Made by a program: the position numbers and the translations under genes. Under the pieces are notes generated by a model. The model saw nothing but the letters and a program-made list of their open reading frames with translations, searched no databases and was not told where the DNA came from. From Paucidesulfovibrio longus DSM 6739 (GTDB taxonomy: Bacteria; Desulfobacterota; Desulfovibrionia; Desulfovibrionales; Desulfovibrionaceae), in assembly GCF_000420485.1 (NCBI RefSeq), contig NZ_ATVA01000016.1, positions 2,501-66,500 of the forward strand: DNA of 64,000 nucleotides. Direction: 5' to 3'. This document shows positions 1-64,000 of the stretch, one piece after another. Within the stretch, counting starts at the first letter, position 1, and the number at the start of each line of letters is the position of its first letter.

Positions 1-1918
<1,918 letters not shown>

Positions 1919-1951
1919 TCATTCTCTCCCTCCCTATGAAACTATATATTT

Positions 1952-2069
1952 GTCCTGGTGACCAAGGAGAAGGGGGTACACCCGATCCCATTCCGAACTC
2001 GGAAGTTAAGCCCTTCATCGCCGATGATACTGCAATTTAAATTGTGGGAAAGTAGGTCGTCGCCAGGAC
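1952..2069 (+). rRNA. rrf: 5S ribosomal RNA
   Basis: A segment of about 118 bases begins gtcctggtgacc and ends gtcgccaggac, so its ends pair to form the terminal helix of 5S rRNA. It carries the conserved internal sequence cccgatcccattccgaactcggaagttaagcc-like core around 1980-2011. It lies about 33 bases after the 23S end, the usual bacterial 23S-5S order, and is followed at once by a terminator. No tRNA lies between 23S and 5S or after 5S. Confidence 0.96.
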
Positions 2070-2079
2070 TTTTCATTTC

Positions 2080-2116
2080 AGGAGCGCCGTGAGCAATCAC
2101 GGCGCTCCTGTTTTGT
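2080..2116 (+). terminator. Intrinsic terminator of the rRNA operon
   Basis: A 12-bp perfect stem (ggagcgccgtga 2081-2092 with tcacggcgctcc 2097-2108) has a GCAA tetraloop and is followed by tgttttgttt. It sits about ten bases after the 5S gene, so it ends the rRNA transcript. Confidence 0.93.
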
Positions 2117-2718
2117 TTCATGAATCTCCGCTCCCTTTTCTCCGCTCCGCTCTCTCCGCCCTTCGCTTCCGCTTCCTCCACGCATCCGACCGGCCGGAAC
2201 AGCCAGGAATATGGCTTCCCAGTGCCGCTGGGAGTGCACGCCTCTGCGCGCTTCGGGCAGCATTCAGCCCCCCATTTTGACCGGGCACCTCCCGGAGTAG
2301 CCCCTTTTCGGCCGGGACTTCAGCCAAGCTCGGAAGCCGAGCTGGCGGTATGTCCTGCACCAGCCTTGCCAGACTCTGTCCGCCGTCTCCCGCCGTCGCT
2401 CGCTGCCACACGCCGTCGCCCGCCTGCCCTTCGCTTTGCCGCAAAGCCAACCGTGCTCGCCCCCTTGCCTTGCTTCCTCGCATGGTCTGCTCGCCCGGCA
2501 TCGCGACATGCGCACATCCTGCCCATTCCCGATTCTCGCGAGGCAGGCTGGCGATCAAACACGCTAAGGCAGGGCGCAACTTGCGTCGAAGGTTCACCCC
2601 AACCGCGCGAGGTAGAGGGAATCTAAGCCCGATCCCACTGAATCCATTCCCTGTCTCGTTCCCATCGTACCTCAGTCATGCCGTCTTCGATTTCAAACCG
2701 CGGGGAATGCACGGCGGG
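2117..2718. other. Gene-free spacer between rRNA operon and glcB
   Basis: About 600 bases lack a supportable gene. Open frames exist on both strands, but they are Arg/Pro/Ala/Cys-rich, overlap each other on opposite strands, have no convincing ribosome binding site and resemble no family. They look like open frames produced by GC-rich, C-biased sequence. No RNA gene or repeat was recognised here. Confidence 0.6.
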
Positions 2719-2746
2719 TTGATTCCTGACCGTTTCCGGGTACAAT
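2719..2746 (+). promoter_or_regulatory. Possible sigma-70 promoter for glcB
   Basis: TTGATT (2719-2724) and TACAAT (2741-2746) are separated by 16 bases, about 160 bases ahead of glcB. The hexamers are good but not perfect, and no operator is recognisable. This is inference only. Confidence 0.35.
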
Positions 2747-2906
2747 CCCAGCTTGATCCTGCGCTGCGTTTCCACGCTCCGGCCTGGCGTCCGGAAGTGG
2801 CCAATTCGCCCCCCGCAGGAGCGACGAGTCGTAAAGCTCGTATCCATCCGGGACGGAAACCGGTTGATGCCCTGAAATATCCTGTATCGGCAAAAGGAGT
2901 CTTTCG

Positions 2907-5072
2907 ATGTCCGAGCGCATCCAGTCAGGCGGTCTTTCCATTTCCCGTCCGCTGCACGAAGTCATTCAATCCGCTTTGATCGGATCAGGCTTGAGTGAAG
3001 AGGGGTTCTGGCAATCTCTTGCGCACATCGCGGCCAAGCTCGGCCCAAGCAACAGGCATTTGCTGGCGAAGAGGGAGGCGTTGCAGTCCTCCATCGACGA
3101 CTGGCATCGTACGAACCCCGGCAAGCCCGACCCGGCGGACTATCGTTTTTTTCTGGAAGAAATCGGGTACTTGCTGCCCGAAGGGTCTGATTTCAAGATT
3201 GAAACCGAAAATGTCGATCCGGAGATCGCCACCATTGCCGGGCCGCAGCTCGTCGTGCCCATCACCATTGCCCGCTACGCACTGAACGCGGCGAACGCCC
3301 GCTGGGGCAGCCTTTATGACGCTTTGTACGGCAGCGACGTAATTCCTGAGTCGGCGGGCGCGGAAAAGGGTACAAAATACAATCCGAAGCGCGGCGAGTT
3401 GGTTTTCTCCCAAACTTCCAGGTTTCTGGATATGTCGGTTCCTTTGGAAGACGGCTCTCATGCCGACGCGGTCAAATACGCTTTGTCTGCGGATGGAAGC
3501 CATGTTGTCGTTCAATTGAGTGACGGGTCCATGGTTTCGCTCCTGCGTCCGGAGCAGTTTGTCGGCAACGCCAGCCAAGGCGCCTGCCTCGTTTTTCGCA
3601 GCAACGGGCTGCATGTCGAACTGCAAATCGACCGCGCACATGCCGTGGGCGGTTCCCATCCAGCCGGCATCAAGGACGTTCTTCTGGAATCCGCCTTGAC
3701 CACCATTCTCGACTGCGAGGACTCCGTCGCTGTTGTGGACGGCGACGACAAGGCCCTGGCCTATGCGAATTTGCTCGGACTGGTTCGCGGCGATTTGGAG
3801 GCAGCGTTCGTCAAGGGCGGCAAGCGCGTGACGCGGGGATTGAATCCGGATAGACGCTTTGTCGGCCCTTCGGGTGAACCCGTGACGCTGTCGGGGCGGA
3901 GTCTGCTTCTGGTCCGCAACGTGGGGCACCTGATGACCACCCCGGCGGTTCTTGATGCGGACGGCAGAGAGCTGCCCGAAGGATTTCTCGACGCCATGGC
4001 CACGGGGCTGATTTTTTCGCATGATCTTGCGGGACGCTCTCGCCTGCGGAACAGCAGCGCGGGAAGCGTGTACATCGTCAAACCGAAAATGCACGGGCCG
4101 GAGGAAGTCGCCCTGACCTGCGAGCTTTTCGAGCATGTGGAAAAGGCTCTTGATCTGCCCGCGCGCAGTCTCAAGCTGGGAATCATGGATGAGGAGCGCC
4201 GCACCACGTTGAATCTGAAGGAGTGCATCCGGGCCGCCAAGGATCGGATCATCTTCATCAATACGGGTTTCCTGGACCGGACCGGCGACGAAATCCACAC
4301 CAGCATGGAGGCCGGGCCCATGGTTCCCAAGGAGGAGATGAAGTCCCAGCCCTGGATCGCCGCCTATGAGGACTGGAATGTGGACGTGGGGCTGGCTTGT
4401 GGCCTGAGCGGACGCGCCCAGATAGGCAAGGGCATGTGGGCCAAGCCGGACAGGCTTGCCGAGATGGTGGAGACCAAGGGGACGCATCCCCGCGCGGGCG
4501 CCAACTGCGCCTGGGTTCCCTCTCCCACGGCGGCCACTCTCCACGCCATGCACTACCATGAGGTGGACGTTTTCGCTCGGCAACGCGAGTTGTCCGGGAA
4601 ACGCCGGGCCACGCTCGATCAACTGCTGACGATCCCGCTCATGGGGGCCGGCCGTCCGTCTGCCCAGGAAATAGAGCGCGAGCTGAGCAACAACTGCCAG
4701 TCTATCCTGGGATATGTCGTGCGCTGGATCGACCAGGGCATCGGTTGCTCCAAGGTGCCGGACATCAACGATGTGGGCCTGATGGAGGATCGCGCCACGC
4801 TGCGCATTTCCAGCCAGCACATCGCCAATTGGCTGCGGCATGGCGTGTGTTCCCGCGATCAGGTCGCGGCCGTGCTCAGGCGCATGGCCGCCGTGGTGGA
4901 CCGCCAGAACCAGGGCGACCCGGCATATCGGCCCATGGCCGCCGATTTCGATGCCAGCGTGGCCTTCCAGGCTGCCAGCGATTTGATTTTCCTGGGGTGC
5001 GAGCAACCGAGCGGCTATACGGAGCCGCTTCTTCACGCCAGAAGGCGTGAAGCCAAGGCCCGGTTCGGCTGA
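2907..5072 (+). CDS. glcB: Malate synthase G
   Basis: Condenses glyoxylate with acetyl-CoA to malate in the cytoplasm (glyoxylate/glycolate metabolism). The 721-residue length matches the G isoform, which is longer than isoform A. Conserved blocks include [51 protein letters not shown] (the catalytic core) and [12 protein letters not shown], with the late [17 protein letters not shown] stretch also typical of the G type. The ATG at 2907 follows a strong AAAAGGAG (2893-2900). No isocitrate lyase or glycolate oxidase gene is adjacent, so glyoxylate must come from elsewhere. It is a monocistronic gene with its own terminator. Confidence 0.97.
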
Positions 5073-5131
5073 TCGTTCGGCTGGCGTCCGTGAACGGTAT
5101 GCCGTGCCGCCGATTCCGGCTTGAAACAGAA

Positions 5132-5171
5132 AAGAGCGCCGTGGCTGTTCCCACGGCGCTCTTCACTTTTT
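5132..5171 (+). terminator. Terminator after glcB, probably bidirectional
   Basis: An 11-bp perfect stem (gagcgccgtgg 5134-5144 with ccacggcgctc 5151-5161) is followed by ttcacttttt. It lies between convergent glcB and the MucR-like gene. The A-rich left flank (gaaacagaaa) gives it some capacity to act on the minus strand too. Its core resembles the rRNA terminator stem (gagcgccgtg). Confidence 0.85.
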
Positions 5172-5207
5172 GGGCGCGATTCGGCCTGCGGTTGCCTCTC
5201 CGGTGCG

Positions 5208-5597
5208 TCAGGCGACATTGCCGCGCTTTTTCCAAAGCTGCATCTCCTGCATTCGTTTGCGCCGTTCGCGCTGGAGCGCTTTGCAGACAAGAGGCTGGTT
5301 CTTCCTGTATCCCCATTTGGCCCTGTATTCGTCCGGGGTCAGTCCGAATTTCGCCAAGTGTTTTTTGGTGAGAATTTTGAAAGGCTGGCCGGATTCAAGG
5401 CAGACGATGCTCTGTTCGCGGATCGCCTTTTGCGGATCCGGGAAATCGGAAACAGGTTTCGGCGCGGCTCCTTCCGCAAGTCCACGAATGCTTTCGGAGA
5501 GCTGCCGGACCATTTCCGTGATCTCCTCGTCGGTCATGATCCGCACGCCTGCCTGGGCTTTTGCGATTTCGAGAGCTTCCTTGAGAAATTCATCCAT
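5208..5597 (-). CDS. MucR/Ros-family transcriptional regulator, zinc ligands degenerate
   Basis: A 129-residue DNA-binding regulator of the Ros/MucR family, recognised by the C-terminal block FKILTKKHLAKFGLTPDEY followed by RAKWG, the hallmark of the family. The Ros finger uses C-x2-C (or C-x2-D) and two histidines. Here only C66 and H80 remain: position 69 is Ser, and the final His positions are F84/G85. Zinc binding is therefore unlikely, as in the known zinc-free members from Mesorhizobium loti. The start at 5597 was chosen over an upstream ATG because the complement carries AAGGAG seven bases before it. The target genes are unknown. Confidence 0.88.
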   Translation of the reverse strand: MDEFLKEALEIAKAQAGVRIMTDEEITEMVRQLSESIRGLAEGAAPKPVSDFPDPQKAIREQSIVCLESGQPFKILTKKHLAKFGLTPDEYRAKWGYRKNQPLVCKALQRERRKRMQEMQLWKKRGNVA

Positions 5598-5830
5598 GGC
5601 GGGCTCCTTTGAAATATTTCTGTTAACAGCGTTTTGCTTGTATAAGAACAAGAATATTTAGCATGACGCGAGAAAGGCGTCCAGAGCTTGAGATTCAGGT
5701 TTTCCGCATCTCAAGGTGACGGTCCGGAGACAGGCGTCGGCTTCCCTTGCCGTGTGCCGGGCCATGTCGTATAGCCAACTATCGCATCGTTTCATGTACC
5801 AATTCATCCTTGCGCACAGGAGGGGAGATC

Positions 5831-6523
5831 ATGCTCAACGACAACGAAACCGCCTCGACACCTCGGGAAGGCAAGGCTCCTTCCGAATCGAAGCCCGATA
5901 ATTTTGCCGGGAGCCCCGCGTCCGCATCCCGCCGCGACCTGAGTAGAATATCGCTCGTGATTTCTCTGCTTTCCCTGGTCCTGGTCGCCATCTTCTTCTT
6001 CGGCCTGAACCGGAATCTCAGCGGCCTGGCGCGAGAGGTGCAGGACTACAACGCCATGAAGAACAGCGTGACCTCGCTGGACGCCTACGTGGACGACATC
6101 CTCGGACAGATGGGACGGATCAACGCGCAGCTGCTCAATATCGACGAGCGCCGCAGGGCCACGGTGGTCAAGATCCTCATGGAGTCCATGCTCGACGACA
6201 TGATTCAAAAGACTTCGTTTTTGAGTGCGCAGCTCGGCTCCGCTCCGGAAGCGGCAAAATTGCAGCAGATCCAAGCGTTGCTGCTGGAACTTCGCCATCC
6301 TGCCGCCGCTCCGGCGGCCGTGCAGCCCGCTCCGGCCGGGCCCGATCCCGTGGGGCAGGCCGAGGTGAAGCCGTCCGGGGACGAGACGCGCCCGGAATCC
6401 GTCCAGGAGCCCCCTCAGGAATCCGCTCCGGTCCCCTCCTCGGAGGAAGCCTCGCCAGAGCAGGGCTCCGGAGAGCCGACTCCCCCTTCGGGCGGGGGGG
6501 AACCAACGACCATGACGCAGTAA
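5831..6523 (+). CDS. Single-pass membrane protein of unknown function
   Basis: A 230-residue protein with no family I recognise. Residues about 1-38 are polar. One transmembrane segment follows (LVISLLSLVLVAIFFFGL, about 43-62), then a helical stretch with heptad-like spacing (about 65-155, likely coiled coil). The tail (about 160-230) is rich in Pro, Glu and Ala and is probably disordered. The ATG at 5831 is preceded by aggaggggag. The architecture suggests an anchored helical protein, but the topology is uncertain. The gene stands alone between the MucR-like gene and a terminator. Confidence 0.75.
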   Translation: MLNDNETASTPREGKAPSESKPDNFAGSPASASRRDLSRISLVISLLSLVLVAIFFFGLNRNLSGLAREVQDYNAMKNSVTSLDAYVDDILGQMGRINAQLLNIDERRRATVVKILMESMLDDMIQKTSFLSAQLGSAPEAAKLQQIQALLLELRHPAAAPAAVQPAPAGPDPVGQAEVKPSGDETRPESVQEPPQESAPVPSSEEASPEQGSGEPTPPSGGGEPTTMTQ

Positions 6524-6552
6524 CGAAGCCGCATCAAGCGGTGCATATCCAA

Positions 6553-6577
6553 GGGAGGCATAAGCCTCCCTTTTTTT
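6553..6577 (+). terminator. Intrinsic terminator after the membrane protein gene
   Basis: Stem gggaggc (6553-6559), loop ATAA and gcctccc (6564-6570) are followed directly by seven T residues (6571-6577). Confidence 0.92.
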
Positions 6578-6801
6578 GTCCCTACCTTATCGGCGAGGAG
6601 GGGAGGGGGGCGAATCGCGACGCGAGCTTCCGGAACGTGTTCTGCCCTTGGGAGGAAGACGGGGAGCATTCGCATCGCCCTGCGCGAGGGGAATGCGTCT
6701 TTTCTGGAAGGGGGCGCAGACGGGAAAAGAGACGGCGAAGGAGAGCTGGTAGGATCGTCGCGGGGCGCACTCGCGATGGCTGCCTGCCGGGTGGACAGTA
6801 A

Positions 6802-6913
6802 TGAACAACTGTTCAGTGGTGAACAACGACGATGCGCAAACTCTTTGGAAAAGTGTTGACAACAGAAGAAAGCGCGGATATTTATCGGACAGTTGAACAA
6901 CAATGAACAGTTG
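6802..6913 (+). promoter_or_regulatory. Promoter bracketed by TGAACA repeats, ahead of the MerR-like gene
   Basis: A sigma-70-like promoter (TTGACA 6856-6861, 17-base spacer, TATTTA 6879-6884) lies inside an array of TGAACA half-sites. These are an inverted pair TGAACA-ac-TGTTCA at 6802-6815, a single site at 6820-6825, and two direct sites at 6894-6899 and 6904-6909. The longer unit TGAACAGTTG recurs in both orientations. Sites lie both upstream of -35 and downstream of -10, the layout expected of an operator. Autoregulation by the MerR-like product is inferred, not shown. The stretch 6578-6795 before it holds no recognisable gene. Confidence 0.6.
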
Positions 6914-6924
6914 GCGAAAAACGG

Positions 6925-7842
6925 ATGACCAAGAAGTTCATCAGTCTGCGCGAGGTGGCGCGGCAGCTCAATATCCCGCCGTCCACCGTCGTATATTATA
7001 AGGACAGGTTCTCTGAATTTGTCCCCTCTCAGGGTGGAGAGGGGAGGCGTAAGCGTTACCCGGCTGAAGTGATCGATATTTTCAGGAGGATTCGCGAGAT
7101 GTTCAACAACAACTGGTCCACGGAACAAATCGAGCAGGAGCTGGCGCTGCGCTACGCGTCCGGCGGTTCCGTCGCTGAGGCGCGCTCCGAAAAACCTGCC
7201 GAGGACATGGACAGCATGGTCCGGGGCATGGGCGGCGTGCTGGAAAAGATGACCGACCTGCTTGAGAACCAGAGCCTGTTCCGGAGCGAGATCCGTTCCC
7301 TGCGGGACGAGCTCGCCGGATTGAAGCAAGAGCGCCAGCAGAGCGAAAAACGCTACCTCGGTGCGCTGGAGCAGATGGAGCAGGAGGTGGCCTCCCTGCG
7401 GCGCGCCAAGGACGAGCTGGAACGGCTGCTTCGGCAGGGCGGTTCCGGCGCTCCCGTGTTCCCTTCGGAAGAATATCTTTCCCGTCCGCTGGTCATCCGC
7501 ACCGAGCAGGGCGAATACCTGGGCGTGCTCGGCAAGGTGCAGAAGCATTTCGCCCTGCGGGATTTCGTGTTCATGATCGAGCGGAACGCCGCTGCCGGAC
7601 GCCGCATGGACATGTCCTGGGAAAAGCGCGACGACCACTGGGTGTTGCTCGTTTCCGCGCGCGATTCCGAAGATGCCCGCGAGCAGCACGTGGTGCTCGT
7701 GACCCAGAAGACCGTGACCCCCAGCCGCAATACGGTGACGGAGATCGTTCGCCTGAACATCAACGGCAACGACGTGCCGGATTCGCTCTTGTTGTCGCTG
7801 TTCAAGAAGGTCAAGGACGGTTTCGACGCCTGGAATCGATGA
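6925..7842 (+). CDS. MerR-like helix-turn-helix protein with coiled coil
   Basis: A 305-residue protein. The N-terminus (about 5-75) matches the MerR-type winged helix: FISLREVARQLNIPPSTVVYYK, then GRRKRYPAEVIDIFRRIREM. A long helical region (about 95-170, Glu/Arg/Leu-rich) should form a coiled coil, and a C-terminal alpha/beta region (about 175-300) has no family I recognise. Classical MerR effector-domain cysteines are absent, so metal sensing is unlikely. The ATG at 6925 has only a weak ribosome site. The upstream repeat array suggests self-control. It is probably a DNA-binding regulator or nucleoid/segregation-type factor of unknown target. Confidence 0.72.
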   Translation: MTKKFISLREVARQLNIPPSTVVYYKDRFSEFVPSQGGEGRRKRYPAEVIDIFRRIREMFNNNWSTEQIEQELALRYASGGSVAEARSEKPAEDMDSMVRGMGGVLEKMTDLLENQSLFRSEIRSLRDELAGLKQERQQSEKRYLGALEQMEQEVASLRRAKDELERLLRQGGSGAPVFPSEEYLSRPLVIRTEQGEYLGVLGKVQKHFALRDFVFMIERNAAAGRRMDMSWEKRDDHWVLLVSARDSEDAREQHVVLVTQKTVTPSRNTVTEIVRLNINGNDVPDSLLLSLFKKVKDGFDAWNR

Positions 7843-7993
7843 TTTTCCGGCGGGGTGCAACTTATCCTGTACGCTTTTGGCGTATTGGGCTATGCGGAAC
7901 CGACGATCAATTATTACTAGAAAAAGTCTTGATGTATGAACGTATTTCAGGTTATTGGGTCGTAACATGTCATACGAGGCGGAGGGGGGGCGC

Positions 7994-8422
7994 ATGCCGC
8001 AGGTTGCTGCAAGGATAACCCACGACCAGGAGAAGTGGCTCAAGGAGTTCTTCAAGACGAAGAGCGCCGGTGCCGAGTTCATCCTGCCCTGGGCCGTGGA
8101 CGTATTCTTCCGTTGCATCCGCAACGTCTCCAACGAATTTTCCGTGGCCGAGCTCAAGACCGTTCTCGAAGCCCACCGCGAGGTCAAGCTCCTCCCCAAT
8201 CAGTCCAAGCAGGCCTATCTTCAGCTGCGCGTCGAGGAGGCCTGCGACGAGCGCGGTGCGCACATCCAGCACGGCGCGAGCAAGAGCAATCTGGAAGTCA
8301 AGCTGCGCAGGCTCAACGATCTCCAGGCCACCGCGTTGATGATCTGGGCCACGGCCTACTGGACCAGCAAGACCTGGGACGGCGTCGCCCTCGAAGACTA
8401 CGTCAAGGTTTCCTGCGGCTGA
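7994..8422 (+). CDS. Conserved-looking protein of unknown function
   Basis: A 142-residue soluble protein that I do not assign to a family. It is mostly helical by composition, with a Trp-rich C-terminus (MIWATAYWTSKTW). The start at 7994 (MPQVAARITHD) was preferred to an ATG at 7967 and a TTG at 7955 because GGAGG (7981-7985) sits eight bases before it. Base composition matches the neighbours, so there is no sign of recent transfer. It follows the MerR-like gene by about 150 bases on the same strand and may or may not be co-transcribed. Confidence 0.65.
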   Translation: MPQVAARITHDQEKWLKEFFKTKSAGAEFILPWAVDVFFRCIRNVSNEFSVAELKTVLEAHREVKLLPNQSKQAYLQLRVEEACDERGAHIQHGASKSNLEVKLRRLNDLQATALMIWATAYWTSKTWDGVALEDYVKVSCG

Positions 8423-8540
8423 TCCGGATTGCTCCGTCCAAGTTGACTTCCCCCCGCAACGTTTTCCTGCTATGCACCTTGCGGCGCGGCAGTGACGAAC
8501 GCTCCTCTGCGTTCGCCGTGACTACGCATCCGAGGTTCCC

Positions 8541-9905
8541 ATGAAAAAGCTCCCCTGCATCCTGACCATCGCCGGGTCCGATTCCGGCGGCGGCGCAGGC
8601 ATCCAGGCCGATCTCAAGGCCATTACCGTACTCGGCGGGTACGGCCTTTCCGTGCTGACGGCCTTGACCGCCCAGAACACGAAAGGGGTGGACGCCATTC
8701 ATGCGCCCCCGGCTTCGTTCGTCGCGCAGCAGCTCAAGACCGTGCTGACGGACATCGACGTCGCCGCGGCAAAGACGGGGATGCTGTTTTCTGCTTCCAT
8801 AATGAAAGCCGTGGCCCCCTTTCTCCGCCAGGTCGCCTTTCCCGTCGTGGTGGATCCGGTCTGCGTCAGCCAGAGCGGCCACAAGCTGCTCCAGGACGAT
8901 GCCGTGGAGGCCATGCGCGAATTGATTTTTCCCCATGCGACCCTGCTGACCCCGAACATCCCCGAAGCGGAACTCTTTACCGGCATGGCCATCCGCACGC
9001 CGGAGGACATCGCCCTGGCTGCGGCGCGCCTGCTGGAGATGGGGCCCCGCGCGGTTCTGATCAAGGGCGGGCACGGCCTGGATTCCGTGGCCTCCACGGA
9101 CTGGTACGCCAGGCCCGGACAAAAGCCGCTGCCCTTCATGCAGCGGCGGGTCGGCACCAAGAACAACCATGGGACGGGCTGCACTCTTTCCGCTGCCATC
9201 GCGGCGCATCTGGGACATGGCTTGGAGCTCTCCCAGGCGGTGCGCGAGGCCCAGCGCTATCTGAACCTCTGCCTTCGGGACGAGATCCAGGTGGGGCATG
9301 GGAGCGGACCGCCGAACCATATCGCCCCGCTGCTCAAGGAGCGCGAGCGCTGGCCCGTGCTGCGCGCCCTGGCTGCGGCCGTGGACGAGCTGGCGGCCAT
9401 GCCCGGTCTGGGCAGGCTTGTGGGCCGCGCAGGCATGAATTTCGCCCTGGCCATGCCGTACGCCGCAGGGTTCGACGACGTGGCCAGTCTGGATGCGCCG
9501 CTTTGCCGGGCCGCGGACGATCGCGTCGTCCTGGCGGGACGTCCGGCCTTCGGCGTGGAGCGCGACGAGGCAGCAGCGCTGCTTTCCGCCCGCAAGGTCC
9601 GGGAGGATTTGCATTGCTGCCTGAGTCTGCGGCCCGGCGAGGACATTCTCGCCGCCCTGGAAGGGCTGCACGTCTCCGTGGCCCGCTTCGACCGCGCCGA
9701 CGCTCCGGCCGGACCGGCCCGCAACAGCGACGCCGCCCTGGAGTGGGGGGCGTATCACGCGCTTTCCCAGCACAAGGCCGCGCTGAGCGTGGGCGCCCTG
9801 GTGGACAAGGGGGCGTTCGGGGTGGAAGGGGGAATCTGCCTTTGGGCGTCGGAGCCCTCGGAACTTGTGCGGCTCGTGGCGCGGGTGTTGAAAAAAGTGA
9901 AATAA
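8541..9905 (+). CDS. thiD: Bifunctional HMP/HMP-P kinase fused to ThiN-type thiamine-phosphate synthase
   Basis: A 454-residue cytoplasmic thiamine enzyme. Residues about 1-265 are ThiD: AGSDSGGGAGIQADLK at the substrate site and GTKNNHGTGCTLSAAIAAH at the ATP/anion hole. They phosphorylate hydroxymethylpyrimidine twice. Residues about 275-450 resemble the ThiN domain (VGRAGMNFALAMPYA, then DAALEWGAYHAL and LVDKGAFGVEG), which in archaea joins HMP-PP with thiazole phosphate and can replace ThiE. The fusion thus covers three consecutive reactions. A GAGG site precedes the ATG. No TPP riboswitch was found in the 118 bases upstream, where there is only a 7-bp hairpin (about 8494-8513). Confidence 0.92.
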   Translation: MKKLPCILTIAGSDSGGGAGIQADLKAITVLGGYGLSVLTALTAQNTKGVDAIHAPPASFVAQQLKTVLTDIDVAAAKTGMLFSASIMKAVAPFLRQVAFPVVVDPVCVSQSGHKLLQDDAVEAMRELIFPHATLLTPNIPEAELFTGMAIRTPEDIALAAARLLEMGPRAVLIKGGHGLDSVASTDWYARPGQKPLPFMQRRVGTKNNHGTGCTLSAAIAAHLGHGLELSQAVREAQRYLNLCLRDEIQVGHGSGPPNHIAPLLKERERWPVLRALAAAVDELAAMPGLGRLVGRAGMNFALAMPYAAGFDDVASLDAPLCRAADDRVVLAGRPAFGVERDEAAALLSARKVREDLHCCLSLRPGEDILAALEGLHVSVARFDRADAPAGPARNSDAALEWGAYHALSQHKAALSVGALVDKGAFGVEGGICLWASEPSELVRLVARVLKKVK

Positions 9906-9950
9906 CCTGCTCGCCGGGGGTTGTCTCGGCAGCGGGAGTGGTTATTGGAG

Positions 9951-9980
9951 TTGACAGCGCCCATGAGGGGTGCTCTATAA
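9951..9980 (+). promoter_or_regulatory. Promoter of tRNA-Leu (and possibly tig)
   Basis: A perfect TTGACA (9951-9956) and CTATAA (9975-9980) are 18 bases apart, and the tRNA begins 11 bases later. A GC-rich stretch follows the -10. No terminator separates the tRNA from tig, so read-through is possible. Confidence 0.75.
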
Positions 9981-9991
9981 GCGTCCCTTTT

Positions 9992-10076
9992 GCGAGAGTG
10001 GCGGAATTGGTAGACGCACTGGACTTAGGATCCAGCGGCCTCGTCCATGGGAGTTCGAGTCTCCCCTCTCGCACCA
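9992..10076 (+). tRNA. tRNA-Leu (anticodon UAG)
   Basis: An 85-base class II tRNA. The acceptor stem GCGAGAG pairs with CTCTCGC, the anticodon stem is CTGGA/TCCAG with loop CTTAGGA (anticodon TAG at 10026-10028), a long variable arm follows, and the T arm contains the standard GTTCGAGTC. The 3' CCA is encoded. It reads CUA, and other CUN codons by wobble. Confidence 0.97.
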
Positions 10077-10126
10077 GATATTTCAAGCGACGCAGAACGG
10101 CATGACCTGAGGAGGATATTGGAATC

Positions 10127-11575
10127 ATGGAATACGAAATCAAAGAATTGTCCCCGGTTAAACGGGAAATCTCGATCAAGGTCCCCGCGGAGGAGGTCAA
10201 CGCCGCCCTGGCCACCACGGTGGCGCTCTACAAGCGCGGACACGAAGTGCACGGGTTCCGCAAGGGCAAAGCCCCGGCTTCCGTCATCGAGGCCAAGTTC
10301 CGCGCCCAGATCTACGGCGAAGCCACCACGGACCTGATCAACTACCAGATCAACGAGATCATGGCGGAAATGGGCGTGCAGCCCGTGTCCCGCATCGACG
10401 TGGACGCCAAGGAACTCGTTCGCGACGAGGACTTCGTCTATACGATTTCCTTTGAGGCCGCTCCGGAAATCGACCTGCCCGAATATTCCTCCTTCGAGGT
10501 GGAAATGGACAAGGTCGAGGTGGACGAGGCCGAGATCGCCGAGGTCGAGAAGCGCATCCTCGAGAACGCCGCCGAGGTCAAGGTGGTCGAGGACGTGCGG
10601 CCCGGCAAGGACGGCGAGGTCGTCACCGTGAGCTTCGGAGCCTACGACGAGGACGGCAAGGTCGTGGACGGGATCAAGGCCGAGAGCTTCGACCTGACCC
10701 TGGGCAAGGGGCAGGCCCTGGAAGAGTTCGAGGAACTGCTCAAGACCCTCGAACCCGGCGCCATGGGCGAAAAGGAAATCACTTTCCCCGAAGATTTCAT
10801 CAATACCAACATCGCCGGCAAGAAGCTGACCATGAAGGCCACTGTCCACGCCGTCAAGGAGCGCATCGTTCCGGCCATGGACGACAAGGTCGCCAAGAAG
10901 GCCGGGTTCGATTCCGTCGAGACCATGCGCACCGCCATCGTGGAGTCCTACAAGAGCCAGCGCACCCAGCTCGCCAAGAGCAAGGCCCACAAGGAGCTGC
11001 TGGACAAGATGCTCGAAGGGCTCGACTTCGAGCTGCCGCCGAGCATGGTCGCCGACCGCATCGACCGCCTCGTGGCCGACCTGGAGCAGCGCCTGGACCG
11101 CCAGGGCAAGAGCCTGTCCTCCACGGGCAAGAGCCTCGACGAGCTGCGCGAGGAATACCGCACCCAGGCCGAGGAAGGCGTCCGCGCCGAGCTCTTCCTG
11201 CTGGCCGTGGCCCGCAAGGAGGCCTTTGAGGTCACGCCCCAGGAGATCGACATCGCCATCAGCCAGATGGCCATGCAGACCCGGCAGCCCTTCCACAACC
11301 TCAAGCAGTACTATGAGGAGCACGGTCTTGTCGTGCCCCTGCGCGACCGCCTTCTGGCCGACAAGGCCATGGAGTTCATCTTCGAGAACGCCAAGGTGAT
11401 CGAAGTGGACGCCCCGGCCGTCGAGGAAGAGGGCGGCGAAGAGTCCGAAGCCAAGGCCCCGGCCAAGAAGGCCGCAGCCAAGAAGGCTCCGGCCAAGAAG
11501 GCTCCTGCCAAGAAGCCCGCGGCCAAGAAGCCCGCCGCGAAAAAGTCCGCGGACGAGTCCGGGGATAAGGAATAA
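10127..11575 (+). CDS. tig: Trigger factor with Lys/Ala-rich C-terminal tail
   Basis: A ribosome-associated chaperone and peptidyl-prolyl isomerase that meets nascent chains at the exit tunnel. The N-terminal ribosome-binding domain has the signature GFRKGKAP (about residues 43-50), followed by the FKBP-type isomerase domain (about 155-240) and the helical C-domain. At 482 residues it is about 50 longer than the usual ~430. The excess is a tail (about 440-482) of AKKAPAKK-like repeats ending in acidic residues, resembling histone H1-type basic tails. It heads the tig-clpP-clpX-lon block. A GAGGAGG lies upstream at 10110-10116, rather far from the ATG. Confidence 0.96.
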   Translation: MEYEIKELSPVKREISIKVPAEEVNAALATTVALYKRGHEVHGFRKGKAPASVIEAKFRAQIYGEATTDLINYQINEIMAEMGVQPVSRIDVDAKELVRDEDFVYTISFEAAPEIDLPEYSSFEVEMDKVEVDEAEIAEVEKRILENAAEVKVVEDVRPGKDGEVVTVSFGAYDEDGKVVDGIKAESFDLTLGKGQALEEFEELLKTLEPGAMGEKEITFPEDFINTNIAGKKLTMKATVHAVKERIVPAMDDKVAKKAGFDSVETMRTAIVESYKSQRTQLAKSKAHKELLDKMLEGLDFELPPSMVADRIDRLVADLEQRLDRQGKSLSSTGKSLDELREEYRTQAEEGVRAELFLLAVARKEAFEVTPQEIDIAISQMAMQTRQPFHNLKQYYEEHGLVVPLRDRLLADKAMEFIFENAKVIEVDAPAVEEEGGEESEAKAPAKKAAAKKAPAKKAPAKKPAAKKPAAKKSADESGDKE

Positions 11576-11711
11576 CGAGGCGCTTGCCTCCCGGGGCGAA
11601 ATGCCCCATCATGCCGCTGTGAGCGTCGCGCCCGCCGCTCGCCTTTGGGCGGGCGGCGGGTAATGTTTCAGCGCCAGCCGCCGATACGTCTTCATAACGC
11701 AAGGAGAGGCC

Positions 11712-12314
11712 ATGCCCAGCGTACCCATCGTCATCGAGACCACCGGCCGCACCGAGCGCGCCTACGACATCTATTCCCGCCTGCTCAAGGACCGCATCGT
11801 GCTCCTGGGCAGCGCCGTGGACGATCATGTCGCCAGCCTGATCTGCGCCCAGCTCCTTTTCCTGGAATCGGAAAATCCGGAAAAAGAGATCTACATGTAC
11901 ATCAACTCGCCGGGCGGCGCCGTGACCGCGGGCCTGGCGATCTACGACACCATGCAGTACATCTCCGCTCCGGTGGCCACTCTCTGCATGGGCCAGGCCG
12001 CGAGCATGGGCGCCTTGCTGCTTTGTGCGGGCGCGCCCGGAATGCGCTACGCGCTGCCGCACAGCCGCATCCTCATCCACCAGCCCCTGGGCGGCGCCCA
12101 GGGACAGGCCACGGACATCGACATCCAGGCCCGCGAGATCTTGCGCATGCGCGAGGATCTCAACGGCATTCTGGCCCACCACACGGGTCAGGATCTGGAA
12201 AAAATCAAGCATGATACCGAGCGCGATTATTTTATGGGCGCCGAAGAAGCCAAGAAGTACGGCATCATTGACAGTATTATGGTTTCACGGGATCATGCCC
12301 CTGAGAAAAGCTAG
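11712..12314 (+). CDS. clpP: ATP-dependent Clp protease, proteolytic subunit
   Basis: A 200-residue serine protease that forms the 14-subunit chamber fed by ClpX (next gene) and ClpA (encoded at 38904-41252). The catalytic triad is visible: S98 in GQAASMGA, H123 in LIHQPLGG and D172. The oxyanion-loop sequence INSPGGAV is present. There is little propeptide ahead of VPIVIE. The gene has its own AAGGAGAGG site, is nine bases from clpX, and follows tig at a spacing of 136 bases that contains GC-rich hairpins but no T-run. Confidence 0.98.
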
Positions 12315-12323
12315 GGAGCGCTC

Positions 12324-13571
12324 ATGAGCAGAAAGAACGATACCACAGAGCTGTGCTGCTCCTTCTGCAGCAAGGCGCAATCCGAGGTGCAGCGGCTGAT
12401 CGCCGGGCCGGATGTCTACATCTGCGACGAATGCGTCGCGCTGTGCAACGACATCATGGCCCAGGAGCACGTCCAGGAAGAGTTCGAGGACGGCCGGCTC
12501 CTGCCTCCGCAGGAAATCAAGGCCCTGCTCGAACAGTACGTGATCGGCCAGGATCAGGCCAAGAAGATCCTCTCCGTGGCCGTGCACAACCATTACAAGC
12601 GCGTGTTCTACGCCTCGTCCGCCGGCAAGGACGACGTGGAACTTGACAAGTCCAACATTCTGCTGATCGGCCCCACGGGTTCCGGCAAAACGCTGCTGGC
12701 CCAGACCCTGGCCCGCGTGCTCAAGGTTCCCTTCGCCATCGCCGACGCCACCACGCTCACCGAGGCGGGCTACGTGGGCGAGGACGTGGAGAACATCCTC
12801 GTGCAGCTCCTGCAGAACGCGGACTACGACATCGAAGCGGCCTCGCGCGGGATCATCTACATCGACGAGATCGACAAGATTTCCCGCAAGGGCGACAGCC
12901 CGTCCATCACCCGCGATGTTTCGGGCGAAGGCGTGCAGCAGGCGCTCTTGAAGATCATCGAGGGCACCCAGGCGAACATTCCTCCCAAGGGCGGGCGCAA
13001 GCACCCCCAGCAGGAATTCATCCGCATGGACACGTCCAACATCCTCTTCATCCTGGGCGGAGCGTTCATCGGACTGGAAGGCATCGTGCAGCAGCGCATG
13101 CAGGGGTCGGCCATGGGCTTCGGCGCCAAGGTGGAGACCAAGAGCAAGGCCTCCACGAGCGAGCTGCTGGCCGGAGTGGAACCCAACGATCTGGTCAAGT
13201 TCGGCCTCATTCCGGAATTCGTCGGCCGCATTCCCGTGATCACCTCTCTGGAGGAGCTCACCGAGGAAGACCTCGTCCGCATCCTGGTGGAGCCGCGCAA
13301 CGCCCTGAGCAAGCAGTACAAGAAGCTGTTCAGCCTGGACGACGTGACCCTGCGCTTCACGGACAACGCGCTCAAGGCCATCGCCAAGCGGGCCATCGAG
13401 CGCAAGACGGGCGCGCGCGGCCTGCGCAACGTCCTTGAGAGCGTGATGCTGGAGATCATGTACCAGCTGCCGTCCCTGGAGGGCGTCAAGGAGTGCGTGA
13501 TCAACCAGGCCGTGGTCGAGAAGAAGGTGGATCCCCTGCTGATCTACCAGCAGGAAGTGAAGAGCGCCTGA
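12324..13571 (+). CDS. clpX: Clp protease ATP-binding subunit ClpX
   Basis: A 415-residue AAA+ unfoldase partner of ClpP. The N-terminal C4 zinc domain has C12-x2-C15 and C34-x2-C37. Walker A GPTGSGKT is at 116-123 and Walker [10 protein letters not shown] at about 177-185. The ClpP-contacting loop region and the sensor-2 segment ([12 protein letters not shown]) are conserved. Start and length are normal for the family. It is expected to be co-transcribed with clpP, and a small hairpin (13636-13658) follows. Confidence 0.98.
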
Positions 13572-13635
13572 TGTCGGCGACAAGCCGGTATTCCGGCAAT
13601 TGACATCCTGCGTTCCGGTATTACTTGAAATGAAC

Positions 13636-13664
13636 TCCGCTCCGATTCCCGGAGCGGACGTTTA
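13636..13664 (+). terminator. Weak hairpin between clpX and lon
   Basis: A 9-bp stem (tccgctccg 13636-13644 with cggagcgga 13650-13658) is followed by cgttta. The T-run is poor, so it may only partly stop clpX transcripts before lon. Just upstream is ttgaca (13600-13605) and a cttgaaa motif (13624-13630), but no matching -10 is convincing. Confidence 0.4.
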
Positions 13665-13682
13665 TGCCTTACGGAGGAACGC

Positions 13683-16139
<2,457 letters not shown>

Positions 16140-16164
16140 CTGCGCGGACGTAAATGAAATGACG

Positions 16165-16196
16165 ACGGCCCGGAGGAGACTCCGGGCCGTTTTTTT
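16165..16196 (+). terminator. Intrinsic terminator after lon
   Basis: A 10-bp perfect stem (acggcccgga 16165-16174 with tccgggccgt 16181-16190), loop GGAGAC, is followed by a run of seven T residues. Confidence 0.95.
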
Positions 16197-16260
16197 ATGC
16201 GTATTCCGCGCTTCGGGACGGAGTCTTCGGTTCGGGCCAGGCGGGATGGTCGAAACGGTT

Positions 16261-16833
16261 TCAGACGTGACGATTCAGGCGCGGCGCGCCTCCGGAAAGC
16301 GCTTCGGATCCGGGCGAGGACAGCGCCCGTCCGGATGCGGCGTAGCCCGACACCGGTCCCGTTGGGGTGGGAAGGCCGCCGCTTTCGATCAAGGCAAGAT
16401 AGCTGGCGGCCGCATTGTTCAACGGCCCGGCCAGGGTGCCTTCCCCCTGGATCTGCTTCTCCTTGGGCAGGGTCGCGCCTGCGACGCGTTCCTGGATCAG
16501 AAACGGCGATTCCACCGCCAGGGTGTCCTGTTCCTTGTCCTGGTCCCTGTGTTTCAGCGGGAGCTTGGCTGTGGCGGCGGCCAGACTTCGCCGGGGGCGT
16601 TTCCCCGTGATCTTCGCGATTTCGTTCTCGATTTCCCGGATGCGTCCGCGCTGCTCGTCGCTGGGCTGCCCGTCGGTCTCTGCAAGCAGGTCCATCATCT
16701 TGTTCGTGAGTTCCTCAAGGCGCTTCAGCTCATCCTCGGACAGTTGCCTGGTTCCGATGCCGGGCAGGCCCGAACCGGACTGGCCGAGACGGCCGGTGCT
16801 CAAAGAGGACTGGCTGGTGTCGATGACGCTCAT
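16261..16833 (-). CDS. Protein of unknown function
   Basis: A 190-residue protein that I cannot place. Its N-terminus is Ser/Gly/Thr-rich. The middle is helical and charged ([20 protein letters not shown], about 31-50), and the C-terminus is Gly/Ser/Pro-rich and low in structure. No signal peptide or transmembrane segment is visible. The start at 16833 was chosen for the GGAGGG directly upstream on the minus strand. A longer frame continues upstream but without support. Such short helical, disordered-tail proteins are sometimes secretion or envelope accessory factors, but nothing here proves it. Confidence 0.6.
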
Positions 16834-17126
16834 GATTTCCCTCCGGAATAATTCTCCTTCAGTTATCGTAAGCAAGATTAATGCCTTGGGCGACGCAAAA
16901 ATATCTGTGGGCGCGCGGCGAAGTCGGATGGATCCGGAAGGCCCCGGATGGCAGGGGAAATCAAAGGGACGGAGCCGAAACGAGCGCCGAGGCCGCCAAG
17001 GGGCATCCGGAAAAAAGTCCCCATGCACCGGGCAAACGACTATGACCAGGCGCGCAGGAGGCTTTGTTCTGCTCCTGAGTTCGACGGGATGGGATCGGGA
17101 GCGGGGAGACAAGGCGGGGGAAGAAT
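16834..17126. other. Intergenic stretch without recognised gene
   Basis: It separates two minus-strand genes and must hold the promoter of the 16261-16833 gene. The AT-richer part (about 16845-16910) is the likely location, but I could not define a convincing -35/-10 pair. Small open frames on both strands look like chance. Confidence 0.5.
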
Positions 17127-17160
17127 GGAAAAAGGGCGGGAGGCATTGCCTCCCGCCCTT
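17127..17160 (-). terminator. Intrinsic terminator of the M23 peptidase gene (minus strand)
   Basis: Read on the minus strand, gggcgggaggc and gcctcccgccc pair (arms 17134-17144 and about 17148-17158) and are followed by ttttt (17129-17133). It lies 29 bases after the peptidase stop codon. Confidence 0.9.
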
Positions 17161-17188
17161 CAAATGCCGGAGCCTGATGAGGCGGCGG

Positions 17189-18526
17189 CTACTGGGTTGC
17201 CTGGGATTCGAGCTTGGGCGTGATGTTGTGGGCGATCCAGCCGGCGTCCCACCATTCGCGGGGCTGCACGGGCAGGCCCGAAACGAGCATGCCGAAGTGC
17301 AGGTGGTCGCCGCCGGCGAGCCCTGTGGTCCCGGAAAGGCCGACCTGCTGGCCTTTGTTGACCATGTCTCCGAGGTTCACGTCGATGCGGCTGAGGTGCG
17401 CGTAGATGCTTTGCAGGCCCAGTCCGTGGTCGATGATGACGCATTCGCCGTAGATGCCGAGAAATGCGGCATAGACCACCTTGCCGTCGTTGGCCGCCTC
17501 GATGGGACTGTTTTGGCGGTTGGCGATGTCCACGCCAAGGTGGGTCTGATTGTCCACGGCCACGCCGTTGTAGTAGTAGTCGCGGTTGTCGCCGAAGTTG
17601 GCGGTGGTGGCCCCGGCCGCGCGCAGGAAGGAGCCGCTCCAGAGGGGCGCGGGCGCGGTTTCCAGGCCGATTTCGCGCAGCTGGTCGCGGTTTTGCGTGC
17701 GCAGCTCGTTGTTGATCTTGATGTAGCGGCCCAAGGGATCCGTTTCCGGGTCATTGGGGAAGACCCGCTTGAACAGCTCGCCTTTGCTGACCAGGAAGCT
17801 CTCGGGAAGATTCAGGCGGTCCTGCCGAAAGTGCTTCGCGTTGGCGTGCTGGGGCAGGGCGCGGGTGGTTTTGTTTCCGGCCAGGTCCACGGCCCGGATC
17901 ACCGGGGAGAATTGCGCGGGCGCCACGTCCCAGGGCATGCCGAGGAGGCAGAGATAGGTTCCGTTTTCCTGGCGGTAGGCCGGGAAGAACCAGTCGCCGA
18001 CCTCGACGCCGCACTCGCGCAGATCTTCGTTGACCTCGAAGGCGACCAAGGCGCTGCCGCCCTGGTTGATGTTGTGCTGCGTGCTGATCATGTTGATGCG
18101 CGGGGACTTGGTGTCCAGGATCAGCGTGACCCGGCTTTCCTTGGAGCCCGAGAACAGGAAGAAGCCGTGGTCGTCGGCGCGGGCGGCCACTTCGATGGGA
18201 CCGTCGGCCAGGGGTTGTCCCTTGAGCTGAATGCTTTCCTGGTGGCTGCGCTGGGCCGAGGGGAAGGACTTGTCCACGCTGAAGCGGTCCTTGCCGTCCT
18301 GCAGGACACGCACGCTGAGGCGTTTCAGCCCGACGCCCTCGTCCATGGCCGTGATCGTGATGACGGAGTCCGCGTTCAGATAGCCCTGTTCCGGGGCGAT
18401 GGTCAGAGCGGGCGGGGTGGTGTCGCGCAGGACGTACCACGCCGCAGCGGCGAGCGCGGCAAAGAGGAGAACCAGAATGATGATGCGCCCGTTTTTCTTG
18501 GCGGGCTTGCGATTGAGTGTCGTCAT
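17189..18526 (-). CDS. Membrane-anchored M23 (LytM-type) metallopeptidase
   Basis: A 445-residue envelope protein. Residues about 15-37 form an N-terminal membrane anchor (IIILVLLFAALAAAAWYVL), placing the rest in the periplasm. The middle (about 40-290) is beta-rich and may be Ig-like. The C-terminal M23 domain has a complete zinc site: H329 and D333 in THLGVDIA, and H408 and H410 in GGDHLHFGM. Family members cut peptidoglycan cross-bridges or activate amidases. With all ligands present, this one is probably an active hydrolase. The ATG at 18526 was preferred to a GTG two codons earlier because GGGAG sits at the right distance. Confidence 0.9.
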   Translation of the reverse strand: MTTLNRKPAKKNGRIIILVLLFAALAAAAWYVLRDTTPPALTIAPEQGYLNADSVITITAMDEGVGLKRLSVRVLQDGKDRFSVDKSFPSAQRSHQESIQLKGQPLADGPIEVAARADDHGFFLFSGSKESRVTLILDTKSPRINMISTQHNINQGGSALVAFEVNEDLRECGVEVGDWFFPAYRQENGTYLCLLGMPWDVAPAQFSPVIRAVDLAGNKTTRALPQHANAKHFRQDRLNLPESFLVSKGELFKRVFPNDPETDPLGRYIKINNELRTQNRDQLREIGLETAPAPLWSGSFLRAAGATTANFGDNRDYYYNGVAVDNQTHLGVDIANRQNSPIEAANDGKVVYAAFLGIYGECVIIDHGLGLQSIYAHLSRIDVNLGDMVNKGQQVGLSGTTGLAGGDHLHFGMLVSGLPVQPREWWDAGWIAHNITPKLESQATQ

Positions 18527-18578
18527 GCTCACTCCCGTGTATGTCTTCTAGAATTTGTCTACATTCAAACGTCGAAGG

Positions 18579-18648
18579 GAACAAGCCCCGAAGGGGGCTT
18601 TGCGGAAAAAGAGTGTCCGGAAGCGTTCCGCAATTGGTGGGAACGCTT
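18579..18648 (-). terminator. Two tandem hairpins downstream of the CBS gene (minus strand)
   Basis: On the minus strand a 9-bp stem (18621-18629 with 18640-18648) is followed a few bases later by ctcttttt. A second hairpin (aagcccc/ggggctt, about 18583-18600) then follows. Neither has a T-run in the ideal place, but together they probably end the CBS transcript before the peptidase gene. Confidence 0.45.
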
Positions 18649-18662
18649 GGGGAGGGAGGGGA

Positions 18663-19091
18663 TCAGGCGTCGTTGTCGAGTGCTTCGAGCAGCTGGATGG
18701 TCAGCTTGAGAAAGTCTGCTTCAGTGATGATGCCCACAAGCTTTCCTTTTTCCACTACGGGCAGGCAGCCGTACTTGTGGTTCAGGAGCACCTTGGCCGC
18801 GTCTCCGAGGTGTTCATCCGGCGAGATGGATTTGAGGTCGGTGCGCATGATCTCCTGGATCGGAATGCCGGAATCGATTTCGCGCTGGGTGTCCGGGTCC
18901 ACTTCCGCAAGATGCGAGATGGTCGCCGAGAGCAGGTCGCGGTGGGTGATCAGCCCGATGAAGGTGTTGTCGGCCGTGACGATGGGGATATGCCGGATGC
19001 GCTGCATCTGCATCATTTCCCGCGCGCTGTGCAAGGTGTCCGTTTCCCTGAGGGAAAACACCGGCGAAGACATCATATCTTTGACTTTCAT
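18663..19091 (-). CDS. CBS-domain pair protein
   Basis: A 142-residue cytoplasmic protein made only of two CBS repeats (about 1-58 and 75-135). It begins MKVKDMMSSPVFSLRETDT and contains the repeat signatures RHIPIVTADNTFIGLITHRDLL and GCLPVVEKGKLVGIITEADFL. Stand-alone CBS pairs bind adenine nucleotides and act as energy sensors for partner enzymes or channels, and the partner here is unknown. The start has GGAGGGG five bases upstream. It is divergent from pcm, with a plausible promoter at 19133-19161. Confidence 0.93.
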   Translation of the reverse strand: MKVKDMMSSPVFSLRETDTLHSAREMMQMQRIRHIPIVTADNTFIGLITHRDLLSATISHLAEVDPDTQREIDSGIPIQEIMRTDLKSISPDEHLGDAAKVLLNHKYGCLPVVEKGKLVGIITEADFLKLTIQLLEALDNDA

Positions 19092-19132
19092 TACCCCTCC
19101 GCAGCTTAATCATCCTGTAATAATTGATAAAA

Positions 19133-19161
19133 ATCATTTCATACTTGTTTGGGTTTGTCAA
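19133..19161 (-). promoter_or_regulatory. Promoter for the CBS-domain gene (minus strand)
   Basis: Minus-strand TTGACA (19156-19161) and AATGAT (19133-19138) are separated by 17 bases. The region is notably AT-rich compared with its surroundings. The -10 is weak, so the assignment is tentative. Confidence 0.5.
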
Positions 19162-19257
19162 TGGATATTTGCCTGGAGTGCGCGTCTCGGTTGACTTGGC
19201 CTCGAAAATCTGGTCATCCATCCGCCTGGATAGCGTGCCGAAACCGTTGGAGGCAAA

Positions 19258-19902
19258 TTGCGGGTCGATCCCAAACGAACCCGGGAACGCATGGTGCGGG
19301 AGCAGTTGGAAGGTCGGGGCGTCAGCGACCCCGCCGTGCTGTCCGCCATGCGTGAGATTCCCCGTCACATCTTCGTGGAAGAGGCGCTCGCCGCCAAGGC
19401 CTATCTGGACTGCCCGCTGCCCATCGGCGAGGGACAGACCATTTCCCAGCCTTACGTGGTGGCGCTGATGACCGAGGTGCTCCAGGTTCGGCCCGGCATG
19501 CGGGTGCTGGAGATCGGCACCGGTTCCGGATATCAGGCCACCGTTCTTGCCCGCATGGGCGCCGATGTTTATACTGTCGAAAGGATCAAGTCGCTTTTCT
19601 TCGCCGCGCGGCAGCGTTTTTTGGATATGCGCCTGTTCAGCGTGCGCTGCAAGCTGGACGACGGCACCCTGGGCTGGCCGGACGAAGCCCCCTTTGACCG
19701 CATCATGGTCACGGCGGGCGGCCCGAATCTGCCGGAGCCGTTGCTGGAGCAGCTCGGCGACCCGGGACGGCTGGTCATTCCCGTGGGCGTATCGCGCGGG
19801 AACCAGAACTTGCTTCTCGTGGAAAAGCAGGACGGCGAGGTGCGAAAGACCGACCTCGGAGGCGTGAGCTTCGTTGATCTGGTGGGCGCCCACGGCTGGT
19901 AG
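19258..19902 (+). CDS. pcm: Protein-L-isoaspartate O-methyltransferase
   Basis: A 214-residue cytoplasmic enzyme that methylates isoaspartyl residues with SAM so that damaged proteins can be repaired. The SAM site is [16 protein letters not shown] (about 82-97). The family blocks [17 protein letters not shown] and [12 protein letters not shown] are intact. The start is a TTG at 19258, supported by GGAGG (19249-19253); no ATG lies at a suitable place. The protein-repair role suits the nearby protease block, although the genes are not one operon. Confidence 0.95.
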
Positions 19903-19956
19903 GTCGTTTCGCGTTCGATCATGAACCCCGCCGCAGGGCGGGACAAGGAGTATACA

Positions 19957-20847
19957 ATGGGTTCGTGTTCTTCTGGAGGCTCCTGCCCCTCGGCGGGCAA
20001 GGACGGCGGCAGCGCCAAGCTCAAGATTCAGGACGGGTTGATTTCCTCGACCCTGGCCAAGATCAAATACAAACTCTTCATCATGTCCGGCAAGGGCGGG
20101 GTGGGCAAAAGCTCCATCTCCGTCAACCTCGCCGCGGCCCTGGCCCGCAAGGGATTCAAGGTCGGGCTCATGGACGTGGACATCCACGGCCCCAGCGTGC
20201 CCACCCTGATGGGCCTCAAGGGCCTGCTCGACGTGGATCGCGGGTCGCTGATCATGCCCAAGGCCTATTCCGAAAATCTCCACGTGGTCTCCATGGAATC
20301 CCTGCTCAAGGATCCGGACCAGGCGGTGCTCTGGCGCGGGCCCATGAAGACCTCGGCCATCCGGCAGTTCATTTCCGACGTGCAGTGGGGCGAGCTGGAC
20401 TTCCTGGTCGTCGATTCCCCTCCGGGCACCGGCGACGAGCCCATGACCGTGCTCAAGACCATTCCTGAGGCCCTCTGCGTGGTCGTGACCACGCCGCAGG
20501 AGGTTTCTCTGGCCGACGTGCGCAAGTCCATCAATTTCCTTCAGTACGCCAAGGCCAACATCCTGGGCGTGGTGGAAAACATGAGCGGCTTGATCTGCCC
20601 GCATTGCCGCGAGCGCATCGACCTCTTCAAGCGCGGAGGCGGCAAGGAGCTTGCCGAGAAATACGGCCTGGACTTTCTGGGTGCGGTTCCCCTTGATCCC
20701 GCCACCGTGGTGGCCGGCGACCTCGGAACTCCCGTGGTCCTGCTGGACGAGGAAACGCCGGCCAAGACGGCGTTGCTGGAACTGGGCGACCGTGTCGCCG
20801 AAGCCGCGTTCAAGAGCCTCGAGGCCGCAAGCTCGGTCCATAATTAG
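19957..20847 (+). CDS. mrp: Mrp/ApbC-type P-loop ATPase (iron-sulfur cluster carrier)
   Basis: A 296-residue Mrp/NBP35 ATPase that carries 4Fe-4S clusters to target enzymes. It has the deviant Walker A SGKGGVGKSS (44-53), a switch region with DVDIHGPSVPTLMG, and the C-terminal cluster-binding CPHC motif (about 208-211). The N-terminus has two extra cysteines (C4, C10) in a Gly/Ser-rich leader. The start at 19957 was chosen over an ATG at 19921 because AAGGAG (19945-19950) sits six bases before it. The MetI-like domain found in some Mrp proteins is absent. Abundant Fe-S proteins make this important in an anaerobe. Confidence 0.93.
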   Translation: MGSCSSGGSCPSAGKDGGSAKLKIQDGLISSTLAKIKYKLFIMSGKGGVGKSSISVNLAAALARKGFKVGLMDVDIHGPSVPTLMGLKGLLDVDRGSLIMPKAYSENLHVVSMESLLKDPDQAVLWRGPMKTSAIRQFISDVQWGELDFLVVDSPPGTGDEPMTVLKTIPEALCVVVTTPQEVSLADVRKSINFLQYAKANILGVVENMSGLICPHCRERIDLFKRGGGKELAEKYGLDFLGAVPLDPATVVAGDLGTPVVLLDEETPAKTALLELGDRVAEAAFKSLEAASSVHN

Positions 20848-20951
20848 GCTGCGCTCCGGGGCCTGCTTGCGGGTTTCGGGCGTCGTCCGTCCGTTTCGGG
20901 CCGCGCCGCTGGGGGCGGTCCGAGGCGGCGCACCAGAAGGAGCCTTTGCGG

Positions 20952-21509
20952 ATGTTCAATCTGCCCAACTCGCTGACCCTCGGTCGTGTGGCGGCTGTCC
21001 CGCTGATCGTGCTGCTGATGTATTTTCCGGGCGCGATCACGGCGTGGCTTGCCACATTGGTTTTCATCGCGGCCTGCCTCACCGACATGCTCGACGGCAT
21101 GCTGGCGCGGCGGCGGAAAGAAGTCACGAGCATGGGCAAATTCCTCGATCCGCTGGCGGACAAGCTCCTGATCTGCTCCGTGCTGGTCATGCTCGTGCAG
21201 CAGGGGCGCGCTCCGGCCTGGGTGGTCATCCTGATCATCGGCCGCGAGCTGGCCGTGACCGGAATGCGGGCCATCGCCGCGGAGCGCGGGCTGGTCGTGG
21301 CTGCGGACAAATACGGCAAGCTCAAGACCGTGCTCCAGATCGTGGCCCTGGTGCCCCTGATCTACGGCCGGGACTTTTTCGGGCTGGATTTCCTGCGAAT
21401 CGGGACGTTCCTGCTCTATGCGGCCCTGGTCCTGACCGTGTTTTCGGGCTGGAACTATCTGTACAACTTCTATGCAAACCTGCTACACGGACAGGAAAGG
21501 GAAGGCTGA
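20952..21509 (+). CDS. pgsA: CDP-diacylglycerol-glycerol-3-phosphate 3-phosphatidyltransferase
   Basis: A 185-residue integral membrane enzyme making phosphatidylglycerol phosphate. The CDP-alcohol phosphotransferase motif D-G-x2-A-R-x8-G-x3-D-x3-D is intact (DGMLARRRKEVTSMGKFLD, then PLADK). Several transmembrane helices are evident. NSLTLGR at the N-terminus is typical of PgsA. The ATG at 20952 was preferred to a TTG two codons earlier because of AGGAG at 20938-20942. It starts a run of closely spaced plus-strand genes up to about 22933. Confidence 0.94.
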   Translation: MFNLPNSLTLGRVAAVPLIVLLMYFPGAITAWLATLVFIAACLTDMLDGMLARRRKEVTSMGKFLDPLADKLLICSVLVMLVQQGRAPAWVVILIIGRELAVTGMRAIAAERGLVVAADKYGKLKTVLQIVALVPLIYGRDFFGLDFLRIGTFLLYAALVLTVFSGWNYLYNFYANLLHGQEREG

Positions 21510-21534
21510 CAAAGTCTAATCCGGGTAGGCGTTC

Positions 21535-21813
21535 ATGCAGGAAACCAAGACCGTGAACCGCGTCATCCGCATCACCAATTGCCTGAAGACGATTCTTGAG
21601 CTCGAACCGGAGCTCCGGAAGCTTGATCTCGGCGCCAGTCTGCTGGACGAGTTCGACTTTCTGAAGCGTTTTCTGGAGAAGGTGGATCATATGCAGCTCT
21701 CCGAGGATGAGGTGGAGCGCATCGAACGCGCCACGGCCAAGTTTCTTGAGGAACTCCGGCTGCCGTTTTCGCAGTTCATGGAAAAGCGATCCGGTTCCGA
21801 CCGTCTGCAGTGA
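21535..21813 (+). CDS. Small helical protein of unknown function
   Basis: A 92-residue, charged, all-helical protein with no cysteine pair, signal peptide or membrane segment. I do not recognise a family. It lies 25 bases after pgsA and six bases before the ftsB-like gene, so it is almost certainly part of that operon. Its ribosome site is weak (gggtagg). Codon use matches its neighbours, which supports it as a real gene. Confidence 0.72.
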   Translation: MQETKTVNRVIRITNCLKTILELEPELRKLDLGASLLDEFDFLKRFLEKVDHMQLSEDEVERIERATAKFLEELRLPFSQFMEKRSGSDRLQ

Positions 21814-21819
21814 GGTCTC

Positions 21820-22140
21820 ATGTTTGGACGCCGGGTCATTGTCGGGCTTCTCGTGCTCCTCAATCTCTATCTCCTTTTGGGGCTGGTCTGGGGGGAGCGG
21901 GGCGCTCTGTCGTATCTGGATCTCAGAAACCGCTACCAGAGCCTGCGGGCCGAGGTGGACCGGCTGGAAACGAGAAGCCGCGACCTGAGCGCCGACATTC
22001 TTCGCCTGGAGTCCGATGCGGACTATCAGGAGCGCATGATTCGCGAGCGCATGAACTACGTACGGAAAAACGAGGTGCTCTACGTTTTTCCGCAGGACGG
22101 CGAAGCCGCCGGAGAAGGCCGGGATGCAGCAAAAGATTGA
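21820..22140 (+). CDS. ftsB: FtsB/DivIC-type septum formation protein
   Basis: A 106-residue bitopic membrane protein. One transmembrane helix (VIVGLLVLLNLYLLLGLVW, about 6-24) is followed by a periplasmic coiled coil (YLDLRNRYQSLRAEVDRLE) and the typical ERMIRERMNYVRKNEVLY end seen in DivIC/FtsB proteins. These form a complex with FtsL and FtsQ and help switch on septal wall synthesis. Length fits. It overlaps the next gene by 17 bases, and neighbouring pgsA indicates an envelope-biogenesis operon. Confidence 0.88.
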   Translation: MFGRRVIVGLLVLLNLYLLLGLVWGERGALSYLDLRNRYQSLRAEVDRLETRSRDLSADILRLESDADYQERMIRERMNYVRKNEVLYVFPQDGEAAGEGRDAAKD

Positions 22141-22933
22141 GTGGTTCCAAGAAGTATTGAGCCTGGAGCCCGGCTCGCGGGTATTTTTCCCCCTGGCGAG
22201 ACTGTTCGTCCAGGTCGGCGAACTTGAAAACGCCGTGTCCACGCTGCGGTCCGGCCTGGACAGGCATCCCGAATACCTCGAGGCCCGGATGCTGCTCGTG
22301 CAGGTCTTGTCCGACCTGGGGCGCAGCGACGAGGCCCTGGAGCAGTCCAGGCGGGTCGTGGAGGCCCTGGGGGGGTATCCTTCCTTCTGGAAGCTCTGGG
22401 CCCAGGGACAGCCGCATGAAAACCGCGACTTCGCCGTGTTTCTCATGCTCGTGGCTTCGTGGCTGCAAGGGCGGCCCGTGCACTGGACCGACATCATGCT
22501 CGAAGGCGTGAACTCGCTTTCCGACAAGCTCGTTGGCCCTCTGCCCGAACCCGCTCCCCGACTCGAACCGACGGAACCGCAGCGGCGTTCCGTTGTCGTC
22601 GAAGGAGCGGTGACGCGCAAGACCGAGGGCGCGGGCGGCAGCCTGCGCACCAAGACCATGGCCGATCTGCTGGCCGCCCAGGGCGACTATCAGGGCGCCC
22701 AGGACATCTACCGCGAGCTTTGGTCCCGCGCGACAGGGGCGGACAAGGACGAACTCGCCGGGCGCATCCGAGAGATGGAGGCGGGCATCGTGGAGCGGCA
22801 ATCTTCGCCGCAGCAGGAGCCCGATCCCGACGAGGACGTCTTCAGCCAGCACGCCAAGAACCGGCTGATCGGCGCCCTGGAAATGCTGGCGGCTCGTTTC
22901 GAAGCCAGGGTGCGCCGCCAGAACGCGGACTGA
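22124..22933 (+). CDS. TPR-repeat protein of unknown function
   Basis: A 269-residue soluble protein. Residues about 1-90 contain two to three TPR-like helical pairs (for example LARLFVQVGELENAVSTLR and ARMLLVQVLSDLGRSDEAL). A Pro/Glu-rich linker (about 140-170) leads to another TPR-like unit (ADLLAAQGDYQGAQDIYREL, about 183-202). There is no signal peptide. It overlaps the ftsB-like gene by 17 bases, implying translational coupling. It is likely a protein-protein scaffold, and a role with the division protein is plausible but unproven. Confidence 0.8.
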   Translation: MQQKIEWFQEVLSLEPGSRVFFPLARLFVQVGELENAVSTLRSGLDRHPEYLEARMLLVQVLSDLGRSDEALEQSRRVVEALGGYPSFWKLWAQGQPHENRDFAVFLMLVASWLQGRPVHWTDIMLEGVNSLSDKLVGPLPEPAPRLEPTEPQRRSVVVEGAVTRKTEGAGGSLRTKTMADLLAAQGDYQGAQDIYRELWSRATGADKDELAGRIREMEAGIVERQSSPQQEPDPDEDVFSQHAKNRLIGALEMLAARFEARVRRQNAD

Positions 22934-23007
22934 TTCTTCCTTTTCGTACCATCCCTGCCGCGCCTTGGCTGCAAGCGCGGTGAAAACCCCTGTCGAGGCA
23001 ATCGGAA

Positions 23008-23802
23008 TTGAGCCTGAAACATATTCTCCCTCTGCTTCTCCTGGCATTGCTCGCCACGGCCTGCTCCACCCTGAAGGAGAGCTGGCAGGGCACCAAGGAG
23101 GTCGCCCAGGACGTGGGAACCTTCGTGAACCCCGACCCGGAAGTGAATCTCGACGCCTACCAGTTCGAGAACCCCAACCAGGAGAAGCTCGCCCGGCTGA
23201 TGACGCCGGTCGACGGACCGCTCAAGTCCATGATCCGCTACGTTTCGGACCGGGATTCCTACCCGGACCAGAAGTGGATCGACCTGCTCTTCCTCCGCTA
23301 TCCCTGGGTGCACAGCATGATCGTCGTGGACAAGGACGGCTGGATGCTGGACCGGGTTCCGGAGGAGCCGCTCAAGCGCATCAGCGACCCCTTGGTCTAC
23401 GAGGCGAATTGGAGAAGCACTTTCCTCCAGACCGTGGTGGACTACCCGGAACTGGGGCCGGAACTCTACGTCGGCACGCCGTATTTCAAGGACGCGGATT
23501 TCGCCGGGCTGATTCTCGTCAGCGTCGATCCCCGCACCCTGCTGAGCTTCTGCCCGAATCCCGACGAATTGGTGCTGCTCCAGCCGGGCGGCGGCGCCTG
23601 GACCATGAATCATGGCCTGGACACCGCCCCGCTCAAGGCTCTCCCCTGGAAGGAGATGCTCGAGGACGACGTGGCGGGCGAGGTCGAGGCCGGGGGCGAA
23701 CGCTGGGTCTGGATCGTGCGCTACGTCGGCAGCGATCCCTATGTCTACGCCACTCCCTGCGTGAAGCAGGAGCGCGAAGACAGCGGCTGGCTTCCTTTTT
23801 AG
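23008..23802 (+). CDS. Outer-envelope lipoprotein of unknown function
   Basis: A 264-residue protein with a lipoprotein signal: a hydrophobic stretch LPLLLLALLATAC ends in a lipobox cysteine at residue 19. The mature part has a region like a sensor fold (WVHSMIVVDKDGWMLDRV, then FAGLILVSVDPRTLLSF), reminiscent of single Cache domains, but the match is by eye only. It starts with TTG at 23008, with GAGG at 22995-22998 and no better alternative. It is separated from the TPR gene by 74 bases and from fbp by about the same, so it may be in the same operon. Confidence 0.75.
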   Translation: MSLKHILPLLLLALLATACSTLKESWQGTKEVAQDVGTFVNPDPEVNLDAYQFENPNQEKLARLMTPVDGPLKSMIRYVSDRDSYPDQKWIDLLFLRYPWVHSMIVVDKDGWMLDRVPEEPLKRISDPLVYEANWRSTFLQTVVDYPELGPELYVGTPYFKDADFAGLILVSVDPRTLLSFCPNPDELVLLQPGGGAWTMNHGLDTAPLKALPWKEMLEDDVAGEVEAGGERWVWIVRYVGSDPYVYATPCVKQEREDSGWLPF

Positions 23803-23875
23803 GGTGTCCTTTTTCTGGTAATGGGGTAGAATGTCGATCCGTTCGACCGATCCACAACTTTCATGGGAGGCTGAA

Positions 23876-24883
23876 GTGCCGCAACAGATAACCGTTACGG
23901 AACACCTGTTGTACAGTCAGTCCCAGGTCAAGGCCACGGGTCGTTTCACGTTGCTGTTGAACGAGCTGATCATGTCGGCCAAGATCATCTCCCGCGAGGT
24001 GAACAAGGCCGGCCTGGTGGACGTGTTGGGCTTTACCGGGGACGTCAACGTCCAGGGCGAGAAGGTCAAGAAGCTGGACGAATACGCCAACAGCATCCTG
24101 ATTCACCGCCTTTCCAAGGCTGGCGTGCTCTGCGCCATGGCCTCGGAGGAGAACGCCGACATCATCGGCATTCCGCGCGGCTACCCCACCGGGGAATACG
24201 TGCTCATCTTCGACCCGTTGGACGGTTCGTCGAACATCGACGTGAACGTGAACATCGGGACGATTTTTTCCATTTATCGGCGCAAAAGTCCTGCGGATTC
24301 CGAGGTCATGCACAGCGACGTGCTCCAAAAGGGCGCCGAGCAGGTGGCCGCCGGGTACATCATGTACGGCTCCTCGACCATGCTCGTGCTGACCACGGGA
24401 GAAGGCGTGCACGGCTTCACCCTGGATCCGGGCGTGGGCGAATTCCTGCTCTCCCATCCGAACATCCGCATCCCGGACCAAGGCAAGATCTATTCCGTGA
24501 ACGAGGGCTACGAACTCTATTGGGACGACGCCACCCGCAAGGCCATGCGTTATTTCAAGGGCGAGGACAACGCCATCAAGCGTCCCTTCAGCCTGCGCTA
24601 CATCGGCTCTCTCGTGGCCGATTTCCACCGCAACCTGATCTACGGCGGAATCTTTCTCTACCCGGCGGACCATCGGGATCCGGCCAAGCCGCGCGGCAAG
24701 CTCCGGCTGATGTGCGAGGCCAATCCCATGGCCATGATCGTGGAGCAGGCGGGAGGGCTGGCCACGGACGGCGAGCGTCGCATCCTGGACATCGAACCCG
24801 ACCACCTGCACCAGCGCGTGCCCTTGTTCATCGGGTCGCGCAGCGACGTGCTCAAGGTCATGGAAATCCTCAAGGGCGAATAG
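23876..24883 (+). CDS. fbp: Fructose-1,6-bisphosphatase class 1
   Basis: A 335-residue cytoplasmic gluconeogenic enzyme hydrolysing fructose 1,6-bisphosphate. It has the metal-binding motif [12 protein letters not shown], preceded by MASEENADI, and the substrate site [19 protein letters not shown]. The GTG at 23876 was chosen because GGAGG (23866-23870) precedes it and the protein then begins [11 protein letters not shown], as family members do; an ATG at 23831 lacks a ribosome site. A possible -10 (tagaat, 23827-23832) lies upstream. Confidence 0.96.
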
Positions 24884-24893
24884 CCGGATCATC

Positions 24894-25961
24894 ATGCTCT
24901 GCTTGGGAATCGAGACATCCTGCGACGAAACCGCGGTCGCGTTGGTGGAAAACGGCCGTTTGCTGGGGCAGCGGCTGGCCTCGCAGGTGGACGTGCACGC
25001 CCTTTTCGGAGGGGTCGTGCCGGAAATCGCCTCGCGGGAGCATCTGCGGGTTCTGCCCGGCCTGTACCGCGCCTTGCTGGAAGAGACCGGTGTCCGCTCC
25101 GAGGCTGTTTCCTGCATCGCGGTTTCCCGCGGTCCGGGCCTGCTCGGCGCGCTGCTCATCGGGCTTTCCTTTGCCAAGGGGCTCAGCCTGGCCATCGGCG
25201 CGCCCCTCGTGGGCGTCAATCATCTGCATGCGCACCTGCTCGCCGCAGGGCTCGAACGGGACATTCCGTTTCCCGCCCTGGGCCTGCTGGTTTCCGGCGG
25301 CCATACGCACACCTACGCGGTGCACGCGGATCACGATTTCCGGCTGCTCGGCCGGACCCTGGACGACGCTGCCGGTGAGGCCTTCGACAAGGCGGCCAAG
25401 CGGCTCAATCTGCCTTATCCGGGCGGAAAGCTCATCGACGATCTGGCAAGCGGCGCCGAGCCGGACCACGGCATGTTTCCGCGCGCGTTCATCGACAACG
25501 ACAGCCTGGACTTCAGCTTCAGCGGCCTGAAGACCGCCGTGGTCAACCACGTGGACGCTCATCCGCATCTGGCCTTGCCGTCGCTGGCCGGGCCGGAGGC
25601 CCTCGCGCCGGAGGTGCGCGCCGAGCTGGCCGTGGTCTGCGCGTCCTTCAATTGGAGCGTGGCTGATACGCTGCGGATCAAGACGGAAAGAGCGCTCCGG
25701 CGCGTTCCGGAGGCGAAGGCGCTGATCGTGGCGGGCGGCGTGGCCGCCAACTCCATGCTTCGCGCGACAATGGCCGAACTGGCCGGACGCAACGGCCTGG
25801 AACTGGTTCTTCCGTCGCCTTCGCTCTGCACGGACAATGCGGCCATGGTCGCCTGTGCGGGAGAGCGTCTCGCGCGCGCGGGATTTTATCACGGACTTGA
25901 TCTGGAGGCGGTCCCGCGCGGGCGCAAGGTGCCTCTGGACTGGGTCGGACTGGGAGCCTGA
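24894..25961 (+). CDS. tsaD: tRNA N6-adenosine threonylcarbamoyltransferase
   Basis: A 355-residue enzyme that, with TsaB and TsaE, transfers the threonylcarbamoyl group to A37 of ANN-decoding tRNAs. The signature LGIETSCDETAVA opens the protein. The metal-binding HxxxH lies in VNHLHAHLLAAG, and the nucleotide-binding blocks LLVSGGHTHTY and AGGVAANSMLR are intact. It starts eleven bases after fbp, so the two are probably co-transcribed. tsaB and tsaE are not in this window. Confidence 0.96.
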   Translation: MLCLGIETSCDETAVALVENGRLLGQRLASQVDVHALFGGVVPEIASREHLRVLPGLYRALLEETGVRSEAVSCIAVSRGPGLLGALLIGLSFAKGLSLAIGAPLVGVNHLHAHLLAAGLERDIPFPALGLLVSGGHTHTYAVHADHDFRLLGRTLDDAAGEAFDKAAKRLNLPYPGGKLIDDLASGAEPDHGMFPRAFIDNDSLDFSFSGLKTAVVNHVDAHPHLALPSLAGPEALAPEVRAELAVVCASFNWSVADTLRIKTERALRRVPEAKALIVAGGVAANSMLRATMAELAGRNGLELVLPSPSLCTDNAAMVACAGERLARAGFYHGLDLEAVPRGRKVPLDWVGLGA

Positions 25962-25996
25962 ATGGCCCGGGAAGCAGGAGCGGACGCCGATGCTTC

Positions 25997-26025
25997 TTGA
26001 CACTTTCCTGGGGCGGCACTAGTTT
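25997..26025 (+). promoter_or_regulatory. Promoter for trxA-trxB-bamD
   Basis: A perfect TTGACA (25997-26002), 17-base spacer and TAGTTT (26020-26025) lie about 95 bases before trxA. A second candidate -10 (TACAAT, 26025-26030) is too far from this -35. Confidence 0.55.
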
Positions 26026-26119
26026 ACAATGATTGACGAGAGTGACCGAACGGCGCGGGGTTCCCGGCCGGGCGGAGCAGGAAGATAATGGATTCCTTCC
26101 GAAAACAAAGGAGATCGAT

Positions 26120-26440
26120 ATGGCGTTCCAGGTGACGGACGGCAATTTTGAAAAGGAAGTGCTGCAAAGCGACATTCCCGTGCTTGTGGACTTCTGGGCG
26201 CCCTGGTGCGGCCCCTGCCGGGCCATGGGTCCGGTCATCGACGAGCTGGCCACCGAGTACGAAGGTCAGGTCAAGATCTGCAAGATGAACGTGGACGAGA
26301 ACTCCGCTTCTCCCAGCAAGTACGGCATCCGCGCCATTCCGACTCTGATTCTCTTCAAGGGCGGCGAAGTGGTCGACCAGACCACCGGTGCGGTTTCCAA
26401 GAGCAGCATCAAGGAAATGATCAGCAAAAAGGCCCTGTAA
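26120..26440 (+). CDS. trxA: Thioredoxin
   Basis: A 106-residue disulfide reductant with the standard WCGPC active site (C30, C33) and the cis-proline segment [13 protein letters not shown]. Length and start are normal, with AAAGGAGA six bases upstream. Its reductase is encoded immediately downstream, giving a complete thioredoxin system. Electrons pass from TrxB to TrxA to target proteins such as ribonucleotide reductase and peroxide-defence enzymes. Confidence 0.97.
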
Positions 26441-26444
26441 GCCA

Positions 26445-27374
26445 ATGAAATCCTACGACGCTGTCGTTATTGGGGGCGGCCCGGCCGGAATGACGGCCGC
26501 CCTTTACCTTTTGCGCTCCGGCGTGCGCACCCTCATGGTGGAGAAGCTCTCACCCGGCGGGCAGGTGCTGCTCACCGAGGAGATAGAGAATTATCCCGGC
26601 TTTCCGGAGGGCCTCAAGGGCTACGAGCTGGCGGACGCCTTTGCGGCCCAGCTTGACAAATACAAGCCGGAAAAGATCCTGGACGAGGTCCGGGAGATGC
26701 GGGTGGACCCGGAAGGGAAAAAGGGACACGAGCTGCTCGTGGGCGAGGAATGGATTCACGCGAAGTGCATCATTCTATCCACGGGAGCGCGGTACCGTCC
26801 GCTCGGCGCGCCGGGCGAGCAGCGTCTCATCGGTCGCGGCGTGTCCTATTGCGCGCTTTGCGACGGGAATTTCTATCGCGGCAAAACCGTGGCGGTGGTG
26901 GGAGGGGGTAACTCCGCCCTGGAGGAGTCCCTTTATCTGGCCAAGCTGGTCAAGAAAATCTATCTCATCCACCGGCGGGACGATTTTCGCGGCTTGAAGT
27001 GCTACCAGGACAAATGCTTCACCCACCCGGCGATTGAAGTGATCCGCAGCTCCGTGGTCACCGAGATTCTCGGCGAGAACGAAGTCACCGGAGTGGCGGT
27101 GGAGAACCGCAATTCCGGAGAAAAGTCCGTGATCGAAGTGGACGGCGTGTTCGTCTTTGTCGGGTTCGCGCCGAATGTCGGCTTCGTTCCCAAGGAAGTG
27201 GACATGGACGCCAACGGCGTGCTCACGGATACCGAGATGCGCACCAACGTTCCCGGCATTTTCGCCGCCGGCGACATCCGTTCCAAGCACTGCCGTCAAG
27301 TGGCCACCGCCGTGGGCGACGGCGCCACCGCCGCAAACACCGCCTTCGCCTATCTGGAACAGCTCGATGCCTAA
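26445..27374 (+). CDS. trxB: Thioredoxin reductase
   Basis: A 309-residue FAD enzyme. The FAD-binding motif VIGGGPAGMTAALYL opens the protein, the pyridine-nucleotide motif VAVVGGGNSALEESLYLA is near 149-166, and the redox pair C136-A-L-C139 replaces the commoner CATC. The C-terminal FAD block GIFAAGDIRSK is intact. It starts four bases after trxA. The electron donor is not decided by sequence alone: in some Desulfovibrio-type organisms such reductases differ in NADPH/NADH preference. The stop overlaps bamD by 8 bases. Confidence 0.96.
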   Translation: MKSYDAVVIGGGPAGMTAALYLLRSGVRTLMVEKLSPGGQVLLTEEIENYPGFPEGLKGYELADAFAAQLDKYKPEKILDEVREMRVDPEGKKGHELLVGEEWIHAKCIILSTGARYRPLGAPGEQRLIGRGVSYCALCDGNFYRGKTVAVVGGGNSALEESLYLAKLVKKIYLIHRRDDFRGLKCYQDKCFTHPAIEVIRSSVVTEILGENEVTGVAVENRNSGEKSVIEVDGVFVFVGFAPNVGFVPKEVDMDANGVLTDTEMRTNVPGIFAAGDIRSKHCRQVATAVGDGATAANTAFAYLEQLDA

Positions 27375-28101
27375 AACCTTTCTGCGCATTCTCCCGATCG
27401 TCCTGCTGGCGGCGACGCTTTCCGGCTGCGGCCTGATCGACTACTACTTCCTGCCCAGGCCGGAAGACACGGCTCAGGAGCTTTACGAGGCCGGAGCCGA
27501 CGCCATGAGCCAGGGGGAGTATTCGGACGCTGCGGAATATTTCATGAAGCTGAAGGACAACTATCCCTTCAGCCCCTTCACCCCCAAGGCCGAAGTGGGC
27601 CTGGGCGACGCCTACTTCCTGGACGACAAGTTCATGCTCGCCGCGGACGCCTACAAGGAATTCGAGGCGCTGCATCCCGTGCACGACGATATTCCCTACG
27701 TGCTGTTTCAGGTGGGCATGTCCAACTTCAAGCAGTTCGAGTCCATCGACCGCCGTCAGGACAACATCAAGGAAGGGATCGAGTATTTCCAGCGGGTCAT
27801 CGACGCCTTTCCGGAATCGGACTACGCGGCCCAGGCCAAGGAATACATCCACAAGAGCCGCCGCATCCTCGCCGAACACGAGGTCTTCATCGCGGATTTC
27901 TACTGGCGCACCAAAAAGTACGGCCCGGCCTGGAGCCGGTACAAGTACATCGTGGAGAATTTCCCGGACCTCCCGGATATCCAGGAATATGCCCGAAAGC
28001 GTGCCGAATACTCCTACTATGAGCATCAGAAGACGCTCTCCGAGGAGGAACGGATGCGATTGCAGGATAGCTGGTACAAGTTCGTCCGGGATTGGTTGTA
28101 A
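27367..28101 (+). CDS. bamD: Outer membrane assembly lipoprotein BamD
   Basis: A 244-residue lipoprotein with signal IVLLAATLSGC (lipobox cysteine C21), followed by TPR-like repeats (AQELYEAGADAMSQGEYSDA, GDAYFLDDKFMLAADAYKE, GIEYFQRVIDAFPESDYA). This matches BamD/ComL, the TPR component of the beta-barrel assembly machine in the outer membrane. Length fits. The ATG lies inside the end of trxB, so the genes are coupled. It is followed by a clear terminator, and other bam genes are not in this window. Confidence 0.9.
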   Translation: MPKTFLRILPIVLLAATLSGCGLIDYYFLPRPEDTAQELYEAGADAMSQGEYSDAAEYFMKLKDNYPFSPFTPKAEVGLGDAYFLDDKFMLAADAYKEFEALHPVHDDIPYVLFQVGMSNFKQFESIDRRQDNIKEGIEYFQRVIDAFPESDYAAQAKEYIHKSRRILAEHEVFIADFYWRTKKYGPAWSRYKYIVENFPDLPDIQEYARKRAEYSYYEHQKTLSEEERMRLQDSWYKFVRDWL

Positions 28102-28110
28102 CGAGTACAG

Positions 28111-28131
28111 GCGGCCCCAGGGCCGCTTTTT
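28111..28131 (+). terminator. Intrinsic terminator after bamD
   Basis: GCGGCC (28111-28116), loop CCAG and GGCCGC (28121-28126) are followed by TTTTT (28127-28131). It ends the trxA-trxB-bamD transcript. Confidence 0.9.
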
Positions 28132-28146
28132 CGCAGGAAAGCCCCA

Positions 28147-29040
28147 ATGACGATTCCCACCTGGGCGCTTGACGCCTGCCTTGACGACGAAACCTTTGCC
28201 GCGGCCTACGAAGCCGTGTCCGCTGAACGGCGGGCCCTGCTCAAGACCGCCATCGCACGGCAATACGCCTGGCGCGCTCCCGCGCCCTGTTCCGAAACAC
28301 GCTGCGCCCGCGTCTGGACCCAGGGCTTCGAGTCCCTGGAGCTGGCCGCTCCCGCCGACGTCTGCCTCCTGCTTTTCGACGCCTCCTGCGCGTCCCCGGC
28401 GCGTATTCTCGCGGCGCTCCTGCCTGCGTTGAATGCCGGAATCGGAACGGTTCTCGCCGTGCATGCGCGCGGGCCGCAGGACGCTCCCTCGTCCGAGGCG
28501 GTGCTCGCCGCCTTTGAACTGGCCGGACAGGAGGCCGTCCTGGAACTGCCGCGCGGCAAGGTCCGGGAATTGATCGAGGCATCGACGGAAAACGGCGAAT
28601 CCTGCATCGTCCTGGCCTTCGGCGGCACGAGCGGACTGGTTCCCGACGGATTCGCCGATGGTTTTTCGCGTCGCCTCTGGACCGCTCCCGCGCAGGCGGG
28701 CATCGCCGTCTTCCTGGAGGGGGAGGGCGCGGACGCGGACCTCGAGGCCCTTGCCTTCGCGCACCCCGACGGACGTTTTCAAGTGGCCGGAGCCGATTCG
28801 CCGTTGCCGGACGACCGGTTCGCGCATCTTGGTCCGGAATTCGACCATATCGTCCGGGCCGGAGGGCAGGCCTGCTTCGCTTCAGGCTCCAGCGCCGAGG
28901 ATGCCCTTGCGGCTTTTCCGCTTGTTTTCGGCCCCGGACATGAAGCCTGCTGGCTGTTTCCCGATCTTCATTCCGAGTTTTTCCAGGTCCGAAGAACCGC
29001 CTGGCGTTCCGAAGAGCAATGCGAAACGGAGGAAGAATGA
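28147..29040 (+). CDS. Protein of unknown function coupled to the EF-G paralogue
   Basis: A 297-residue soluble protein. The middle (about 70-100) reads CLLLFDASCASPARILAALLPALNAGIG, which has a faint look of the Rossmann-like region of aldehyde or histidinol dehydrogenases. No catalytic motif could be identified, so I give no function. It is Ala-rich and acidic, with no signal or membrane segment. Its stop overlaps the EF-G start (ATGA at 29037-29040), so the two genes are translationally coupled. Confidence 0.72.
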   Translation: MTIPTWALDACLDDETFAAAYEAVSAERRALLKTAIARQYAWRAPAPCSETRCARVWTQGFESLELAAPADVCLLLFDASCASPARILAALLPALNAGIGTVLAVHARGPQDAPSSEAVLAAFELAGQEAVLELPRGKVRELIEASTENGESCIVLAFGGTSGLVPDGFADGFSRRLWTAPAQAGIAVFLEGEGADADLEALAFAHPDGRFQVAGADSPLPDDRFAHLGPEFDHIVRAGGQACFASGSSAEDALAAFPLVFGPGHEACWLFPDLHSEFFQVRRTAWRSEEQCETEEE

Positions 29041-31088
29041 GCAAGCCGACCGGCAAGGCCGCAAAATATCTGGATAAGCTGCGCAATATCGGCGTCATCG
29101 CGCACATCGACGCGGGCAAGACCACGCTTACGGAGCGGATGCTCTATTATTCCGGAAAGATCCACCGCATGGGAGAGGTCCACGAAGGCACGGCCACCAT
29201 GGACTACATGCCCGAGGAGCAGGAACGGGGCATCACCATCACCTCGGCCATGACCTCGACGCCCTGGCGGGATTGCCTGATCAACATCATCGACACGCCG
29301 GGCCATGTGGACTTCACCATCGAGGTGGAGCGCAGCCTGCGCGTTTTGGACGGCGCGGTGGGCGTGTTCTGCGGCGTCAGCGGAGTCGAGCCCCAGTCCG
29401 AGACGGTCTGGCGGCAGTCCGAGCACTACCACGTCCCAAAGCTCGCCTTCGTGAACAAGCTGGACCGGCTCGGCGCGGACTACGCGGCGGTTCTCGATTC
29501 CATGGTCAAGCGTTTGCGGGTCAAGCCGCTGCCGTTGCAGTGTCCGGACGGCGAGGGCCAGGAACTTGAGGGCGTCTTCGATCTCGTGAGTATGGAACGC
29601 CTGGAATTCGACGTGGACAACAAGATTTTGGAATACAGGCGCGTGCCCATGGACGACTCGGAGCGCGAGCGCGTCGCTCCCTGGCGGGAGCGGATGCTGG
29701 AAACGCTGGCCGAAGAGGACGACGAATTTTGCGACTGCTACCTCGGCGGCGGCGACTGCACGCCGGAGGTGCTGCATCCGGCCATTCGCCGCGCCACCCT
29801 GGCGGGCCGGCTCGTGCCCGTGCTTTGCGGTTCCGCGCTGAAGAACATCGGCGTGCAGCCGGTCATGGACGCCATCTGCCTGTATCTGCCCAGTCCGGCG
29901 GAAGTGCCCCAGGCCAGCGGCGTCAAGCCCGGCGTGGAGGAGCGGATTTCCTTCCCCGCGCATCCTGCCGAACCTCTTTCCGCTCTGGTCTTCAAGGTCA
30001 GCATGGACTCGGGCCGCAAGCTCGCCTTGATGCGCGTCTATTCCGGCCGGATCAAGGCCGGGGATACGGTCTACAACGTCACCCAGGACCAGGACGAGCG
30101 CGTGGCGCGTCTGTTCCGGCTGCATGCCGGGCGCAAGGAAAAGATCGACGAGGCCGTTGCCGGGGAGATCGTTGCCGCGGCGGGCATGAAGTATGCCCGA
30201 ACGGGCGACACCCTGGCCTGCCGCGAGGCTCCGCTCCTGCTGGAGCAGATCGCCGGATACAAGCCGGTCATCTCCCTGGCCATCGAGCCGCGCAACTCCG
30301 AGGAGGGCGACAAGCTCGACGAGGTGCTGGAAAAATTCCTGCTTGAGGATCCGACCCTGGAAGTGGTTCGGGACGAAGACACCGGGCAGGTCGTGCTGTC
30401 CGGCATGGGCGAACTGCACCTGGAGGTGATCCTGGAGCGGCTGCGACGCGAATACGGTCTCAGCCCGCGCACGGGCAACCCGCAGGTCGTCTATCAGGAA
30501 ACCGTGAACGCCACGGCCGAGGCCGAGGGCGTCTTCCATCGCGAACTGGGCGAGGACATGCATTTCGGGGGCGTGCGCCTGAGCGTGGAGCCCCGCGAGC
30601 GCGACAAGGGGCGCGACGTGGTTTTCGAGGTGGACGCGGCGCTCTGGCCCGCCGCCTGGATGGACGCCGTTGCGGACGGGGTGAACGACGGTCTGCAAAG
30701 CGGCGTCATCAAGGGCTATCCGGTCCAGGACGTGCGCGTGCGCGTTCTGGAGCTTCAGCGCAAGGACGGGGAGTCCTCGCCCGCGGGGTATCGCATGGCC
30801 GCGGCCATGGCCCTGAAAAAGGCCCTGGAAGCCGCCAGTCCGCAACTGCTTGAGCCCATCATGTGGGTCGAGATCAGCGTTCCCGACGACTTCGTGGGCG
30901 AGGTCATCGGGCTGCTCGGCTCCAAGGGCGCGAAGATCGAAAACATGCTCGACCGGGGCGGCGTCAAGACAGTGCAGGCTCTAGCCGCGCTCGCTTCCCT
31001 GTTCGGTTTCTCAACGCAATTACGCTCGGCCACGCAGGGCAGGGCCGGCTTTGTCATGAAGTTCGCCCGGTTCGATGTCCTGCAATAG
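29037..31088 (+). CDS. fusA: Elongation factor G paralogue (EF-G2 type)
   Basis: A 683-residue translational GTPase. The G motifs are AHIDAGKTT (22-30), ERGITIT, DTPGH, NKLDR and GSALKN. Domains II to V follow in EF-G order, and the domain IV block GVNDGLQSGVIKGYPVQDVRV is normal. It is not next to rpsL, rpsG or tuf, where the main fusA lies in most bacteria, and its sequence looks divergent, so it is probably a second EF-G. Such paralogues can act in ribosome recycling or under stress; which applies here is unknown. The start has GGAGG upstream and overlaps the preceding stop. Confidence 0.85.
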   Translation: MSKPTGKAAKYLDKLRNIGVIAHIDAGKTTLTERMLYYSGKIHRMGEVHEGTATMDYMPEEQERGITITSAMTSTPWRDCLINIIDTPGHVDFTIEVERSLRVLDGAVGVFCGVSGVEPQSETVWRQSEHYHVPKLAFVNKLDRLGADYAAVLDSMVKRLRVKPLPLQCPDGEGQELEGVFDLVSMERLEFDVDNKILEYRRVPMDDSERERVAPWRERMLETLAEEDDEFCDCYLGGGDCTPEVLHPAIRRATLAGRLVPVLCGSALKNIGVQPVMDAICLYLPSPAEVPQASGVKPGVEERISFPAHPAEPLSALVFKVSMDSGRKLALMRVYSGRIKAGDTVYNVTQDQDERVARLFRLHAGRKEKIDEAVAGEIVAAAGMKYARTGDTLACREAPLLLEQIAGYKPVISLAIEPRNSEEGDKLDEVLEKFLLEDPTLEVVRDEDTGQVVLSGMGELHLEVILERLRREYGLSPRTGNPQVVYQETVNATAEAEGVFHRELGEDMHFGGVRLSVEPRERDKGRDVVFEVDAALWPAAWMDAVADGVNDGLQSGVIKGYPVQDVRVRVLELQRKDGESSPAGYRMAAAMALKKALEAASPQLLEPIMWVEISVPDDFVGEVIGLLGSKGAKIENMLDRGGVKTVQALAALASLFGFSTQLRSATQGRAGFVMKFARFDVLQ

Positions 31089-31105
31089 CGCCGAACGGGC
31101 ACCGA

Positions 31106-31642
31106 ATGAACAAAAAGACGACACGTGAGGACCGCCGCCACTGGTGGACGCGGACCAAGCGCATCACCCATTACTGGTACCTGCGGATCATCCGGCAGAA
31201 CGCCTCGGCGCAGAACATCGCGCTGGGACTGGCCCTGGGCGTGTTCGTGGGGGCCTTGCCGATCATTCCGTTCCAGACGATCACCGTGGTTGTCCTGGCC
31301 TTCTTCCTGCGCACGAACAAGCTCTCGGCCTGGCTCGCAACCTGTTATTCCAACGTCTTCACCATGGTGCCCTTCTATTCCTTCCTGTTCGTGATCGGCA
31401 AGCTGGTCATGCCTTTCGAGGGGGTGACGTTCGATCCGAAGCACCTTGCCATGAAAGAGCTCATCGCCACGGGCTGGGACGTGTTCCTGGTCATGACTAC
31501 CGGGGGCGTGGTCTTCGGCGTAGTGGCTGCGCTTTTGACATATTTTGTTTCGTTGCAAGCTGTTAGACGGTACCGTATGCTTCGGCACGAGCGGAGGCGG
31601 CGGCGCATCGAAGCGGAGATGCGGCACCCGCACGAGAAATAG
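31106..31642 (+). CDS. DUF2062 membrane protein
   Basis: A 178-residue protein of the DUF2062 family, recognised by NIALGLALGVFVGALPIIPFQTI near the N-terminus. Two hydrophobic hairpins form the membrane part (about 30-85 and 120-150). The C-terminus is strongly basic (RRYRMLRHERRRRR), presumably cytoplasmic. The function of the family is unknown. It begins 17 bases after the EF-G gene and is probably in its operon. The ribosome binding site is weak. Confidence 0.87.
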   Translation: MNKKTTREDRRHWWTRTKRITHYWYLRIIRQNASAQNIALGLALGVFVGALPIIPFQTITVVVLAFFLRTNKLSAWLATCYSNVFTMVPFYSFLFVIGKLVMPFEGVTFDPKHLAMKELIATGWDVFLVMTTGGVVFGVVAALLTYFVSLQAVRRYRMLRHERRRRRIEAEMRHPHEK

Positions 31643-31697
31643 GCGAGGCGCATTGCCAAGTTCATGCGAAAAGCATAATAATCTGAATTGTCGGGGC

Positions 31698-31723
31698 TCG
31701 TTTTTTTCGGCGTTTGCCGATAG
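31698..31723 (+). promoter_or_regulatory. FliA (sigma-28)-like promoter for the chemotaxis operon
   Basis: GCCGATAG (31716-31723) matches seven of eight bases of the sigma-28 -10 element GCCGATAA. Eleven bases before it, TCGTTTTT (31698-31705) is a weak match to TAAAGTTT. The chemoreceptor ATG follows 22 bases later. Flagellar-sigma control is normal for chemoreceptor genes, so position and -10 support it, while the -35 is poor. Confidence 0.5.
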
Positions 31724-31745
31724 AGTGGGATGAAATGGAGGTTGC

Positions 31746-33863
31746 ATGAGCGTGAATACGCCGCTGGCTCTCGGAACCGGCAACAGAACTCTGATCTTCG
31801 GGACAGTGCTCACGTTGATTTTCGCCGGAGCCGTGCTTTTGTCCCAGGCCTTCGGCCTTGACGTCAACTTCGTTCTCGGCGTCAGCGTCGTCATCGCCTT
31901 CATCCTGACCATACTGGCCTCGCGGCTCGTGTCCATCTCTGTCCGGGGCGCACGCGGCGTCGCAGAGGAATTCGCCGCCACGGGCGATCCCCGGCTGCTG
32001 CTGGAATCGGTTTCCGCCGGGGAGCTTAGCCCCCTGCTGCAACAGCTCGGAAGGGCGGTCGCCGAACAGCACGAAGCCTCCGTTTTTTTTCAGAATGCGC
32101 TCAAGTCGCTGCGCAACCCGGTCCTGGTGACGAACCGCGAAGGCAATATTCTCGCGGCCACCAACGCCGTCATGGAGCTGGTCAAGAAGCCCGTGTCGCA
32201 GGTTATCGGCTTTACGCCGGGGCAGGTCTTCCAGAACAAAAAAGGCACCTCCGTTGCGGGGCGGGCGCTGCGCTCGCGCCAGGCCGTGGACGAGCAAAGC
32301 GTGGTCAGGATGTGGGACGGCCGCGAAGTGACCATGCGCCAATACGCCAACATCATCGTTGACGACAAGGGCGAAGTGCTCGGCGTGGTCTGTTCCTATA
32401 TCGACCTGCATTCCCTGATCGAGAAGCAGAAGGAGCTGGAAAAGCAGAAAGAGGACATGCTCGGCATCGGGCAGGAAGTCAGCCTGCTGGCCCAGCGCGT
32501 GGCCTCGGCTTCCGAGGAGCTTTCCGCCTCCGCCGACGAGCAGGCCAGGGGAGCCCAGCGCCAGAAGGAGCAGACCGACACCGTGGCCGCCGCCATGGAG
32601 GAAATGACCGCAACGGTTCTGGAGGTCGCCCGCAACGCCTCGGCCACTTCTTCCGCTGCCGACGGCGCCAACGAGTCCGCCCAGGAGGGCGTGCAGATGG
32701 TCCGCAAGGCCGTGGACGCCATCCACGGCGTGTCCCAATCCGCGGACAAGCTTTCCGGCATGATCCACCAGCTCGACAGCCAGGCCGGTGAAATCGGACG
32801 GATCATCAGCGTCATCAACGACATCGCCGACCAGACCAACCTGCTGGCCCTGAACGCCGCCATTGAGGCCGCCCGCGCGGGCGACGCCGGGCGCGGCTTC
32901 GCCGTGGTCGCGGACGAGGTCCGCAAGCTGGCCGAAAAGACCATGACCGCCACCAAGGAAGTGGAGCAGGCCATCAAGACCATCCAGGAACGTTCGCGTC
33001 TGGCCATGCGGTCCATGGAAGAGACGGGCGAACAGGTCGGCGAGAGCACGGAAATGGCCAATCAGGCCGGACGCGCTCTTGAGATGATCATGGCGGGCAT
33101 CAAGGACATGGTCCAGCGGGCGGCCCAGATCGCCACCGCCGCCGAGGAGCAGTCTTCCGCCGCCGAAGAGATCAATCACAGCATCGAGAGCATCGCCCAG
33201 GTCGCCACCGAAGCGGACGAAGGGGCAGGGCAGACCGCTTCCGCCACGCGCGACCTTGCCCAGCTCTCGCAGGAGCTTCTGGGCGTTTCCCTGAACTTCA
33301 CCCAAGACGCGGGGCAGCAGCTGCGCCTTCGGTCGTCCGACCATGAAATGCGGGGCGTGCTTCCGAAGCTGATCCAGGACTTCGCCCGCAAGAAGGGGGA
33401 CCGCGTCTACCGCATCCTCCAGGAAGAGTTGGGCAACCCGACATTCCTGCCCACCCAGGGCTACCCCGACAAGGTCTTCACGCAGATGTGCGAGACCATA
33501 GCCAAGGAAACCAACAAGAGCGTCCGCGAGGTCTTCCTTGAGGTGGGCCGCTTCACCATGGGCAAATTCCATGAGATGTATCCGCGTTACTTCAAGAAAG
33601 ACGAAAAGCTCAAAGCGTTCTATCTGCGCATGAACGACGTGCATGCGCAATTGACCAAGGCCCAGCCGGGCATCGAGCCGCCGAATTTCACCTTCGAGGA
33701 CAAGGGGGATCGGCTGTTCATGAATTACCGCTCCAAGCGCGGCCTGTTCGATTATTTCGAGGGCATTCTGCTGGGGGCCGCCGAGTTCAAGAACGAAAAG
33801 GTCAGGATCAAGGTGACGCCTTTGGATGACGAAACGGCCAGGGCGGAGATACAATTCCTGTAA
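31746..33863 (+). CDS. Methyl-accepting chemotaxis protein with PAS and C-terminal H-NOX heme domain
   Basis: A 705-residue chemoreceptor. Two transmembrane helices lie close together at about 14-37 and 40-62, leaving almost no periplasmic sensor. A PAS domain (about 105-220) is followed by the MCP signalling domain, whose hairpin tip is [21 protein letters not shown], and a C-terminal H-NOX domain (535-705). The H-NOX part keeps the proximal heme ligand H633 ([10 protein letters not shown]), the propionate-binding Y661-x-S663-x-R665, and Y670, equivalent to the distal Tyr140 that stabilises O2 in the Thermoanaerobacter Tar4 H-NOX. It is likely a cytoplasmic gas sensor feeding CheA downstream. 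The ATG has TGGAGGT upstream. Confidence 0.94.
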
Positions 33864-33923
33864 CATCCGCCATGGGCGGCGAATAACCCGAAAGCGCGCC
33901 AGGCGCGCCGGAGCGAGGGGCTT

Positions 33924-36215
33924 TTGTCCGACGACATCAACAGGCAGATATTCCGGGAAGAGGCTTACGAGCTGCTCGTCGAACTGGAAACGACCCTGCT
34001 CGAACTCGAAGGCCGCCCCGACGATATGGATATCGTCAACCGGGTTTTCCGAGCCTTGCACACCATCAAGGGTTCGGGCTCCATGTTCGGCTTCGACGAC
34101 ATCGCGGAGTTCACCCATGAGGTGGAGTCCATGTTCGACATGGTCCGCAATGGCCAGCTTCAGGTGACCCGCCCTCTGCTCAACCAGGTTTTTGCCGTTC
34201 GGGACCATATCCAGCGCATGCTGGACGAGGGCGGCGGTGATGAAGTCGATTCTGCCGAAGCCAAAGATATCCTTGAGAAATTGCGCTGCATCTCTTCCGG
34301 CGAGGCTGAGCCGGAAGCGTGCGTGACCGCTGTCGTCGCCGAGGAACCCGTCGCCGAGGAACCCGTCGCCGATGCCCCTGCTGACGCCGATGTCCCTGTG
34401 GACGCCGATGCAGCCGGGGTGGACGGCGCGCAGGACGCCGCAGCCGAGCTTGAAGCAGCTTCCGATTCTTCCGCCGGCGAGAAGTCCGAAGAACCTGCCG
34501 CCGGCACGGAGCAGCCGCTTCGGCGCATGCTCGTGCGCATCTCCCCCCTTTCCCCGGATACCGGGGAGGATTTTCACATCGAACCGCTTCTGGAAGAGCT
34601 CGCCAAACTCGGACATTGCGAGGTGCGGGCCGACGACGCAGCCGTGCCGCCGCTGGAGAGCTACGTTCCCGGCCATATCTACGTTTCCTGGGAAGTGCTC
34701 CTGGAAACCGCGCATGACGAAGAAGCCGTCAAGGACGTGTTTTTCTTTTCCGATGCGCCGCTTGAAATCGAGGTGGTCGAGGCTTCCGAACCGCTGAACG
34801 CGGCCCCGGAGGACGAAGGCTGGGAACTGCTGGATTCCACCCCCTCGAAAGCGTCGTTGCCGGATGGCCCGGCCGCGTCTGTTTCCGAGGTCCAGGAGCC
34901 GACAGCAGCCCCCAAGTCCGCAGCCGAGCCGAAGCCCAAGCCCGCTCCCGCAGCCGAGCCGAAGCCAGCGCCTGTCGCCAAGCCCGCGCCCAAGCCCGCT
35001 CCCGCAGCCGAGCCGCAGCCGAAACCAGCGGTCCAAGCGGACGCCGCCCGCCAGCAGGACGCTGTCACGAGCATCCGCGTGGCTGCGGAAAAACTCGATT
35101 CCCTCGTCGATCTCGTGGGGGAACTGGTCATCGTCCAGGCGCAGATCACCCAGCTGGCCCAGGAGCGCGATGATTCCGGATTCAAGAGGCTGGCCGAGGA
35201 TCTGGAACGGCTTTCGGACGAACTGCGCGACACGGCTCTCGGCGTCCGCATGTTGCCCATCGGCACTTCCTTCAGCAAGTTCCGCCGACTGGTGCGCGAC
35301 TTGTCCGGCGAGCTGGGCAAGGAGATCGAGCTGGCCACCACGGGTGCCGACACCGAGCTGGACAAGACCGTCATCGAACGTCTTGCCGATCCGCTGGTGC
35401 ATCTGCTGCGCAACAGCATCGATCACGGCGTGGAGCTTCCGGACGAACGCGAGGCCGCGGGCAAGCCCCGCAGGGCGACGATCCGCCTTTCCGCGGAGCA
35501 TTCCGGGGGCGAGGTGCTCATCCGCATCCTGGACGACGGCAAGGGCATCGACCCGGACGTGATCCGCGCCAAGGCGTTGGAGCGCGGCCTGATCAGCCCG
35601 GAATCGGACCTTTCCCGCGCGGACATCCTGAACCTCATCTTCGAGCCGGGTTTTTCCACGGCCAAGCAGGTCACGAGCGTTTCCGGGCGCGGCGTGGGCA
35701 TGGACGTGGTCAAGCGGGCCATCGATTCCCTGCGCGGGCGGATCGAGATCGCCAGCACCAAGGGCGAGGGCACGGAAATCACCATCCGGCTGCCGCTGAC
35801 CCTGGCCATCATCGACGGGTTGCAGGTTCGCGTGGGCGAGGAATTCTACGTGGTCCCGCTGGCCGTGGTGGAGGAGTGCGTCGAGCTGCGCGCCGAGGAC
35901 GAGGCCGGAAGCGACCGCAGGATCCTCTACCTGCGCGGCGAGATCGTTCCCTACATCCAGCTCCGGGAGTGGTTCGAGATCAATGCTCCCCGGCCCGAAA
36001 TCGAGCAGGTGGTCATCGTCGGGCTGGAAGGCCGCCGCGTGGGCATCGTGGTGGACAAGGTCATCGGCGAGCACCAGACGGTCATCAAGAGCCTTGGCAA
36101 GATCTACAAGGACGTGGACGGCATCTCCGGCGCGACCATCAAGGGGGACGGCAGCATCGCCCTGATTCTCGATGTCCCGGGCCTGATGAAGCGGGTCGTT
36201 GCCGAGTCCGCGTAG
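33924..36215 (+). CDS. cheA: Chemotaxis histidine kinase CheA
   Basis: A 763-residue kinase. The P1 domain has phosphorylatable H46 in RALHTIKGSGSMFGF. A long variable linker follows, with an Ala/Pro/Lys/Glu repeat stretch (about 325-372), then the dimerisation helices and the ATP-binding HATPase domain: N box HLLRNSIDHGVELPDE, G1 DDGKGIDPD and G2 SGRGVGMDVV. The C-terminal CheW-like P5 ends the protein. The start is a TTG at 33924 behind GAGGGG. With the MCP and CheR it forms a small chemosensory operon lacking cheW, cheY and cheB, which must be supplied elsewhere. Confidence 0.96.
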   Translation: MSDDINRQIFREEAYELLVELETTLLELEGRPDDMDIVNRVFRALHTIKGSGSMFGFDDIAEFTHEVESMFDMVRNGQLQVTRPLLNQVFAVRDHIQRMLDEGGGDEVDSAEAKDILEKLRCISSGEAEPEACVTAVVAEEPVAEEPVADAPADADVPVDADAAGVDGAQDAAAELEAASDSSAGEKSEEPAAGTEQPLRRMLVRISPLSPDTGEDFHIEPLLEELAKLGHCEVRADDAAVPPLESYVPGHIYVSWEVLLETAHDEEAVKDVFFFSDAPLEIEVVEASEPLNAAPEDEGWELLDSTPSKASLPDGPAASVSEVQEPTAAPKSAAEPKPKPAPAAEPKPAPVAKPAPKPAPAAEPQPKPAVQADAARQQDAVTSIRVAAEKLDSLVDLVGELVIVQAQITQLAQERDDSGFKRLAEDLERLSDELRDTALGVRMLPIGTSFSKFRRLVRDLSGELGKEIELATTGADTELDKTVIERLADPLVHLLRNSIDHGVELPDEREAAGKPRRATIRLSAEHSGGEVLIRILDDGKGIDPDVIRAKALERGLISPESDLSRADILNLIFEPGFSTAKQVTSVSGRGVGMDVVKRAIDSLRGRIEIASTKGEGTEITIRLPLTLAIIDGLQVRVGEEFYVVPLAVVEECVELRAEDEAGSDRRILYLRGEIVPYIQLREWFEINAPRPEIEQVVIVGLEGRRVGIVVDKVIGEHQTVIKSLGKIYKDVDGISGATIKGDGSIALILDVPGLMKRVVAESA

Positions 36216-36224
36216 GAGGGGCCC

Positions 36225-37082
36225 ATGAGCGGGGGCACTCCTCCATCCAAGAATCGCGGTTCGTCGCTCTCGGACAAGGATTTTCTGCTCCTGTCCGATT
36301 TCATCACCGCCCAGCTCGGCATCAAGATGCCGCCCAGCAAAAAGCCCATGCTTGAAGCGCGGCTGCACAAGCGGCTGCGCCTGCTCGGCATCGAAAGCTA
36401 CGCGGGCTACCGGGATTACCTTTTCAGCGAGCAGGGCCAGAAGGACGAATTGCCGCACCTCTATGACGCGGTAACCACGAATACCACGCATTTTTTCCGT
36501 GAATCAAACCACTTCGACGCGCTGACCCGCAGCATCCTGCCGGGGCTGCACTCCCGGCTGCGCGGCGGCAGGGCCTTGCGCGTCTGGAGCGCGGGGTGCT
36601 CCACCGGGGAGGAGCCGTACACCCTGTGCATGGTGCTCAGCGAATTCGCCGAGCGGTGCCAGGGCTTTCGGTTCGAGGTGCTGGCCACGGACATTTCCCA
36701 GCGCGTTCTCGATACGGCGCGGCGGGCCGTCTACGTCATGGACAAGATGGACGACATCCCCGCCCCCTTGAGGAAGAAGTATCTGCTGCGGAGCAAGGAT
36801 CCGAAAAAACGCCTGATGCGCATCGCCCCGGAGCTTCGGTCCCTGGTTCGTTTCGAGCGGATGAACTTCATGGAGCCGTTTCATCTGGAGAAGCCGCGCG
36901 ACGTCGTTTTTTGCCGCAACGTGGTCATTTATTTCGACCGGCCCACGCAGGAACGGCTGTTTCGGCGCATCGCGGCCCAGATCGCGGACGGGGGCTACCT
37001 GTTCACGGGCCATTCCGAAAGCCTGACGGGCATGGACGTGCCCCTGGTGCCCGTGGCCCCGACCATCTACCGCAAGGTCTGA
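36225..37082 (+). CDS. cheR: Chemoreceptor glutamate methyltransferase CheR
   Basis: A 285-residue SAM-dependent enzyme that methylates glutamates on chemoreceptors for adaptation. The N-terminal helical domain (about 15-85) ends in TTNTTHFFRE, the family signature. The SAM site is VWSAGCSTGEEPYTL and the later block is FCRNVVIYF. It lacks C-terminal TPR or pentapeptide-binding additions. It starts nine bases after cheA, so the MCP, CheA and CheR act as one unit. Confidence 0.96.
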   Translation: MSGGTPPSKNRGSSLSDKDFLLLSDFITAQLGIKMPPSKKPMLEARLHKRLRLLGIESYAGYRDYLFSEQGQKDELPHLYDAVTTNTTHFFRESNHFDALTRSILPGLHSRLRGGRALRVWSAGCSTGEEPYTLCMVLSEFAERCQGFRFEVLATDISQRVLDTARRAVYVMDKMDDIPAPLRKKYLLRSKDPKKRLMRIAPELRSLVRFERMNFMEPFHLEKPRDVVFCRNVVIYFDRPTQERLFRRIAAQIADGGYLFTGHSESLTGMDVPLVPVAPTIYRKV

Positions 37083-37092
37083 CCGGGCCTGT

Positions 37093-37437
37093 TCATTGCT
37101 GCTGCCGCGAGTGGCGGTAGAAGATCACCTCCACGGGTTCGCGGGTCACAAGTCCTTCGGTGATCATCTTGTCGAGCAGAGGCAGGAAGGCACCGATCTT
37201 TTCGGGCACGTCCACGATTTCCACCACCAGGGAGAGGTCTTCGGAGAGGCGCAGGATCTTGTTGGAGTGCACGCGGCTGTTGGCCCCGTAGCCCATGACG
37301 GCGCGCAGCACCGTGGCTCCGGCAAGGCCCGCCTTGCGCGCTTCCTGGACAATGGCTTCGTAGAGCGGCCTGCCGTCGCTCCTGTCGCCTTCGCCTATGA
37401 AGATTCGCAGCCTTTCCGCCTGCTTGGGAAGATTCAT
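37093..37437 (-). CDS. DUF190 family protein
   Basis: A 114-residue protein of the DUF190 family, with a fold like PII/ferredoxin-type small regulators. Diagnostic parts are LRIFIGEGDRSDGRPLYEAIV and ATVLRAVMGYGANSRVHS. DUF190 genes often sit beside crcB, as here (44 bases downstream of it), suggesting a regulatory or accessory role in fluoride export. The start codon has no strong ribosome site. The gene converges on cheR with a gap of ten bases. Confidence 0.9.
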   Translation of the reverse strand: MNLPKQAERLRIFIGEGDRSDGRPLYEAIVQEARKAGLAGATVLRAVMGYGANSRVHSNKILRLSEDLSLVVEIVDVPEKIGAFLPLLDKMITEGLVTREPVEVIFYRHSRQQQ

Positions 37438-37481
37438 CGGTGCACCATCCGGTTTGCGGGTTGCGGAGTCGTGTTGTAGGC

Positions 37482-37868
37482 TCAGATCAGCCGACCGAGG
37501 GCCATGCCCGCCAGCACGAGGGTCAAGCCGAGCAGGCTCTGCCCGACGACGTTGGCCGCGAGCAGCAGATGCTGGCCGCTGCGAAGCAATGCGGCGGATT
37601 CGAACATGTAGGTCGAGAAGGTCGTGAACGCGCCCATGAAGCCCGTCAGAAGCAGGAGGCGCAGTTCCGGACTGAACCCGATGCGGTTTTCGAAAAGGCC
37701 CCAGAGCAGTCCGAAGAGCAGGCTTCCGGCCATGTTCACGGCAAAGGTGCCCGCGGGAAAGGACGCGCTGAAAAGCCGCTGGGCCACGCCGGAAAGCCAG
37801 TAGCGCGAGAGGGTTCCGGCTGCGCCGCCCAGGGCGAGGACGAGGATTTTGGTCACGGCATGCTCCAT
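37482..37868 (-). CDS. crcB: Fluoride ion channel CrcB (Fluc)
   Basis: A 128-residue four-helix membrane protein that lets cytoplasmic fluoride leave the cell. The family blocks are GGAAGTLSRYWLSG near the N-terminus, PAGTFAVNMAGSLLFGLLWG (with the conserved Asn) and GFMGAFTTFSTYMFE (with the pore Phe/Ser residues). A single gene with DUF190 suggests a homodimeric channel. No fluoride riboswitch was recognised in the short divergent region (37869-37920). The start has a weak ribosome site, so a slightly longer N-terminus is possible. Confidence 0.93.
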   Translation of the reverse strand: MEHAVTKILVLALGGAAGTLSRYWLSGVAQRLFSASFPAGTFAVNMAGSLLFGLLWGLFENRIGFSPELRLLLLTGFMGAFTTFSTYMFESAALLRSGQHLLLAANVVGQSLLGLTLVLAGMALGRLI

Positions 37869-37920
37869 TTTGTGGTCGCTGCCGGAGAGTAGCAATTGTC
37901 GGGGCGGGAGGAAAGTGCCC

Positions 37921-38529
37921 ATGAGCGTGGAGGCGGAACTCAAGTACCTGGACGTGGACCATGCCGCCCTGCGCGCGCGGCTTTCGGCGCTCGGAGCGAT
38001 CTGCAAGGGGCGATATTTCGAGGAGAACCTCGTCTTTGACGACGAGGGGCGGAGCCTGCGCGAGCGAGGCCTTCTGCTGCGCCTGCGCCGGACTCCGACC
38101 GGAGCCGTGCTCACGGTCAAGGCTCCGTGCGAGGACTCTTCCGCCGTGAAGCTGCGGCGGGAATACGAAACCGGGATCGAGGACATGCGGGCCATGCGCC
38201 TGGGCCTGGAGGCGCTGGGCTACAGGGCCATGTTCGCCTATGAGAAGGTCCGGGAGAAGTGGATCGCCGAGGACGCCAAGGTCTGCCTCGATCATTTGCC
38301 CTTCGGGGATTTCGTTGAGATCGAAGGGCCGGAGGAGTTCATTCCCGTGCTCGCAGGGCGTCTGGAACTGCACGACGCCCTGACAACGCGCGACACCTAC
38401 CACGCCCTGAATCGCGCCTGGCGGGAGCGGCAAGGGCTGGACCACGAGGATTGTTTTGTTTTTTCCGAGGAAGAGCGCGCCCGGCTGGAACGGGAAATTT
38501 CAGGGTGTCGGTACTCGACATCCCCATGA
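37921..38529 (+). CDS. CYTH-domain protein (class IV adenylate cyclase/CyaB-like)
   Basis: A 202-residue CYTH-domain protein. The N-terminal ExExK motif (E4, E6, K8) and the tunnel-lining basic/acidic pairs (LRLRRT, VKLRREYE, CLDHLPFGDFVEIEG) place it in the CyaB/thiamine-triphosphatase superfamily. FVEIEG and the spacing resemble class IV adenylate cyclases. Substrate cannot be decided by eye: ATP cyclase, triphosphatase or another organic triphosphate are all possible. The ATG has GGGAGG upstream. It is divergent from crcB and precedes clpS by 53 bases. Confidence 0.88.
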   Translation: MSVEAELKYLDVDHAALRARLSALGAICKGRYFEENLVFDDEGRSLRERGLLLRLRRTPTGAVLTVKAPCEDSSAVKLRREYETGIEDMRAMRLGLEALGYRAMFAYEKVREKWIAEDAKVCLDHLPFGDFVEIEGPEEFIPVLAGRLELHDALTTRDTYHALNRAWRERQGLDHEDCFVFSEEERARLEREISGCRYSTSP

Positions 38530-38582
38530 ATCGAGCTTATTCTCACAGGTAAGCGCAGAAAAGGATCGAGGGAGCTTTGACA

Positions 38583-38897
38583 ATGGGAAAGCCGTTTGCG
38601 GACCATGATTCCCAGACAGGCCTGTATGATGAACATGAGGTCAGGGAGCCCAGAAAATTCAAGGTTGTGCTCCTCAACGACGACTACACGACCATGGACT
38701 TCGTGGTCGAGATACTCATGCATGTATTCAAGAAGACGGAAACCGAGGCGACGCTGATTATGCTCGCCGTACACAACGAAGGCAAGGGCGTCTGCGGGGT
38801 GTACCCGGCCGAGGTGGCCGAGACCAAGGTGGACACCGTCCATCGGCTGGCCAGGAGCGCCGGTTTCCCTCTGAAATGCAGCATGGAGGGGGAATAG
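38583..38897 (+). CDS. clpS: ClpS N-degron adaptor
   Basis: A 104-residue adaptor that delivers proteins with destabilising N-terminal residues to ClpA. The family block FKVVLLNDDYTTMDFVVEIL includes the Asn/Asp residues that bind the substrate amino group. The HNEGKGVCGVYPAEVAE block and a flexible N-terminal extension (about 1-24) are normal. The start at 38583 has GAGGGAG seven bases upstream. It is followed six bases later by clpA. Confidence 0.96.
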   Translation: MGKPFADHDSQTGLYDEHEVREPRKFKVVLLNDDYTTMDFVVEILMHVFKKTETEATLIMLAVHNEGKGVCGVYPAEVAETKVDTVHRLARSAGFPLKCSMEGE

Positions 38898-38903
38898 AAA
38901 GCC

Positions 38904-41252
<2,349 letters not shown>

Positions 41253-41278
41253 GCAGAGCCTAGGCCCCGGCCCGCGGC

Positions 41279-41962
41279 ATGATTTATCGACTTTTCGACG
41301 AACCCATTTTCCCCAGCCCCGAAGAGGCCGACCCGGACGGCCTCCTCGCGGTGGGGGGCGACCTTTCGCCGCAACGCCTGCTGAACGCCTATTCCTGCGG
41401 CATTTTCCCCTGGTACGCTCCCGGCTCGCCCATTCTCTGGTGGAGCACCGATCCCCGGCTCGTGCTCTTTCCTTCCGAACTGCACGTTTCCTCCAGCCTG
41501 CGCCGCATCCTGAATTCCGGAAAGTTCGAGATCACCTTTGACCGCGCCTTTGAAGGCGTGATCAGTTCCTGCGCGTCCATGCCCAGGCCCGGACAGGAGG
41601 GCACCTGGATCGTTTCGGAAATGATGGAAGCCTACATCCGGCTGCATGAGCTGGGACTGGCCCACAGCGTGGAAGCCTGGCTCGGCGACCGTCTGGCCGG
41701 AGGGCTCTACGGCGTGGCATTGGGCCGGGCCTTTTTCGGCGAGTCCATGTTTTTTTCCGAGCCGGACGCCTCCAAGGTCGCTTTCGTGCATCTGGTCCGC
41801 CGTCTGGAGCGGCATCAGTACGATTTGGTGGACTGCCAGCAGACCACGGCGCACCTGCTCCGGTTCGGCGCGAGGGAGATCCGGCGCAAGGAGTTCCTGG
41901 AGCGTCTCGCCCTGGCCCTGGAGCACCCCACGGAGCGCGAGCCGTGGCACGAGTCGCCGTAG
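41279..41962 (+). CDS. aat: Leucyl/phenylalanyl-tRNA-protein transferase
   Basis: A 227-residue enzyme that adds Leu or Phe from aminoacyl-tRNA to proteins beginning with Lys or Arg, creating a ClpS-recognised degron. The family signature spans FPSPEEADPDGLLAVGGDLS, YSCGIFPWY and WWSTDPR. Later blocks are GTWIVSEMMEAYIRLHELG and GRAFFGESMF. It follows clpA by 26 bases and is probably co-transcribed. A terminator follows 30 bases after the stop. Confidence 0.97.
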   Translation: MIYRLFDEPIFPSPEEADPDGLLAVGGDLSPQRLLNAYSCGIFPWYAPGSPILWWSTDPRLVLFPSELHVSSSLRRILNSGKFEITFDRAFEGVISSCASMPRPGQEGTWIVSEMMEAYIRLHELGLAHSVEAWLGDRLAGGLYGVALGRAFFGESMFFSEPDASKVAFVHLVRRLERHQYDLVDCQQTTAHLLRFGAREIRRKEFLERLALALEHPTEREPWHESP

Positions 41963-41992
41963 GTTCGTTTTTGCATGGCCTTGAAAACGTCG

Positions 41993-42040
41993 CGGACCCT
42001 TCCGAGTATTATTCGAAAGGGTCCGTTTATTTTATTATTT
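41993..42040 (+). terminator. Terminator after aat
   Basis: CGGACCCTT (41993-42001) pairs with AAGGGTCCG (42017-42025) and is followed by TTTATTTTATTATTT. The loop is rather long (15 bases) but can pair partly inside. It lies between converging genes. Confidence 0.85.
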
Positions 42041-42050
42041 GAACGGCGCG

Positions 42051-42485
42051 TTATTTCACGAACAGGGGGATGGGAGTCTTGAGCAGCCGGGAGGGAACCG
42101 CGCTTTGTCTGGTCTGCTTGGCCTGCTTTTCGGAGGATTCAAGCATGAGATAGAGATTTCCGCAGCCCTTGCATTGCCAGTGGCGCTGTTGCTTTTGCAG
42201 GCGCATGAGCTTGCCGTCGCGGTCATAGCAGACCTGGCAGTATGGTCCCTCGCGGCGCCCGTCGAGCTCCAGCCAGTATTTGCGTCCGTCGAAGCGCATG
42301 TTTCCGGCAAGGTCGAGCGTGTCCGCCACCTCGCAGAGCTGCTGTTTGAGCGCTTGGTTTTCTTCGCAAAGGGCCAGATATTCGTCCTGGAGATCCCGGA
42401 GCGTTTCGCGCGCTTCTTCCCATCGCCCCGCCTTGGCGAGGTCGAGGGCCTGCTTGAAGCAGGTCGCATGCAACAGGTTGTCCAT
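42051..42485 (-). CDS. Zinc-ribbon protein of unknown function
   Basis: A 144-residue soluble protein. Residues about 1-60 are helical, with a likely coiled coil (LRDLQDEYLALCEENQALKQ). The C-terminal half has a zinc ribbon, C-x2-C in GPYCQVCYDRDGK and C-x2-C in WQCKGCGNLY. Similar ribbon domains occur in many uncharacterised proteins, so the function is unknown. The start at 42485 is supported by AGGAGGAG on the minus strand. It is followed by about 10 bases and then the aat terminator region. Confidence 0.8.
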   Translation of the reverse strand: MDNLLHATCFKQALDLAKAGRWEEARETLRDLQDEYLALCEENQALKQQLCEVADTLDLAGNMRFDGRKYWLELDGRREGPYCQVCYDRDGKLMRLQKQQRHWQCKGCGNLYLMLESSEKQAKQTRQSAVPSRLLKTPIPLFVK

Positions 42486-42576
42486 GTCTCCTCCTGGGGA
42501 TGTATGCCATGCGACAGCATTATCGGCCGGAGGTGCGGGTGACTTTAGGATTATGTGAAAAAAAGAGATGCCCGGT

Positions 42577-43296
42577 TCAAACGGCGCGGACAAAAAGCAT
42601 CACGCCGAGAGCGAAAAGCGCTCCGAGTATGAGTTTGCGGTAATGACCTTCTCCGAGGCGGCGGTAGGCGGCGATGCCGCCGAGAACCCCCGCGGCCAGG
42701 GCGGGCAGGGCCATGGCGAAGAGCCGGAGCACCTCCGGGGTGATCAGCCCCGTGGCCGCGTGCGTGCCGGAAACGAGCAGCCCCGCGGCCAGGAAGTATC
42801 CGGAGAGCGACGCCTTGATTTCATCCTTGGGCCAGGGCTGGAGCGAAGCGTAGAGGATGATGGGCGGGCCGTTGGTGCCGATGCTGCCGCCGAGCACCCC
42901 GGCCAGGAAGCCTGCGGGGGCGGCCCAGAGCGGGTGGAGCGTGCGGGATTTGGGCGTGGTCAGCAGCGAGTGCAGGGCGAAGAGAACCAGCACGGCGCCC
43001 ACGAAGATTTCCAGCCACTGCGCCGGCACGGTCTTGAGCGTGTAGACGCCCACGGGAACGCCAGGCAGGGTCGCCGCCAGGAGCAGGCCGAGCCGCCGGG
43101 GGCGAAGGTGGCGGCGCAGTTCCAGGGTCAGCCAGAGGTTGATGCAGAAGGCCAGCAGCGCGATCAGGGGGATCACGGTCTTGATCGGCAGGAAGAGGCA
43201 GAGCAGGGGCAGGGAGAGCAGCACCGAGCCGAAGCCGCTGAGGCCCTGCACGAATCCCGCCAGGACCGCCACGAGGCAGAGCCAGGCCCAGCTCAT
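42577..43296 (-). CDS. TauE/SafE-type membrane permease
   Basis: A 239-residue integral membrane protein with about seven to eight hydrophobic segments. It belongs to the TauE/SafE family by GFVQGLSGFGSVLLSLPLL at the N-terminus and FLAGVLGGSIGTNGPPIILY in the second half. Family members are linked to export of sulfite, sulfoacetate or other organosulfur anions; the substrate here is not known. Sulfite export would suit a sulfate reducer but is inference. It overlaps the stop of the upstream gene by four bases, so it is coupled to it. Confidence 0.9.
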   Translation of the reverse strand: MSWAWLCLVAVLAGFVQGLSGFGSVLLSLPLLCLFLPIKTVIPLIALLAFCINLWLTLELRRHLRPRRLGLLLAATLPGVPVGVYTLKTVPAQWLEIFVGAVLVLFALHSLLTTPKSRTLHPLWAAPAGFLAGVLGGSIGTNGPPIILYASLQPWPKDEIKASLSGYFLAAGLLVSGTHAATGLITPEVLRLFAMALPALAAGVLGGIAAYRRLGEGHYRKLILGALFALGVMLFVRAV

Positions 43297-43604
43297 GCCG
43301 TGGGGCTTTGGGGGAGCTGGTCCGGCGCGTTGAGCTGGAAGAAGCGGAGCAGTTCCTTTTCCAGGGCCGGGCGGGTTGCGGGCGAGGCCAGGGCCGGACG
43401 CTCGCGCTCCACCACCTTGAGGGTCAGTTCGTAGAGATTGGAGCTTTGCGCGGCCATTTCGTCCAGTTCGGAGTCCATGATCATGCGCCCTTCGAAGCGG
43501 TCCCAGAGCAGGTATTTGAACAGCGTGCGTCTGCCCGCCCCCGGGTTGCGCGCGCGTTTTTCCTTGTAGGCCTTGATCAGTGCCAGGGCGGTGTCGGTGG
43601 GCAT
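43293..43604 (-). CDS. Small protein of unknown function
   Basis: A 103-residue soluble, mostly helical protein. I recognise no family. It contains a basic segment (LIKAYKEKRARNPGAGRRTLFKYLLWDRFE) and an acidic centre. The start has GGAGGAAT directly upstream on the minus strand. It overlaps the TauE gene start by four bases, and the preceding gene ends on its start codon (TAATG), so the three genes form a tight operon. Confidence 0.75.
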   Translation of the reverse strand: MPTDTALALIKAYKEKRARNPGAGRRTLFKYLLWDRFEGRMIMDSELDEMAAQSSNLYELTLKVVERERPALASPATRPALEKELLRFFQLNAPDQLPQSPTA

Positions 43605-44113
43605 TATTCCTCCACGGCGTCTTTTGCGTCCGCCGCGTCCACTGCGTCGACGATGGGCGGGTGCTGCGAAAGGTCGTAAAGCCCGTGCAGGGGAATGTCC
43701 AGAGAATAGCTGGGAATGCGTTCGAAGCGGATCAGGCCGATGCTCTTGCTTTCGTCCAGGTCGGAGAGGGCGGGCAGACCGCCGGGAACCGGGAATTCCA
43801 GCGGGCGGGAACGCAGCGCCTTGAGCCTTGTGGCGTATTGCTCTTTCAGGTAATTGATGATCCGGTCCCGCTCCCGCACCGTAAAGGACTCCAGGATAAC
43901 CTTCCTGCTCGACTCGGGCGGGCAGGGGGCTTCCGGCAGCAAGGGGCCCACAAGCTTGGACCAGTCGTAGCGCTTCTCCTCTTCGTTCCCGACGGGGCGG
44001 AAGAGGTGCACTTCCACGTCGCGGCGGCCCTTGAAGCTTTTGATGATCATGGACACGGCGCAGCAGCGTTCGCACGGCGGCGCGGTTTCCGGGGTCAGGA
44101 CGGTCACTTCCAT
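43604..44113 (-). CDS. Protein of unknown function, first in a three-gene operon
   Basis: A 169-residue soluble protein. It opens with a cysteine-rich segment ([17 protein letters not shown]), possibly metal or cluster binding, and has a charged middle and an acidic C-terminus ending in [11 protein letters not shown]. No known family is recognised. The start was set at 44113 by position and a modest GGAGC site; a longer frame lacks support. Together with the next small gene and the permease it may handle one substrate, but this is only context. Confidence 0.68.
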
Positions 44114-44213
44114 TGGCTGCTCCGTTTCGGCTGATTGCTGGAATCGGGAGCCGATGATACGATGTTTCGTCTGCGCGCACAAGGGGATGCGCGGGGCGGA
44201 AAGGATGGAAATC

Positions 44214-50402
<6,189 letters not shown>

Positions 50403-50410
50403 GAAAAGGC

Positions 50411-50450
50411 ATGCCTCCGGCGGCCAGAGGGCCCGCGGCCCTCTGGACTC
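50411..50450 (+). repeat. REP-like palindromic element, copy 1
   Basis: A 40-base unit beginning with tgcctccggcggcc contains an internal hairpin (ccagaggg 50424-50431 with ccctctgg 50439-50446). It is nearly identical in inverse orientation to copy 2 at 50632-50675. The sense strand begins just after dapB. It may act as a transcription or mRNA-stability signal. Confidence 0.75.
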
Positions 50451-50457
50451 CCTGTCT

Positions 50458-50495
50458 GCGCCGAAGCGGGATGCTGCGCATTCCCGCTTCGGCGC
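50458..50495. repeat. Perfect 14-bp inverted repeat
   Basis: GCGCCGAAGCGGGA (50458-50471) pairs with TCCCGCTTCGGCGC (50482-50495) around a ten-base loop. No T-run follows on either strand (a G-run lies to the right), so it is not a standard terminator. Confidence 0.8.
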
Positions 50496-50537
50496 GGGGG
50501 GGGGCATTCAGGTAAGACGTGTTTTCGCGAGGTCTTC

Positions 50538-50582
50538 AGCGAGGCCGCTTCCGGACGCTTTGCGCCCGGAAGCGGCCTCGCT
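50538..50582. repeat. Perfect 17-bp inverted repeat
   Basis: AGCGAGGCCGCTTCCGG (50538-50554) pairs with CCGGAAGCGGCCTCGCT (50566-50582). The loop (acgctttgcgc) can itself pair (cgc/gcg). T-run signals are weak (gttgg), so it is more likely a repeat element or mRNA-stabilising structure. Confidence 0.8.
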
Positions 50583-50631
50583 GTTGGTAGAGAAGGGGGA
50601 GACAGATCTTTTGCGGACCAGCCGCGCAGAA

Positions 50632-50675
50632 TGGGGTTCCAAGGGGCCGCGGGCCCCTTGGCCGCCGGAGGCATT
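50632..50675 (-). repeat. REP-like palindromic element, copy 2 (inverted)
   Basis: Its reverse complement (gcctccggcggccaaggggc...) matches copy 1 except for a few changes that keep the inner hairpin: ccaaggggc with gccccttgg (50639-50647 and 50653-50661). The compensating changes in both arms suggest that structure is selected. It ends just before the stop of the Hpt gene on the minus strand. Confidence 0.75.
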
Positions 50676-50689
50676 CTTCTTCCTGACGG

Positions 50690-51034
50690 CTATTGTTCCT
50701 TGAGCCAGTCCTGCATCAGCTCGTACACCCGCCGGACCTCCCGGTCCATGTGTTCCAGGGCGAGGGTGCTTTCGGCCTCGTCGTTGTCCTTGGCGGCCAT
50801 TTCCAGTTCGAGACAGGTTTCGCGGAGTGGCTCCGCGCCCATGGTCGCCGCCGCACCTTTAAGGGAGTGGGCGAGGTATTTGACCTGTTCCAGGTCGCGG
50901 GCCTCCACGGCGGCGTGGATTTTGGCCACGCGCAGCGGTTCCTCGCGCAGGAAGACCGTGAAGAGGCGGGTTACGAAGGGTTCCTTTCCCTTCATTTTTT
51001 CGAACCAGGCTTTGCTGATGGGGGCGTTGTGCAT
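50690..51034 (-). CDS. Hpt-domain protein (histidine phosphotransfer)
   Basis: A 114-residue single-domain protein. The Hpt signature is YLAHSLKGAAATMGA, with the phosphorylatable His at about residue 56. It passes phosphate between a hybrid kinase and a response regulator, but no two-component partner is adjacent. The start has only a weak AAGAGAAAG site. It is an orphan phosphotransfer protein between palindromic repeats and the ACT gene. Confidence 0.88.
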   Translation of the reverse strand: MHNAPISKAWFEKMKGKEPFVTRLFTVFLREEPLRVAKIHAAVEARDLEQVKYLAHSLKGAAATMGAEPLRETCLELEMAAKDNDEAESTLALEHMDREVRRVYELMQDWLKEQ

Positions 51035-51290
51035 TTCTTTCTCTTTTTCTTGTCGGCCCGGCGTGACAGCCCGGTTGTTCCGGCAACGCGGTTGACGGTA
51101 TTCAGGCCCTTATACGCATGACGGGCGGCTTCGGCAATGTGTTTGAGTATTTTATTGGACACAAGACCGGGGAGGGCAGGGTGAATCCTCGCGAACCAAC
51201 AGAACGAAACGCGCCGAGGATTCGCCGGGAGCCGAGGCGGCAGCGTTCGCAGCGGGTGCGGTGCCGGAAATCGCGTCGCGTTCGGATGGG

Positions 51291-51322
51291 GAAGAGGACG
51301 GGGAGACCGGAATCTCCCCGTC
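51291..51322 (-). terminator. Terminator of the paaK-ACT operon (minus strand)
   Basis: GACGGGGAGA (51297-51306) pairs with TCTCCCCGTC (51313-51322), 10 bp. On the minus strand it is followed by ctcttcc, a poor but U-containing tract. It lies about ten bases after the ACT stop. The stretch 51035-51290 holds no recognised gene. Confidence 0.6.
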
Positions 51323-51331
51323 CGGAACGGG

Positions 51332-51763
51332 CTAGAGGCTGTAGAGCTTTTCGCCCGGGATGATGGTCAGGTTGTGCTTCTTGAGCAGTTCGATGGCCTG
51401 GTCCGTGCGGTCGAACCGGAAGATGATCACCGCGTGGTTCGAGCTTTGGTGCACGAAGGCGTACATGTATTCCACGTTGATGTTCTCGGCCTGGAGAATG
51501 CTCAGGATGTTGTGCAGGCCGCCGGGCTGGTCGTCCACTTCGACGGCCACCACGGTGGTGCGGCCAACGGTGAAGCCCTGGTTTTTCAGTTCGTTGCGAG
51601 CTTTTTCAAAGTCCGAGACGATCAGGCGCAGGATGCCGAAGTCCGAAGTATCCGCCAGGGACAGGGCGCGGATGTTCACGCCGGAGTCGCTGAGGATCTT
51701 GGTCACTTCCGCCAGGCGGCCGGCTCTGTTTTCAAGAAAGATGGACAGCTGATCAACCTTCAT
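51332..51763 (-). CDS. Tandem ACT-domain protein
   Basis: A 143-residue protein made of two ACT domains (about 1-70 and 71-143): [22 protein letters not shown], then [21 protein letters not shown] domains bind amino acids, so it is probably a sensor. Small double-ACT proteins often sit beside phenylacetate-CoA ligase and indolepyruvate oxidoreductase genes. It lies 38 bases after paaK and has GAGGAG before its start. Its likely ligand is an aromatic amino acid, which fits the Phe-rich leader upstream of the operon. Confidence 0.93.
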
Positions 51764-51801
51764 GGCTCTCCTCTCTGGTTTTCTGGTTTCGCATGGCGAT
51801 G

Positions 51802-53109
51802 TTACTTGGCTTCCTTGCGCAAATCAATGATGCGTTGCGCCTTGCCCATGGAGCGTTCGATGCCCTTGGGCTCCACGAGCTTGACCGAGGCGGTCACACC
51901 GAGGAATTCCTTGATGGAGCCCTGGACCTTCTTTTCCAGGGACTGAAGGCCCTTGATCTCGTCCGTGAACACGCCTTCGTTGACTTCCACGCGTACCTCC
52001 AGGGTGTCCATGGTGCCCTTGCGGTCGACCACGAGCTGGTAGTGCGGGGCCAGCCCGTCGGTGTCCAGGAGTATGGATTCGATCTGCTGGGGGAAGACGT
52101 TCACGCCGCGAATGATGAGCATGTCGTCGGAGCGGCCCTGGACGCGCATCATGCGCGCCGTGGTCCGGCCGCAGCGGCAGGGGGTGTATTCCAGCCGGGT
52201 CAGGTCGCGGGTGCGGTAGCGCAGCAGGGGAATGGCTTCCTTGGTCAGGGTGGTGATGACCAGTTCGCCCATCTCGCCGGGGGCCACGGGTTCGCCGGAA
52301 ACCGGGTCGATGATCTCCAGCAGGAAGTGGTCTTCCTGCATGTGCAGGCCGTTCTGGGCCTCGGCGCATTCGATGCCCACGCCCGGTCCCATGATCTCGG
52401 AAAGGCCGTAGATGTCCAGGGCCTGGATGTTCAGCTTGGCTTCGATGTCCTTGCGCATGGACTCGGACCAGGGCTCCGCGCCGAAGATGCCGACCTTGAG
52501 GGGCAGCTTGCGGAAGTCGATGCCCAGTTCCTCGGCGGTTTCCGCAAGGTGCAGCGAGTAGGACGGGGTGCAGCAGATGGCCGTGGCCATGAAGTCCTTG
52601 ATGATCATGATCTGTCGGCGGGTGGCTCCGCCGGACATGGGGATGACCGTCGCGCCCACGGCTTCCGCGCCGTAGTGCGCGCCCAGGCCGCCCGTGAACA
52701 GGCCGTAGCCGTATGCGTTGTGGAGGATGTCGCCGGGGCCGACGCCCGCGGCGGCGAAGCAGCGGCCCATGAGCGAGGCCCAGTTCTTCACGTCGCGGTG
52801 GGTGTAGCCGACCACGGTGGCCTTGCCCGTGGTGCCGGACGAGGAGTGGATGCGGACGATGTTCTCCATGCTGACGGCAAACATGCCGTACGGATAATTG
52901 TTGCGCAGATCCTGCTTCTCGGTGAAGGGCAGGTGGCGCACGTCGTCGAGCTTCTGGATGTCGCCGGGGCGAACCCCTTTTTCCTCGAGGCGTTTCTTGT
53001 AGAACGGCACGTTGTGGTAGACGCGCTCCACGAGGGATTGCAGGCGGCGCAGTTGCAGCGCTTCCAGTTCCTCGCGGGGCAGGGTTTCATGTTCCACGTC
53101 GAAGATCAT
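51802..53109 (-). CDS. paaK: Phenylacetate-CoA ligase
   Basis: A 435-residue adenylate-forming enzyme that activates phenylacetate (or another arylacetate) with ATP and CoA. The P-loop-like motif is [15 protein letters not shown], the acyl-adenylate block is [15 protein letters not shown], and the C-terminal catalytic part has [11 protein letters not shown]. Length fits the family. The start at 53109 has AAAGGAGGA seven bases upstream on the minus strand. An attenuator-like leader (53143-53276) precedes it. The indolepyruvate oxidoreductase genes that often accompany it are not in this window. In anaerobes the ligase may serve synthesis as well as breakdown. Confidence 0.95.
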
Positions 53110-53142
53110 CTCCGGTCCTCCTTTTGGGGCTGAAATGCGGAA

Positions 53143-53173
53143 CAAAAAAGGCCGCGGGTGCGCCCGCGGCCTT
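53143..53173 (-). terminator. Attenuator terminator ahead of paaK (minus strand)
   Basis: On the minus strand AAGGCCGCGGG (plus 53163-53173) pairs perfectly with CCCGCGGCCTT (53148-53158) around CGCA and is followed by TTTTTT (plus A-run 53144-53149). It sits between the Phe-rich ORF and paaK, and no longer gene lies upstream for it to end. Its 5' arm can alternatively pair with 53200-53208, the end of the leader ORF. Confidence 0.88.
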
Positions 53174-53195
53174 GGTTCGACGTGCTTACGCCTCC

Positions 53196-53276
53196 TTACG
53201 CCACGGGCTCTTGAGGCTCCGTAAAGAAGCCGCTGAAGAAACCGGTAAAGCGCTGGAAAAGGGCGTTATCAAGCAT
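53196..53276 (-). CDS. Phe-rich leader peptide (attenuation), 26 residues
   Basis: A 26-codon ORF starts with ATG at 53276, with GGAG nine to six bases ahead on the minus strand. It begins [10 protein letters not shown] and has six Phe at positions 7, 10, 13, 14, 17 and 18. The last codons (about 22-26) form the segment 53200-53208, complementary over nine bases (one G-U) to the 5' arm of the downstream terminator (53162-53170). This is the layout of pheA- or pheST-type leaders. A ribosome stalled at the last Phe codons would leave 53200-53208 free and allow antitermination. It could instead be a small functional peptide, but the geometry favours attenuation. Confidence 0.78.
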
Positions 53277-53377
53277 GGAATCTCCATGCCTGAAACACGG
53301 TTCTCCGTCAAGGTCGGGGGGACTTTTTCGCCGCTGCGGGCGTTCTCTTTTCGGGCTGCCGCGTGTATGGAAAAGAC

Positions 53378-54211
53378 GTGAGAAGCAAAACGAAGCGGAT
53401 ATTTGCGGTCGCGGCCGCGCTGTTTGTCCTGGCTTACGGCCATGCCGACGCCGGGAGTGCGGGAAAACCGATTCTGCCGGGGCTGGACTCGCCGCAGGCG
53501 GAGCGGACCTGGAACGATTTCGACGCGCTGCTGGGCGAGGTGGTGCGCGGCGGGTTGGTGGACTACGCCACGCTCGCCGGGGAGACGGCCAGGCTGGACG
53601 CCTTTCTGGCCCTGCTGGCCAGTGCGCGCCCGGAGGAGATGAGCGCGGAGCAGTCCCTGGCGTTTCACATCGACCTCTACAACGCCGCGACCCTGCATCT
53701 GATCCTGACGCGCTATCCGGACCTGAAGTCCATCAAGGACATCGGCTCCTGGTTCGAGAGTCCCTGGAGCATCGAATTCGTGAATTACGCGGGAAGAAAA
53801 GTCAGCCTGGACTACATCGAGCACGAGGTCTTGCGGCGGCGCTTCGCGGATCCGCGCATTCATTTCGCCTTGAACTGTTCGGCGGTCAGCTGTCCGCCTC
53901 TGCGGGCGGAGCTGTATGCGCCCGATCGGGTGGACGGGCAGCTCGACGATGCGGCCCGGGCGTTCGTCAACGACCCGGATGCGGTTTTCGTGCGCGACGG
54001 GGAACTCTTTCTCAGCCGTATCTTTCGATGGTATGCGGAGGATTTCGCGCAGGGGGCCGAGGCCTTCGTGCGCGGCCTGGCCGGGCCGGAGCTTCTGCGG
54101 GCCATGGACCAGGCTTCCGAAGGGGGAACCCTGCGGCTTCGCTATCTCCCGTATGACTGGAGCCTCAACGATCTGGGCCGATCCGGGAGCGGGAGCAGGG
54201 GCGCGCAGTAG
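53378..54211 (+). CDS. Exported DUF547 protein
   Basis: A 277-residue protein of the DUF547 family, recognised by FHIDLYNAATLHLIL, then WSIEFVNYAGRKVSLDYIEH and FALNCSAVSCPPL. A signal peptide (RIFAVAAALFVLAYGHADA) sends it out of the cytoplasm. The function of DUF547 is unknown, although its Cys/His content suggests a peptidase-like or transferase fold. The start is uncertain: GTG at 53378 was taken, with GTG at 53363 as the alternative. It is divergent from the paaK leader, so the two promoters overlap in the region 53277-53377. Confidence 0.85.
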   Translation: MRSKTKRIFAVAAALFVLAYGHADAGSAGKPILPGLDSPQAERTWNDFDALLGEVVRGGLVDYATLAGETARLDAFLALLASARPEEMSAEQSLAFHIDLYNAATLHLILTRYPDLKSIKDIGSWFESPWSIEFVNYAGRKVSLDYIEHEVLRRRFADPRIHFALNCSAVSCPPLRAELYAPDRVDGQLDDAARAFVNDPDAVFVRDGELFLSRIFRWYAEDFAQGAEAFVRGLAGPELLRAMDQASEGGTLRLRYLPYDWSLNDLGRSGSGSRGAQ

Positions 54212-54277
54212 GGTATGGCGGCGTGCATTGCCTCCGCGCCGCAATTTCTATACAAGACGGGGCGATTCGGAGAGCGT

Positions 54278-54880
54278 ATGAATCTTCAAGAACTTGTGCT
54301 CGCCACAAGATCGGTGCGGCGGTTTCGGGAAAACAAAAGCCTGTCTCCGGACACGCTGCGCGGGCTGGCGGACCTTGCACGCCGGACGGCATCCGCCGGA
54401 AATTTTCAGCCGTTGCGCTATGTCCTTTCGGTCGATGCGGCGACCAACGCGCGGATATTCGCCCGGCTGGTCTGGGCCGCCTATCTGAAGGACTGGCCAG
54501 GGCCGCAGCCGGGCGAACGTCCCGCTGGGTACGTCGTCGTCTGCGCGGACCGGGAAAAGGCCTCCCACGCCCAGGTGGACGCGGGCATCGCCTGCCAGAC
54601 CATGCTCCTGGCGGCGCGGGCGGAGGGGATCGGCGGCTGCATGCTGGGCGCTCTGGACCGCGAGGGATTGCGGGCGGATCTGGACATCCCGGAAACAGTG
54701 GATATTCTCTATGTTCTGGCGTTGGGCGAGCCTGCCGAAGAGGTCGTGCTCGAACCTATGCCCCAGGACGGAAGCGTACAATACTGGCGCGACGCGCAGG
54801 AAGTGCATCACGTGCCCAAGCGTGGGCTCGGCGAGGTGGTTCTTGCGGAGTACGGCCCGGAAAAAGTGGAAAAACGATGA
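54278..54880 (+). CDS. Nitroreductase-family flavoprotein
   Basis: A 200-residue FMN-dependent oxidoreductase. The N-terminus LVLATRSVRRFRENKSLS gives the FMN-phosphate-binding arginines, and GIGGCMLGALDREGLRADLDIPE follows in the second half. Substrate is unknown: members reduce quinones, nitro compounds or flavins. It has GGAGAG ahead of its ATG and overlaps rsfS by four bases, so it leads a run nitroreductase-rsfS-gpmI-zinc ribbon. Confidence 0.9.
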   Translation: MNLQELVLATRSVRRFRENKSLSPDTLRGLADLARRTASAGNFQPLRYVLSVDAATNARIFARLVWAAYLKDWPGPQPGERPAGYVVVCADREKASHAQVDAGIACQTMLLAARAEGIGGCMLGALDREGLRADLDIPETVDILYVLALGEPAEEVVLEPMPQDGSVQYWRDAQEVHHVPKRGLGEVVLAEYGPEKVEKR

Positions 54881-55287
54881 ACAAGACGGAAAAAGTGCCC
54901 GGTTCCCCGAGCAACCTCGAAAAGGCGCGGCTCGTGGTGGAATGGCTGGACGAGAAGCAGGCCGTGGACGTGACGGCCATGAACGTTGAGGGGCTTTGTC
55001 CCATCACCGAGACCATCGTGGTGGCTTCGGCGCGCGGCGTGCGTCATGCCCAGTCCCTGGCGGACATGCTCCTGGACCGTTCCGGCGAGCAGAAGCTCGG
55101 CTATCTCGGCATGGAAGGCTACCAGAGCGGCGCCTGGATCCTGGTGGATCTCAACGACGTGGTCGTGCACATCTTCCAGGACGACAAGCGCTCGCTCTAC
55201 AATATCGAAGGGCTCTGGTCCGAGGCGGAGCGCCTTTTCGAGCCCAAGGCCGCCCCGGCCGGGAGCGACGACGAGGACGCGGAATGA
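54877..55287 (+). CDS. rsfS: Ribosomal silencing factor RsfS
   Basis: A 136-residue factor that binds ribosomal protein uL14 (L14) on the 50S subunit and blocks joining with 30S when nutrients are low. The family block is ITETIVVASARGVRHAQSLAD, then GAWILVDLNDVVVHIFQ. It overlaps both neighbours by four bases. The usual neighbour nadD is not present, and the gpmI partner is common. Length is normal with a short acidic tail. Confidence 0.95.
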   Translation: MNKTEKVPGSPSNLEKARLVVEWLDEKQAVDVTAMNVEGLCPITETIVVASARGVRHAQSLADMLLDRSGEQKLGYLGMEGYQSGAWILVDLNDVVVHIFQDDKRSLYNIEGLWSEAERLFEPKAAPAGSDDEDAE

Positions 55288-56819
55288 GCGGCTGCAAGCC
55301 GACGCTGCTGCTGATCCTGGACGGCTGGGGCATTGCGCCCGCCGGACCGGGAAATGCCGTGGCCCAGGCCCGGACTCCGAATCTGAATCGGCTGCTGAAA
55401 CGCTGGCCGAACACCTCCCTGAGCTGTTGCGGCCGCGCCGTGGGCCTTCCCGAAGGCTTCATGGGCAATTCCGAGGTCGGCCACATGAACATCGGCGCGG
55501 GCAGGATCGTCTATCAGGACATGACCCGCATCGACATGGCCCTTGAGGACCGTTCGCTGTTCGAGAATCCCGCGCTGGTCGAGCTCATGGACGCGACCAA
55601 GGCCAAGGGCGGCAGGCTGCATTTTCTCGGGCTGCTTTCGGACGGAGGGGTGCACAGCCACCAGGAGCACCTGTACGCGCTGGTGGAAATGGCCCGCGAC
55701 CGGGGCCTGGAGGACATTTTCGTGCATGCCTTCCTGGATGGGCGCGACACGCCGCCCACCAGCGGCATGGGCTACGTCAAGGATTTTCGCGACGCCCGCA
55801 GGCGCATGGGCGCCGGGCGCATCGCCACGCTCATGGGCCGCTACTACGCCATGGACCGCGACACCCGCTGGGACCGCACCAAGGTGGCCTGGGACGCGCT
55901 GGTGCACGGCGTGGGCGAGCGCTGCGAAGGGCCGCTGCGCGGACTGCGCGACGCCTACGTCGCCGGGGAAACGGACGAATTCGTCAAGCCTCGGCTCATC
56001 GAAGACGTTGACGGCGTGATCCGGGACGGCGACGGCGTGTTTTTGTTCAATTTCCGCGCGGATCGCGTGCGCCAGCTCACGCGCGCCTTCTTCAGCGAGG
56101 ATTTCGACGAGTTCGAGCGAGGCGACGTGCCGAGCCTTGCGGGCCTGGCCAGCATGACGCGCTACGAATCCGGATTTCCCCTGCCCGTGGCCTTTCCGCC
56201 CCAGCGTCTGGACGGCTGCCTGGGCGAAGTCGTCTCCGGACTCGGCCTGCGCCAGCTGCGCATCGCCGAGACCGAGAAGTACGCCCACGTGACCTACTTC
56301 CTGAACTGCGGCCGCGAGGAGCCTTTTCCCGGTGAGGACCGCGAGCTGGTCGCTTCGCCCCGCGACGTGGCCACCTACGACCTCAAGCCCGAAATGAGCG
56401 CGTCGGAGGTCGCGTCCCGTCTGCTGGAGCTGATGCCGGACTACGACCTGCTCGTCTGCAACCTCGCCAATCTGGACATGGTCGGCCATTCCGGAAAGAT
56501 GGAGGCCACGCTGCGCGCCGTGGAAACCGTGGACGCCTGCGCGGGCAAGCTCGTGGACGCCATGCTCGCGCGGGGCGGCCGGGTGCTGCTCACCGCCGAC
56601 CACGGCAACGCCGAGGAGATGCTCGACCAGGACGGCGATCCGCAGACCGCCCATTCCAAGAATCCCGTGCCCCTGGTGCTCATGGAAGAGGGAGCGGAAA
56701 CGCGCACGCTCCGGCCCGGCAAGCTCGGCGACATCGCGCCGACGCTGCTCGGCCTTTGGGGCGTCACCCCTCCCCAGGGAATGACCGGGGAGAATCTCGT
56801 CGCCAAGGAGCGGTCATGA
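55284..56819 (+). CDS. gpmI: Phosphoglycerate mutase, cofactor-independent
   Basis: A 511-residue metalloenzyme interconverting 3- and 2-phosphoglycerate in glycolysis. The metal-binding LILDGWGI (D13) and catalytic S63 in GFMGNSEVGHMNIGAG are present, with DGRDTPPTSG, NFRADRVRQLT and VLLTADHGNAEEM completing the alkaline-phosphatase-type site. It overlaps rsfS and the next gene by four bases each. Confidence 0.97.
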   Translation: MSGCKPTLLLILDGWGIAPAGPGNAVAQARTPNLNRLLKRWPNTSLSCCGRAVGLPEGFMGNSEVGHMNIGAGRIVYQDMTRIDMALEDRSLFENPALVELMDATKAKGGRLHFLGLLSDGGVHSHQEHLYALVEMARDRGLEDIFVHAFLDGRDTPPTSGMGYVKDFRDARRRMGAGRIATLMGRYYAMDRDTRWDRTKVAWDALVHGVGERCEGPLRGLRDAYVAGETDEFVKPRLIEDVDGVIRDGDGVFLFNFRADRVRQLTRAFFSEDFDEFERGDVPSLAGLASMTRYESGFPLPVAFPPQRLDGCLGEVVSGLGLRQLRIAETEKYAHVTYFLNCGREEPFPGEDRELVASPRDVATYDLKPEMSASEVASRLLELMPDYDLLVCNLANLDMVGHSGKMEATLRAVETVDACAGKLVDAMLARGGRVLLTADHGNAEEMLDQDGDPQTAHSKNPVPLVLMEEGAETRTLRPGKLGDIAPTLLGLWGVTPPQGMTGENLVAKERS

Positions 56820-57058
56820 GTGTTTCCGGCAAGCCGGTGACTCCGGTCAAGCCTTCGGGCATGGAGATCATTTACCTTTACGCCTGTCCCTACTGCACGC
56901 GGGAGGTGCCGCTGATAGCGCCGACCAGGCCCGCCATGGCCCAGTGCGACGCCTGCCGCAAGAACTTTCCCATCGTGCCCGTGGACGAGAAGGCGGTTCG
57001 CTATCTGCGCCTGATGATGGCCGGGGGAAAGGCGGGCATCGACCCGGACTTCCTTTAG
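56816..57058 (+). CDS. Small zinc-ribbon protein
   Basis: An 80-residue protein with two CxxC pairs: YACPYCTREVP and AQCDACRKNF. This is a classic zinc ribbon with a flexible Pro-rich N-terminus. The function is unknown; it may bind RNA or a protein partner. It overlaps gpmI by four bases and its stop overlaps the convergent LOG gene by four bases. Confidence 0.8.
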   Translation: MSVSGKPVTPVKPSGMEIIYLYACPYCTREVPLIAPTRPAMAQCDACRKNFPIVPVDEKAVRYLRLMMAGGKAGIDPDFL

Positions 57059-57717
57059 GCCATGGACGGCGCGTGCTTGCGGATGTGCTCCACGGCTTCG
57101 TCCGTGTCGTCCGTGAGCAGAAACAGTCCGAGATCCTCCTCGCCGATGTAGCCGTCGGCGAGGAGTTTTTTCTGGAACCAATCGAGCAGCCCGCCCCAGT
57201 GCGCCTTGTCCATGAGCACGATGGGGAAGGGCTTGATGCGCCGGGTCTGGATCAGCAGCAGGGCTTCGGAAAGCTCGTCCAGGGTGCCGAATCCGCCGGG
57301 CATGCCCACGTAGGCCGAGGCGTATTTCACGAACATCAGCTTGCGCACGAAGAAATAGCGGAAGTCGCAGCGCACGCTGAGGTAGGGGTTGGCCTCCTGC
57401 TCCAGGGGCAGGTGGATGTGCAGGCCCACGGAGCGTCCTCCCGCGTCGCGGCAGCCCTGGTTGGCCGCGGCCATGAGGCCCGGACCGCCTCCCGTGATGA
57501 CGGCGAAGCCCGCCTCCGCGAGCTTGCGGGCCAGGTCGCGGGTTCGCCGATAGAGCGGGGCGCTTTCCCGCGCGCGGGCCGATCCGAAGATGGAAACCGC
57601 CGGCCCCTGTTCCCCCAGGGTTTCGAATCCTTCCACGATTTCGGCCATGATCTTGAAAAGGCGCCAGGATTCCGCGGTGCTGAGGTCGTCTATCAGGTAC
57701 TGCATGGAGCGGGGCAT
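57055..57717 (-). CDS. LOG-family protein (nucleoside 5'-monophosphate phosphoribohydrolase-like)
   Basis: A 220-residue Rossmann-fold protein of the LOG family, with VITGGGPGLMAAANQG and the catalytic PGGFGTLDEL motif. Such enzymes remove ribose-5-phosphate from AMP or cytokinin nucleotides, and in bacteria they can act as nucleotide-salvage or toxin-linked hydrolases. The start at 57717 has AGGAGG upstream on the minus strand. It converges on the zinc-ribbon gene and diverges from the MBL gene. Confidence 0.92.
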   Translation of the reverse strand: MPRSMQYLIDDLSTAESWRLFKIMAEIVEGFETLGEQGPAVSIFGSARARESAPLYRRTRDLARKLAEAGFAVITGGGPGLMAAANQGCRDAGGRSVGLHIHLPLEQEANPYLSVRCDFRYFFVRKLMFVKYASAYVGMPGGFGTLDELSEALLLIQTRRIKPFPIVLMDKAHWGGLLDWFQKKLLADGYIGEEDLGLFLLTDDTDEAVEHIRKHAPSMA

Positions 57718-57773
57718 GGGTTCCTCCTGAATGGGCCAATGCTTCGGCCACTTGCCAAAACACGGCCCGATGG

Positions 57774-57816
57774 TGCATGAAACGCGATGCGCGGACTGGT
57801 CCGCGTTTTTCATGCA
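57774..57816. repeat. Interrupted inverted repeat in a divergent promoter region
   Basis: TGCATGAAA (57774-57782) pairs with TTTCATGCA (57808-57816), 9 bp, outside an inner hairpin CGCGGA-CTGG-TCCGCG (57790-57805) that is followed by TTTTT (57806-57810). It lies between the divergent LOG and MBL genes. It could be an operator, or a small terminator that ends a short plus-strand transcript. Its role is unknown. Confidence 0.55.
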
Positions 57817-57899
57817 GAATACACGCTTCCCCGCGTCCATGAAAGACCGGAAGCGAAACCGGGCCGCAAGGCCGCACCGTCTACTTTCTCGGAGGATCG

Positions 57900-59507
57900 A
57901 TGAAAGTCACCTTCCTGGGCGCTGCCCAGACCGTCACGGGTTCCAGCTACAAGCTCGAATGCAACGGCATCAAGTTTCTCGTGGATGCGGGCATGTTTCA
58001 GGGCAACAAGGAAATCGAGAAGCGGAATTTCGACACGGATCGCCATGATCCGAAGAAGCTCGACTTCATTCTCGTGACGCACGCGCACATCGACCACAGC
58101 GGCCTGCTGCCGCGCCTGGTCAAGCAGGGCTTTCGCGGCACGATTTATACCTCCGAACCGACGCGCGACCTGCTGGAGATCATGCTGCTCGATTCGGCGC
58201 ACATCCAGGAGATGGAAGCCGAATACGTGAACCGCAAGCGCAACCGGCGCGGCGGCGGCGACGTGGAGCCGCTCTACACCCAGGCGGACGTGGAAAAGAC
58301 CCTGCCGCTGATCCAGACGGTCAAGTACGACGAGGCCTTCGAGCCCAAGCCGGGCCTGAAGATCCGTTTCCGCGACGCCGGACACATTCTCGGCTCGGCC
58401 TTCATCCGCATCGAATACGAGCATGGGGACAAGCCCACCTCGCTGCTGTTCTCCGGCGACCTCGGCCGCCCCGCGCAGCTGCTCGTCAACGACCCGGCCA
58501 TCGCCGTGACCCCGGACTACCTGTTTCTGGAGTCCACCTACGGCAACCGCGTGCACAAGGACGAAAGCAACAGCCTGGACGAGCTGGCCGAAGCCATCGC
58601 CTACAGCTACGGCAAGGGCGAGAAGGTCGTCATTCCGGCTTTTGCCGTGGAGCGTTCCCAGCAGATCATCTACTCGCTGTTCCTGCTCTACAAGCAGGGC
58701 CGACTGCCTGCGGACATGCCCGTTTTTCTGGACAGCCCCATGGCCATCCGCGCCACGGAGGTCTTCCGCAAGCACCCTGAATATTTCGATCGGCAGACCC
58801 AGGATCTGATCAAGAACGGCGAGGATCCCCTGATGCTGCCGAACCTGAAGTTCACCCTGAGCACGGCGGAATCCCAGGCCATCAACAGCACGGCCGGGCC
58901 AGCCGTGATCATTTCCGCCAGCGGCATGGCCACTGCCGGACGCATCAAGCATCATCTCAAGCACAACCTCTGGCGTCCGGGCGCAAGCGTGGTTTTCGTC
59001 GGCTACCAGGGCGTGGGCACGCCGGGCCGCAAGATCGTGGGCGGAGTGAGCAAGATCCGTCTGTTCGGAGAGGATGTGGCCGTCAAGGCCAGGATCTTCA
59101 CCATCAACGGCTTCTCGGGCCACGCGGGCCAGGACGAACTGCTCGGCTGGGTCAGCCGCTTCCGCGCGCAGGACATGAAGGTCTTCCTCATTCATGGCGA
59201 GCCGGTCGCGCAGAAGGTCTTTGCCGAGCTGCTGCGCACGGACTTCAAGCTGGACGTGCACATCCCCGATTATCTGGAAGAGGTCACGCTGGAGCCGGGC
59301 CGCATCCTGGAAGCCGTGCAGCACACGGAACTGGCGCGCCCCAGCGTGGATTGGGATTTCCTGCTTCAGGATTCGGGAAGGCTTTTCGAGGAGCTCAGGA
59401 ACCGCGTGGACAAGGTCAAGGAACGGCCCTGGGTGGAGCAGACGGAAATCCGCGACCGCCTGATGACCGTGAACCGGCTTATGGTGGAGCTGATTTCCGA
59501 AATGTAG
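57900..59507 (+). CDS. MBL-fold beta-CASP RNA-processing-type hydrolase
   Basis: A 535-residue metallo-beta-lactamase protein of the CPSF73/RNase J-like beta-CASP group. Zinc ligands THAHIDHSG (H61, H63, D65, H66), RDAGHILGSA and the later SGDLGRPAQ are present. The beta-CASP part has VIPAFAVERSQQIIYSL and VIISASGMATAGRI, and the final motif GFSGHAGQDELL supplies a histidine. Family members are RNA nucleases, so RNA processing is likely, though not proved. The C-terminal 75 residues are extra helical sequence. GGAGG is just before the ATG. Confidence 0.93.
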   Translation: MKVTFLGAAQTVTGSSYKLECNGIKFLVDAGMFQGNKEIEKRNFDTDRHDPKKLDFILVTHAHIDHSGLLPRLVKQGFRGTIYTSEPTRDLLEIMLLDSAHIQEMEAEYVNRKRNRRGGGDVEPLYTQADVEKTLPLIQTVKYDEAFEPKPGLKIRFRDAGHILGSAFIRIEYEHGDKPTSLLFSGDLGRPAQLLVNDPAIAVTPDYLFLESTYGNRVHKDESNSLDELAEAIAYSYGKGEKVVIPAFAVERSQQIIYSLFLLYKQGRLPADMPVFLDSPMAIRATEVFRKHPEYFDRQTQDLIKNGEDPLMLPNLKFTLSTAESQAINSTAGPAVIISASGMATAGRIKHHLKHNLWRPGASVVFVGYQGVGTPGRKIVGGVSKIRLFGEDVAVKARIFTINGFSGHAGQDELLGWVSRFRAQDMKVFLIHGEPVAQKVFAELLRTDFKLDVHIPDYLEEVTLEPGRILEAVQHTELARPSVDWDFLLQDSGRLFEELRNRVDKVKERPWVEQTEIRDRLMTVNRLMVELISEM

Positions 59508-59558
59508 CGGGGGCCGCGCCGCGGCCCGGAAGCGGATACGTCGAGTACGGCAAAGAGA

Positions 59559-60152
59559 ATGCGCATCATCAGCGGACAATACGGCGGGCGGGTCATCCGC
59601 ACCGCCGAAGGGCCGGGCTACCGGCCCGCCACCTCCAAGGTGCGCCAGTCCATCTTCTCCATGCTGGAGGCGCGCGGACTGGAGTGGCCGGGGCTGCGCG
59701 CCGCCGACCTCTTTGCGGGGAGCGGCAGCTTGGCCATGGAGGCGCTCAGCCGGGGGGCGGACTTCGCCCTCTTCGTCGAGAAGGCCCCCAAGGCCGCCCA
59801 ATTGATCCGCGCCAATCTCAAGGAGCTGGGAGCATCGACCTCCCGGTTCCGGGTCGCCGTCTCCGACGTGGTCCAGCTCTTGCGCAAGGGCACGGACAAG
59901 CCCTATGATCTGATATTCATCGATCCTCCTTATGGGAAGGATCTTCTCGTTCCTGCCCTGGAAGCGGTCCAGGCCCGCGAGTGGCTCGCGCAGGGCGGTT
60001 TCCTGCTCGCCGAGGTGGAGGCCGCCCTGGAGCCCGACGACCCGGCAGGGCTGGAACGCATCACCGACCGAACCTACGGTCAGACAAGGATAGTATTATG
60101 GCATCGCACAACCCTCGGCTCGCCATCTACCCCGGAACCTTCGACCCCCTGA
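59559..60152 (+). CDS. rsmD: 16S rRNA (guanine(966)-N2)-methyltransferase
   Basis: A 197-residue SAM-dependent enzyme that methylates G966 of 16S rRNA. RIISGQYGGRVIRT opens the protein, LRAADLFAGSGSLAMEALSRG is the SAM site, and FIDPPYGKD is the N-methyltransferase DPPY motif. It overlaps coaD by 55 bases, with RsmD continuing into a Ser/Thr/Pro-rich tail read in another frame of coaD. Confidence 0.94.
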   Translation: MRIISGQYGGRVIRTAEGPGYRPATSKVRQSIFSMLEARGLEWPGLRAADLFAGSGSLAMEALSRGADFALFVEKAPKAAQLIRANLKELGASTSRFRVAVSDVVQLLRKGTDKPYDLIFIDPPYGKDLLVPALEAVQAREWLAQGGFLLAEVEAALEPDDPAGLERITDRTYGQTRIVLWHRTTLGSPSTPEPSTP

Positions 60153-60613
60153 CCAACGGCCATGTGAGCCTCATCAAGCGCGGGGCCAAAATATTCGACA
60201 CCGTGGTTCTGGCCGTGGCCAAGAGCACCTCGAAGCGGACGCTTTTCACGCTGGACGAGCGCGTGCTCATGGCGCGCGAAGCGCTCGCCAACGAACGGGG
60301 CATTCTCGTGGAACCCTTTGACGGCCTGCTGGTGGATTATGTCGAACGCCGTGGGGCGGGGGCCATTCTGCGCGGTCTGCGCGCGGTTTCGGACTTCGAG
60401 TACGAATTCCAGATGGCGCTGATGAACCGCAAGCTCAAGCGGGACATCGAGACCGTGTTTCTGATGACGGACTTCAAGTGGATGTACCTTTCGTCCACCA
60501 TCGTCAAGGACGTGGCCTGCCACGGCGGTTCGGTCAAGGGACTGGTGCCGGACTGCGTGGTCACGCCGCTGTACAAGCGTTGCGAGGAACGGCGGCGGCA
60601 GGCCGGGGACTAG
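60098..60613 (+). CDS. coaD: Phosphopantetheine adenylyltransferase
   Basis: A 171-residue enzyme of CoA synthesis transferring AMP to 4'-phosphopantetheine. The nucleotidyltransferase motif YPGTFDPLTNGH (H22) is N-terminal, and the ISSTxVK-like YLSSTIVKDVACHGG motif ends the active site. The start has AAGGA at 60086-60090. It lies inside the end of rsmD, a common pairing (rsmD-coaD), though an overlap of 55 bases is unusual. Confidence 0.97.
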   Translation: MASHNPRLAIYPGTFDPLTNGHVSLIKRGAKIFDTVVLAVAKSTSKRTLFTLDERVLMAREALANERGILVEPFDGLLVDYVERRGAGAILRGLRAVSDFEYEFQMALMNRKLKRDIETVFLMTDFKWMYLSSTIVKDVACHGGSVKGLVPDCVVTPLYKRCEERRRQAGD

Positions 60614-60616
60614 GAC

Positions 60617-61552
60617 ATGGGCGAGGGCATGGACAGGGCGAAGGAGCCGCTGCGCGCGGTCTGCATTCTCGGCCCGACCGGCACGGGCAAGACCAGGGCC
60701 GCGCTGTCCCTGGGCCGGGGCGTGGAGGTGGTCAATTTCGACTCCCGGCAGGTCTACGAGGACTTCCCGATCATCACGGCCCAGCCCAGTGCCGACGAAC
60801 GCGCCCAGGCCCCGCACCATCTGTATGGATTTCTGCCCACCACCGAGGCCATGAACGCGGCCCGCATGGCCGATCTGGCCGCAGAGGCGGCCCAGGCGGC
60901 TGCCGCGCGAGGCAATCTGCCCGTGCTCGTGGGCGGCACGGGGCTGTATCTGCGCGTGCTGCTCCAGGGCATCGCGCCCATACCCGAAATTCCCGGCGAG
61001 GTCCGCTCCGCCGTGCTCGCCCGGCTGGAGCGCGAAGGCCCGCAACGGATGCACGCGGAACTGCTGGACATCGATCCGGACTACGCCGAAGTCATCCATC
61101 CCAACGACAGCCAGCGCAATGCCAGAGCCCAGGAGGTCTGGCTGGCCACGGGCCGGAACATGAGCTGGTGGCATGCCCAGGCCGTGCCCGCCCATCCCGT
61201 CGAGGCCCTGCGCATCGGCATCGTCGCGGACCTGGAGGAATTGACGCCGAGACTGGCCGCGCGCATCGACGAAATGATCGAGCACGGGGCCTTGGAAGAG
61301 GCCCGGCGGACGTATCAAAAATGCTCCGATCCCTCGGCGCCGGGCTGGAGCGGGATCGGCTGCGCGGAGCTTCTGGCCTGGCTGCGGGGCGAGACGTCCC
61401 TGGCGGAGGCCCGGGATCTCTGGCTGCGCAACACCAGAGCCTATGCCAAGCGGCAGATGACCTGGTGCCGCAAGGAGCGGAACCTTTCGCTCTTCGATGC
61501 GGGAGATTTCAAGGGCATTGCCGCCGAGGTGGAGCGCTGGCTGAATTCCTAG
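60617..61552 (+). CDS. miaA: tRNA dimethylallyltransferase
   Basis: A 311-residue enzyme that adds dimethylallyl to A37 of tRNAs reading UNN codons. The P-loop is LGPTGTGKTR (18-27), the FDSRQVYEDFPI motif binds the substrate, and LVGGTGLYLRVLLQG is present. The C-terminal part has RAYAKRQMTWCRKE. The start is either 60617 or 60629; the first gives a longer N-terminus (MGEGM). It begins four bases after coaD and converges with the next gene. Confidence 0.95.
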   Translation: MGEGMDRAKEPLRAVCILGPTGTGKTRAALSLGRGVEVVNFDSRQVYEDFPIITAQPSADERAQAPHHLYGFLPTTEAMNAARMADLAAEAAQAAAARGNLPVLVGGTGLYLRVLLQGIAPIPEIPGEVRSAVLARLEREGPQRMHAELLDIDPDYAEVIHPNDSQRNARAQEVWLATGRNMSWWHAQAVPAHPVEALRIGIVADLEELTPRLAARIDEMIEHGALEEARRTYQKCSDPSAPGWSGIGCAELLAWLRGETSLAEARDLWLRNTRAYAKRQMTWCRKERNLSLFDAGDFKGIAAEVERWLNS

Positions 61553-62058
61553 GTGCGGCGAGAGGCCTGCCCGTCGAGCACGATGGGCGGCAGGCTCCAA
61601 AGCAGCTTGGCTTTGCGGTCCAGTGCGGCCTCGGTTTCGAGGCAGAGCAGCCCCCCGTGTTCCAGGGCGATGTCCACCAGGGGAGTGGAGCGGTTTTCGC
61701 CGCAGAGCATCCGGCTGGCGATCCGCGTCACAAGCGGGACATCGCTGACGATGAGGATGGAGCGCGCCTGTTCCTGCCGCAAAAGGTCCAGCAGCGCTTC
61801 CGTCGAGGCCGAGGCCCGCGCGCGTTTATCCATGACGGCTCTGCATTGGGAGTCGGCCAGGACCGAGAGCACGGCCTGGGCGGACTGCATCGGCACCGAG
61901 TCCGGCGGAAAGAGCGCCAGGTCGAACCAGAGTCCCAGGCCGAGCAGGGTGCGGGCCGAGCGCTCCAGGCGTTCGCGTCCCACGGGACCGAGGCCGGGAT
62001 TCGGCGCGCTGCCTTCGGGCAGGGCTTCTCCGCTGCGCATCAAATGGATTCTGATCAT
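61549..62058 (-). CDS. SixA-like histidine phosphatase homologue, catalytically degenerate
   Basis: A 169-residue protein of the SixA branch of the histidine phosphatase superfamily. Family members have an RHG motif and a second catalytic His. Here the motif is R8-S9-G10 (MRSGEALP), and the second site is D106 (IVSDVP). The usual second arginine region (RARQTA) is also lost (SVPMQSAQAVL). A phosphatase role is therefore unlikely; it may bind phosphohistidine proteins or have another role. The start has AAGGAG eight bases upstream on the minus strand. It overlaps miaA by four bases. Confidence 0.83.
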   Translation of the reverse strand: MIRIHLMRSGEALPEGSAPNPGLGPVGRERLERSARTLLGLGLWFDLALFPPDSVPMQSAQAVLSVLADSQCRAVMDKRARASASTEALLDLLRQEQARSILIVSDVPLVTRIASRMLCGENRSTPLVDIALEHGGLLCLETEAALDRKAKLLWSLPPIVLDGQASRRT

Positions 62059-62233
62059 GTTCGACGCTCCTTCCGCCAGTACTAGCATTCGCGGACCGCA
62101 GCGGCAACTCGCCCGGCAGCCCGTGCGGTTGTTCGGCGGGGCGGTACGGCTTGCCTATCTTTTCAGGGCGGGATACATCCATCACGCGGAAGCGATGAGT
62201 TTTAGAAAAGAGAAACGCTCCAAGGAGTTCGGA

Positions 62234-63298
62234 ATGAAGTGCAGGCTTCTTGCGTTGTCGGCCCTGCTGGTCGCGTCCTGGGTTGCCGACGTGTCCGCGC
62301 CGGCGGTCTGTCTGGCCCAGGATGCGGTCGCGCCCAAACAGGCGACGGCGGAACAGGCCGGCCCCCAGCCTCTGGGGCAGCCCAGCGCGTTGGATCAGGT
62401 CGAGAATTGGATCAGCCGGAACGTGGATGCGGCCGACCAGAACGGAACCGTGGCGGTGCCTGAGCCGAGGCAGCAGTCCGGTCTGACCCGCGAGGCGGAT
62501 CTGGCCCAGGTGGACTGGGGCGCGGGCAAAATCACGAGTTTCGGCGTTTCCGAAATTTCCGGCGCCGACCTGAATCCCGCAAGGGCGGAAGCGTTGGCCA
62601 TTCGCAAGGCCACGCTCCAGGCGCGCAAGCAATTGCAGGACGCTGTTTTCGGGCTGGCCCTGGACGGGCGGCATCTGGTGGGCGAGGAACTCACGGCGCA
62701 GCAGCGCACGGAACTTCTTGGAAAACTTCAGAATTCGCCCATCTCCAGGCAAACCGAGCCGGACGGCGCGGGCGGAGCCCGCATCGAGGTCCAGGCCGAG
62801 GTGTCTCTGCGGGGGGCCATGGCCGAGGCGCTTATCCCGCCCTCCGTGGCGTTCCAGAGCCGCATTCCCCCGACCATCGATCTCACGACCGATGTCTCCG
62901 GTGCCGGGGCCACGGACGTGGACCAGTTGGAATATCGCCAGTCCATGGCCGAGCTGGGAGCTTTCACGGGGCTGGTCGTGGATGCGCGCGGATTCGACGC
63001 CGCTCCGGCCTTGTTGCCCGTGGTGGCCGGACCGGACGGCAAGGCCGCCTTCGGGCCGTTTCTCGCGCCGAGGTCGCTGGTTTTGGAGCAGGGGCTCGCC
63101 GTGTACGCGCATTCGCCCCAGGACGCCGCAGCCAGGAGCCGGGCGGGAGGAACTCCGCTCGTGGTCAGGGTTTTGGCCGTTTCCGGTCCGCAGCGGGCCG
63201 ACCTGGTCATCTCCGCGGCGGACGCCGAGCTTGTGCGCATGTTGTTCCGCTCCGAGGGCATGGCCGACCGCTGTCCCGCGGTCATCGTCATGGACTGA
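62234..63298 (+). CDS. Exported protein, LPP20-like middle region
   Basis: A 354-residue protein. An N-terminal signal (LLALSALLVASWVADVSAPAV) is followed by a Gln/Pro/Ala-rich linker. The middle (about 115-215: ARAEALAIRKATLQARKQLQDA, then IEVQAEVSLRGAMAEAL) has the look of the LPP20/FlgT N-terminal fold. The C-terminal part is beta-rich. The start at 62234 was chosen because AAGGAG (62222-62227) precedes it. Role unknown. The next gene is a similar exported protein, so the two may act together. Confidence 0.75.
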   Translation: MKCRLLALSALLVASWVADVSAPAVCLAQDAVAPKQATAEQAGPQPLGQPSALDQVENWISRNVDAADQNGTVAVPEPRQQSGLTREADLAQVDWGAGKITSFGVSEISGADLNPARAEALAIRKATLQARKQLQDAVFGLALDGRHLVGEELTAQQRTELLGKLQNSPISRQTEPDGAGGARIEVQAEVSLRGAMAEALIPPSVAFQSRIPPTIDLTTDVSGAGATDVDQLEYRQSMAELGAFTGLVVDARGFDAAPALLPVVAGPDGKAAFGPFLAPRSLVLEQGLAVYAHSPQDAAARSRAGGTPLVVRVLAVSGPQRADLVISAADAELVRMLFRSEGMADRCPAVIVMD

Positions 63299-63377
63299 GG
63301 CGCGACAGGGAATCTTGAGCAATACTGACGCCGTCCGTCGTTCACATCGGCGCGGGCGGTTCTGAAAAGGGATGCAC

Positions 63378-64000
63378 ATGTCCGATCGGATCGATATTTC
63401 GCCTTGCACGGGATCGGGGGCGATGCCCCGCCTGGGGGTGGCGCTTCTGCGCGCACTGCTGCTGACCCTGCTCCTGGTCGTCGCGGCCCAGGCTGCGGAG
63501 GTGCGGGTCTTCCACCCCAGAGAGGAGGGTCTGAATCCCAGCGAACAGCGCCAGAAAACGCTGGAACTCGGCTTTGAGGAAGGGGTTTTCCAGGCCGCGC
63601 TCAAGCTGCTGCCCGCGCCTCTTTCCGAGGAGCGTTCCGCGCTGCTTCGCGAACATCTCGCTCCCGACGCCGCCCGCTACGTGCTTGGCTACAAGGAAGT
63701 GGCCATCACTCCCGCCGCAGACGGGCTGAACATGGTCGTGAACGTTGACGTGGATCGGCGGACCCTGCGCGAGACCCTTGTAAAGATGGGGCTGTTCCGC
63801 ACGTTGAATTCTCCGGTGCAGGCGAACATCATCGCCGAGCCCAGCCTGACGCAGCAGGATCTCGAAACCCTTGGCAAGCTGAGGGTGCTGACGGGCGTCT
63901 CGCCGTCGGCGGCGCCGTATCCCGAGCTGCGCATCGGCCGCGAAGCGAGCGGACCCGTGCGGGGAGTGCTCCATTCCACGGTCGGGAGTTGGTCCGCCCT
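63378..64000 (+). CDS. Exported protein, incomplete at window end
   Basis: At least 207 residues, open to the window edge (no stop). A signal or anchor lies at about 18-42 (LGVALLRALLLTLLLVVAAQAAE), followed by a mature part with helical and beta stretches (for example NMVVNVDVDRRTLRETLVKMG). No family is assigned, but the pattern resembles outer-envelope proteins with LPP20/FlgT-like folds. The start is 63378, with AAGGG a few bases before it, or 63372. It follows the exported LPP20-like gene by 79 bases. Confidence 0.7.
   Translation, partial: MSDRIDISPCTGSGAMPRLGVALLRALLLTLLLVVAAQAAEVRVFHPREEGLNPSEQRQKTLELGFEEGVFQAALKLLPAPLSEERSALLREHLAPDAARYVLGYKEVAITPAADGLNMVVNVDVDRRTLRETLVKMGLFRTLNSPVQANIIAEPSLTQQDLETLGKLRVLTGVSPSAAPYPELRIGREASGPVRGVLHSTVGSWSA

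Follow-up and report, generated by a model that had tools for sequence, protein, structure and literature searches.

In enterobacteria, expression of pheA and pheST rises as charged tRNA-Phe falls. In alphaproteobacteria, the mRNA for the trpL leader peptide begins directly with the AUG from which it is translated. The pheA and pheST leaders (Rfam Phe_leader, RF01859) combine a Phe-rich peptide, a terminator and a competing antiterminator, and these three features are shared by the element described here, which precedes a paaK-like gene. With the trp and his attenuators it shares the 2:3 and 3:4 pairings of the four-segment model and, clearly only in relatives, the 1:2 pairing, as well as the control codons and a stop codon that lies over or beside segment 2 (PMC1183508). 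It differs from the pheA and pheST leaders in its target, an arylacetate-CoA ligase and an ACT-domain protein, and in its transcript, which probably begins at its own AUG. It differs from the trp and his attenuators in its control amino acid and in a 1:2 helix that is weak in the window, and from leaderless trpL in its predicted response to Phe rather than Trp, in its phylum and in its target. RF01859 had no match in the window, the whole 64-kb stretch of DNA that was analyzed, and a permissive threshold gave only sub-threshold Rfam matches. The best-scoring relative, L285, reached 33.6 bits against RF01859 (gathering threshold 55). There was also no Rfam match to a T-box riboswitch in the window.

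The window is part of a 3.70-Mb genome that is most closely related to Desulfovibrio-like sulfate reducers. Because the upstream neighbor is a divergent DUF547 gene, paaK and the ACT gene form their own operon. The closest solved structures of the ligase are PaaK 2y27, 2y4o and 4r1l, and that of the ACT protein is 2f06. Like the PaaK of aerobic phenylacetate degradation (2y27, TIGR02155), the ligase belongs to this family over a nearly full-length alignment. Unlike it, the ligase scores under the cut-off of the PaaK equivalog model TIGR02155 (607.3 versus 646.3 bits). The features of the locus are collected in Table 1.

Table 1. Coordinates of the putative attenuator, its promoter and the operon in the window.
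Feature	Position	Strand	Basis or remark
-35 box TTGACG of leader promoter	53306..53311	-	spacing shared with relatives; 35 nt before ATG here
Presumed -10 box CATGGA, 17-nt spacer	53283..53288	-	inferred from conserved spacing
Leader peptide ORF, 26 codons, six Phe	53196..53276	-	ORF reading; Phe-rich leader likewise placed in relatives
Stall region, Phe codons 13, 14, 17 and 18	53223..53240	-	
Segment 2, antiterminator 5' arm, within end of leader ORF	53200..53208	-	
Segment 3, terminator 5' arm and antiterminator 3' arm	53162..53170	-	
Intrinsic terminator hairpin, 11 bp, then T-run to 53144	53148..53173	-	
Shine-Dalgarno AGGAGG of paaK	53117..53122	-	sequence reading
paaK-like phenylacetate/arylacetate-CoA ligase, 435 aa	51802..53109	-	Pfam AMP-binding, AMP-binding_C_2
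ACT-domain-pair protein (ACT_8), 143 aa, second gene of operon	51332..51763	-	adjoins paaK in relatives

An earlier note on this DNA had described a minus-strand ORF with six Phe codons, a perfect terminator with a U-run and a nine-base pairing between the ORF end and the terminator. All three were recovered, and the coordinates given there are correct. The Phe codons are numbers 7, 10, 13, 14, 17 and 18. The 11 perfect pairs of the terminator enclose a 4-nt loop and are followed by T6. Segment 2 starts 17 nt past the last Phe codon, and its CGTGG core 20 nt past it. Segment 2 (GCCCGTGGC) pairs with segment 3 (GCCGCGGGC) over nine bases, one pair being G.U; when the upstream DNA was shuffled, 2/200 sequences paired equally well. 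In folding, the leader RNA outdoes 200/200 shuffles (z -4.2). Its 1:2 helix consists of only 5 bp and a small hairpin.

Folding was computed with an assumed ribosome footprint of 13 nt. With the RNA free from 13 nt past Phe codon 18, the chain up to segment 3 formed the antiterminator (-25.9 kcal/mol). With the RNA free only from 13 nt past the stop codon, the antiterminator was lost and only the terminator could form. The two structures are mutually exclusive, and the proposal of the earlier note that a stalled ribosome exposes segment 2 while one at the stop codon covers it holds in these computed folds. At full equilibrium the terminator was the more stable structure, the stalled case included, so that switching relies, as it does in classical attenuators, on the order of events during transcription. 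The region therefore has a short ORF rich in one amino acid, a terminator between this ORF and the structural gene and, by computation, an antiterminator that excludes the terminator. It is almost certainly a ribosome-mediated transcription attenuator tuned to Phe. Transcription would start at or beside the AUG of the leader. When charged tRNA-Phe is scarce the leading ribosome would stall on the Phe codons, leaving segment 2 free to pair with segment 3. The terminator could then not form, and RNA polymerase would enter paaK-ACT. The layout of the leader suggests this response to charged tRNA-Phe, while its anatomy, conservation, mutually exclusive folds and regulon membership are established by sequence and computation.

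To examine conservation, upstream DNA of orthologous paaK genes was taken from named genome contigs and from whole genomes across the family and the order. The same arrangement precedes paaK in about 50 genomes, which span eight genera and four of the order's families, in sequence that is mostly unalignable. Two genomes of the same genus have the leaders MQESTSPLCFTGFFFGFFFRRPIQPVA and MQNTISPLCFTRLFFGFFFKRPIQPVA plus a terminator. Other leaders were found in genus g34 (e.g. MLNHDLFSFFFFFFFRTEI), in genus g37 (MIKLFFFRFFFFMDLT, MQQFLFARFFWFTGSL, MKNFLVFRSFFFFMCPQ), in Desulfomicrobium-like genomes (MQSIVDSPRFPIFTGPFREGATV and its relatives), and in three further genera of three families (MNQTFTTFSLFYFYFFTFAHKGESVVSA, MQLLNYATDKFNFPFFAFFNFNKYYMSVA, MTAFPSTISFFATYWYFWYGFRSESVVV). 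Between genera the peptides cannot be aligned; Phe, position, terminator and helices are kept. Phe makes up 271/920 pooled codons of 49 leaders (29%), with Tyr at 22 (2%) and Trp at 9 (1%), and runs of up to nine Phe codons occur. The share of variable sites at third codon positions is 15/22 in Phe columns versus 31/93 elsewhere, a comparison that is supportive only, the columns having been chosen for conserved Phe. The Phe codons and the alternate pairing, on whose conservation the earlier note had staked its idea, are thus kept in the orthologous leaders of many species.

The geometry of the pairing is also retained. Across leaders, the last Phe codon lies a median of 24 nt from the segment-2 core, and the stop codon lies -13 to +11 nt from it. 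The 2:3 helix has 7–11 bp in most leaders of g1, g34 and g37, and most of these helices were equalled in 0–5/200 shuffles. The 1:2 helix is clear in g34, where 7–10 bp link the ORF start to segment 2, and in several g37 leaders. Leaders of the Desulfomicrobium-like genomes are weaker, with only 2–4 Phe codons and a 2:3 helix of 6–8 bp that was often matched by shuffles. With its core conserved, the element offers little covariation; leader L104 gives the clearest single instance, a change from G-C to A-T with compensation in both the 2:3 and the 3:4 helix. An automatic search for compensatory pairs that used a six-base core picked wrong helices in g37 leaders L094, L093 and L099 and none in L095, and a separate helix comparison was used there. 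Where the 2-3-4 core pattern matched in g1, g34 and g37, it did so once per genome, at paaK. Five stray matches occurred in other genera, two of them at aro and trp attenuators, and the reversed pattern gave 0 matches in 288 genomes.

A generic promoter scan did not report the TTGACG -35 box in the window. The distance from TTGAC to the leader ATG is 35–40 nt in 51/51 leaders from four families (mode 36), and only 5/51 leaders have a Shine-Dalgarno-like motif. Allowing 17 nt for the spacer, six bases for the -10 box and some 7 nt beyond it puts the predicted start of transcription at, or a few bases from, the leader AUG. This spacing suggests that the paaK leader is probably translated from leaderless mRNA.

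The genome that contains the window was searched for TTGAC, 29–32 nt, ATG and two adjacent Phe codons. The 15 matches included the paaK leader and two further attenuators, both with Phe as their only aromatic control residue. Leader MKTTQLGHNFFSFFFFFIFTLACGLEGTV (L329; G000:C11:291793-291869, plus strand) precedes a sodium:solute symporter of the SSF family, and its codon content points to this uncharacterised symporter as a candidate importer of Phe or of an aryl acid. Leader MNTRIRNAFFFSFFFFRCACGLGVSL (L330; G000:C15:19623-19700, plus strand) precedes a second 2-amino-3,7-dideoxyheptulosonate (ADH) synthase, the enzyme with which the aro pathway begins in this genome. The first ADH synthase is encoded in an aro operon with pheA. 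The leader of that operon, MNSLRDLGVFASFYFWYWFSRVCGHGRGTA (L249:2602-2694, plus strand, contig C11 of the same genome), is rich in Phe, Tyr and Trp, has a terminator and a 10-bp antiterminator, and seems to sense all three of them. The leaders thus act as a substrate label, their codon content separating operons controlled by Trp, by Phe and by all aromatic amino acids.

Order-wide, 20 further true-looking leaders were chosen by eye as a sample rather than a census, ten before ADH synthases and ten before the same kind of symporter. All 22 ADH synthase and symporter leaders have a terminator, a 2:3 helix of 8–13 bp and TTGAC 35–37 nt before the ATG. The signature proposed for a Desulfovibrionales Phe regulon, TTGAC about 36 nt ahead of the start codon of a Phe-rich ORF, a 2:3 helix and a terminator, is therefore present at these sites. 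Judged by its leader, paaK-ACT is one target of a predicted Phe-starvation regulon that otherwise consists of a biosynthetic enzyme and a transporter. In this genome iorA, which is preceded by a gene for a TPR protein, has no Phe leader, and none was seen on reading before the paaK paralogues L002 and L003. No convincing Phe leader was found at pheS in ten genomes, where two short ORFs containing aromatic codons overlap coding sequence.

In anaerobic bacteria, indolepyruvate oxidoreductase (IOR) and arylacetate-CoA ligase could serve either the synthesis or the breakdown of aromatic amino acids. In Bacteroides, the enzyme encoded beside IOR is reported to be an arylacetate-CoA ligase, and a biosynthetic role was proposed for it, since AMP-forming ligases favor formation of the CoA ester; this option is raised there from thermodynamics alone (PMC13285125). 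The present locus shares the proposed amino-acid-making direction with those Bacteroides and methanogen loci. It differs in that ior lies elsewhere in the genome, without a Phe leader, and the available text of PMC13285125 makes no mention of an attenuator at the loci it treats. Since attenuation on Phe codons raises expression at Phe shortage, a contribution of the operon to the Phe supply is to be expected. In the simplest pathway, arylacetate would pass through arylacetyl-CoA and arylpyruvate to the amino acid: the ligase would activate phenylacetate or other arylacetates to CoA esters, and indolepyruvate:ferredoxin oxidoreductase would reductively carboxylate the ester, giving phenylpyruvate for Phe synthesis. 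IOR alpha is present in 43/46 leader-positive genomes, and paaK-ACT adjoins iorAB in unrelated bacteria. Prephenate dehydratase is kept in 11/11 genomes tested, and synthesis from arylacetates would therefore be supplementary, a salvage route. The earlier note had suggested that the ligase serves Phe supply, and the two further Phe leaders, the distribution of IOR and the lack of aerobic catabolic PaaA/PaaC proteins (0/43 genomes) strengthen that idea. The note had also cast the ACT protein as a second sensor, a role that it may have. We infer that conversion of arylacetates to Phe, with the pathway running in that direction, is somewhat the better bet for the role of the ligase.

The opposite direction would leave the Phe attenuator real, setting basal level only, with PaaK-ACT working in Phe catabolism or energy conservation from phenylpyruvate through phenylacetyl-CoA to phenylacetate. 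IOR enzymes are known to oxidise arylpyruvates, and IOR is involved in the conversion of Phe to phenylacetate by Bacteroides thetaiotaomicron (cited in PMC13285125). Attenuation that raises expression at Phe shortage has the wrong sign for such a pathway, however, and AMP-forming ligases favor acyl-CoA formation according to the same text. The other Phe leaders stand ahead of a gene for biosynthesis and one for transport, and the genomes that lack PaaA/PaaC (43/43) differ in this from aerobic phenylacetate degraders, which makes a catabolic role unlikely. The sign itself could be reversed if Phe excess or arrest of the nascent peptide caused read-through, as some leader peptides of catabolic operons do, tna being the known case. 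The 1-2-3-4 layout, the long Phe runs and the intrinsic terminator are instead traits of starvation-type attenuators, and outside Phe the peptide sequences are unconserved between genera, so control of the tna type is very improbable.

It could also be argued that the terminator ends an unrelated transcript or small RNA and that the ORF arose by chance, since T-rich stretches encode Phe and the region could be alike in the nearest relatives by descent alone. Against this, neither strand of the 64-kb window holds another short ORF with six Phe codons among 12, and shuffling the upstream region 2000 times with its dinucleotides kept never produced one. The arrangement recurs at the same place, in unrelated sequence, in other families. 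Where a C interrupts a T run it mostly occupies a third codon position, and the distance from TTGAC to ATG is fixed, leaving chance scarcely credible. A Phe attenuator that belongs to a Phe-starvation regulon, with a ligase that likely serves Phe synthesis from arylacetates, is very likely the best explanation of the whole. That a multi-operon Desulfovibrionales Phe regulon is run wholly by leaderless Phe leaders (ADH synthase isozyme, symporter and paaK-ACT), with imported arylacetates becoming Phe by reductive carboxylation, is a tentative extension that we would place a little short of even.

The attenuation mechanism is of a known kind, and its paaK target and the Phe regulon appear undescribed in the open-access literature. 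No account of a Phe attenuator before paaK, or in Desulfovibrio, was found there, in line with the earlier note, which had known of no such leader; a prior description is possible. What precedes paaK-ACT is a Phe attenuator of the classical type that recurs across the order, sits on a gene where none was expected and apparently belongs to a Phe regulon. It suggests that many sulfate reducers turn on the ligase when Phe is short, to make Phe and not to degrade it. Such a Phe-specific attenuator is regulatory evidence for the biosynthetic direction, and this consequence for anaerobic aromatic amino acid metabolism is testable in culturable sulfate reducers.

The leader is not universal. Upstream of paaK it is absent in the large genus g18, in g23, g24 and g39, and in most g25 genomes; at named Desulfovibrio loci without the leader, the ACT gene usually does not adjoin paaK. 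In several g34 and g37 species the paaK leader has decayed. Four apparently decaying g34 leaders upstream of paaK (L167, L118, L102 and L105), with ATG or pairing lost, are useful material on the loss of attenuation. In genome G129 (L221) a Trp-containing leader, MLRSATPSFAALIWRGFWWPGPSRGPQGVVR, with a terminator precedes trpE. Upstream of an iron-type alcohol dehydrogenase in genome G128 (L220) lies a short ORF with a WWRY motif and a strong terminator, possibly by chance.
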